Positions 1-24,924 of a stretch of DNA of 24,924 nucleotides are shown one piece after another. This DNA comes from a virus. The notes under the pieces are model-generated. The model was given only the letters and a program-made list of their open reading frames with translations. It made no database searches and was not told the origin of the DNA. The translations under genes and the position numbers were made by a program. Where the stretch lies: positions 1 through 24,924 of IMG/VR virus record IMGVR_UViG_3300042556_000915; one strand, given 5' to 3'. Position 1 is the stretch's first letter, and each line of letters begins with the position of its first letter.

Positions 1-898
1 CTGTAACAGGACCAATCACTACGTGTGGCTCTTCTGCAACTGCTTCTGCCAATGCTTGCTTTCCAGCAAAGTATGAGCGGAATACACGTGCAGAGGTAGC
101 ACCATCTGTAGCGTTGTATAGACGGGCAGACTCGATGAAGTAAGCACCTTCGTACTCACCAATCTCTCCAGCCCAGATTTCATTGTTAGCCTGGTACTCA
201 TGAGGGATTCTCCAACCGCCAGCACCTGTCTCGGCGCGAAGGTCGTGTGAAACCTCTGGGTGTACGGCAGCCCAGTACATTGAACCCTTACGAGGAACAG
301 CCTTACCTGCACGTAGTTTGGCTACTGTCTTGCGAACAAGAGCAGAAGTCAATCCCATGCCTGATGTGACGGTTGCTGTAGAGGTTGCGGCACCACCATA
401 GAATACGTTGTCGCCAGCACGTAGTGTGGTCTGGGCAACTTCGTCAATGCTGTCAGCCATATTGAAAGCGATGATGTCAGCAATTGCTGGGTCAACATCG
501 GCTAGACTGAATAGTTGCAACTTGCGTGTTACAAGTGCAGCATTTCCGTATTCGGCTAGTGTAACGGTAACCTGTGAAGGTGTACCTACTGCGATTGAGT
601 TAGGGTCAACTTGCTCTGATAGAGCAGTTGTGGCCTGTGCTAAATCTGTGTAGATTTGTAAAACAATTGATGAACCTGGCATTGCTTGTTGCGCTGGACG
701 CTTGTCAGCAACACTACGAAGTAGTGGTTGTGAGCGAAGTGCGAACTCAACAAGACGGTCATATGCCTTCTGAACGAGACCTGCAGCATTAGATGCTGTG
801 AAGGCTCCTACGTTAGAAGCGGATGCGTACTGACCGCCACCAAGGCCACCGTTTGTTGACTGTGCTCCGCCTGAGAGGGCGGTATAAACAGTTGACAT
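1..898 (-). CDS. Major capsid protein, N4-gp56 family (C-terminus off the window)
   Basis: This is the main shell subunit of the phage head, HK97 fold. The reading frame starts at the ATG whose complement is at 896-898 and stays open for 299 codons to the left window edge. The N-terminus is MSTVYTALSGG. The late part contains the pattern HPEVSHDLR, GGWRIPHEY, NEIWAGEIGEYEG, YFIESARLY, YFAGKQALAEAV and EEPHVVIGPV, which I recognise as the conserved C-terminal half of N4-gp56 family capsid proteins. An AAAGGA ribosome binding site lies just upstream of the start. It follows the scaffold candidate by 25 bp, the usual scaffold-then-capsid order. The stop codon is outside the window, so total length is unknown. 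Confidence 0.92.
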   Translation of the reverse strand, partial: MSTVYTALSGGAQSTNGGLGGGQYASASNVGAFTASNAAGLVQKAYDRLVEFALRSQPLLRSVADKRPAQQAMPGSSIVLQIYTDLAQATTALSEQVDPNSIAVGTPSQVTVTLAEYGNAALVTRKLQLFSLADVDPAIADIIAFNMADSIDEVAQTTLRAGDNVFYGGAATSTATVTSGMGLTSALVRKTVAKLRAGKAVPRKGSMYWAAVHPEVSHDLRAETGAGGWRIPHEYQANNEIWAGEIGEYEGAYFIESARLYNATDGATSARVFRSYFAGKQALAEAVAEEPHVVIGPVT

Positions 899-923
899 TT
901 AGTTTCCTTTTATGTGATAGTAG

Positions 924-1388
924 TTATGAATTACTACCGAAGATTAGTTTCTCTATTTCTTCGGCAGATTCAGCCTGGTTTAGACGTAACATTAAGTCGT
1001 CTATTCCAGCAGGTGAAATAGCATTTGCGGTTACTGCATCTATCTGACGCAGTGCAGCCAAGTCTACTTCTTGCTTTGGCTGGCTTAAACTGATTCCAAA
1101 GTCATCAGCATTATCTTGCAACCAGGCTTCAATAGATTCTGCAGAAGCATCTATGTCGCTTGGTATATATTTTGCAATTGATGGCTTTACGCCTTTGGAT
1201 TCAAGAACGGATTTGATGACGTTCTTTCTTTGTTCTGTCCTAAGACCTACAAGTTCCGTTTCTAATTCCTTAGCACGTCTTTCGTTTATCTTAGCGGCTT
1301 TCCGAAGTTTTTTAACTAAGTCAGAATCACTCTGGTGAGTGTCTTCTTCCAAGTAGTCTTCGTCATCTAGCCATTCGTTGTTGCTCAT
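924..1388 (-). CDS. Putative capsid scaffolding protein
   Basis: The 154-aa product is acidic at the N-terminus (DDEDYLEED). It then has a Lys/Arg/Glu-rich helix likely to form a coiled coil (about residues 18-55, LVKKLRKAAKINERRAKELE...) and ends in a helical tail. Composition and position directly before the major capsid gene fit an assembly scaffold, which would be lost or cut during head maturation. I chose the start at 1388 (MSNNEW) because GGGAG sits about 9 nt upstream; an in-frame ATG at 1433 has no comparable site. The frame is also open further upstream without an ATG (it reads CRPCESKSPIV...), so a non-canonical earlier start cannot be excluded. No protease domain is visible. Function is inferred from composition and context. 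Confidence 0.7.
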   Translation of the reverse strand: MSNNEWLDDEDYLEEDTHQSDSDLVKKLRKAAKINERRAKELETELVGLRTEQRKNVIKSVLESKGVKPSIAKYIPSDIDASAESIEAWLQDNADDFGISLSQPKQEVDLAALRQIDAVTANAISPAGIDDLMLRLNQAESAEEIEKLIFGSNS

Positions 1389-1430
1389 AGCAACCATCTC
1401 CCATTCTGTTTGTTGTTGGTTCGCAGCCCA

Positions 1431-1455
1431 CAATACAATCGGGGACTTTGTATTG
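1431..1455. repeat. Inverted repeat between virion genes
   Basis: Perfect 8-bp arms CAATACAA and TTGTATTG flank a 9-nt loop in the 119-bp gap between the 475-aa virion gene and the scaffold gene. There is no T-run after it on the minus strand, so it is not an obvious terminator. It could be a processing or attenuation hairpin that changes expression of scaffold and capsid relative to upstream genes. This is an inference from position only. Confidence 0.4.
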
Positions 1456-1507
1456 GATGCTACTATCGGACTTTTACTCTCGCAGGGCCGACAGGTCTGC
1501 AGAGGGT

Positions 1508-2935
1508 CTAAATGGAGCCTGGTTTTCTTCTACCTAGGCTTATATTCGCAGTACCAGACCTGCCCATAAAGGCAGCCTGTTCTTGTTCAGCCAAACGCCT
1601 ACGGCGTTCTGATGCTAAACCTTGGAATTGTTCTTTTTCAAGTTCTGTTTGTTGGTCTGCTGCAGTTGCAGGGCTACCGTACATCTGGCCAAGTTTGGTT
1701 AGTGTTGGTGCTGTCTGAGCAATTGCTTCAAATCCAGTACGTGCCTGTTCACGGGTTACACCTAAGTTAGCAAGTTCTTGTGCTCTAGTTGTGGACAAGC
1801 CACGGATGCCAGCCTCTGTTGCAACCTCAGCACCTGCAATCTTACGCTTTAATTCTTGTGCTGTTTTATCTCCAGATAAAATACTTGCTGCTAGGTCTGA
1901 CTCAGATATGTTAAACTCTTTAAGTGTTTCTAATTGTGTTTTAAGGTTTGGGTCAGCATATCTAATTCTGTCATAAACATTCTGAACCAAGTCAGCAACT
2001 TCTGATGCAGACTTACGATTGCCAATGAAGTCAGAAAACTGCTCACGTGTGGCTAGTTTACCAAGGTTAAACCTATTAAGAATCTCTGCATAAGTATCTT
2101 CAGCCTGTAAGTATTCGGCAGGACTGTAGACAGCAAGACCTGCTGCTTGACGACCTTTGTTGCCAGCAAACCTAGACTGATATGCTTCAGTCTGTGGAAG
2201 TAAAGCGCGAATTGTATCTTCTGTGTAGCCTTTAGCAATGTAGTCTTCAACTGCTGTAGTTAAAGACTTTATAAAGGCATCGTCTCCAGGACGATTAAAG
2301 TATTGTTTGAATAAAGAGTTAAAGATTACTCTGGCATTGGCTGCTTCAGAAGTTATTACTGCAGAAGTTACTGGTGGAACGGGTACTACCTTACCGCCAC
2401 CAACACTAATATCACCAGCACCAGCACCAGCACCCACGAAAGTATCTGTTGACTCATCCTTAAACTGTCCTGCTGGCCTAATTATAATACCGTAGCCTTC
2501 CACACCTGTGCCTCTAGATGCAGAACGACTTTCGTATTTTGCTGCTAAATCAGGACGAGTATTTTGTAGAATACTTAATGCGTAACCAGGGCCACTAGGT
2601 GAAGAGTCAGAACTTCTTACGCCAAGACTATCTTCAATTCTTTTTATTAAATCAGCAACGCTATAGTTTTGACCACCGAATACTACAGTATCACCGCCAG
2701 TAGGTGTAGTAATACCTGGTTCATCTATAGTAAGAGTTTGAAGTGATGGGTCTGTTGTTTCTGGGAGTATTGGTCTGCCAGGAAATTCTCTAGTACCATC
2801 TGCTTGTTGAATTAATTCTTGGCGTCTATTTATTCTATCTTGAATTTTTTTATATTCAGCAGAACCCCGTTTGGCTTGGGCAAGACGTGCTTCATCTTTC
2901 GTTTGATTCTGTACTAATTCTCGCAAAGTTGCCAT
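1508..2935 (-). CDS. Virion-associated helical protein, function unknown (475 aa)
   Basis: I do not recognise a named domain. The N-terminus (about residues 1-45) is highly charged and helical (KTKDEARLAQAKRG, RINRRQELIQQ). Residues 50-190 are low-complexity, rich in Gly, Ser, Thr and Pro, including a short GAGAGAGD stretch. The remainder is predicted helical, with segments such as FNSLFKQYFNRPGDD, YTEDTIRALLP and a Gln/Arg/Glu-rich tail (ERRRRLAEQEQAAF). It lies third in a block with the 1739-aa and 386-aa proteins, between the head protease position and the scaffold. That suggests an internal virion, ejection or connector-associated protein. It starts 3 bp after the stop of the 386-aa gene, so the two are probably translated from one message. 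Confidence 0.6.
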   Translation of the reverse strand: MATLRELVQNQTKDEARLAQAKRGSAEYKKIQDRINRRQELIQQADGTREFPGRPILPETTDPSLQTLTIDEPGITTPTGGDTVVFGGQNYSVADLIKRIEDSLGVRSSDSSPSGPGYALSILQNTRPDLAAKYESRSASRGTGVEGYGIIIRPAGQFKDESTDTFVGAGAGAGDISVGGGKVVPVPPVTSAVITSEAANARVIFNSLFKQYFNRPGDDAFIKSLTTAVEDYIAKGYTEDTIRALLPQTEAYQSRFAGNKGRQAAGLAVYSPAEYLQAEDTYAEILNRFNLGKLATREQFSDFIGNRKSASEVADLVQNVYDRIRYADPNLKTQLETLKEFNISESDLAASILSGDKTAQELKRKIAGAEVATEAGIRGLSTTRAQELANLGVTREQARTGFEAIAQTAPTLTKLGQMYGSPATAADQQTELEKEQFQGLASERRRRLAEQEQAAFMGRSGTANISLGRRKPGSI

Positions 2936-2938
2936 ATA

Positions 2939-4099
2939 TTAACCCATCAACCCAAAGTCACCAAGAATTTTACTAGCAAGACCACTGTAAGTTTGTTGGG
3001 CGTTCTTTGTGTTTAACCAGCGAGGGTCCTTCTTCAAGTCTAATTCAAACTGAAATAGATTTCTAGGCACGTTGTTTCCTTTTTCATCTGTTGAAAGTAA
3101 GGCTTGTTGAATGGTATTATCAAACACATCAACATCGTATGGATTAATCTCTAGCAAATTGGCATAAGCATTTATGTATGGAGATGCGATTCTTTCTAAA
3201 GTATCTCCAGCATTAATCCTATCTGCATAGGCTCTATACCTAGAAGCAGATTGTTGTTTAATATCGTTGATGTATCTCTCAGGGTCTTGACCCCTCATAA
3301 CATTTACTCCTGCAGAGGAGTACCAGTTATCACCCATATTTACGCCATATTGTTTAGCAATAGAACGGAGTTCATTAGTCTGTCTTTGGGCGAGACTATC
3401 TCCCTCATCAGCAAATCTAGCAGACACATAACCTTGTGCCCATGCCTTAAGGTCAAATCCACCAGTTGTTGTAGTTTGTGCTTTACCTTTAACTATCTTA
3501 GTAGTTGTAGTAGTTGGATTTTTTATAGCAGCATTATTAAGGGCTTTTGTAAAATCTTCAATTTCTTGTTTGGTAGGATTGCGTTGCAAGTAACTTTGAA
3601 ATACTTCTACTGCTGTATTGCGTCCTTCTGTGGGGGTGTATTGTCTAACCGATTCAGTTGGCGTGTAGGTTTTTCCAGCACCTGCTGGTTTGTAATCTTG
3701 CAAAACTCCAATATCAAAGTTAGCACTTTTAATAGCCTGAAATGGAGTAGCGTTATTCCATACTGCCCAATCAACTGCTTCACGCCAAATAGATTCGTAT
3801 TGGCGTTTTGTGTATCCAGGGCCAATAGCCCGAATAATTTTATTATATGTTTTGGCATCATTAGTTGCTAAAGATTTTTGAATTAAATTTTTGGCTTCAT
3901 CAACAGAGAGAAATTCAGAAATTGTTTCTTCGCCACGACCAGCCCCAACTGATTGAGTGGTACTTCTAATTTTAACTCTGCCACTACCACCTGTAGAGCC
4001 ACTAGCCCCACCTATTTCTTCTGCTGTAGGAACATCTGAACTAGGCTTTGGTGGTTGTGGTTTTAACTTGTCTTTATTTGTTTCTCTGCCAACAATCAT
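2939..4099 (-). CDS. Virion-associated protein, function unknown (386 aa)
   Basis: No family is recognised with confidence. Residues 1-50 are Pro/Ser/Gly-rich and probably disordered (KPQPPKPSSDVPTAEE). The rest is mainly helical, with a Thr-rich insert around the middle (NPTTTTTKIVKGKAQTTTT). The pattern 'VFQSYLQRNPTKQEIEDFTKAL' recalls 'FNSLFKQYFNRPGDDAFIKSL' of the neighbouring 475-aa protein, so the two may share a small helical module; this is by-eye similarity only. The start ATG abuts the TAA of the giant gene (TAAATG), implying tight translational coupling. Position supports a virion role, for example as an internal or tail protein ejected with DNA. Confidence 0.6.
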   Translation of the reverse strand: MIVGRETNKDKLKPQPPKPSSDVPTAEEIGGASGSTGGSGRVKIRSTTQSVGAGRGEETISEFLSVDEAKNLIQKSLATNDAKTYNKIIRAIGPGYTKRQYESIWREAVDWAVWNNATPFQAIKSANFDIGVLQDYKPAGAGKTYTPTESVRQYTPTEGRNTAVEVFQSYLQRNPTKQEIEDFTKALNNAAIKNPTTTTTKIVKGKAQTTTTGGFDLKAWAQGYVSARFADEGDSLAQRQTNELRSIAKQYGVNMGDNWYSSAGVNVMRGQDPERYINDIKQQSASRYRAYADRINAGDTLERIASPYINAYANLLEINPYDVDVFDNTIQQALLSTDEKGNNVPRNLFQFELDLKKDPRWLNTKNAQQTYSGLASKILGDFGLMG

Positions 4100-7000
4100 T
4101 TATTTCAACCTTATCTGAACTTTGTTAAGTTTATCTCCAGCAAGATAACGCTCAAAGAATCCTCTAAACTCTGGATGGTCTAATGAGATTCTACGTGATG
4201 CTTCTTCGTAGCGAAGCAATGTAAGTTCATCAGCCTGTTGTCTACCAGATGCTGTTACTTCGCTGGCAAGTTGTTCTCTAGCAACTGCCCATCTACGAAG
4301 TCCTTGCCAAAGAGAACTTTGTCCTTGAACGGAGTTAGCAAACTTGTCATTATTTAACACGGTAATAATAGACTGAACTACAGGAGTTTTGTTTGTATTT
4401 ACTTCCTGACCATAACTTTCAAACCAGATAGGATAATCTACCGCAATACGTTCACGTGCAATTTGCTTTGCTCGTGTTCTAAAGTCGGCAGATTCGTTAA
4501 CATACACAGCATCAATTTGTTCTGATGCTTTAATGTATCTATCCCAACCAAGGTTTTCTTGACGTTGCTGTTCTGTCTCAACAATGTTTTTCTTTAGACC
4601 CTTTAGGGTTTGGCCATCAACTCTAACATCTCTTAGTTTTTGGTCTGCTACTGGACTGTATTCATCTACAGTACCAGCATTAACCAAGGCACCAGCAACT
4701 GCTTTATTGCGCATAAAAATTTCATTAAATAAATCTCGGTGCTCACTAATGTTTCTAAGAGTTTTGTTAGTTGCTAGTAAACCAGCAGGGTTAGAAGATA
4801 GTGATGACTTAGCATAAGTTGCAACTACAGGTCCATATTCTTCTTCAAACTTTATGCTTCCTTCTTCAAAGCCGTACTCACTTACATAAAGTCTGTATTC
4901 AGATTTAAATAGTTCCCACTTAGAACCAGGTTGAACTGATACTGGGCTAGTAAATCCAAAGATAACACCATTACGTAGTGAATTACGTGCTTGACGAGTA
5001 GCATCCTTAAATATTTCTGATGCAATCTTGGTTGTAATTGGTTCACCAGATTCGTTTACTTCAAGCATTCGCTTTTCAAGAATTAACTCAACACGTGACC
5101 AATATCTTGGGCTTTGCTCATAATTTGTCCAGTCATAAAGATTTCGCATCCAAGCAGTTGCTGGAAGCAAACCTTCTGGGCCACGAACCTGTGGACCTAC
5201 CAAAAACTCTTGAATGGTTTTGCCAATAAAACCTAGTTCTTCTAGTTCTTTGTTAGGGTCAAACTTCTCACCAACAAGACGCTTCATTAACATACCAGCA
5301 GGTACCTGAATAGGCACACCTAAAGATGGAATAAACGGAATTGCACCTTGCAAGATTAAGTTAGCAGAATCTTTAGAGAACTTGAGTTCTCTTAAATCTT
5401 CTACACCAAAAAACTTAGCCATACCTTTTGGCATTGTAATCCATAATTGCTCACCAGTATTAATTGGTAATCCAGCAGTGCCAGCACGCTGATTGTATTC
5501 ATCAAAATCTCGCACATCCATTGGCTTATTAACTGCATTCCAAGCCATAATGCCAAGATATGGAATACGTGGATTCTTAATTGACTCACCTAACCAGAAC
5601 TTGCTAGAGTTTTGCTGAGCCATCCAGAATGGTGAAGCAAATCTAAAGAACTGTGCAGGGTCACTTAAACGATTCACTGTATATAAAGTCTCAACAACTG
5701 TTTTGTTAGCACGAAAGTGCGCTTGACGACCTAGTGACTGTAATATCTCAGGAGTTAATTCTTTACCTTGAGTTTTAATTAAATTACCTAAAGATTGAAT
5801 TTCACTTTGATATACTGTTCTATACAATGGATGACGCATAAAAAAATCTTCTGGCATAGAACCAACATACTTAAAGAAAAGGTTTACAAACTTTTGATAT
5901 GCGCCTTCAACGGTAACATTTGGTGTAGGCATTAACTCAAAACCTTTAACACTTACACGTAGGTCTGGAGGAATACGTAATGCTTGTTGTGGGGTTAAGT
6001 TACCTTTAATTAATGCTTTGCGTAAATCTAAACCAGCATCTGTTAGGTCTGGTAAATTACGTTCAGTCATAACTCGCACTGCTTGCACAAAGCGAGATAG
6101 ACTTCCGCCGCCCCAAGTTTGAATTGCCTGAGCAACATTTTTTTTGTATTGGCGCGCTTCTCTACGTGATTCTTTATTTCGGAACCAGGCTAAAATATCT
6201 GCGTCTGATTCGCCTTTAGCGATACGAACAGCAACTTCGTCATTGTGAAGTTTTGCATTAAAGTATCTAGCATACTGGTCTGCCCACTCAGGCATATCAG
6301 GAGTTACTTCAATAGCATTTGATTTACGGCCAAAGTTAGCAATAAGCGAATCACGAACGTTGGAACCTACTACAGTTTGTGTAGTGCTTAAAGCAGATAC
6401 ATCTTTTCTTGCAAGTGCACCAAGCGTGCCAGCAAAAGCATCATTAACAAACAAGCCATCAAATGCTTCATACACGCCTTCGTTTAATCTCTTGTAACTT
6501 GGCGTAGCACCATTTACTAAAGTATCAAACTCATCTAAATAAAAACCGCGCTTTAGTTGCTGGTCTGCAAGTGCTTGATTTTTAAAGATTATATCTTCAT
6601 AAACAGCACGCACTCTATCAAGTAAATTAATTTCAATAGGACTAATTGGATACTTACCAATGTTGCGTGCTTTTGCTGCTGCTTTACCACGAGCACCACG
6701 CTCTAGTAATGTAGCAACTTCATCAAGGTTATTCTGCAATGCTTCGTTTAAGAATTTAAAGAATGAGGCAAATTCAGCCACATCTTTTTCGTTCTGTAAT
6801 TTAGTTACAAATAGTTCAATAACTTTATCTTGCTCAGCATCAGTGATGCTGTCGTCAATAAACTTATTCATTAACCGCGTATATTCATCTTGTTTAGATT
6901 TTGGAAACTTAGTGATTGCTATTTTAAATAGGTTATCAATATCATCTAAACGTGTATTTCGGATTGATTTAATTTCACGTATGTATTTATTTGCTTCACG

Positions 7001-9319
7001 AACTAAATCACTTACACCTCTAGTGTACTGACGGATAAGGTTATCCGCTGCATCTATATCAGAAACAATATCAAGTTCTTGTTGCTTAAGTTTATATTTG
7101 CCAACACGTGTTTTATTAAACTCAAGAATATTATTAACTGCTACTTTAGTAGATTCAACAGATGGAAATAAACCTTTAGTAAGTGCCCACTTGCTGTACC
7201 CTAGTTCTTCACTTAGTGCTGCAATAGCAACTGGTAAACGCAAACCACTTTCTGCTACGTTACGAATAGGATAACCTAAACGCATCAAAGTAATTGGTTT
7301 CCAAATAGCATTAAATGTATCACCAGTTGCTTTTGCGTAATCTACTAACTGTGCAGTCATAGTCTTAGTTAATTGCTCAGCACCAGTTTTAGTTGTTCCA
7401 ACATTTTTGCTAGCAATTGCTTTAATCTGGCTACGCAAACCGCGCTCGTCAAGACCGCTAGTTTTAATCTTTTCAACCATTGCAGCAAGACGTGTAGGGC
7501 TAGTTTTGATTACACTTTCAAAAGCATCAAAATCCATTATCTGCAAAACAGCAGCAATGTCTGATTCAAAAAGCGGAGCACTTTCTAACTCTTTAATAAG
7601 TTTAGCGCGATAGTTTGGTACATCTTCACCAAGACCTTTTAGTAAATCTTCTAAACCTTTAACGTATACTGGTGTACCAGTACCATCAATTGTATGAAAA
7701 CCGCTATCTATAGTCTTAACTAATTCTTTGTAGCGTGCCTGCTTGTAGCCTTTTGTAATTTCTTTGACTAATACTTTAAGTAAATCTAACTGAGGAACAG
7801 TCATATCTTCTGTGCCAGGAACATTTTTCTTAATAATTAAATAGGCTGCTTCGTCTTCAAAGTCTTTAATAAACTGATTGCGCTCTATTTTTGTTGTTAA
7901 CTTAGACCAATCAGATAGTTTTTGTTTAGCCCAAGTAGGAGACTGTCCAGTCTTTTTTGCAATGAAACGAGCGTTAGCAGCAACTTCACGAAATGCTGAT
8001 TGACTAGCACTTTCATTTGTAATTATGTAACCAGCAGGAACTTCGTTCTGTAAGTTACCGCGATTTAACCACGAAAGTATTTTAGTAGTATAGCCATCTG
8101 GAGTGGTATAATCATTTACAACCCAGTAAGATTCAGAAGCACGACCAGCATTCTTTACACGTGCTCGTTCTAAGAACTCATAACGTGAAGTGCTTTTGCT
8201 ACGAATAGTACCGAATAAACCATCATACTCAGTGCCTGCTTCAAAGTCACCTTTAAGAATACGTGACAAGCCTTCATCAACTTGTTCGTATCTTTTAATT
8301 TGTTCAGCAGCCTCACGTGCAAGTTTATCTGCATCAGTTGGCGTAATGAATGGCCCAAACAAATCTGGGTCACCAACAATGGGCTTTTCTAGTTGAGTTT
8401 TAATCCAAGAAGGAATTTTCTCTGCATCAATAAGTGCTTTGCGTGCTGCTTCTGATTGCGATTTAACTTTAGACAAAGCATTAGCATCACCAATAGCAAC
8501 TTTAAATACATCACCAACAGCCTCACGGCCTAGTTTTTTAGCAGCAATTAATGACGCTGCTAAGTCTATTGGCTTTGTTGCGTGAGCAAACAAACCGCTA
8601 GAAATAATATCTGCTTCAGTTTGCACTCTATCACTCATAATGTCATTAATGATAGGTCGCCAAGGGGAAGATTGGTTTACAACAGCAGCATCAATTTTTC
8701 CTACTTGAAAAGCAACATCTTCTGCTGACTTAATTGGTTGTGCCAAAAGGCTAGTGCGTGCAGTAGTTACACCTTTACCTGCAATTAAAAATGGGTCTGC
8801 ACCAATAGTAAAAGCAAAGTCTGCTGTGCCAGACCAAAACTTTGGTGCACCTTTGCTAAAGAAATCTTGTACTTGCTTACGGTCTGTAAAGTCAATTTTG
8901 TCAACTGCTTCTTCCCAAGGAGAAAACTGACCTATACCACGAACAATAGTCTGACCAGGCGAAACGTACTGAGCAATTTCAGATTCTTGAAAACGTGATT
9001 GACCAGGTAGGCCTTCAAGAAACTCACGACCACCTGCAACCCAACCTTCAAACTCTGCAGCAACGAATGGTTCTGCAACCAATTCACGATAAGGTGTAGC
9101 AAGTTCTGCTACTGCAGCAAGGCCTTTAGTAGAAACATCTACTTTTGCTTGCTGTCCAGCCCGAGCAGCAAGATTACTTGGTACACCTGCTCTAATAGCC
9201 TGTGATTGAACCACGCCACCTACAGCAGCACCAGGTGCGCCAAAGGCTGCACCTAATCCTTCGCCAATTGCCTTAACAGGCTTCATTAAAGTATCTTTTA
9301 AGTTATCCCAAAAACTCAC
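4100..9319 (-). CDS. Giant internal virion / polyvalent-type protein (1739 aa)
   Basis: This is the largest gene in the window. The N-terminus (residues 1-60) has Gly/Ala-rich hydrophobic stretches (IGEGLGAAFGAPGAAVGG). The body is a long helical polypeptide rich in Lys, Glu and Asn. Around two-thirds of the way along is an aromatic stretch 'RFASPFWMAQQNSSKFWLGES' followed by 'PAGMLMKRLVGEKFD'. This resembles the LPD38-like region of large phage polyvalent or ejected proteins, a resemblance judged by eye. I see no lysozyme, transglycosylase or polymerase motif. The start is GTG at 9319, chosen because it shares one base with the preceding gene's stop (TAGTG). Single very long virion ORFs without tail tape-measure companions occur in podovirus-like phages as DNA-ejection proteins; that role here is inference. 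Confidence 0.62.
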   Translation of the reverse strand: MSFWDNLKDTLMKPVKAIGEGLGAAFGAPGAAVGGVVQSQAIRAGVPSNLAARAGQQAKVDVSTKGLAAVAELATPYRELVAEPFVAAEFEGWVAGGREFLEGLPGQSRFQESEIAQYVSPGQTIVRGIGQFSPWEEAVDKIDFTDRKQVQDFFSKGAPKFWSGTADFAFTIGADPFLIAGKGVTTARTSLLAQPIKSAEDVAFQVGKIDAAVVNQSSPWRPIINDIMSDRVQTEADIISSGLFAHATKPIDLAASLIAAKKLGREAVGDVFKVAIGDANALSKVKSQSEAARKALIDAEKIPSWIKTQLEKPIVGDPDLFGPFITPTDADKLAREAAEQIKRYEQVDEGLSRILKGDFEAGTEYDGLFGTIRSKSTSRYEFLERARVKNAGRASESYWVVNDYTTPDGYTTKILSWLNRGNLQNEVPAGYIITNESASQSAFREVAANARFIAKKTGQSPTWAKQKLSDWSKLTTKIERNQFIKDFEDEAAYLIIKKNVPGTEDMTVPQLDLLKVLVKEITKGYKQARYKELVKTIDSGFHTIDGTGTPVYVKGLEDLLKGLGEDVPNYRAKLIKELESAPLFESDIAAVLQIMDFDAFESVIKTSPTRLAAMVEKIKTSGLDERGLRSQIKAIASKNVGTTKTGAEQLTKTMTAQLVDYAKATGDTFNAIWKPITLMRLGYPIRNVAESGLRLPVAIAALSEELGYSKWALTKGLFPSVESTKVAVNNILEFNKTRVGKYKLKQQELDIVSDIDAADNLIRQYTRGVSDLVREANKYIREIKSIRNTRLDDIDNLFKIAITKFPKSKQDEYTRLMNKFIDDSITDAEQDKVIELFVTKLQNEKDVAEFASFFKFLNEALQNNLDEVATLLERGARGKAAAKARNIGKYPISPIEINLLDRVRAVYEDIIFKNQALADQQLKRGFYLDEFDTLVNGATPSYKRLNEGVYEAFDGLFVNDAFAGTLGALARKDVSALSTTQTVVGSNVRDSLIANFGRKSNAIEVTPDMPEWADQYARYFNAKLHNDEVAVRIAKGESDADILAWFRNKESRREARQYKKNVAQAIQTWGGGSLSRFVQAVRVMTERNLPDLTDAGLDLRKALIKGNLTPQQALRIPPDLRVSVKGFELMPTPNVTVEGAYQKFVNLFFKYVGSMPEDFFMRHPLYRTVYQSEIQSLGNLIKTQGKELTPEILQSLGRQAHFRANKTVVETLYTVNRLSDPAQFFRFASPFWMAQQNSSKFWLGESIKNPRIPYLGIMAWNAVNKPMDVRDFDEYNQRAGTAGLPINTGEQLWITMPKGMAKFFGVEDLRELKFSKDSANLILQGAIPFIPSLGVPIQVPAGMLMKRLVGEKFDPNKELEELGFIGKTIQEFLVGPQVRGPEGLLPATAWMRNLYDWTNYEQSPRYWSRVELILEKRMLEVNESGEPITTKIASEIFKDATRQARNSLRNGVIFGFTSPVSVQPGSKWELFKSEYRLYVSEYGFEEGSIKFEEEYGPVVATYAKSSLSSNPAGLLATNKTLRNISEHRDLFNEIFMRNKAVAGALVNAGTVDEYSPVADQKLRDVRVDGQTLKGLKKNIVETEQQRQENLGWDRYIKASEQIDAVYVNESADFRTRAKQIARERIAVDYPIWFESYGQEVNTNKTPVVQSIITVLNNDKFANSVQGQSSLWQGLRRWAVAREQLASEVTASGRQQADELTLLRYEEASRRISLDHPEFRGFFERYLAGDKLNKVQIRLK

Positions 9320-9474
9320 TACTGACCACCTTGTCCAAGTGTAGCAATTTCATAGATAAACTTATCTCTTTCTTGGTCAGACTCCCAAGGCATATTGGCT
9401 AATTCAAATACTGCACCTGGATAGTCAAGACCAAGAACATTAACAAATGCTGCAATGTTATTGGCTAATCTCAT
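9319..9474 (-). CDS. Small protein, 51 aa, in virion operon
   Basis: A short frame from ATG (complement at 9472-9474) to TAG (9319-9321) reads MRLANNIAAFVNVLGLDYP... and ends IYEIATLGQGGQ. It is a real gene by context. Its ATGA start overlaps the stop of the 149-aa gene by 4 nt, and its TAG overlaps the GTG of the 1739-aa gene by one base, so three genes form a coupled chain. Without it a 150-bp hole would remain in an otherwise gapless operon. The product is a small helical protein with no signal peptide or membrane segment. Function unknown. Confidence 0.72.
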   Translation of the reverse strand: MRLANNIAAFVNVLGLDYPGAVFELANMPWESDQERDKFIYEIATLGQGGQ

Positions 9475-9920
9475 TGTCTACCTAGTTGTGAACGAATTGC
9501 CTGTACAAATAATTTAAATGATTCTGGCGCTTCTGTAGCACGTGCCATATTTTCTAAAGCATCATAGTACTTAGCAACTGTTGTTAATTCTTGTGGAATA
9601 ACTGGTTGCATTGGAGGCAACGCTAAAGACTCTGGCCCAGCACCTGCACCAAATGGCATACCTACTTCTGCAGGTTCTTCTGGTCGCATTGATGGTCCAC
9701 TTAGTGGAGCAATGGGTACGTTAGGAACTCTAACTGAATTACCCCTCATTGGTGCAGCCTTTTGCAATTCGGATGTTTCTTTGCCTTCGCCATATCTAGC
9801 ACTTGGCATTTCTTTTGCGCCTTGAGTTGGGTTCTGAGAAACATTGCGAGCAAGACTTAAGTCAGTACGCTGAGACAAGCGACCTGGACCAGATACTGGT
9901 TTGCCTTTACTTGGTGCCAT
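9471..9920 (-). CDS. Pro/Ser-rich small protein, 149 aa, probable virion or assembly protein
   Basis: The product MAPSKGKPVSGPGRLSQ... is basic and rich in Pro, Gly and Ser over residues 1-95 (probably disordered). It has a short helical C-terminus (TTVAKYYDALENMARATE, SFKLFVQAIRSQLG). I placed the start at 9920 because AAAGGA lies 7 nt upstream; an upstream in-frame ATG at 9959 lacks this. It overlaps the end of the hydrolase gene by 14 bp and the 51-aa gene by 4 bp. No known family is recognised. Location between the protease-like gene and the giant virion gene suggests a head or connector role. Confidence 0.65.
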   Translation of the reverse strand: MAPSKGKPVSGPGRLSQRTDLSLARNVSQNPTQGAKEMPSARYGEGKETSELQKAAPMRGNSVRVPNVPIAPLSGPSMRPEEPAEVGMPFGAGAGPESLALPPMQPVIPQELTTVAKYYDALENMARATEAPESFKLFVQAIRSQLGRQ

Positions 9921-10443
9921 TACTTGTCCTTTCTGAAATTTCAACTTGAATTGGTCCACCGCTATTGATGTCTAACTCAATTGCTATGCGTACTGCTTGC
10001 ACAATATCCGCTCCTGCTTCTATCGCACCTAGTGCGTATGCAGAACCAGAGCCAATCCCGTACAAACCGTTAATGCTTTTTAATAATGTAAAATCATTTG
10101 TTATGTGAAACACTTGCCCGTTTAATATCATTAGCAAATCAAAACCATCATCTTTAGGTTGCTGAGTGTATTCATTCTCAGATAAGATTTTACGAAGGCT
10201 TTTGATTACCGTAGTAGAAACAAAAATATGTAAGTTTTTATTTCCTCTAGGTGAGGGGGGCTTCCAAACATTAGTAATAATGTCACAGGCCCTAGCATCA
10301 CCAGATGCTGCAAGTAGCCAACTACCAGACTTAGTAATTTTTTTTACATCTGGATGGTAGTAAGGCCTATCTCCATATGTAGTGTATGACTCTGCTACTA
10401 TTGTTGCCAAGTGTTTAGACTCTACTGCAACTATAGTTGTCAT
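9907..10443 (-). CDS. HslV/proteasome-beta-like Ntn hydrolase, candidate head-maturation protease
   Basis: The 178-aa product starts MTTIVAVES, matching the mature N-terminus of bacterial HslV (MTTIVSVRR), in which the Thr after Met is the nucleophile. Numbering from that Thr, Lys33 is kept (VKKI, aligned with HslV VKKV). The HslV Asp17 position is Glu here (VAES). The later region 'LNGQVFHITNDF...GIGSGSAYALGAIEAG' matches HslV '[31 protein letters not shown]', including the glycine/serine loop. Family knowledge: these enzymes form double-ring threonine proteases fed by an unfoldase. No HslU partner is in the window. The gene sits one base after the portal, where tailed phages usually place the prohead protease, so a role in processing scaffold or capsid is inferred. 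Start ATG is at 10443. Confidence 0.8.
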   Translation of the reverse strand: MTTIVAVESKHLATIVAESYTTYGDRPYYHPDVKKITKSGSWLLAASGDARACDIITNVWKPPSPRGNKNLHIFVSTTVIKSLRKILSENEYTQQPKDDGFDLLMILNGQVFHITNDFTLLKSINGLYGIGSGSAYALGAIEAGADIVQAVRIAIELDINSGGPIQVEISERTSNGTK

Positions 10444-10444
10444 A

Positions 10445-12196
10445 CTATCCTCCTAGTTGCGCTAGGATTGCCGCTATATCTGGTGGAGGAGTTGCCCCAG
10501 CAGGAGCAGCCTCACCTGGAGCACCCATCTGTTCTTGTGGGATTTCTTCTACAGGGGCACCTGGCTCAACCGCTGGGGACATCTGTGGTTGCTCTACTAC
10601 TTCAGGGGCCTCTAGTTCTTCTTTCTTGAAGATACCAAGCACTGCGTCTTCCACAGTAGTGCCCTTCTTGCGAGCATCAATAACTTTAGCAATTTTTTCT
10701 ACTAAGTCAGATGGGTCTTGTCCTTGAGTAGCCATTGCAGGTATTGCTTGAGTCATGGCACTAATTGCACCATTTAAGTTATCACGTAATCTTTCTATGT
10801 CAACTTGTTGTGTTTCTAAACCAACATTCATTGACCAAGGAAGTTCACGCATAACAAAGTCTTTAGATACTAAGCCAGCCTGTAATGCCTGTAGTGAAAA
10901 TATAAGTGCCCTAGATGGGTCTAGTCCAGACATCAAACCATAACGTACCTGTACGTGATAGTCGCTTTTGATGTCCTTGCCAGGCTTGTAGGTAATTTCA
11001 TATGGCGCACCTTGGTGCGTACCACGAACTGTCTTTTCATCATCGAAGAGTTTCTCATCCATCTTAAGACATAGAGAAAGAACATCTTCAAACGTGTCAG
11101 ACAAAACTTGTTGTCCTGTTTTGATTTGAGTATCAAAGCCACCCATAAGAGCCTGTACGCCTTGACCAGTGATTACACTTGCGTCAATGCTTCCTGTACG
11201 GCCTTCTGGATAACGTGAGCCAAGACGAATCTCACGCTCCAAAATATTTTGCTCAGTAAATGCAGCGGTAGGTAAATCTAATCCTACTCGTCTAATTAGG
11301 TCAGGGCGTTGCGAACGAATGATTGCATCTGGGCCGAAAGCAAATTCGTCAACATCATCTGGCAAAGCCAGAGGTGCCTGGACACTACGCTCTGCTGCTT
11401 GCATTGCAAGAGTGGCGAACTGTGCACGGGCTAGTTGCACCCAAAGTACATCATCGAATTGACCACGTGGTTCTTCATCTATGCCTGGTCTACGAGCAAT
11501 ACGTACTGTTAAATCACCAATTGGATTCTCAGTACGCTGAAGAACTAGATTCTTTCGAGAAGGCAAGAACAAAATAATTTGGTCTTTATCCTCATAGCGA
11601 ATCATTTCTAGTATTGCATTTAAGTCAGCAAATTCTCTTTGTCCACCCATAATCTTTGATTCGTATTCTGGGAAGTCAATGACTAATTCACCAACTGTTT
11701 TCATGTAGCGTTTCGCGTATGACACGCACCGTCCGTAGCGGTCAAATTCTGGGTAAGCACCCAAAGGGCTTTCTACTCGGATGCGAGGCAATCGCTCATC
11801 ATAATCTGGTTCTACAACAATTGGTAAGAAACCAAATGTGATGTACCAGTCTGCTCCCGTATACATTTGAGTCTGTAAACGGGAAGTCTGTACTATGTTG
11901 TTGACAATCATTGTGCGCTTGTCAGCAAAGTTGCGAGCACGGTCTTTAGTCGTATCGCTTGGAACACAGTTAAAGGAAGGCAGCGGTGCTAGAACTTCAG
12001 ATACGTCTCTAGCAGCAACATCAATGAAGTTAGCAATCATTGGCTTGGACATACCCTCTGGGAAGTAATCACCAAATAGGCTAGTCATTTCGCCACGGCG
12101 AACTTGTAGCACATCACCCATACGGGTATCACGTGCAGCGTAGCGTCTCTTGAGGTTCTCTACCTTGTTCGCTACTTCATTTATGCTTAAAACCAT
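10445..12196 (-). CDS. Portal protein
   Basis: The 583-aa product has the size and features of tailed-phage portal proteins, the dodecameric ring through which DNA enters and leaves the head. Visible signs are an N-terminal helical region (ANKVENLKRRYAARDTRMGDVLQVRRGEM), the segment IANFIDVAARDVSEVLAPLPSF, the wing-like domain with YPEFDRYGR, and a long helical C-terminal region with ERLRDNLNGAISAMTQAIPAM. The last 60 residues are Pro/Glu/Ala-rich and probably disordered. It follows the terminase by 9 bp and precedes the HslV-like gene by 1 bp. Assignment rests on overall pattern and the terminase-portal-protease order. Confidence 0.85.
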   Translation of the reverse strand: MVLSINEVANKVENLKRRYAARDTRMGDVLQVRRGEMTSLFGDYFPEGMSKPMIANFIDVAARDVSEVLAPLPSFNCVPSDTTKDRARNFADKRTMIVNNIVQTSRLQTQMYTGADWYITFGFLPIVVEPDYDERLPRIRVESPLGAYPEFDRYGRCVSYAKRYMKTVGELVIDFPEYESKIMGGQREFADLNAILEMIRYEDKDQIILFLPSRKNLVLQRTENPIGDLTVRIARRPGIDEEPRGQFDDVLWVQLARAQFATLAMQAAERSVQAPLALPDDVDEFAFGPDAIIRSQRPDLIRRVGLDLPTAAFTEQNILEREIRLGSRYPEGRTGSIDASVITGQGVQALMGGFDTQIKTGQQVLSDTFEDVLSLCLKMDEKLFDDEKTVRGTHQGAPYEITYKPGKDIKSDYHVQVRYGLMSGLDPSRALIFSLQALQAGLVSKDFVMRELPWSMNVGLETQQVDIERLRDNLNGAISAMTQAIPAMATQGQDPSDLVEKIAKVIDARKKGTTVEDAVLGIFKKEELEAPEVVEQPQMSPAVEPGAPVEEIPQEQMGAPGEAAPAGATPPPDIAAILAQLGG

Positions 12197-12205
12197 TATT
12201 CGCCT

Positions 12206-14065
12206 TTACATATAGATGACATTGGGCTGATACTTCATCTCGTCAAGGTTGACTATGGACTGAGATTCGTATGCTTGCCGTGTACTCCAACGGTCACCTG
12301 TGTGATAAGACCGCTGTTGATTCTTCTTCATTATTTCTTTGGCACGTATCTCGCAAAACCATAGTGCCATAACTAAGTCGGTTGGCCCCTTTGTGTCGGG
12401 TGACCAAGTAATTAACTGATTTACTAAAGCCTTGAAGTGCTCATTGTCAGCAGCAGGAAGTTCAATCAAATTATTTTTTTGATGCTTGCCATTGTTAACA
12501 GTACCAAACAGGTCTGACATGGCAGCCACACCAAAGCCAGTGTCCCACTTATTGTTACCAGTAAACTGGCCTGAGAACTTAACACCCTTAACTGCTAGGA
12601 ACTGACGGAAGTCCTCATCTAAAGCGTAGGCTTTCTGATGAGCGTTAGTTTCAATCCTAACCTCTGCTGGTTGATACATGTCAATCCAGCGAGAAATCAA
12701 ATCTCTAATCTTGCCAGGTGTTGGGTCTTTCATGTTGTAAGCATCTAGCACGTATCGCTTACCAGTCATCCTGTCAATGCTGTACATAATCGCTGCGGTC
12801 TTACCTGCCATAGCAGGGTCAAGACCCATGATGGTGTAGAACTGGCCTTCTTGCTTGAGAGGCCCAGCCTTACGCATACGATTGATAGAAGCATTAACTG
12901 ACACTAATGGGAAGATTGCATCAGACTCAACATCTTGTTGCTGATACACCATAGCCCAAGTGTTAGGGGTTACTTCAGACCTGCGCTGGAATAGCGTTGG
13001 TCCATCCCATTTAGGGTAGTCCCCATTCTCATCTGGTTCTGTATCTGGCTCACCATCCCAAGGACGGTCAGACTTAGGCCAGAGCGTAACCCAATCCTGC
13101 GGTTTATCTGTAATCTCCAGAACCGCTGGCATTGCTAAGTATGTGAAGGGAGACTGCCCACCTTGCCAATGTTCGGGTTGGCGGATTTCACGATAGAGGT
13201 CGTTAGACGAAATTCGTGTTCCAACTATTAGAAGTTTACCATTCTTACCAAGACGGGTAATGACTTCCTTCTGTAGCCAGTCAAGTTGCTTAGCCCATTC
13301 ATGGGCATTGCTGGTAACTACAACGTCATCAAGAATAATTAAATCCGCACGTGCACCGTAGATTTGGCCACCTATACCGATAGCCTCAACTGTTGGGTCC
13401 TTTTGGTCCGAGTCACGGGCTTCAGTGCCTAGGTAGATGCTGTTGGCTTTCCATTGGTCAGCATCTTGTTTCCATCCACCTGCAGGTCCGAAGGTAGCCT
13501 GTAACTTCGCCCAGCGGGGATGTGCTAATCGCTGCTTAATTGAGTAAAGGAACTTAGCAGCAGAATTCTGTGTTTTAGAAACAATCATAATCCTAGTGTT
13601 TGGGTCTTTACAAATTCTGTAGACACAATAGTTGATTGTGATTGTGGTTGACTTTGCGTGCTCAGGGGGCACGTTTACTAGAAGCCTATTTGGGCTGGCT
13701 TGCTGGAAGACCATGTTGGGGTGTAGCCAGGAAGGTTGCTTGCCCTCAAGAATATCTACCCAGTTGCGCTGATGGGGGTAAACTTTCATGTTGAGGAACT
13801 CTTCTGAGAAGTCCTCGAACTCTATAGTAGAGGTTGAGTGAGCACCACGCTCACGGGCTTTCTCGTAAACCGAGCGAGCATCCCTCTCACGGTCACTGAA
13901 GGCTTTGTCTCTGGCTCGCCAGGTATAGACCGTTTGAAGTTTTACCCCAGCAGCCTTGGCTGCGTCTGATACACCTACACCATTGCTGATGAGTGCTAGG
14001 TAAGCCTCTTGGTTCTTCTTCTGCTTCTGGGCAAAGTGATGGTTGTCTCCACTACCTGCTGCCAT
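12206..14065 (-). CDS. terL: Terminase large subunit (ATPase-nuclease), with N-terminal helix-turn-helix
   Basis: The 619-aa motor protein pumps DNA into the prohead and cuts it. The ATPase part shows a Walker A variant PPEHAKST (residues 133-140), Walker B LIILDD (242-247) and a coupling motif VGTR (about 281-284). The RNase H-like nuclease shows GLDPAM with Asp416, IETNAHQK with Glu472 and DLVMALWF with Asp563 as likely metal ligands. Residues 20-55 (ISNGVGVSDAAKAAGVKLQTVYTWR) look like a helix-turn-helix usually found in the small subunit. No separate small terminase gene is visible beside it. The start ATG at 14065 has AAGGAC about 10 nt upstream. It is the first gene of the leftward operon. 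Confidence 0.95.
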   Translation of the reverse strand: MAAGSGDNHHFAQKQKKNQEAYLALISNGVGVSDAAKAAGVKLQTVYTWRARDKAFSDRERDARSVYEKARERGAHSTSTIEFEDFSEEFLNMKVYPHQRNWVDILEGKQPSWLHPNMVFQQASPNRLLVNVPPEHAKSTTITINYCVYRICKDPNTRIMIVSKTQNSAAKFLYSIKQRLAHPRWAKLQATFGPAGGWKQDADQWKANSIYLGTEARDSDQKDPTVEAIGIGGQIYGARADLIILDDVVVTSNAHEWAKQLDWLQKEVITRLGKNGKLLIVGTRISSNDLYREIRQPEHWQGGQSPFTYLAMPAVLEITDKPQDWVTLWPKSDRPWDGEPDTEPDENGDYPKWDGPTLFQRRSEVTPNTWAMVYQQQDVESDAIFPLVSVNASINRMRKAGPLKQEGQFYTIMGLDPAMAGKTAAIMYSIDRMTGKRYVLDAYNMKDPTPGKIRDLISRWIDMYQPAEVRIETNAHQKAYALDEDFRQFLAVKGVKFSGQFTGNNKWDTGFGVAAMSDLFGTVNNGKHQKNNLIELPAADNEHFKALVNQLITWSPDTKGPTDLVMALWFCEIRAKEIMKKNQQRSYHTGDRWSTRQAYESQSIVNLDEMKYQPNVIYM

Positions 14066-14095
14066 ATTGTCAAAGTCCTTATCAAGTATATATTA

Positions 14096-14215
14096 GGCTC
14101 GCGCAAGCGAGCCATATTGATTATATGCCAGGCACCAAGCCTGGCTAATACGCCAGCCTCAGGGCTGGCTATATATTATTTATCCTCTACTTATATTAAC
14201 CCCGTCTAAAACGGG
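14096..14215. repeat. Array of four GC-rich hairpins upstream of terL
   Basis: Four separate hairpins lie in AT-rich sequence. The first has arms GGCTCGC/GCGAGCC with a GCAA (GNRA-type) loop at 14096-14113. The second has GCCAGGC/GCCTGGC with a 5-nt loop at 14127-14145. The third has GCCAGCC/GGCTGGC with a 4-nt loop at 14152-14169. The fourth has CCCGT/ACGGG with a 5-nt loop at 14201-14215. They fall in the 5' leader expected for the late transcript. None is followed by a clean T-run on either strand, so simple terminators are unlikely. They may stabilise or attenuate the late message, or shape DNA at the divergent control region. Confidence 0.6.
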
Positions 14216-14258
14216 TACCGAACATATAGTTTTCTGAGAATTTTTTTAAGGTTACATA

Positions 14259-14279
14259 ATACCTGATGAATATAGGTAT
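14259..14279. promoter_or_regulatory. Operator-like inverted repeat
   Basis: Arms ATACCT and AGGTAT are separated by a 9-nt AT-rich spacer between the hairpin array and the G-tracts. Size and spacing resemble a repressor operator for a dimeric helix-turn-helix protein, but no cognate repressor is visible in the window. It could control the leftward late promoter, which I could not place with confidence. Confidence 0.3.
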
Positions 14280-14282
14280 GGT

Positions 14283-14365
14283 GGGGGGAAATAACTATGA
14301 AAAATATTTAAGGTGAGTAGAGGGGGTAGGGGGGGGTGTGCGAATTAAGCATAGGGGGGTCCCCC
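14283..14365 (+). other. G-tract cluster with quadruplex potential
   Basis: Runs of six, five, eight and six G occur at 14283-14288, 14322-14326, 14329-14336 and 14354-14359. The last run is directly followed by T and five C (14361-14365), forming a short inverted repeat. On the plus strand four G-tracts in about 77 nt could fold into a G-quadruplex, although two of the loops are long. It borders the DnaA-box cluster. Nothing else in the window has comparable G-runs apart from one terminator stem at 19686. Confidence 0.45.
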
Positions 14366-14366
14366 T

Positions 14367-14563
14367 TTATCCACAGGTTATCCACACCTGTGTGTATCTT
14401 GTGAATAACTATTACATTTTTTTGCATTGTTACATCAAATACATGTAATAAAGTTAAATATCCGAATGCTGTCTATTCAGTAACCATTCTCAAGACCCCT
14501 AACCCTGTGGATAACTTGTGGATTATTGTTCACCTGTTGTTCACCTATTGTTCACGTGTTCAA
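14367..14563. other. Candidate replication origin: DnaA boxes plus 11-bp iterons
   Basis: Perfect DnaA boxes TTATCCACA occur at 14367-14375 and 14378-14386 (plus orientation, 11 bp apart). The variant TTATTCACA is at 14400-14408 (minus). A perfect box at 14506-14514 and a near-perfect one (TAATCCACA) at 14517-14525 are both minus, again 11 bp apart. Three direct repeats TTGTTCAC[C/G]T follow at 14526, 14537 and 14548, exactly 11 bp apart. The 14409-14465 segment between box groups is strongly AT-rich and could be the unwinding element; it includes ATTACAT/ATGTAAT inverted copies. Consensus TTATNCACA is established for bacterial DnaA. Use of host DnaA by this phage is inferred from box number, phasing and position. 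Confidence 0.68.
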
Positions 14564-14564
14564 T

Positions 14565-14593
14565 TTGAAATGGGGGAATTAAAGTTCGATAAT
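14565..14593 (+). promoter_or_regulatory. Rightward early promoter (sigma-70 type)
   Basis: TTGAAA at 14565-14570 and GATAAT at 14588-14593 are separated by 17 bp, close to the bacterial vegetative consensus. A transcript starting near 14600 would carry a leader of about 210 nt before the SprT-like gene and read the whole rightward module. It lies directly after the iterons, so initiator binding there could repress or activate early transcription. Confidence 0.55.
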
Positions 14594-14625
14594 ACTCTCA
14601 TAACTAAATTGCACTAAAAGTACCA

Positions 14626-14785
14626 AGCAGGAGACGGGGCCGAATCCTCTCGCACTTGGCAACTAGAGACCCAAGCAATACGCCGAAAAGGCAATAACTA
14701 AACAGGGGGAAACATCCGAGTGAATCGGGGACATCGTGCCCCGTTTCGCTTGATGTCTTAAGGCCTTAAGTCTTACGGCGTCAAG
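14626..14785 (+). ncRNA. Structured 5' leader of the early operon
   Basis: Several short complementary stretches are visible. CCAAG (near 14628) can pair with CTTGG (near 14657), GCC-GAAAA-GGC forms a small hairpin near 14681, and CGGGG/CCCCG flank an 8-nt loop near 14726. A stem CTTGATG/CGTCAAG at 14749-14785 encloses the perfect palindrome CTTAAGGCCTTAAG. The last is the first member of the CTTAAG leader family described further downstream. Segments GGGGGAAAC and GAGTGAATC vaguely recall conserved stretches of the ydaO-type c-di-AMP riboswitch, but the 3' conserved GTCAGCTAACC block is not present as such. I therefore call it only a structured leader. It ends at the start-associated AAAGGATGA (14798-14806). 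Confidence 0.45.
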
Positions 14786-14810
14786 TGATACCAATCGAAA
14801 GGATGACCAA

Positions 14811-15470
14811 ATGAAAACAGCAACACTCGCCCCAATAGTAGGGGCCTTAAGTGAGGCATACGCCACAATCCAACAGCGCGAAGGCTTACCGCCTGCCGTA
14901 GTGATTGTGAAGCGAGACCCTAGGGCATGGGGACACTTCACGCCCTCCAAATTGTGGAGCGCGAAAGATGGCGAGAAACTTCACGAAATTATGATAAGCG
15001 GTGAGAATCTCGCACGCGGTGCCCGCGCCGTTCTAGGGACCCTGCTACATGAGGGGGCACATGCGAAGAATCACGCCGAGGATGTAAGAGGGACCGACAC
15101 TAATGGCCGACATAATAAGAAATTCAAGGCACAGGCGGAGGCCTTCGGCCTCACAATAACCGAGAATAAAAACGGCTGGAGTGAAACCGAGGTGAGCGAC
15201 CAGTGCGCCGAGAGGTGGGCCGATGTTCTCGACCTAATCGAACAGGGCATAACAATCTACGCCCAAGGGATGGCAACAGTTAAGACCAAGGGAACAAGCG
15301 GAGGGACCGAGGGAGGCGAAGAGGGAGGCGAAGACACGCCGAAACCAAGAAACAAGAACAACCTCAAAGCAACCTGCAAATGTGAGAACATAATCCGACT
15401 AAGCCAAAAGGTCTTAGAAATCGGGGTGACTTGCAAGAAATGCGGAGAAGATTACAAAGCCACCGAGTAA
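14811..15470 (+). CDS. SprT-like zinc metalloprotease with C-terminal zinc ribbon
   Basis: The 219-aa product contains the metalloprotease motif HEGAH (residues 80-84) within LGTLLHEGAHAKNH, with a downstream GRHNKKF that may supply the third metal ligand. The C-terminus has a CKC...CKKC zinc ribbon (Cys189, 191, 208, 211). A Gly/Glu-rich linker (GTSGGTEGGEEGGED) joins the two. This is the SprT/Spartan-like layout; family members cut DNA-bound proteins, and the phage substrate is unknown. It is the first rightward gene, behind the early promoter and the start-associated AAAGGATGA sequence. By hand count its first 120 nt after 14820 are about 56% G+C against about 42% in sampled late-gene lines, which hints at separate ancestry. 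Confidence 0.75.
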   Translation: MKTATLAPIVGALSEAYATIQQREGLPPAVVIVKRDPRAWGHFTPSKLWSAKDGEKLHEIMISGENLARGARAVLGTLLHEGAHAKNHAEDVRGTDTNGRHNKKFKAQAEAFGLTITENKNGWSETEVSDQCAERWADVLDLIEQGITIYAQGMATVKTKGTSGGTEGGEEGGEDTPKPRNKNNLKATCKCENIIRLSQKVLEIGVTCKKCGEDYKATE

Positions 15471-15485
15471 AGAGGGGGGAAGATT

Positions 15486-15515
15486 CAGCAGGGGTTCGCC
15501 CCTGCTGTTTCTTCT
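15486..15515 (+). terminator. Rho-independent-like terminator after the SprT-like gene
   Basis: Nine-bp perfect arms CAGCAGGGG and CCCCTGCTG flank a TTCG loop (15486-15507), followed by TTTCTTCTTC. A stable UUCG-capped stem with a T-rich tail is a good intrinsic terminator, possibly partial so that downstream genes are made in lower amounts. The CTTAAG leader hairpin begins within its tail. Confidence 0.7.
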
Positions 15516-15552
15516 TCTGTCTTAAGACAGAAGAACACAACAAAAAGGATGG
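15512..15552 (+). promoter_or_regulatory. CTTAAG-hairpin leader, copy 2
   Basis: A perfect 24-bp palindrome at 15512-15535 is centred on CTTAAG (arms TTCTTCTGTCTT / AAGACAGAAGAA). It is followed by AAAGGATGG (15544-15552) and the ATG of the 88-aa gene at 15559. The core CTGTCTTAAGACAG is shared with copies at 15865, 16319, 16579, 16975 and 17969. The outer arm sequence here (TTCT/AGAA) differs from the others yet remains complementary. Confidence 0.7.
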
Positions 15553-15558
15553 TTCAAA

Positions 15559-15825
15559 ATGGAAACAAGACAACCAACAGCACAAGAGCAATTTATCGAG
15601 GATTTTCTTCTAGTCGCTCAAAACGATGAGGCCACGTTCTTCTCAATTTCTGAGGTGTTAATAGGTTACGAGGAAAACCACTACGAAGGCGGGCAAAGAT
15701 TAGAAGAATGGGTGGAGATTCATTACGCCCAAGAACTAAAGGAAAATTTGCTACTCTCTCAGTTACTCAGGGGCTGGGGTGGCGACACCTGGGCAAAAAT
15801 TGCCAAGGAGTTTCTAACGGATTAA
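15559..15825 (+). CDS. Hypothetical small acidic protein, 88 aa
   Basis: The product METRQPTAQEQFIEDFLLVAQNDE... is acidic and probably helical, with no membrane segment and no motif I recognise. The start follows the AAAGGATGG start-associated sequence at a normal spacing. It stands alone between two hairpin leaders, each preceded by a GC-rich hairpin, so it looks like an independently regulated cassette in the early accessory region. Function unknown. Confidence 0.7.
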   Translation: METRQPTAQEQFIEDFLLVAQNDEATFFSISEVLIGYEENHYEGGQRLEEWVEIHYAQELKENLLLSQLLRGWGGDTWAKIAKEFLTD

Positions 15826-15837
15826 GTCGGAAGGTTT

Positions 15838-15859
15838 GGCAGGGACTTAGTGCCCTGCC
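15838..15859 (+). terminator. Terminator-like hairpin after the 88-aa gene
   Basis: Arms GGCAGGG and CCCTGCC (7 bp) enclose an 8-nt loop, followed by TTTCCTCCTG. The T-tract is short, so termination may be partial. It is placed exactly as the 15486 hairpin is relative to its CTTAAG palindrome, which suggests the two elements travel together. Confidence 0.5.
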
Positions 15860-15864
15860 TTTCC

Positions 15865-15900
15865 TCCTGTCTTAAGACAGGAACAAAACGAAAGGATGAA
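15865..15900 (+). promoter_or_regulatory. CTTAAG-hairpin leader, copy 3
   Basis: An 18-bp perfect palindrome, TCCTGTCTT joined to AAGACAGGA (15865-15882), is followed by AAAGGATGAA at 15891-15900 and ATG at 15903. Compared with copy 2, the outer pairs change from TCT/AGA to TCC/GGA, keeping complementarity. Confidence 0.7.
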
Positions 15901-15902
15901 AA

Positions 15903-16307
15903 ATGGCAACACGAAGCCGAATCGGAATCAAAGAAGAGAGCGGAGAGGTTCGCTCGATTTATTGCCACTTCGATGGATACCCTGAAGGTGTAGGCGTAGT
16001 GCTTTCCAAGCATTACCAAGACGCCGACAAGGTGCGCCAGTTGATGGATTTGGGAGACCTTTCCACATTAGGGGCAGAGATTGGAGAGGTTCAAGACTTC
16101 AGCAATCCAAACCAAGACTGGTGCCTTGCCTATGGTAGAGACAGAGGAGAGACCGCCACAGAGAGCAGAAAATACGAATCTGAATTCAGTTGGTGGATAG
16201 ACTCAAGTAACGGTTGGATTGACTATCTCTACCTTTACAAAGATGGTAAATGGTCTTATTGGGCTAGTTTAAGATTGCAACACATGCCTGAAGGCACAAA
16301 ACTTTAG
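15903..16307 (+). CDS. Conserved phage protein of unknown function ('MATRSRIGI...YCHFDGYPEGVG' family)
   Basis: The 134-aa product has the signature start MATRSRIGIKEESGEVRSIY, then CHFDGYPEGVGVVLSKHY, GDLSTLG, and a late YGRDRGE. I recognise this as a family that recurs in phages and some bacteria; no biochemical role is known to me. The protein looks like a compact beta-rich domain with a Trp-rich C-terminal part (SWWIDSSNGWIDYLYLYKDGKW). The start is supported by the AAAGGATGAA leader just upstream. It is bounded on both sides by CTTAAG hairpin leaders, indicating a single-gene cassette. Confidence 0.75.
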   Translation: MATRSRIGIKEESGEVRSIYCHFDGYPEGVGVVLSKHYQDADKVRQLMDLGDLSTLGAEIGEVQDFSNPNQDWCLAYGRDRGETATESRKYESEFSWWIDSSNGWIDYLYLYKDGKWSYWASLRLQHMPEGTKL

Positions 16308-16313
16308 TGCGTG

Positions 16314-16382
16314 CCAATCATCTCCTGTCTTAAGGCAGGAGTTGGTTGGGGTGAACTAAATCAGTACACCTAGAAGGATGAA
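16314..16382 (+). promoter_or_regulatory. CTTAAG-hairpin leader, copy 4 (two abutting hairpins)
   Basis: Hairpin I (16314-16349) pairs CCAATCA with the TTGGTTGG arm through one T-T mismatch and then CTCCTG with CAGGAG around CTTAAG. Hairpin II starts at the next base (16350-16370): GGTG/CACC with inner ACT/AGT, and AACTAA within the loop side. AGAAGGATGAA (16372-16382) follows immediately, then ATG at 16387. The zero-nucleotide junction between the hairpins would allow coaxial stacking. Confidence 0.7.
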
Positions 16383-16386
16383 AAAA

Positions 16387-16563
16387 ATGGATAATGTATT
16401 AGAGTTAGAAATCTACCCAAGCGGTTGGCTAGATTTCAACCTTGCTCGTGAGTTGTATGTTGGTGTTGACTTGAAGGCTGTTGTTGTGGTAGTTTTGGCA
16501 GTAGCAACAATTAAGTTCATAGCACCACGAATTAGAAAAGCAAGAAGAATTACACGCCGATAG
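16387..16563 (+). CDS. Small single-span membrane protein, 58 aa
   Basis: The product MDNVLELEIYPSGW... has one hydrophobic segment at about residues 26-46 (VGVDLKAVVVVVLAVATIKFIA). A strongly basic tail (PRIRKARRITRR) follows, predicting the C-terminus inside the cell. There is no signal cleavage site. I chose the ATG at 16387 by analogy with the other leaders; an in-frame ATG at 16378 lies inside the ribosome binding sequence. It could be a holin-like or membrane-anchoring accessory protein, but nothing in the sequence decides this. Confidence 0.65.
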   Translation: MDNVLELEIYPSGWLDFNLARELYVGVDLKAVVVVVLAVATIKFIAPRIRKARRITRR

Positions 16564-16570
16564 TTGCGGA

Positions 16571-16641
16571 TGGTTGGTGTTCTGTCTTAAGACAGGACAT
16601 CTTCCACCTACAACTAAACAGATGTAGGAAGAAAGGATGAA
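16571..16641 (+). promoter_or_regulatory. CTTAAG-hairpin leader, copy 5 (two abutting hairpins)
   Basis: Hairpin I (16571-16606) has basal TGG/CCA, a TT/TT internal loop and a 13-bp apical stem ending in CTTAAG. One T-G wobble lies in the GTTCTG/CAGGAC arms. Hairpin II (16607-16628) follows without a gap: CCTACA/TGTAGG with a loop starting ACTAA. GAAAGGATGAA is at 16631-16641 and ATG at 16646. ACATCT (16597-16602) could alternatively pair with AGATGT (16620-16625), which would disrupt both hairpins and is a possible switch. Confidence 0.72.
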
Positions 16642-16645
16642 ATAA

Positions 16646-16786
16646 ATGAGTAAGGAAGTATGGGCCTCATCAGTAAGCGCAGAAATGACTAAAGGAATGA
16701 CGGATAACGAGATAGAAATACTTATCGCTGATTTAGATGACGCGGTAATGCTAGTTTGCCAAGACTACGGGATAGGGGCTAACTAA
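16646..16786 (+). CDS. Hypothetical small acidic protein, 46 aa
   Basis: Reads MSKEVWASSVSAEMTKGMTD... and ends VCQDYGIGAN. It is acidic and helical, with no recognised domain. The start is well supported: GAAAGGATGAA of leader copy 5 ends 4 nt upstream. Its TAA overlaps the ATG of the next gene (TAATG), so the pair is coupled. Function unknown. Confidence 0.7.
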   Translation: MSKEVWASSVSAEMTKGMTDNEIEILIADLDDAVMLVCQDYGIGAN

Positions 16787-16962
16787 TGTTAGATGAAACT
16801 ACGGAAGGCGACATTCATAAAATGATTGACCTTTTACATGACACTAATGTAAAACTTTATTTATGTCAGATAGATGATTACGTTCCTTATTACAGGGATG
16901 GATTAAGACGTGTTCAAGATTTCTTATTGAGTTTAATAAACGAGGGACATGTTTCTGATTAA
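16786..16962 (+). CDS. Hypothetical small protein, 58 aa
   Basis: Reads MLDETTEGDIHKMIDLLHDTN... and ends SLINEGHVSD. It is mostly helical and acidic, with one cysteine and no membrane segment. Translation is coupled to the 46-aa gene through TAATG. The stop lies 8 bp before the basal stem of the next CTTAAG leader. No family is recognised. Confidence 0.68.
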   Translation: MLDETTEGDIHKMIDLLHDTNVKLYLCQIDDYVPYYRDGLRRVQDFLLSLINEGHVSD

Positions 16963-16967
16963 AGGTG

Positions 16968-17034
16968 GATGATTAACTTCTTGTCTTAAGACAGGAAGTT
17001 TTTCACCTGCAACTAAGCAGGAAGAAAGGATGAA
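16968..17034 (+). promoter_or_regulatory. CTTAAG-hairpin leader, copy 6 (two abutting hairpins)
   Basis: Hairpin I has basal pairs TGA/TCA (16970-16972 with 17003-17005), a TT/TT internal loop and a 13-bp apical stem centred on CTTAAG with a single T-G wobble. Hairpin II (17006-17021) abuts it: CCTGC/GCAGG with loop AACTAA. GAAAGGATGAA (17024-17034) precedes ATG at 17039. The internal loop lies at the same distance from the centre as in copies 5 and 7. Confidence 0.75.
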
Positions 17035-17038
17035 CAAG

Positions 17039-17080
17039 ATGTACGATTACAAGATAAGAATAGGAGTAAATAAGCGATGA
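17039..17080 (+). CDS. 13-codon leader ORF, relic or duplicate of the 17252 gene start
   Basis: ATG at 17039, directly behind the GAAAGGATGAA leader, reads MYDYKIRIGVNKR and stops at TGA (17078-17080). Its stop overlaps the next gene's ATG (ATGA). The first eight residues MYDYKIRI are identical to the start of the 55-aa protein at 17252, and 24 of the first 27 bases match. It may be a truncated duplicate, or a short peptide whose translation delivers ribosomes to the 17077 gene. An in-frame ATG at 17030 would add MNK. Confidence 0.5.
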   Translation: MYDYKIRIGVNKR

Positions 17081-17259
17081 ACTTTTATTACATAACACTT
17101 AACTATGAATACTTTACAATAAATACTTGTGTTGACGCAGACACAGAAGAAGAGGCCAAGCGGCGGGCTTTGGGGTTATTAGATACTCAAGGTATTAACT
17201 TAGGTACCCCGCCTTATGGTTATGAAGTCGAGTTGGAAGGTAGTTACTCTGATGTATGA
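17077..17259 (+). CDS. Small protein, 60 aa, beta-strand/helix type
   Basis: Reads MNFYYITLNYEYFTINTCVDADTEEEAKRRALGLL... The pattern of an alternating hydrophobic strand followed by an acidic A-DxEEEA helix occurs in many small phage proteins. The 62-aa protein at 18758 has the same layout. Its start overlaps the 13-codon ORF stop by 4 nt and its end overlaps the 17252 gene by 8 nt, so it is embedded in a coupled chain. Function unknown. Confidence 0.68.
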   Translation: MNFYYITLNYEYFTINTCVDADTEEEAKRRALGLLDTQGINLGTPPYGYEVELEGSYSDV

Positions 17260-17419
17260 CTACAAGATAAGAATACGTGAAGCCAACGGGTGCTATGAAA
17301 CTTTCAACGAGTCTAATGGTGAGTTGGCTTTCGCTGATACTCTAACCGAGATAGCCAAGTACGCTATTAGTAATGGTTTAGGCTTAGAGTTTGAAGATTG
17401 GGATGATGATGATGACTAA
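17252..17419 (+). CDS. Hypothetical acidic protein, 55 aa
   Basis: Reads MYDYKIRIREANGCYETF... and ends EFEDWDDDDD. I took the start at 17252 because MYDYKIRI is also the start of the short ORF at 17039 and because the 8-bp overlap with the preceding gene is modest. An in-frame ATG at 17216 would give an implausible basic extension inside the upstream gene. The poly-Asp tail is encoded by GATGATGATGAC, which also supplies start codons for the next gene in another frame. No family is recognised. Confidence 0.65.
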   Translation: MYDYKIRIREANGCYETFNESNGELAFADTLTEIAKYAISNGLGLEFEDWDDDDD

Positions 17420-17744
17420 TCAAATTCCACAGACATTACTTGACCGCCTTTGGTATGAAGTTTTTGGCAGTAGTATGACGCCAAGATTTCTTGAAGAGTT
17501 AAAGTTTATCAACGGAAATTGGGAGTCTGCTGACGCTGTAAAAATTTTATTTAGTGAGGATGAAGACGAGGACAAAATAAAAACTAAAACTATCACACAG
17601 ATGGATTTGTTTTGGGCCTGGTTGCAATTAGTAGAGAGTGGATGTTATCATTGTGGTAGTTACTCAGTTGGTGACCTTGAATCTCTTGACTCATGTTCTC
17701 ACATAATAATTCAACAAGCATTGTGGGGGGAGGTAAAATACTAA
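17403..17744 (+). CDS. Hypothetical protein, about 113 aa
   Basis: The start is ambiguous. ATG codons at 17391, 17403, 17406, 17409 and 17412 are all in frame because they overlap the poly-Asp codons of the previous gene. I report 17403. The product (TNQIPQTLLDRLWYEVFGSS...) is acidic and has aromatic-rich segments (MDLFWAWLQLVESG) and a CYHCGSY pair that might bind metal. Its TAA overlaps the next ATG by one base. No domain is recognised. Confidence 0.62.
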   Translation: MMMMTNQIPQTLLDRLWYEVFGSSMTPRFLEELKFINGNWESADAVKILFSEDEDEDKIKTKTITQMDLFWAWLQLVESGCYHCGSYSVGDLESLDSCSHIIIQQALWGEVKY

Positions 17745-17956
17745 TGGCACTACCAATCTTAGAGAAGCACACACAAATGGAGTTAACAGTTAATGTATCC
17801 GCTTGTCAGATTTTTGAGAATGAAGGAAGGTACACGCTGTATTCGGTGGAGGTGTATGACTCAAACAGCGATAGCGTGGTACCTCTAGGCTCGTCTCAGT
17901 TAGAAAATCTAGCCGAGGCAATAGCCGAAGCGTTCTCAACACTTCGCATAAATTAG
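17744..17956 (+). CDS. Hypothetical protein, 70 aa
   Basis: Reads MALPILEKHTQMELTVNVSAC... and ends AEAFSTLRIN. It has strand-rich middle segments (RYTLYSVEVYDSNSD) and a C-terminal acidic helix. The start at 17744 overlaps the previous stop (TAATG) and is preceded by GGGGGGAGG about 10 nt upstream, a strong ribosome site. A longer reading from 17693 would begin inside the upstream gene and is less likely. Leader copy 7 begins right after its stop. Confidence 0.66.
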   Translation: MALPILEKHTQMELTVNVSACQIFENEGRYTLYSVEVYDSNSDSVVPLGSSQLENLAEAIAEAFSTLRIN

Positions 17957-17959
17957 TTG

Positions 17960-18041
17960 CGGATGATTGAAGTTGTGTCTTAAGACAGAACTTCTTTCAT
18001 CTGTACCTACCGTGGGTATGGAATAAAAATAAAAGGATGAA
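17960..18041 (+). promoter_or_regulatory. CTTAAG-hairpin leader, copy 7
   Basis: Hairpin I is a 13-bp apical stem (17969-17994) with one G-G mismatch. Below it is a TT/TT internal loop at 17967-17968 and 17995-17996, then a basal stem GGATGA/TCATCT reaching about 17961-18002. Hairpin II (18006-18021) pairs CCTACC with GGTA(T)GG but lacks AACTAA. AAAAGGATGAA (18031-18041) precedes ATG at 18046. The 5' sequence TTGCGGATG is shared with copy 5. Confidence 0.7.
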
Positions 18042-18045
18042 CAAG

Positions 18046-18231
18046 ATGACGATAAGAGAAGTTGAATTACCGCTTACTAACTTACAGATTAAATTACATA
18101 AGGAACTTAAAGTGGTAGAAAAGTGGCACGATAATACAGATGGTTGCGATAGTAACTCTCACTACACCGAGGGCAAGGCAGATGGTATTCGCCTAGCCCT
18201 CAAACTAATTGAAAAAGAAAATAAACGATGA
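18046..18231 (+). CDS. Hypothetical protein, 61 aa
   Basis: Reads MTIREVELPLTNLQIKLHKEL... and contains a Trp-His-Asp stretch (EKWHDNTDGCDSNSHYTEGKADG) followed by a helix. The start follows AAAAGGATGAA of leader copy 7; an in-frame ATG at 18037 lies in that sequence and would only add MNK. It is the first of a chain joined by ATGA overlaps. No family is recognised. Confidence 0.66.
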   Translation: MTIREVELPLTNLQIKLHKELKVVEKWHDNTDGCDSNSHYTEGKADGIRLALKLIEKENKR

Positions 18232-18461
18232 GTAACAACACCGACCTAGTGAAACATTTCACAGAGTTAGCAACCGCTACACACAGGTTGGCTAATGTAC
18301 TTAATGATACTTGGAGCGTATTAGATGACGACTTCGCGCACAAGGATGCACTTGCGGATGCCATAGATTTGTTTTACAATGGTGCCCGTGACCTAGACAG
18401 CCTTGCGTTCATGTTAATACTTGACGCAGAGGATGACATAAAGAGAGGGGAAAAGAAATGA
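18228..18461 (+). CDS. Hypothetical helical protein, 77 aa
   Basis: Reads MSNNTDLVKHFTELATATHRL... It is an all-helical acidic protein ending in DDIKRGEKK. The start overlaps the preceding stop by 4 nt (ATGA), and GGGGAAAAGAA before its own end serves the next gene. There is no membrane segment or motif. Function unknown. Confidence 0.68.
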   Translation: MSNNTDLVKHFTELATATHRLANVLNDTWSVLDDDFAHKDALADAIDLFYNGARDLDSLAFMLILDAEDDIKRGEKK

Positions 18462-18646
18462 ACATGTGGACACATTTAATAGCGCAGTATGCAGAGGTAT
18501 CACTAGACAAAGCAAAAGAGATTCAAGAACACATAGATGTTTATGTGTATTTGGATTGGTCTGAGTGTACTTTCCAAGAGTTTCACCTAGCAGTTAGTGA
18601 AGCAGTAAGTGATTTGGCTAACTGGAAGAAGACCAACAATGAATGA
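18458..18646 (+). CDS. Hypothetical small protein, 62 aa
   Basis: Reads MNMWTHLIAQYAEVSLDKAKE... A helical protein with a Trp/aromatic-rich centre (VYVYLDWSECTF). The start overlaps the previous stop by ATGA with GAGAGGGGAAAAG upstream as ribosome site. Its stop overlaps the following 40-aa gene by 8 bp. No family is recognised. Confidence 0.66.
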   Translation: MNMWTHLIAQYAEVSLDKAKEIQEHIDVYVYLDWSECTFQEFHLAVSEAVSDLANWKKTNNE

Positions 18647-18761
18647 GCCTGAATGGGACAAACTAATTGACGCCGACTACAAGGAATACTTAGGTGAGCG
18701 ACAACCAACAGAGGAAGAAATAGAAGACTTCCTAATAGTAAATGATAGAGGAGAATCATGA
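18639..18761 (+). CDS. Hypothetical small acidic protein, 40 aa
   Basis: Reads MNEPEWDKLIDADYKEYLG... and ends LIVNDRGES. It is very acidic. The start overlaps the previous gene by 8 bp and the stop overlaps the next by ATGA, filling an otherwise empty 110-bp hole in the chain. The beginning MNEPE resembles MINEPE of the next gene, perhaps through a small local duplication. Function unknown. Confidence 0.6.
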   Translation: MNEPEWDKLIDADYKEYLGERQPTEEEIEDFLIVNDRGES

Positions 18762-18946
18762 TAAACGAACCTGAATCAAGCAGTAACAATCTTAAATGGA
18801 GTGTATCTGTCACGATTTATGTATGGGCTGAGGATGAAAGTGAGGCCCTTGCCGATGCCGTCTCTATGCTTGAACGTGGTGGAGCGGATGATTACAGAAT
18901 AGAATCACTAGAGGGTGAGGACGTAAACGATGGAAAATATTTCTGA
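18758..18946 (+). CDS. Hypothetical small protein, 62 aa, beta-strand/helix type
   Basis: Reads MINEPESSSNNLKWSVSVTIY... A hydrophobic strand (WSVSVTIYVWA) is followed by an acidic helix (EDESEALADAVSMLERGG), the same plan as the 60-aa protein at 17077. It overlaps WhiB by 17 bp, implying coupled translation with that regulator. No named family is assigned. Confidence 0.66.
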   Translation: MINEPESSSNNLKWSVSVTIYVWAEDESEALADAVSMLERGGADDYRIESLEGEDVNDGKYF

Positions 18947-19481
18947 CTTTCAGTTGTTAAACTTAATCAGACAAAAAGGTAACTGTGCCGTAGAAAACAT
19001 AGAGCCTGAATTGTTCTTCGATGAGGAGGATACCAAGGGTTTCTACATGGAAAGATTACCTGTCTTAAGAAAGATTTGTGGTAATTGTGTAGTCAGGAAT
19101 GAATGTTTAGAGTACGCTTTACGTAATGATGTACAAGGATTTTGGGGAAGCACTACCCACCAAGAGCGCAGAGCCATCAGGAGAAGGAGTAAAATCCTAC
19201 CTAAATCCGTGACCTTTGATGCTTGGATACCCAAGATTAGTGCCTCCGAAGAGGAGGACATCATTGACAAGTACCTAAGCAGGACAAGTGTCTGTCGGAA
19301 TGGTCACCCAATTAAGACCAAGAACGACATCAACTTCCACTTCAATAGGAACCCTGAATCTTACAGGCCCTACTACATTAGGTGTAAGAAATGCGTGACT
19401 TTATCTAGTATCAAGTACAATAGCAAGGTAAAAGCGTCTCAGATTGAAGCACAGGGCCTCCTAGGGGGTACTCATGACTAA
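18930..19481 (+). CDS. WhiB-like Fe-S transcription regulator with C-terminal zinc-binding extension
   Basis: The 183-aa product has the four cysteines of the WhiB [4Fe-4S] domain (Cys19, 50, 53, 59 in NCAVENIEPELFF and ICGNCVVRNECLEYAL). After them come the turn motif GFWGS (70-74, usually G-I/V-W-G) and a basic helix (ERRAIRRRSK). WhiB proteins bind sigma-A and regulate transcription in Actinobacteria; phage copies can dominate host WhiB and affect superinfection. Unusually, about 90 residues follow with a CRNGH...RCKKC pattern (Cys122, His126, Cys152, Cys155), a probable second metal site. The gene overlaps neighbours on both sides. It is the best host indicator in the window and a plausible controller of the early-to-late switch. 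Confidence 0.88.
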   Translation: MENISDFQLLNLIRQKGNCAVENIEPELFFDEEDTKGFYMERLPVLRKICGNCVVRNECLEYALRNDVQGFWGSTTHQERRAIRRRSKILPKSVTFDAWIPKISASEEEDIIDKYLSRTSVCRNGHPIKTKNDINFHFNRNPESYRPYYIRCKKCVTLSSIKYNSKVKASQIEAQGLLGGTHD

Positions 19482-19671
19482 GACACCTGACTGGAGAGGG
19501 ATACCCACAGCCGCTTGCCCCACCTGTGGCGGCGTGTGGTTTAATGTCCCAGTTATCTTTGACCCTGAGACCTATGAACCTGCTGGATGGGGGACAGAAG
19601 CCACCTGTTTTAGTTGCGACACGCTGGTGACTGCCCCTTGTCCATTAGACCTACCTAATGCTATACTTTAA
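19474..19671 (+). CDS. Small zinc-ribbon protein, 65 aa
   Basis: Reads MTKTPDWRGIPTAACPTCGG... Two CxxC pairs (Cys15/18 and Cys45/48) flank a strand-rich segment, a classic zinc ribbon. The start overlaps WhiB by 8 bp (ATGACTAA). It is the last gene before a strong terminator. A nucleic-acid or sigma-factor interaction is plausible but not shown. Confidence 0.7.
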   Translation: MTKTPDWRGIPTAACPTCGGVWFNVPVIFDPETYEPAGWGTEATCFSCDTLVTAPCPLDLPNAIL

Positions 19672-19685
19672 TAACATTACATAAT

Positions 19686-19707
19686 ATTCCCCCCGTGAGG
19701 GGGGAAT
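19686..19707. terminator. Strong intrinsic terminator-like hairpin
   Basis: Perfect 9-bp arms ATTCCCCCC and GGGGGGAAT flank a GTGA (GNRA-type) loop. AT-rich sequence follows on both sides, including a second hairpin at 19708-19732 with 10-bp arms GTATATATTA/TAATATATAC. This closes the accessory/WhiB operon and may work in both directions. Confidence 0.72.
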
Positions 19708-19734
19708 GTATATATTAGAATATAATATATACAT

Positions 19735-19820
19735 AAGAATTAGGTTAGTAGTTGTTGCGTGTAAGTTATTCATCCTTTCTTACGCAAACCTCCTCCTCTC
19801 CGACTGCTAACCTAATTCTT
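19735..19820. repeat. Long inverted repeat enclosing an inverted start-associated sequence
   Basis: Perfect 14-bp arms AAGAATTAGGTTAG (19735-19748) and CTAACCTAATTCTT (19807-19820) are followed inward by AGT/ACT pairs. Further in, an inner stem TTGCG..TAAG pairs with CTTACGCAA. The apex holds the reverse complement of AAAGGATGAA (19769-19778), the start-associated sequence otherwise found only before early genes. On the minus strand that ATG opens a 40-codon frame running back to about 19656, which I do not call. The element sits between the terminator and the exonuclease gene. A degenerate CTTAAG half-site (GCCTTAAGACAGG, near 19823) and the ribosome site AGGAGAGG follow. Confidence 0.6.
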
Positions 19821-19846
19821 TTGCCTTAAGACAGGAGAGGAAACCT

Positions 19847-20044
19847 ATGGCAATAGAAATCAACGGCAAAACTTTGCCTGAACACATAAGTTATTCAAGT
19901 CTAACGACTTGGTTATCGTGTGGACATTTGTATTTATTAACTCGAATCATGACAATAGAAGAAGAACCTAGTGCTTGGTTATTCGGTGGTAGTGCTGTAC
20001 ACAGAGCCACAGAATTGTATGACAAGCAGAGAGAGGGAGAATGA
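19847..20044 (+). CDS. Cas4/RecB-like PD-(D/E)XK exonuclease, N-terminal part (split gene)
   Basis: The 65-aa product (ISYSSLTTWLSCGHLYLLTRIM...SAWLFGGSAVHRATELYD) corresponds to the N-terminus of the Cas4-like exonuclease common in actinophages. It carries the first Fe-S cysteine (Cys25) and the conserved His of the GGSAVH motif (His52). Catalytic Asp, Glu/Asp and Lys are absent here; they lie in the separate ORF at 20382-21026. Its TGA overlaps the ATG of a transglycosylase gene by 4 nt, so the interruption is clean. The two parts could assemble into one enzyme, or this part could be a remnant. The gene has an AGGAGAGG ribosome site. Confidence 0.75.
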   Translation: MAIEINGKTLPEHISYSSLTTWLSCGHLYLLTRIMTIEEEPSAWLFGGSAVHRATELYDKQREGE

Positions 20045-20391
20045 TAACCCCACCTCCATTACCACCTGATATTGTTGAAGAAATATTTATCAACGACCCA
20101 AGATATTCGCAAAGAGCAGACAGGTCACGAACTAAAGTACTTAAATACATAGTGACAGAAGAAGGACTTCAAGAAGCCAAGTGTGCTGATGAGATAGTTT
20201 ATGCTGAGTCAAGATGGAATGACAGAAGTATCAACGTCTTTAGTGGTGCTTGGGGATTGTTTCAGTTGATGCACAAAGACAAGAAGTGGAATGTAATCCA
20301 ACAGACCAAACTTGCAGTCGCCTATGCTAAGCATAGGTATGATGGATTTTGTAATGCCTTAAACGAGAGGAAGCAAAAGGGATGGTGGTAG
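20041..20391 (+). CDS. Lytic transglycosylase (SLT-like) inserted within the exonuclease gene
   Basis: The 116-aa product has the goose-lysozyme/SLT signature: catalytic Glu56 in YAESRW, GAWGLFQLM, and the terminal YAKHRYDGFCNALNERKQKGWW, which matches the usual 'YI..RYG.pc.A..f...kgWY' ending. Such enzymes cleave peptidoglycan between MurNAc and GlcNAc with 1,6-anhydro formation. No signal peptide or membrane segment is seen, so a holin or virion delivery would be needed. It overlaps the upstream exonuclease fragment by 4 bp and the downstream one by 10 bp. It may be the endolysin or an entry enzyme. The location in a replication block, between two halves of one nuclease, is odd. Confidence 0.82.
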   Translation: MITPPPLPPDIVEEIFINDPRYSQRADRSRTKVLKYIVTEEGLQEAKCADEIVYAESRWNDRSINVFSGAWGLFQLMHKDKKWNVIQQTKLAVAYAKHRYDGFCNALNERKQKGWW

Positions 20392-21026
20392 ATAAGATTT
20401 GGCAGACAGCGTGGGAGGAAGAAACTCTTAACGCTAAGCCTGATGAATGGCGTGTCACTAAGTCTAGTCAAACCAAGGCTAACCCTGATGGTGAGAACTA
20501 TCAGTGGTGGAATGAGAATGGCAAGGCCATGCTTCAGTCTTGGATTGCTTGGCGTGATGCTGTTGATTGGAAGATATGGCGAGCACCTGACAACAGGTTA
20601 GCCATTGAATTAGATTTCATAGTAAATATGAATGATGTACCAGTAAAGATGAGCATTGACCGTATCTTCGAGCGTCCTGATGGCGAGTTAGTAATAGTAG
20701 ACCTTAAGACAGGAAAACGTACGCCTAGTTCTGATTTACAATTAGCGTTCTATGCCACTGGCATTGACTTGGTGTATGGTATTCGTCCTAGATGGGGCAC
20801 ATACTGGATGGCAAGGAAGGCTGGTACTGAGGGAATAACAGACCTTGACGGGTATCCAAGTAAACAGATTATGGATATCGTGACAGGCTTTGAGAAAGCA
20901 AGAAGGGCTGGCATATTCCTACCCAACCACGGGCACTGCCACATGTGCTCAGCAAGAGAGTTCTGCGAATGGTATCCACTAGCAGATACAAAAAAGATAC
21001 CGATATATATTGAGGAGAAAAAATAA
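20382..21026 (+). CDS. Cas4/RecB-like PD-(D/E)XK exonuclease, C-terminal catalytic part (split gene)
   Basis: The 214-aa product starts MVVDKIWQTAWEEE and carries the catalytic core: Asp93 in IDRI, Asp107-x-Lys109 in VIVDLKTGK, and Gln120...Tyr124 in DLQLAFY. The tail has HCHMCSAREFC with three Fe-S cysteines (186, 189, 195). The fourth cysteine and conserved His are in the separate N-terminal ORF at 19847. The segment YGIRPRWGTYWMARK is typical of actinophage homologues. The family processes DNA ends in recombination and replication. Translation could begin at ATG 20382 by coupling to the transglycosylase gene it overlaps. Whether the core works alone or needs the N-terminal piece is unknown. 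Confidence 0.85.
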   Translation: MVVDKIWQTAWEEETLNAKPDEWRVTKSSQTKANPDGENYQWWNENGKAMLQSWIAWRDAVDWKIWRAPDNRLAIELDFIVNMNDVPVKMSIDRIFERPDGELVIVDLKTGKRTPSSDLQLAFYATGIDLVYGIRPRWGTYWMARKAGTEGITDLDGYPSKQIMDIVTGFEKARRAGIFLPNHGHCHMCSAREFCEWYPLADTKKIPIYIEEKK

Positions 21027-21439
21027 TGTCGGAAGAATGGAAGTTCCAATCATCCTTTAAGGGTGGTTACAAGGAACAAGACATGACAAACATTCGTGGC
21101 AACACGATTGACGAGTTCGTTAAAAACCTAATGGCTTTTGATGACTCAGTTGTTGAACTGATAAACAAGATTAGTAGCAACCTCAAGGTTGCTGGTACTC
21201 TTGCCCCACTTACAACATCATTGGCTACTACTAACACTGCTGTTACTACATCAGCGATAGATAGTTGGTCACCAACACCACCATCTGTTTCAATTCCAAG
21301 TGAGGGTCAGGCACCAGTATGTGTGCATGGTCCAATGAAGTGGATGGAAGGTGTATCCAGTAAGACTGGCAAGCCTTACAAGTTCTGGGCCTGTACTGGG
21401 CCAAGGGCTACACAATGTAAGCCAGTTAACCCTAAGTAA
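21026..21439 (+). CDS. Zinc-ribbon DNA-binding-type protein, 137 aa
   Basis: The start overlaps the exonuclease stop (TAATG). The N-terminal half (MSEEWKFQSSFKGGYKEQD...) is helical, a Thr/Ser/Pro-rich linker follows, and the C-terminus has CVHGPMKWMEGVSSKTGKPY and FWACTGPRATQCKP. The likely ligands are Cys99, His101, Cys123 and Cys131, a topoisomerase-like zinc ribbon. This type of protein regularly follows the Cas4-like nuclease in actinophages and is a candidate single-strand DNA-binding or nuclease partner; the role is inference. Confidence 0.65.
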   Translation: MSEEWKFQSSFKGGYKEQDMTNIRGNTIDEFVKNLMAFDDSVVELINKISSNLKVAGTLAPLTTSLATTNTAVTTSAIDSWSPTPPSVSIPSEGQAPVCVHGPMKWMEGVSSKTGKPYKFWACTGPRATQCKPVNPK

Positions 21440-21447
21440 AAAGATAT

Positions 21448-21493
21448 GAGTAAGGGAAAGACAGTTGCGGAGCCGTCTCTCCCTTACTCTTTT
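21448..21493 (+). terminator. Terminator-like hairpin between nuclease and helicase genes
   Basis: Arms GAGTAAGGGA and TCCCTTACTC (10 bp) extend inward past one mismatch to AGAC/GTCT with a 12-nt loop, and a TTTTCTC tail follows. The stop of the zinc-ribbon gene is 9 bp upstream, and the helicase ribosome site CGGAGGAG begins right after. It probably lowers transcription into the helicase block. Confidence 0.65.
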
Positions 21494-21507
21494 CTCGGAG
21501 GAGATAA

Positions 21508-22299
21508 ATGAAAACCCTTAACCGTTCAGTAGGTAGAGTAGATATTGGTGGCGAACCTTTGCCATCTGTTTTCTCTACCTTTGAGAAGAATAAAATAATC
21601 TTTCGCCGTGCCGAAGTTAGCATGGTTGCAGGTGCACCAGGTGTAGGTAAATCCACACTGGCATTGTCAATAGCACTACGCACCAAGGTGCCAACACTTT
21701 ACATTTCAGCAGATACAAATGCACACACCATGGCTATGCGATTACTGTCAATGATTACAGGTAAGTCGCAAGAGGATTCAGAAATGCTATTAGATATCAA
21801 TCCTGCTTGGTGTGCTGAGCAATTGTCTCAACACGCAAGCCATATCTTTTGGTCGTTCGATTCAGCACCATCACTAACAGACATAGATGATGAAGTATCA
21901 GCAGTGGAAGAATTGTTGGGCAGTAGCCCACACCTGATTGTCGTAGACAATTTGATAGATGTAGCAATGGATGGAGCAGAGGAATGGTCAGGGCTTAGGT
22001 CAGCGATTAAAGAACTCAAGTATCTAGCCCGTGATACCAACGCTTCACTACTGCTATTGCACCATACAAGTGAGGCAGTTAATGGTGACCCATGCCCACC
22101 ACGCTCAGCATTACAAGGCAAGGTGGCACAATTGCCAGCACTAATATGTACTGTTGCTCAAGATGCTAGAGGTTTCTTGGCAGTAGCACCAGTAAAGAAT
22201 CGTTACGGTAAGGCTGATGCTTCAGGTGCGACAGCACACTGGCTTCAGTTCAATCCTGAGTTTATGTTCATAGCAGATGTACCTGAGAGGACAATATGA
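21508..22299 (+). CDS. RecA-fold replicative helicase/ATPase (DnaB/RepA-like)
   Basis: The 263-aa product is a single RecA-type ATPase domain: Walker A GAPGVGKST (residues 42-50), Walker B LIVVDNL (144-150) and the strand LLLLHHTSE (183-190) resembling helicase motif H3. No N-terminal primase-interaction domain of full DnaB is present, so it resembles the compact DnaB-like or RepA-like helicases of actinophages. It starts with AAACCC behind a strong GGAGGAG ribosome site and precedes resolvase and primase genes. It probably unwinds the fork together with the primase encoded downstream. Confidence 0.82.
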   Translation: MKTLNRSVGRVDIGGEPLPSVFSTFEKNKIIFRRAEVSMVAGAPGVGKSTLALSIALRTKVPTLYISADTNAHTMAMRLLSMITGKSQEDSEMLLDINPAWCAEQLSQHASHIFWSFDSAPSLTDIDDEVSAVEELLGSSPHLIVVDNLIDVAMDGAEEWSGLRSAIKELKYLARDTNASLLLLHHTSEAVNGDPCPPRSALQGKVAQLPALICTVAQDARGFLAVAPVKNRYGKADASGATAHWLQFNPEFMFIADVPERTI

Positions 22300-22430
22300 T
22301 AACCGCAATACTTGTACTTGTAATTGTAATTTTAGTACGAGAGAATAAAAAACTTCGTGATGAGTTACACTATGTACTTAGCAATCGGGAAATTGTAAAA
22401 AGAATACGAAAAGAAAGTAGGACTAAATGA
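22296..22430 (+). CDS. Small membrane protein, 44 aa
   Basis: Reads MITAILVLVIVILVRENKKLR... One hydrophobic segment at residues 2-15 is followed by a charged helical, possibly coiled-coil tail (RENKKLRDELHYVLSNREIVKRIRKESRTK). The start overlaps the helicase stop (ATGA) and the end overlaps the next gene (ATGA). The layout resembles small phage membrane anchors. A lysis or membrane-tether role is possible but unsupported. Confidence 0.62.
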   Translation: MITAILVLVIVILVRENKKLRDELHYVLSNREIVKRIRKESRTK

Positions 22431-22519
22431 AATCTGATGAATGGTTTATGTTTATTGTAGGCTTGTCAGCAGGTATTTACTTTACCATACTAACAAATTT
22501 AATTGTTAACATACTATGA
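22427..22519 (+). CDS. Very small membrane protein, 30 aa
   Basis: Reads MKSDEWFMFIVGLSAGIYFT... and is almost entirely a single membrane span (about residues 7-29) after an acidic start. It is flanked by ATGA overlaps on both sides, which is the main reason to accept it as a gene. It may act with the 44-aa membrane protein before it. Function unknown. Confidence 0.55.
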   Translation: MKSDEWFMFIVGLSAGIYFTILTNLIVNIL

Positions 22520-22872
22520 CAACACGTAAGTCACATAAGCAACGAGGTTCACGTTTTGAGGTAGAGGTACGTGATTGGTTTCGCAACCTCAAACACATAG
22601 CCGAACGACTGGCACGCACTGGTAAGAACGATGAAGGTGACGTGTTCGTTAATGCTAAGAAGAATATGTACATCATAGAAGCCAAGGCACCTGGGGCTGG
22701 CAACAAGATAGACTTATCAGGCTGGCTCAAAGAAGCAGAGATAGAAGCAGAGAACTATGCAAAGCACAGAGGATTAAAGAAGATACCTAGTCCCGTTGTT
22801 GTTATCAAGGCTAGAGGTAAATCTTTAGACGATGCGTATGTTGTTGTAAGATTGAAAGGTTTTCCGTGGTAG
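22516..22872 (+). CDS. Holliday-junction-resolvase-like PD-(D/E)XK nuclease
   Basis: The 118-aa product shows Glu15 (KQRGSRFEVEV), Asp42 (NDEGDVFV) and Glu55-x-Lys57 (YIIEAKAPG) in the spacing of Hjc-type resolvases. A helix and a VVVIKARGKS strand follow. Family members cut four-way DNA junctions and help resolve phage concatemers before packaging. It overlaps the 30-aa gene by ATGA and lies between helicase and primase, a common actinophage order. A general archaeal-type endonuclease role is the alternative. Confidence 0.75.
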   Translation: MTTRKSHKQRGSRFEVEVRDWFRNLKHIAERLARTGKNDEGDVFVNAKKNMYIIEAKAPGAGNKIDLSGWLKEAEIEAENYAKHRGLKKIPSPVVVIKARGKSLDDAYVVVRLKGFPW

Positions 22873-22891
22873 AATTAAGGAGGGAACAGAA

Positions 22892-23224
22892 ATGGGAAAG
22901 CATAAGATTAAACAAATCCTTGAGCACTATGGTGCTACCGTTAGGTCAGGCAGAGGATGGGTTAAATGCAAGTGTCCATTTCATGATGACCGCACTGCAT
23001 CTGCCTCAGTTAACGAAGAACTAAATATATTTATATGTTTTGCTTGTCAGATAAAAGGCGACACCTACAAAATAATTATGGAAAGAGAGGGCAAGAACTA
23101 TGGCGAGGCCATCACATTCGCTGAAAGAATCACTGGAGAGAAGCGTAGCGCACTATCAAAAGAGCCTAGCCTTGGGCGCAGAGTACCTAAAGAGCAGGGG
23201 ATTATCTCACGAAGACGCTCTTAG
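22892..23224 (+). CDS. DNA primase zinc-binding (CHC2) protein
   Basis: The 110-aa product has the CHC2 primase zinc finger: CPFH (Cys28, His31) and CFAC (Cys49, Cys52) in the sequence CKCPFHDDRTASASVNEELN...FICFACQIKGD. The tail is basic (GRRVPKEQGIISRRRS). The ribosome site GGAGGG is 7 nt upstream. The Toprim part is in a different frame at 23100, overlapping this one by 125 bp, so the primase is made as two ORFs or joined by a +1 shift. Zinc domains of this type recognise the priming sequence on template DNA. Confidence 0.85.
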   Translation: MGKHKIKQILEHYGATVRSGRGWVKCKCPFHDDRTASASVNEELNIFICFACQIKGDTYKIIMEREGKNYGEAITFAERITGEKRSALSKEPSLGRRVPKEQGIISRRRS

Positions 23225-23717
23225 GCACAGGCTTGGTGTAGTTGCTGACCCACTCAACGGACATGAGCAGTATGTTGGAAGACTTGCCATACCTTACATA
23301 ACTAAGAATGGCATAGTTGATTTACGGTTTAGGGCAATGGGTGCAGAGCAACCCAAGTACCTTGGTCTTGCTGGTGCAACTACGCATCTCTACAATGTCA
23401 ATGCTTTCTTTCGTGCCAAGTCTTGGATAGCAGTATGCGAAGGCGAGATAGACACCATCACACTAGACAGTTGTATGGGTTACCCGTCCATCGGAGTTCC
23501 AGGAACTAACAATTGGAAGAGGCACTACACAAGAATCCTGCATGACTTCGACTCTATCTATGTGTTCGCAGATGGAGACCAAGCAGGGTCAGACTTTGCC
23601 AAGTCTTTAACTAAAGAGTTAGGCAATGTCACAACCATCCATATGCCTGAGGGTGAAGATGTCAACTCGACATTCATCAAGCAGGGTAAAGAATGGTTTG
23701 CAGAAAAACTCAAATGA
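23100..23717 (+). CDS. DNA primase Toprim domain protein
   Basis: The 205-aa product has YLKSRGLSHEDALRHRLGVV and GRLAIPYIT, then Toprim motifs CEGEIDTITL (Glu114) and FADGDQAGSDFA (Asp158, Asp160), and a late MPEGEDVN. This is the catalytic half of a primase; it makes RNA primers with the zinc protein encoded just upstream. The ATG at 23100 has AGAGGG about 8 nt upstream, supporting separate initiation. The frame is +1 relative to the zinc ORF. The conserved part starts about residue 18, so the first residues could be dispensable or joined by frameshift. Confidence 0.85.
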   Translation: MARPSHSLKESLERSVAHYQKSLALGAEYLKSRGLSHEDALRHRLGVVADPLNGHEQYVGRLAIPYITKNGIVDLRFRAMGAEQPKYLGLAGATTHLYNVNAFFRAKSWIAVCEGEIDTITLDSCMGYPSIGVPGTNNWKRHYTRILHDFDSIYVFADGDQAGSDFAKSLTKELGNVTTIHMPEGEDVNSTFIKQGKEWFAEKLK

Positions 23718-24058
23718 AAGAAAAGAAGCCATTCGTATGCGAGGATTGTGGAGAAATCTTGACTAACATCTTTGACTTTGCTGAGCACAATGAAACAGTT
23801 CCGCATATGACTGTGCACGTGGGTGAGGGCTTTATGCTTGACCTATGGAGTCTTATGGAAGGTATCTTTATGCTGTCTGAAGAGGGCAGAAATGAAGATG
23901 TCCAAGAAACAGTAGAGGGAATTGCTGCTGCCCTTTACTCCTCCGCTAGTGGGGTATTGCGTGAGCAATGGGAAGAAGCAATAGTAGAAGTGTCACTAAA
24001 AAATATAGACGAACAAATAAAGGAGTTGTTAGATGACGAAACCAACAACGATAACTGA
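23714..24058 (+). CDS. Small zinc-finger-like acidic protein, 114 aa
   Basis: The start at 23714 overlaps the primase stop (ATGA); an upstream in-frame ATG at 23693 would lie inside the primase gene. The N-terminus (FVCEDCGEILTNIFDFAEHNETVPHMTVH) carries Cys9, Cys12 and His25/31/35, a C2H2-like finger. The rest is acidic helix ending in LLDDETNNDN. It overlaps the next gene by 26 bp. Function unknown. Confidence 0.66.
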   Translation: MKEKKPFVCEDCGEILTNIFDFAEHNETVPHMTVHVGEGFMLDLWSLMEGIFMLSEEGRNEDVQETVEGIAAALYSSASGVLREQWEEAIVEVSLKNIDEQIKELLDDETNNDN

Positions 24059-24350
24059 ATTTTCTGAAGCATCGTCTAGTTATTACGAGACACTTCACAA
24101 GGTTCTAGTTAGCAAGCAAACTGATTACGGACCAGGCAACATTGCTAACGCACCAGGTGGTCCACTAAATGGTTTGCGAGTACGCATTTATGATAAGATA
24201 TCTAGGATAAATAACTTAATAGAGTCAGGCGCACAGCCTGAGAACGAGTCACTTGTAGATTCATTTCTTGACCTAGCCAACTACGCCGTCATTGCTACAA
24301 TGGTACTTGATGACAAGTGGCCTGACCCCAAACGATGGGAACACGAATGA
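24033..24350 (+). CDS. DUF1599/MazG-like nucleotide-associated protein
   Basis: The 105-aa product reads ...YYETLHKVLVSKQTDYGPGN, GGPLNGLRVRIYDKISRINNLIESG and ESLVDSFLDLANYAVIATMVL. This is the signature of the DUF1599 group (an all-helical fold related to MazG-type pyrophosphohydrolases) that is frequent in phages near nucleotide metabolism genes. Conserved acidic residues in DKISR and DSFLDLANYA fit a metal site. It may hydrolyse or handle (modified) nucleotides; that is family-level inference. Confidence 0.72.
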   Translation: MTKPTTITEFSEASSSYYETLHKVLVSKQTDYGPGNIANAPGGPLNGLRVRIYDKISRINNLIESGAQPENESLVDSFLDLANYAVIATMVLDDKWPDPKRWEHE

Positions 24351-24924
24351 AAAGAGTAATCGTACTGAGTGATATTCAAGCACCATATCACGATGCTAGG
24401 CTAGTCACTAACGTACAAAGATTCGTAAAAGATTATGAGCCTGATGAATTGTTTTGTGTAGGTGATGAGGCAGATAGTCCTGAGCCGAGTCGCTGGAACA
24501 AGGGTACCGCAGGTGAGTATGCAGGTACCTTACAAAAAGGATTAGACAAGGCTCACGAAATTATGAAAGGCTTTAAGGAATCACTTGGAGATAAACCTTT
24601 CCACACTATGAGAAGTAATCACGGAGATAGAATTGAAAACTACATCAACAAGTACGCTCCTGCACTTGCTTCACTCCGAAGTCTTGACTATCAAACACTT
24701 CTTGGATACGATGAACTCGATATCACATACCATAATAAAATATGGAACTTCGCTCCAGGATGGGCTATGGCCCACGGAGACGAAGGAAGTCTTAATAGCA
24801 ATGCGGGAGGAACTGCACTTAGCCTTGCAAAGCGTGCAGGACTTAGCATTATTTGTGGACACACGCATCGCTTGGGAATCCAACACCAACACACCGCTTA
24901 CAATGGGAAGTATACCAATCAACT
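24347..24924 (+). CDS. Calcineurin-like metallophosphoesterase (C-terminus off the window)
   Basis: Starts by ATGA overlap with the DUF1599-like gene and stays open to the window end (192 codons). The metal-binding motifs are in order: SDIQAPYHD (Asp9, with Gln11 in place of the usual His), VGDE (Asp40), SNHGDR (Asn91, His92), AHGDE (His143) and CGHTHR (His172, His174). Family members hydrolyse phosphoesters of DNA, nucleotides or proteins. Given its neighbours, a role in phage DNA processing or nucleotide turnover is likely. Gln at the first His position is the only departure I see from the standard motif set. Confidence 0.85.
   Translation, partial: MKRVIVLSDIQAPYHDARLVTNVQRFVKDYEPDELFCVGDEADSPEPSRWNKGTAGEYAGTLQKGLDKAHEIMKGFKESLGDKPFHTMRSNHGDRIENYINKYAPALASLRSLDYQTLLGYDELDITYHNKIWNFAPGWAMAHGDEGSLNSNAGGTALSLAKRAGLSIICGHTHRLGIQHQHTAYNGKYTNQ

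Follow-up and report, generated by a model that had tools for sequence, protein, structure and literature searches.

The region at 14367-14593 of the window (the whole 24,924-bp stretch analyzed, a linear fragment of a freshwater tailed phage from an IMG/VR record) is probably an early promoter that senses the host, driven by an activator of the PhoP/RegX3 type and modulated by DnaA. It would control the rightward early operon and would consist of sites for master regulators of the host. Tandem subunits of a host response regulator of the OmpR/PhoB family would bind at 14528-14560; this regulator is most likely PhoP or RegX3, which act in phosphate starvation. Once bound, it would bring RNA polymerase to the promoter at 14565-14593. 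Host DnaA would bind at 14506-14525 and at a left group of boxes at 14367-14408, modulating the promoter and perhaps also opening the AT-rich core. The early genes would then be expressed according to the phosphate and replication state of the host.

The gene for the terminase large subunit (12206-14065, minus strand) heads a leftward operon that also contains the portal and head genes. The first sizeable early gene, counting ORFs of at least 100 aa, lies at 14811-15470 on the plus strand and belongs to phrog_6361, with a weak likeness to SprT. The rightward operon also encodes WhiB, an exonuclease, a DnaB-type helicase, a primase and a metallophosphoesterase. A search of viral_contigs with the 219-aa ORF gave no close relatives. 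Two terminator-like hairpins, each of 7 pairs with 6 G-C, are located at 14096-14169, between the divergent promoters and upstream of the terminase gene. In the leader of about 200 nt from the early promoter to the first sizeable early gene, AAACATCCGAG (14709-14724) and the adjacent bases are common to the window, L005-L007 and L329. This motif is possibly an RNA element. Rfam and tRNA searches gave no matches.

The original prediction described three TTGTTCAC repeats with an exact 11-bp spacing. These were confirmed, and the copies start at 14526, 14537 and 14548. The same prediction took them for weak DnaA boxes belonging to an eight-site array, and this part was not sustained. A DnaA box requires C and then A at the places where the repeat units have positions 6 and 7. 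The base after the TTGTTCAC copies is C, C and G, not the A of a DnaA box, and the window copies end with CACC, CACC and CACG, whereas a DnaA box has CACA at positions 6-9 of the 9-mer. We then considered the unforced copies, that is, the units next to the searched pair, in other phages (n = 42; a few are from arrays inside coding sequence). These units read GTTCAYC followed by a looser TNNN, and some read GTTAACC. Position 6 was C in 31, T in nine and G in two units; position 7 was C in 37, T in four, G in one and A in none. On the variation at positions 6-7, the eight-site DnaA array was rejected. Given the GTTCAYC variation and the fixed distance to the promoter, an activator array of the PHO type fits instead.

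The three units on the plus strand are GTTCACCTGTT (14528-14538), GTTCACCTATT (14539-14549) and GTTCACGTGTT (14550-14560). They are 11-nt tandem direct repeats, lie at a fixed position upstream of a promoter, and match the heptamer GTTCACC, a reference core from S. coelicolor, at 7/7, 7/7 and 6/7 positions. Their starts (14528, 14539 and 14550) are the only such 11-bp pair positions in the window, and none of 2000 dinucleotide shuffles of the intergenic region contained three GTTCAYC units spaced 11 bp apart. For scoring, we used the PhoP 11-mer consensus G(G/T)TCAYYYR(G/C)G, which Sola-Landa reportedly described in 2005. A PHO box is built of direct repeats of 11 nt, in which seven positions are conserved and the other four less so, and GTTCACC is the PHO core in S. 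coelicolor (PMC4415409, PMC6283541). As in the Streptomyces PHO boxes of phoRP-phoU in S. filipinensis (PMC6283541), the units are 11 nt long, carry GTTCACC and occur as two to several copies. Unlike those boxes, the present array precedes a phage early promoter, is fused to DnaA boxes, has a linker (TRTT) that is not G+C-rich, and is a predicted binding site. The repeats look like an actinobacterial PHO-like array rather than weak DnaA boxes.

A promoter-like sequence, TTGAAA-17-GATAAT, is present at 14565-14593 on the plus strand in front of the rightward early operon. The end of unit 3 is 4 nt from the -35 element and 27 nt from the start of the -10 element. In the S. filipinensis phoU promoter, the last PHO unit is also 4 nt from the -35 (PMC6283541). 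Since the promoter scan alone was not above the chance level (three found vs 2.1 expected), the spacing and not the scan counts as evidence. Of 48 array sites, 14 had a -35/-10 pair (3.0 expected), and a -35 gap of 4-5 modulo 11 occurred in eight, with one array counted twice (0.5 expected). Among 46 sites, TANNNT was located at a distance of 27, 28, 38 or 39 nt from the end of the array 30 times (4.2 expected; at most 15 in any of 2000 mononucleotide shuffles); because these offsets were picked after the histogram was seen, the shuffles were mononucleotide and some of the phages are related, the spacing figures are indications and not exact probabilities. The ORF-overlapping arrays L272, L277, L280, L283 and L317 were excluded from the promoter statistics. 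In the terminase-family control regions with an array, the array was oriented toward the early operon in all cases (19/19). Near the promoters of many array phages (for example L227, L230, L258, L262, L294 and L314), a motif CGACACGCCG / CGGCGTGTCG was observed, and a promoter type TTGTCAG-N9..11-TANNNT is common among them.

Another regulator of the same fold that binds 11-nt direct repeats, such as MtrA, AfsR/SARP or a phage-encoded protein, is an unlikely occupant of the array. MtrA half-sites share the 11-nt period and AfsR and PhoP sites overlap in the literature, and the GTTAACC reading of some units also speaks for such a protein. However, the MtrA consensus [GT]T[GA]ACC-N5-GT[GT]AC has three mismatches in the array, the SARP repeats of the literature end 8 bp from the -10 whereas the distance here is at least 27 nt, and the core GTTCACC is that of PhoP. 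PhoP or RegX3 is the predicted regulator, and activation is the predicted direction of its effect.

The array recurs in other phages. TTGTTCAYCTNNTGTTCAYCT at 11-bp spacing was detected in 74 IMG/VR stretches, compared with three at the 16-bp control spacing. The right half in the window is TGTGGATAACTTGTGGATTATTGTTCACCTGTTGTTCACCTATTGTTCACG, and a composite much like it was found in L038 and L040 (terminase identity 56-57%) and in L227 and L230, in which none of nine window proteins tested had a match. Of 52 non-redundant arrays, 26 have a DnaA-type box within -60 to +40; most such boxes lie on the opposite strand at -9 and -20/-21, and others at -33, -43 and -54. The array sites were gathered by pattern search, and phage relatives and pattern-selected sites are non-independent samples. 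The 59 matches to TGTGRATTNTTGTTCAYCT were not used as evidence, since some of them look like chance or coding matches. Judging from these sites, DnaA boxes and PHO-like repeats are paired in several phages that otherwise differ. The search of cultured phages and plasmids for the cassette gave short partial matches only. The partial match in Arthrobacter phage PrincessTrina was rejected, as it lies inside a gene and is without the repeat array. The phrog_6361 gene is also found downstream of the arrays in L276, L298, L315 and L329. No pstS-type binding protein (PF12849) was found in the 43 array records, which suggests that the sites act on the early genes of the phage itself and not on a phosphate-uptake gene.

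A rival reading is a packaging site, in which the terminase would recognize the repeats and the neighboring G-rich block at the genome ends. The contigs of several relatives start 330-400 bp upstream of the terminase gene. Three of them from different samples (L011, L014 and L044) start 345 bp upstream with near-identical first bases, and in FlowerPower terminal repeats of 253 bp occur at this junction. L005-L007 and L329 also keep the G-rich block at about 14315-14365. Nevertheless, arrays were found at the fixed promoter distance in phages without a match to the window terminase, and we regard a packaging role of the repeats as highly improbable. The starts of L011, L014 and L044 resemble a physical genome end. 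The G-rich block itself (GAGGGGGTAGGGGGGGGTGTGCGAATTAAGCATAGGGGGG) adjoins the left DnaA group; it is possibly a packaging or cos site, and may be one separate from the repeats.

Five DnaA-type boxes lie in the divergent control region. The left group consists of TTATCCACA at 14367-14375 and 14378-14386 (both plus strand) and TTATTCACA at 14400-14408 (minus strand). A hairpin with a 7-bp stem (14372-14392) has the 14378 box in its loop. The right group, on the minus strand, consists of TTATCCACA at 14506-14514 and a DnaA-like box at 14517-14525, TAATCCACA, which has one mismatch and abuts the repeat array. The five sequences within 160 bp and the two pairs at 11 bp (14367/14378 and 14506/14517) agree with the original prediction. 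Of the five TTATNCACA sequences that it listed, four are exact and the fifth is TAATCCACA, with one mismatch. The 24.9-kb window has no exact TTATNCACA besides these four, all of which fall within the cluster at 14367-14525. Compared with TTATCCACA, three boxes are exact and two have one mismatch. When the intergenic region (14066-14810) was dinucleotide-shuffled 2000 times, no shuffle reached five boxes (mean 0.27) or three exact boxes. TTATCCACA pairs at 11 bp were present in at least 120 IMG/VR stretches (L085 on) vs 27 at 16 bp, which indicates that helical phasing of DnaA boxes is general in viral genomes. The TTATCCACA sites appear to be true boxes for host DnaA, and their occupancy by DnaA is predicted.

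Box clusters were found at the same place, upstream of the terminase gene, in L005-L007, L026, L028, L040, L057 and L082; L079 has a weaker cluster. The window and L005-L007 (85% relatives) have exactly the same block TCCACAGGTTATCCACACCTGTGTGTATCTTGTG, so that the left block is kept, and the right half has drifted. Within the left group, L005-L007 have TTTTCCACA at the 14367 box and an identical 14378 box, and L005 has TTATCCACA at the 14400 box. The register of the 14506 box is kept in L038, L040, L227, L230 and others. In L329, a 13-kb fragment with 84% terminase identity, the box cluster is absent from the region. Its control region has six repeat units, and three LexA-type boxes are present at 11080-11177 (CGAAC-N4-GTTCG, with a mismatch in one of them). 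Since LexA-type boxes stand in place of DnaA boxes in L329, the operator content turns over fast among close relatives. LexA/SOS-type boxes were also observed in the control regions of L005-L007 (about 406 nt upstream of the terminase gene), L079, L260, L301 and L304. Many more distant terminase relatives have no arrays, DnaA boxes or LexA-type boxes.

These comparisons concern the idea that the boxes are a decoy that sequesters host DnaA and slows host replication. Up to nine boxes are present in L026/L028, as a decoy would favor. On the other hand, the window has few boxes, they stand in a fixed register to the promoter array instead of being freely placed, and the close relative L329 has none. 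A titrating decoy is very unlikely.

A phage origin driven by host DnaA, in which DnaA binds the inverted box groups and melts the AT-rich core and the phage helicase and primase are loaded, is a tentative reading. It does not conflict with a PHO-type array at the repeats. The core at 14395-14469, between the opposing box groups, is real: it has 77-78% AT in 60-bp windows, and the 78% at 14395-14454 is reached by only 0.2% of window positions. Thus, two inverted box groups flank a very AT-rich stretch, and clusters occur at the same place in several relatives. As originally noted, no obvious initiator was seen in the window; the search of the window for the DnaA-type C-terminal domain (PF08299) gave no match, although the window is a fragment and an initiator could lie outside it. 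The cumulative GC skew of the window has its minimum at 13390, about 1 kb from the cluster, and minima near the cluster were also found in G001, G005, G006 and G008. However, ct2KA10 and FlowerPower have skew minima near the same junction without box clusters, and the skew tracks gene orientation, by which it is confounded as proof of an origin. FlowerPower also has the same helicase-primase set and no boxes. The missing cluster in L329 speaks against an indispensable role of the boxes in the lineage, although L329 is a 13-kb fragment. The tandem TTATCCACA near an AT-rich stretch resemble bacterial oriC and its basal unwinding system (PMC8287927). Unlike in oriC, the cluster is missing from a close relative. 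Origin function at 14367-14593 is possible.

The host of the window phage is likely actinobacterial, because, among annotated phages, the closest ones are Streptomyces phages of the FlowerPower/Manuel type (terminase identity about 42%). WhiB is present in 17 of the 43 array records, which also indicates actinobacterial hosts; by hand count, it occurs in 13 of the 17 array records longer than 30 kb. In a mixed control set, which contains at least one real cassette, the count was 7/39. A terminase search of genome_contigs was uninformative for the host, as its sole match, a beta-proteobacterial MAG contig (L084), was probably mis-binned. No host context was found in L280 (65% G+C) or L362 (a 350-kb contig).

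Host regulators acting on phage genes are known from other systems. In the cyanophages S-PM2d and P-SSM2, genes are under host PhoBR control, although binding to the Pho boxes predicted in a cyanophage was not reliable and such sites may fail binding tests (PMC10976474). The predicted switch resembles these phages in placing phage genes under the host phosphate regulator. In the cyanophages, scattered genes (for example pstS, DNA polymerase and mazG) are controlled, whereas here the array is at the start of the early operon; moreover, the array records lack a pstS-type gene, the host phylum differs and DnaA boxes are attached. At the lambda origin, transcription is stimulated by host DnaA (work cited in PMC3985674), and host DnaA is here likewise proposed to act on phage transcription near a possible origin. 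Lambda has an O-protein origin with weak boxes, in contrast to the consensus boxes beside a PHO-like array.

With slightly less than even confidence, we propose that several freshwater actinophage lineages share a standard early-promoter cassette, in which sites for the host phosphate regulator and DnaA stand side by side in a fixed helical register. Through this cassette, early transcription, and perhaps replication, would be timed by the phosphate and replication state of the host, and in some members LexA-type boxes would stand beside the DnaA boxes or in their place. What distinguishes these sites from those of the cyanophages is the multi-unit array before the early operon, in otherwise different genomes and joined to DnaA boxes. 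The analysis also puts right what is probably a misinterpretation when such repeats are taken for DnaA boxes. A portable signature for such switches is TGTGGATAAC-YTGTGGATTR-TTGTTCAYCT-NN-TGTTCAYCT, and the viral stretches with 11-bp TTATCCACA pairs are a broad set worth a systematic survey. If the predicted switch is confirmed, the nutrient status of the host would act on infection at the early-gene switch.

Follow-up and report, generated by a model that had tools for sequence, protein, structure and literature searches.

Hairpin leaders of phage early genes and a candidate antisense RNA for their start-associated sequence

Introduction

Seven hairpin leaders precede early genes in a 24,924-nt stretch of DNA from a freshwater bacterial virus (the window), and the locus raises the question of whether such leaders act as RNA or as DNA sites, and what recognizes the short start-associated sequence (SAS) with which they end. 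The SAS of actinobacteriophages has been a puzzle since 2011, when it was left open whether a phage RNA or a phage protein is the binder (PMC3203893), and its role is still called unknown in papers of 2024-25. Here a candidate antisense partner for the SAS was found through co-variation across many lineages. As judged from sequence comparison and predicted folds, the leaders are probably 5' regulatory RNAs belonging to an early phage regulon, with the SAS as the target of a phage antisense RNA.

Leaders of the early genes

A preliminary description of this DNA had located palindromic CTTAAG cores in front of six early genes. All six were recovered, with centres at 15523.5, 15873.5, 16331.5, 16588.5, 16987.5 and 17981.5 (copies 2-7), and the outer arms named as complementary do pair, partly through G.U. 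The element AAAGGATG(A), said to stand ahead of the start codon, is found in all six copies, copy 4 reading GAAGGATGA, and in the divergent seventh (14798). The parts are given below; SAS copies were recognized by sequence, and duplex energies (kcal/mol) are predictions for pairing with the loop at 19766-19778.

14726-14788, + strand: leader 1, the divergent member, a GC hairpin (14726-14743) followed by a long hairpin (14746-14788); RNA fold z -4.5
14798-14806, + strand: SAS 1, AAAGGATGA, before the SprT-like gene (start 14811); duplex -15.1
15470-15523, + strand: leader 2 hairpin A, TT/TT internal loop and UUCG apex; covariance-model match 22.4 bits, fold z -6.5
15513-15534, + strand: leader 2 hairpin B, with the CTTAAG core; 5' arm overlapping hairpin A's 3' arm
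15544-15551, + strand: SAS 2, AAAGGATG; gene start 15559
15821-15876, + strand: leader 3 hairpin A, TTT/TTT loop; covariance-model match 24.1 bits
15865-15882, + strand: leader 3 hairpin B, CTTAAG core
15891-15899, + strand: SAS 3, AAAGGATGA; gene start 15903; duplex -17.3
16304-16359, + strand: leader 4 hairpin; covariance-model match 25.3 bits, fold z -4.1
16373-16381, + strand: SAS 4, GAAGGATGA; duplex -12.9
16560-16617, + strand: leader 5 hairpin, beginning at the preceding gene's stop codon; covariance-model match 73.9 bits (a training-set member), fold z -4.1
16632-16640, + strand: SAS 5, AAAGGATGA; gene start 16646; duplex -18.5
16959-17016, + strand: leader 6 hairpin; covariance-model match 74.4 bits (a training-set member)
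17025-17033, + strand: SAS 6, AAAGGATGA; duplex -18.3
17953-18010, + strand: leader 7 hairpin; covariance-model match 69.3 bits (a training-set member)
18032-18040, + strand: SAS 7, AAAGGATGA; gene start 18046; duplex -12.3
19689-19704, + strand: CCCCCCGTGAGGGGGG, a terminator-like hairpin that would close the early operon; also in L011 and L091

The leader stem-loop begins at, or just past, the stop codon of the preceding gene, and the SAS lies 3' of it. The lower stem of the hairpin, GCGG/CUGC interrupted by an A.C mismatch, is conserved; next come a short helix that covaries, an internal UU/UU loop and an apical stem that varies freely. In leader 1 the first hairpin (14726-14743) is terminator-like, and the same two-hairpin plan is seen in L011, L006 and L008. 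A TT/TT loop 13 bp from the centre, previously assigned to copies 5-7, is indeed there, but the restriction to three copies does not stand: copies 2 and 3 have a TT/TT-type loop too, located in a separate upstream hairpin (15470-15523 and 15821-15876) with a non-CTTAAG apex, so that their CTTAAG hairpin is the second, adjacent one.

RNA structure and the CTTAAG core

The leader fold is a genuine RNA structure of the sense strand. In an unfitted alignment of the leaders, 94.5% of cells were paired as compared with 36-50% when the alignment was slid; double changes occurred in 31 cells versus 10.9 in shuffles, and the covariation score was 0.472 versus 0.242 in shuffles and at most 0.148 when slid. 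At stem positions read on the sense strand, G.U was found 72 times and A.C 4 times. The covariance model that had been proposed as a check was built and searched against related phages, where leaders were found with E down to 1e-15; phages whose TerL is about 55% identical were among those with leaders. Selection on RNA structure, as argued in the preliminary description, is borne out by covariation within and between phages, by the sense-strand G.U excess and by retention of the fold without the palindrome.

An Rfam search returned nothing relevant and a single match at chance level. DNA searches with the leader region, for near and for distant similarity, gave no match among named phages, and no viral relative of the SprT-like gene came up in a protein scan. 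Promoter-like sites in the leader region were at chance (11 versus 11.8), without an excess of the sigma70 type, and the idea of leaders as promoters was dropped on this ground.

The core CTGTCTTAAGACAG has 11 matches at up to 3 mismatches versus 1.45 expected (0 of 100 shuffles), and an additional core lies at 19821, ahead of the Cas4-like gene. It is over-represented genome-wide (16 versus 1.4 expected) and occurs within genes too (19060, 20705), and so is not leader-specific; in L109 the count is 30 versus 1.1 expected. CTTAAG had been taken as the centre of the element, and its status as an essential part was abandoned once leaders of relatives turned up that keep the fold without it (L056:861-919, L006:8229-8286, L169:3031-3086). 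The CTTAAG apex is conserved beyond the needs of the fold, and the core may have a second function at the level of DNA or protein.

The SAS and a complementary loop ahead of the Cas4-like gene

The SAS, AAAGGATGA, ends all seven leaders and is found at no other gene start; on the + strand, AAGGATG occurs only in the seven leaders and at one coding site (18342). The SAS contains the ribosome-binding site and had been read as a plain one. It is instead a lineage-specific tag, represented elsewhere by GGAGACA, GAAATGGAG, CAAAGGAGA, GGAGGAAG, ACAGGAGAA and others, and its cognate antisense loop, missed earlier, lies in the following region.

19735-19822, + strand: candidate anti-SAS RNA, outer stem 19735-19754 / 19801-19820, then TT; the outer stem is 100% paired in 5 sequences, with a double change at 5 pairs
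19766-19778, + strand: hairpin loop UUAUUCAUCCUUU, complement of the SAS; the 10-nt complement AAAGGATGAA is unique in 10 kb
19789-19801, + strand: CCUCCUCCUCUCC stretch, the complement of GGAGAGG, which is the Cas4-like gene's ribosome site
19847-20044, + strand: Cas4-like gene (N part), the constant neighbour of the anti-SAS RNA in the compared lineages

The loop displays UUCAUCCUUU, the exact complement of the SAS, and UCAUCCUUUC stays constant between diverging flanks. Predicted loop:SAS duplexes in the window range from -10.5 to -18.5 kcal/mol, and by predicted energy the loop:SAS duplex surpasses that of the SAS with the 16S tail at six of the seven leaders. The loop could also contact the Cas4-like gene's own ribosome site (-11.7). 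A DNA search of named phages with the antisense region gave no match.

Co-variation between the SAS and the loop was first seen by eye; the SAS was then picked from start regions only, followed by comparison with shuffled regions and by permutations. At least three SAS copies per genome were required, with simple ORF calling. In several loci an automated first pass had picked AT-rich hairpins and missed the loop, and the start-region test took its place. In many related lineages with a different SAS, the loop at the same place matches the lineage's own SAS: over 22 lineages the own longest complement is 7.09 versus 5.46 ± 0.31 (0 of 20,000 permutations as good), and in the 10 strong lineages the values are 9.1 and 6.4. 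Where the complement reaches at least 7 nt, a search of up to 10 kb of the upstream sense strand gave no second copy of the anti-core, which is mostly unpaired. The SAS-loop pair was missing from 9 of 25 tested loci, most of which also have no clear SAS, and in L162, L167, L169, L179 and L182 the SAS is near the canonical AGGAGG, so that the C/U-rich loop matches partly by composition. The co-evolution of SAS and loop across lineages implies base pairing.

The pair is also carried by a cultured phage, E7 on 'Ca. Planktophila' LanE-43, whose hairpin ahead of the Cas4-like gene lies at about 31630-31690 of record OX376640. In E7, the loop-bearing RNA and most SAS copies are on opposite strands, which supports action in trans.

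Proposed mechanism

In front of the Cas4-like/replication operon, a structured leader RNA would present the SAS complement in a hairpin loop, and the loop may pair with the SAS in trans and block ribosome binding. Transcription of the replication operon would then turn down the early leader genes in an early-to-middle switch; the antisense RNA most likely represses the early regulon once the replication operon comes on. The leader hairpin itself may insulate its gene from ribosomes ending the upstream gene, or may be a processing site, and in consequence each gene would rely on its own SAS. Both which way the control runs and what the hairpins themselves do are inferred. Translational control, RNA processing and a protein-binding site had all been listed as possible functions; the first is favoured here, in the narrowed form of an antisense RNA acting on the SAS.

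If this is true, one viral RNA controls translation of a whole regulon, a ready lock-and-key collection of tag/antisense pairs is at hand, and related phages may interfere with one another on this basis in bacteria that are among the most abundant in fresh water. A broader proposal, to which we give even chances, is that a family of actinobacterial phages has an early RNA regulon of insulating hairpins and lineage-specific ribosome-site tags, that one phage-encoded antisense RNA, produced together with the replication operon, binds every tag by pairing and turns the regulon off, and that tag and loop co-evolve as lock and key, with incompatible pairs among relatives; the same logic may explain part of the cluster K SAS.

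Alternative explanations

Processing of the RNase III type is possible, if unlikely, as the whole account: cleavage at the hairpins would turn the polycistronic early transcript into mRNAs of one gene each, their ends protected as in T7, and the SAS would merely be a strong ribosome site. It is consistent with the intergenic position of the hairpins and their length of about 22-27 bp, with a symmetric internal loop kept about one helical turn away from the apex, and with structure retained while sequence varies; it leaves the SAS-loop co-variation unexplained, however, and the short CTTAAG hairpins B fall under the length that RNase III usually needs. As an account of the hairpins, processing can be compatible with the antisense explanation. 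A DNA operator is improbable. Here a dimeric phage regulator, a repressor or a stoperator-like protein, would bind the TGTCTTAAGACA palindrome and the hairpins would be a by-product, as might be read from the genome-wide repetition of the core palindrome (16 versus 1.4 expected; L109, 30 versus 1.1), from other repeated palindromes near gene starts in relatives and from a core more conserved than the apical stem. Against this, the outer arms show covariation, including compensatory changes and G.U pairs on the sense strand, several leaders retain the fold without the palindrome and sigma70-type promoters are not in excess in the region, while SAS and loop would be left without explanation.

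Control in cis alone, in which the loop masks or imitates its own operon's ribosome site and resembles a partner of the SAS because both fit the host 16S rRNA tail, would agree with the C/U-rich loops, the second stretch CCUCCUCC complementary to the Cas4-like gene's own site, and the SAS-like sites that E7 and the L065 group have at the Cas4-like gene as well. We regard it as quite unlikely: as canonical sites the matched tags are often poor (AAAGGATGA, GAAATGGAG, GGAGACA), the loop tracks the tag rather than the 16S tail, and the Cas4-like gene's own site is unlike the SAS in the window, L138, L143 and L163. That a small opposite-strand gene uses the reverse-complement SAS as its ribosome site is suggested by a complement reading AAAGGATGA followed by an ATG-containing frame, but is extremely improbable and was rejected, since the minus-strand frames are short or cross the terminator and differ wholly between lineages; the element moreover lies in a hairpin loop with covarying stems.

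Comparison with known systems

Hairpins between early-operon genes also form the RNase III sites of phage T7, which, unlike the leaders here, are not known to have a ribosome-site tag or cognate antisense RNA. In cluster A phages the immunity repressor binds stoperators, which are short asymmetric sites in DNA; the core here is repeated genome-wide, but leaders without it keep the RNA fold.

Many non-structural genes of cluster K and Microbacterium cluster EF phages have the SAS as a conserved tag at their ribosome site, and a second element directly precedes it (PMC3203893, PMC7302621). The resemblance to cluster K that had been pointed out holds for this layout, a tag at the ribosome sites of many early genes, mostly in one orientation (7 of 7 leaders here), and fails for the element. 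The consensus there is GGGATAGGAGCCC or GGGAAAGGACCCC, whereas here it is AAAGGATGA, with no DNA similarity to named phages. For the cluster K inverted repeats the authors found no support for RNA pairing (PMC3203893), and SigA promoters were later placed in these extended (ESAS) repeats (PMC11373665). In contrast to that 17-bp inverted repeat with its SigA promoter, the upstream element here is a covarying RNA fold with promoter-like sites at chance. A hairpin loop complementary to the SAS occurs in the K1-type phages Anaya, CrimD and Amelie, and was not found in the K phages Pixie, Kratio, ZoeJ, Ekdilam, Cain, Yuna, Oscar and SirPhilip or in the EF phage AnnaSerena. Cluster K was therefore rejected as a second proven case, as the match is confined to K1-type loops and is lacking in other K phages that share the SAS.

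The c4 antisense RNA of P1/P7 and the sar RNA of P22 are phage RNAs that block a ribosome-binding site, c4 acting from hairpin loops (PMC12197685). Here, too, as judged from sequence and predicted fold, a phage RNA loop complements a ribosome-binding region, as in P1 c4. Unlike c4 and sar, which have one target (ant), one loop here fits at least seven gene starts through a common tag that co-evolves with it across a phage family, and no relevant Rfam match links it to the P1 c4 sequence family. The C-rich hairpin loops of S. aureus RNAIII pair with G-rich ribosome sites of many mRNAs. Mycobacterial 6C/B11 does the same (PMC10470900). A C-rich loop facing several ribosome sites is shared with both, here by complementarity; those RNAs, in contrast, are host-encoded with host targets and have no dedicated co-varying tag.

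Pattern matches in L007 and L088 and matches in L095-L099 and L101, due to chance or coding, were discarded. A host search in genome contigs gave as its sole match a MAG contig labelled beta-proteobacterium, which is probably mis-binned phage DNA.

The anti-SAS RNA and its proposed targets

The start-associated sequence (SAS, or tag), which holds the ribosome-binding site at the end of each leader, and an antisense loop are the centre of the system, which was missed by the preliminary description of the hairpin leaders 1 to 7 (14726-18010, plus strand, 5' of early genes). As that description claimed, the leaders end in AAAGGATG(A), and AAGGATG occurs on the plus strand of the window at the seven leader gene starts and at one coding-sequence site. 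A non-coding stretch separates the early operon from the Cas4-like gene and contains, in this order:

19689-19704, terminator-like hairpin
19735-19754 with 19801-19820, plus strand, outer stem (18-20 bp) of the anti-SAS RNA

The inner hairpin of the anti-SAS RNA has the loop UUAUUCAUCCUUU, which contains the exact complement of AAAGGAUGAA. Compensatory changes were found in the stems of the related phage loci L011, L006, L091 and L092 (18 pairs, 100% paired, 5 with a double change), while UCAUCCUUUC is identical across them.

Co-variation of tag and loop

In the L065 group the leader is of the same kind but the tag is AAGGAGACAAA, and the sole sense-strand GTCTCC of the locus is in the loop of a hairpin at the corresponding position 5' of the Cas4-like gene. 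The equivalent place holds UUCUCCAUU in L042 (tag GAAATGGAGAA), UUUACUCCAUUUC in L030, ACUCUCCUUUCU in L012 (tag AGAAAGGAGA) and a CUCCUGU loop in L118 (tag ACAGGAG). A scan with the Cas4-like protein gave 80 loci, mostly new ones. For each genome the tag was picked only from k-mers enriched directly before start codons, and its complement was then sought in the region 5' of the Cas4-like gene. Own complements reached 7-11 nt in most tagged lineages versus lower values in shuffled regions, with P <= 0.01 in 14 of 25 loci that are not all independent. Over 22 lineages the mean longest own complement was 7.09, versus 5.46 (sd 0.31) with regions swapped between lineages, and 0 of 20,000 permutations did as well; the ten strongest lineages gave 9.1 versus 6.4 after exchange. 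In most cases the loop sequence is left unpaired, and where the complement is at least 7 nt it occurs nowhere else in the upstream sense strand, searched for up to 10 kb. The tag-loop pair was not found in L160/L029, L161, L136, L127, L168, L183, L185, L195 or L190, most of which are also without a clear tag.

Genome context and proposed mechanism

The 24,924-base virus record has a GC content of 42%. Its right arm is plus-strand, with SprT-like, WhiB, Cas4-like, DnaB-like and Toprim/primase genes, and its left arm is minus-strand, including:

10445-12196, minus strand, gene read as portal
12206-14065, minus strand, TerL gene

Among named phages, OX376640 (LanE43-AprE7, phage E7) and OX376641 are closest in TerL and in the Cas4-like protein. 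Since E7, together with F5, was the first phage cultured for freshwater 'Ca. Nanopelagicales' (PMC10202952), the host is likely actinobacterial. The divergent intergenic region at 14365-14560, with three TTGTTCACC repeats at 11-bp spacing and several TTATCCACA-like boxes, is probably either an origin or a region of early control.

The E7 tag, ACAGGAG, stands before about six minus-strand genes and a few plus-strand ones, and the complementary loop CUCUCCUGUCC lies on the plus strand 5' of the Cas4-like gene, so that most targets sit on other transcripts. The hairpin of E7 and its counterpart in L118 each fold at about -30 kcal/mol with differing stems. In the window, predicted duplexes of the loop with its seven tags range from -10.5 to -18.5 kcal/mol, and at six of the seven leaders they are stronger than pairing of the tag with a 16S tail of the actinobacterial type. 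On the simplest interpretation, the loop RNA keeps ribosomes from binding at any tagged gene: transcribed as the leader of the replication operon, it would pair with every tag and bring about a coordinated early-to-middle shut-off, the direction and timing of which we infer. The leader hairpins probably make each gene rely on its own tag, insulating it from ribosomes that finish at the stop codon of the preceding gene; they are also possible RNase III substrates.

Structure of the leaders

Six palindromic cores are present far above chance, and the divergent seventh leader was confirmed. Folding gives a common plan, in which an outer stem UUAG/CUAG, a 2x2 loop, a lower stem GCGG/CUGC and an A.C mismatch are followed by three base pairs (UGA/UCA, UGG/CCA or AGG/CCU), a UU/UU internal loop and an apical stem of ~10-11 bp, almost free in sequence, with a tetraloop that is usually UUAA. 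CTTAAG is at the apex in leaders 4-7, several of which start at the upstream gene's stop codon; leader 1 consists of a GC hairpin plus a second, long one. Leaders 2 and 3 have two hairpins: the conserved fold is formed separately by A, whose apex is different, and CTTAAG lies in B, which comes next. The two may be mutually exclusive because the 5' arm of B overlaps the 3' arm of A. In leader 2 (15470-15534), an extended hairpin A and hairpin B draw on one pyrimidine stretch, and this competition behind a terminator-like stem may act as a two-state switch. After leader 6, a 13-codon frame at 17040-17081 (MYDYKIRIGVNKR) duplicates, in truncated form, the beginning of the gene at 17254 (17254-17419).

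The earlier proposal that selection acts on RNA structure is supported by several lines of evidence. When ten leaders of four phages are aligned by MAFFT alone, 94.5% of the cells are paired, versus 36-50% with the partner slid, and 31 cells are changed on both sides versus 10.9 in shuffles. A covariance model built from the same ten leaders matches further leaders in L065, L050, L056, L061 and L055 (E 7e-15 to 3e-7), where TerL is only ~55% identical, as well as leaders in L149 and L151 and one in L169. Sense-strand wobble pairs outnumber mirror A.C mismatches 72 to 4, or 46 to 4 minus one fixed wobble column, in an alignment fitted to the model, so that the number leans towards structure. 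The fold is moreover kept where the CTTAAG palindrome is missing (L056:861-919, L006:8229-8286, L169:3031-3086), which a DNA operator alone cannot account for.

Comparison with known systems

Antisense action on ribosome sites is a known kind of control; the scale and co-evolution of the system proposed here are unusual. The phage RNAs c4 and sar each block one ribosome site (PMC12197685), and 6C/B11-type RNAs act through C-rich loops on several host mRNAs (PMC10470900); the literature searched contained no phage regulon in which tag and antisense loop co-evolve. An SAS is present in cluster K and EF phages (PMC3203893, PMC7302621), and cluster K genomes carry, close to their right end, a conserved hairpin whose loop is complementary to the SAS in the K1-type Anaya, CrimD and Amelie. 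In Ekdilam and Cain the loop differs and the SAS is unchanged; Yuna, Oscar, SirPhilip and Pixie lack the loop, the last with the same SAS (the SAS was compared in Ekdilam, Cain and Pixie). Cluster K was therefore rejected as a second case and is a lead. The right-end non-coding region is conserved in 177 cluster K records (L201, Anaya 59699-60059; L206-L213), and its loop is the SAS complement only in the K1-type.

Other repeats

The palindromic core CTTAAGAC is over-represented ~12- to 27-fold genome-wide in the window, L109 and L106, inside genes too, and other family members have different palindromes repeated close to gene starts (GTACCCGTANGGGTAC, TGTCTAGTACNCCTAGACA, GTTTCTAATAGAAAC). 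CRP/GlxR-type sites (TGTGA-N6-TCACA), absent from the window, occur 5' of early genes in L109 (7025, 7883 and 8618) and also in L106, L112 and L115.

Follow-up and report, generated by a model that had tools for sequence, protein, structure and literature searches.

In the early operon of an uncultured phage, the intergenic leaders contain an RNA strand with two mutually exclusive partners, and, judging by the alignment of relatives, both exclusive folds are preserved by covariation. Upstream, this switch strand would pair with GCGG and the preceding gene's stop codon, giving one long imperfect hairpin; alternatively, it would pair downstream with GCAGG to form a second hairpin, hairpin II, before the next AUG. 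We propose, with a confidence that falls just short of even, that each leader is a translation-linked two-state RNA at a gene junction, switched by the upstream terminating ribosome.

The window, by which we mean the whole stretch of DNA analysed, is a virus record of 24,924 bases that encodes a terminase, a portal protein, a WhiB-like regulator, an exonuclease, a DnaB-like helicase and a primase. Its nearest cultured relatives were the Planktophila phages LanE43AprE7/F5, whose host is a Ca. Nanopelagicales strain, and Streptomyces phages, which makes an actinobacterial host likely; it is via the WhiB gene together with these relatives that likely actinobacterial hosts were assigned to the uncultured phages described here. 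The early rightward operon extends from 14811 to 18461. The junctions listed within it are of two kinds, overlaps and gaps of 70-91 nt, and there is a leader in each gap. Between the divergent gene blocks, positions 14340-14560 contain G-run stretches, a repeated GTTCACCTATTGTTCAC and TTATCCACAGG-like boxes, and are reminiscent of an origin of replication or a control region.

Anatomy of the leaders

Three of the leaders, numbered 4 to 6, had been described in an earlier note as pairs of abutting hairpins, and this much can be read directly from the sequence. The second hairpin follows hairpin I with a zero-nt junction, the stems differ, AACTAA stands at or in the loop, and AGAAGG or AGAAAGG comes within 3 nt after hairpin II. 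Folding of all leaders gave, besides the two hairpins, a second possible structure, namely one long extended hairpin. The switch strand that follows hairpin I (consensus C-CUGC-nn-CUAA) pairs either upstream, in this extended hairpin, or downstream, where CCUGC..GCAGG makes hairpin II. From its base, the extended helix consists of P0, a 2x2 internal loop (J), P1a, an A.C mismatch, P1b (3 bp), a second internal loop, a variable P1c and the apex. P0 is formed by the stop codon segment of the upstream gene, consensus UUAG, with CUAA, and P1a by GCGG/CUGC. AACTAA is mostly the 3' strand of P0, which shows up as a loop sequence in drawings of hairpin II. Where hairpin I ends and hairpin II begins is variable, as the same CC can pair in either. 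In the 26 leaders aligned below, the 5' arm of hairpin II overlaps the extended helix without exception (26/26), and hairpin II ends 16-23 nt before AUG in 22/26, about where the 30S footprint begins.

All leaders of the window lie on the + strand. The operon-first leader, before ORF 14811 (14714-14803), has neither an upstream gene nor a stop-codon partner; it was predicted by folding to form two hairpins, the second long and stable, and it corresponds to L001_3704, L005_3672 and L002_11569 in relatives. The leader before ORF 15559 (class B; 15470-15535) has an extended helix at 15470-15523 with AAGA/TCTT as P0, an upstream stop TAA at 15468-15470 and a hairpin II, TTCTTCTGTC-TTAA-GACAGAAGAA, at 15512-15535; its palindrome alone was scored by the covariance model presented below. 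That before ORF 15903 (class B; 15821-15882) pairs ATTA with TAAG in an extended helix at 15821-15876 (stop TAA 15823-15825), or forms hairpin II, TCCTGTC-TTAA-GACAGGA, at 15865-15882; it lay outside the model seed and was recovered by the model at E 1.7e-3. Leader 4 (16303-16370) has hairpin I at 16314-16349. Its P0 segment UUUAGU at 16303-16308 (stop TAG 16305-16307) pairs with ACUAAA at 16355-16360, or else hairpin II forms at 16350-16370 from GGTG (16350-16353) and CACC (16367-16370), with AACTAA (16354-16359) in the loop. The two folds came out at -31.5 and -31.6 kcal/mol, and this non-seed leader was matched by the model at E 3e-3.

Leaders 5, 6 and 7 were seed members, scoring 68.2, 67.5 and 66.5 bits, respectively. 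In leader 5 (16560-16628), the extended helix spans 16560-16617 and the stop TAG at 16561-16563 pairs with CTA; hairpin I is closed by TGG (16571-16573) and CCA (16604-16606), and hairpin II consists of CCTACA (16607-16612) and TGTAGG (16623-16628), AACTAA (16612-16617) beginning at the last stem base. Leader 6 (16959-17021) has its extended helix at 16959-17016, with the stop TAA at 16960-16962, hairpin I closed by TGA (16970-16972) and TCA (17003-17005), and hairpin II made of CCTGC (17006-17010), the loop AACTAA (17011-17016) and GCAGG (17017-17021). In leader 7 (17953-18022), the extended helix spans 17953-18010, the stop TAG at 17954-17956 pairs with CTA, and hairpin II, TCTGTACCTA-CCG-TGGGTATGGA at 18000-18022, is without AACTAA. 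Behind leader 5, at 16629-16639 (+), lies the Shine-Dalgarno segment AAGAAAGGATG, complementary to the actinobacterial 16S 3' tail UCCUUUCU; it is unpaired in both predicted folds, and a segment of the same kind follows each leader. Incidentally, a very short reading frame (MYDYKIRIGVNKR) at 17026-17080, behind leader 6, overlaps the next start, and a reading frame near 17254 begins with the same residues, which suggests a partial duplication.

Across the window, AACTAA itself was weakly enriched (31 sites vs 23 expected, reached by 6/100 shuffles), so that its fixed place in the leaders is what matters. Two AACTAAA copies that the note had assigned to an early leader do exist, at 14602 and 14696, but not within a leader of this kind. 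As for the pairing of ACATCT with AGATGT, put forward as an alternative in leader 5, the two strings are present (16597 and 16620), but the fold is not plausible and was rejected, costing about 17 kcal/mol when forced (-16.1 vs -33.6).

Covariation and the place of the stop codon

Relatives were gathered by scans with the leader pattern, the helicase and the terminase, which yielded 26 leaders from ten IMG/VR contigs, mostly fragments, of two related phage clades. The same leaders occurred in the near-clade contigs L001, L002, L005 and L086, and in the second-clade contigs L136, L141, L142, L147, L151 and L178, whose terminase is about 55% identical. The register of the 26 leaders was fixed by hand and checked with a MAFFT alignment, slid controls and non-seed model matches; leader 4, L001_4742, L001_5010 and the operon-first leaders do not fit the fixed register and stand outside the counts. 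A covariance model built from 18 of the 26 aligned leaders found leaders in both clades, with E-values down to 7e-22. One non-seed match (L142 861-919, E 1e-8) has P0 UUAG/CUAA and hairpin II UCUGAG/CUCAGA, without the GUCUUAAG apex.

Beyond this set, the model gave no match below E 0.8 on a further 75 loci (909 kb), a single match at E 0.48 in Streptomyces phage FlowerPower, and only partial matches to its apex (best E 0.04) in Planktophila phage LanE43AprF5 (OX376641, terminase 54.8%). A genome collection searched by terminase returned one match, a MAG contig without leader match. With the 14811 protein as a probe, the single sequence found no match and the alignment only contigs already in the set. 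A degenerate DNA pattern, GCGGANGRTT..GAAAGGATGA, had ten matches, of which one was a new relative (L086), one was known and the rest were judged unrelated by eye. A permissive Rfam 15 scan of the window gave 3 chance-level matches, none at gathering score.

Two other structures were noticed in the window. The open junction at 21440-21507 (68 nt, before the helicase gene) has a strong hairpin, AGTAAGGGA..TCCCTTACT, just past the stop codon, with no match to the leader covariance model. Upstream of ORF 19847 (19736-19846), the two arms of a large inverted repeat (AGAATTAGGTTAG / CTAACCTAATTCT) flank UCAUCCUUUC, which is exactly the reverse complement of GAAAGGAUGA, the Shine-Dalgarno motif of the leaders. 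This 10-mer is kept in L001, L005 and L086 despite different flanks, and L177, from the other clade, whose leaders have AAAGGAG, shows CUCCUUU at the corresponding place. It is possibly an anti-Shine-Dalgarno element, or possibly a chance likeness to the 16S tail.

In the MAFFT alignment, 92.7% of the cells of the extended helix were paired, as compared with 73.8% after shuffling and 37-49% when slid; 75 cells were double-changed, vs 23.5 in shuffles, and double changes occurred in 15/22 pairs. In the hand register, with 21 non-redundant leaders, P0 was paired in 75/84 (shuffled mean 53.5, maximum 70 in 20,000 shuffles) and P1a in 79/84 (shuffled mean 65.4, maximum 76), although leaders within a clade are related, so that the shuffles overstate independence. 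J reached 11/42, no better than shuffled, and is therefore a true internal loop. The earlier idea of a structured RNA with two abutting hairpins, whose variable stems are kept in relatives, was borne out: hairpin II covaries in every leader, with inner pairs at 80/80 (shuffled mean 41.1, maximum 62). Its stems include CCTGC/GCAGG, CCTGC/GCGGG, CCTGG/CCAGG and CCTACA/TGTAGG, as well as CCTGAG/CTCAGG, CCTAGG/CCTAGG, GGCTAA/TTAGCC and CGCTAA/TTAGCG. A clean P0 double change separates the counterparts L001_6142 (CUAG/CUAG) and L086 (UUAG/CUAA). In the L136_4289 and L147_9151 leaders, which precede similar genes (MSRKDYQLIADIFG.. and MTRKDYNEISRLFG..), all three strands have changed together, and read UCGG:CUGA:UCAG in the former and CUAG:CUAG:CUAG in the latter (upstream:switch:downstream).

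The stop codon lies at one same offset in the 5' strand of P0 in 20/26 leaders, and overlaps or abuts P0 in most others. Upstream of these P0 stops, the open frame extends over 56 codons or more in 18/20; it covers only 5 in L005_6420 and only 9 in L147_9151, where the real stop may lie slightly upstream. UAG accounts for 13/20 of the P0 stops vs 14/81 among the remaining genes on the same contigs (P 6e-5). Complementarity between the stop window and the switch strand averaged 4.00 vs 3.08 for the stop windows of other genes, a value reached by 0/20,000 draws. Against UAG-only control windows, in a register-free comparison, the excess was modest (P about 0.01), and the use of UAG as such accounts for much of the effect. 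It may also be that P0 overlaps the stop codon merely owing to the compactness of the junctions.

Energy balance and possible functions

According to model energies, the two folds of the 26 leaders differ by a median of +0.4 kcal/mol (range -5.6 to +5.8), with 17/26 within 3 and several leaders lopsided by 4-6 kcal/mol. At the positions shared by both folds, hairpin II has 77 Watson-Crick pairs and 3 wobbles, vs 44 Watson-Crick pairs, 20 wobbles and 16 mismatches in the extended helix. The third pair of P1a is G.U in 15/16, and the next position is mostly A.C. In terms of the energy model, these wobbles and mismatches are a conserved weakening of the longer extended helix, which brings its predicted energy near that of the short hairpin.

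One of the two exclusive, conserved partners is the very place where the upstream ribosome stops, an arrangement suggesting that the fold is set by the terminating ribosome. We infer that a ribosome terminating on the upstream gene would be the natural switch: with the stop codon and the next bases blocked, energy prediction leads to hairpin II. Indeed, when the first 16 nt were masked, as by a terminating ribosome, the predicted probability of hairpin II was at least 0.77 in 24/26 leaders. Hairpin II would be the fold that allows the next gene to be expressed well; the operon-first leader, with its long stable second hairpin and no gene upstream, hints in this direction. The extended hairpin may lower expression, possibly via cleavage of the long hairpin or as a poor 30S standby site. 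The Shine-Dalgarno segment was predicted to be free in both folds, with an accessibility of 0.7-0.95 in most leaders without ribosome, and it was less accessible in some leaders under the ribosome mask. Since it is accessible in both predicted folds, no output follows from the structure. A wider proposal, which we hold only tentatively and consider possible more than probable, is that the leader is a self-contained module at most open junctions of the early operon, in which the upstream stop codon serves as one strand of a three-strand switch, giving serial termination-sensing control. If true, each terminating ribosome would reset the fold before the next gene, amounting to control of the whole operon.

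The main rival to such a sensor is that the leaders are putative RNase III-type processing signals, a reading we find unlikely but of appreciable weight. The extended hairpin would be cut and the two folds would be successive; the freed 3' strand would refold to hairpin II and cap the 5' end of the downstream mRNA, and hairpin I would cap the upstream 3' end. With about 26 bp-steps and conserved internal loops, the helices at non-overlapping early junctions would suit such a role, and the 22 consensus pairs plus internal loops make a long imperfect junction duplex of about two turns, of the sort expected for RNase III. The zero-nt junction between hairpins I and II and the nearly fixed distance of hairpin II from the start point the same way, and cleavage would account for a Shine-Dalgarno segment free in both folds. 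Yet processing has no need for an energy balance between folds, and leaves the UAG bias and the fixed stop offset unexplained. In phage T7, the early RNase III sites are long imperfect hairpins, interrupted by internal loops and placed at one early gene junction after another; the leaders share this hairpin type but add a conserved, energy-balanced second fold and a fixed stop-codon register. Complementarity of the freed 3' strand to the Shine-Dalgarno segment (for instance CUUUCA/UGAAAG in L001_5624) was considered as a mechanism and dropped, being found by eye in only some leaders.

Improbable in our view, though less so than the two readings that follow, is a site for a phage or host RNA-binding protein that co-regulates the early genes and recognises either the apex or the module of A.C mismatch and 2x2 internal loop. 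The apex motif GUCUUAAGRC / GUCUUAAG, found in both clades, caps hairpin I in 19/26 leaders and hairpin II in 5 more, and J stays unpaired, which speaks for such a site; but the apex is missing in 2/26 and in L142 861-919, may sit in either hairpin, and comes without a candidate protein, and such a site would not explain why hairpin II and P0 exclude each other. The reading of the earlier note, that of a static leader with two coaxially stacked hairpins and a recognised AACTAA loop, retains very little probability. Leaders 4-6 and the L147/L151 leaders do have AACTAA at hairpin II, but it is absent from leader 7, and homologous leaders carry AACTAG, AATTAG, GTTTAG, CGTTAA, GGCTAA, CGCTAA or UUAA. 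The feature that is kept is that CUAA can pair with the upstream stop segment (P0), with clean double changes among the examples. The bare loop was discarded as a recognised motif, because it varies along with that segment, and, on the sequences compared, P0 covariation largely refutes the static reading. Just as remote is the notion that the sites act at the DNA level, as operators or promoters, which has been proposed for the ESAS of cluster K. It could invoke GTCTTAAGAC, which recurs at gene starts and is perfectly palindromic as DNA, but the stem sequences covary rather than stay conserved, the G.U and A.C positions are strand-specific (the model gives about 68 bits on the sense strand and about 37 on the other), and promoter-like matches in the leaders were not above shuffles.

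Relation to known junction elements

Several known systems bear comparison with the leaders. In the trp and erm attenuators, one strand has two exclusive partners and ribosome position is the input. The leaders are alike in their exclusive pairing and presumed ribosome input; they have no leader peptide and no terminator, and they stand at the open junctions of the operon, whereas these attenuators occur once at an operon's head. Terminator-like stems were seen only in hairpin I of the 15486 leader and of the operon-first leader (TTTCTTCTTC and TTTCGCTTGA tails) and in none of leaders 4-7, and a GC-rich hairpin with a U-run, controlled by an alternative fold, was not found.

Translational coupling by RNA unfolding is exemplified by phage f1 VII/IX, MS2 coat-lysis and rpmI-rplT (PMC12548453). 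The likeness is that upstream translation would alter how the junction with the next gene is folded; in silico, the stop codon lies in P0 and the 16-nt mask shifts the leader to hairpin II. In known coupling, however, the structure covers the downstream ribosome-binding site (PMC12548453), whereas the site of the leaders is not sequestered in the predicted folds. The leaders also differ in that the stop codon itself takes part in the pairing, as one of the strands, and that the module is repeated at successive junctions.

The closest analogue is the ESAS/SAS of cluster K mycobacteriophages (PMC3203893) and cluster EF Microbacterium phages (PMC7302621), an inverted repeat just upstream of a strong ribosome-binding motif, which occurs in many copies per genome, in intergenic gaps, with function unknown (PMC3203893, PMC7302621). 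The cluster EF motif, GGGAAAGGACCCC, contains GAAAGGA (PMC7302621). The leaders are alike in place and number. Pope et al. found little support for ESAS RNA hairpins, since changes on the left and right do not compensate (PMC3203893); unlike these, stem changes in the leaders compensate strongly. No upstream stop-codon partner and no second, exclusive hairpin have been described for ESAS/SAS, and the leaders have both. Nor do the leaders carry the conserved 13-bp motif (GGGATAGGAGCCC or GGGAAAGGACCCC), their start-proximal motif being GAAAGGATGA in one clade and AAAGGAG/CAAGGAGA in the other, or conserved half-sites, as their stems vary with compensation and only the apex GUCUUAAG is widely kept. 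The leaders are junction RNA elements that belong neither to ESAS/SAS nor to known coupling by unfolding.

Repeated start-associated elements of actinobacteriophages have been on record since 2011, without a mechanism. The uncultured phages described here have a related-looking arrangement, with exclusive folds backed by covariation and the preceding stop codon built into one of them. This offers a concrete hypothesis for how successive genes may be tuned in a dense phage operon.
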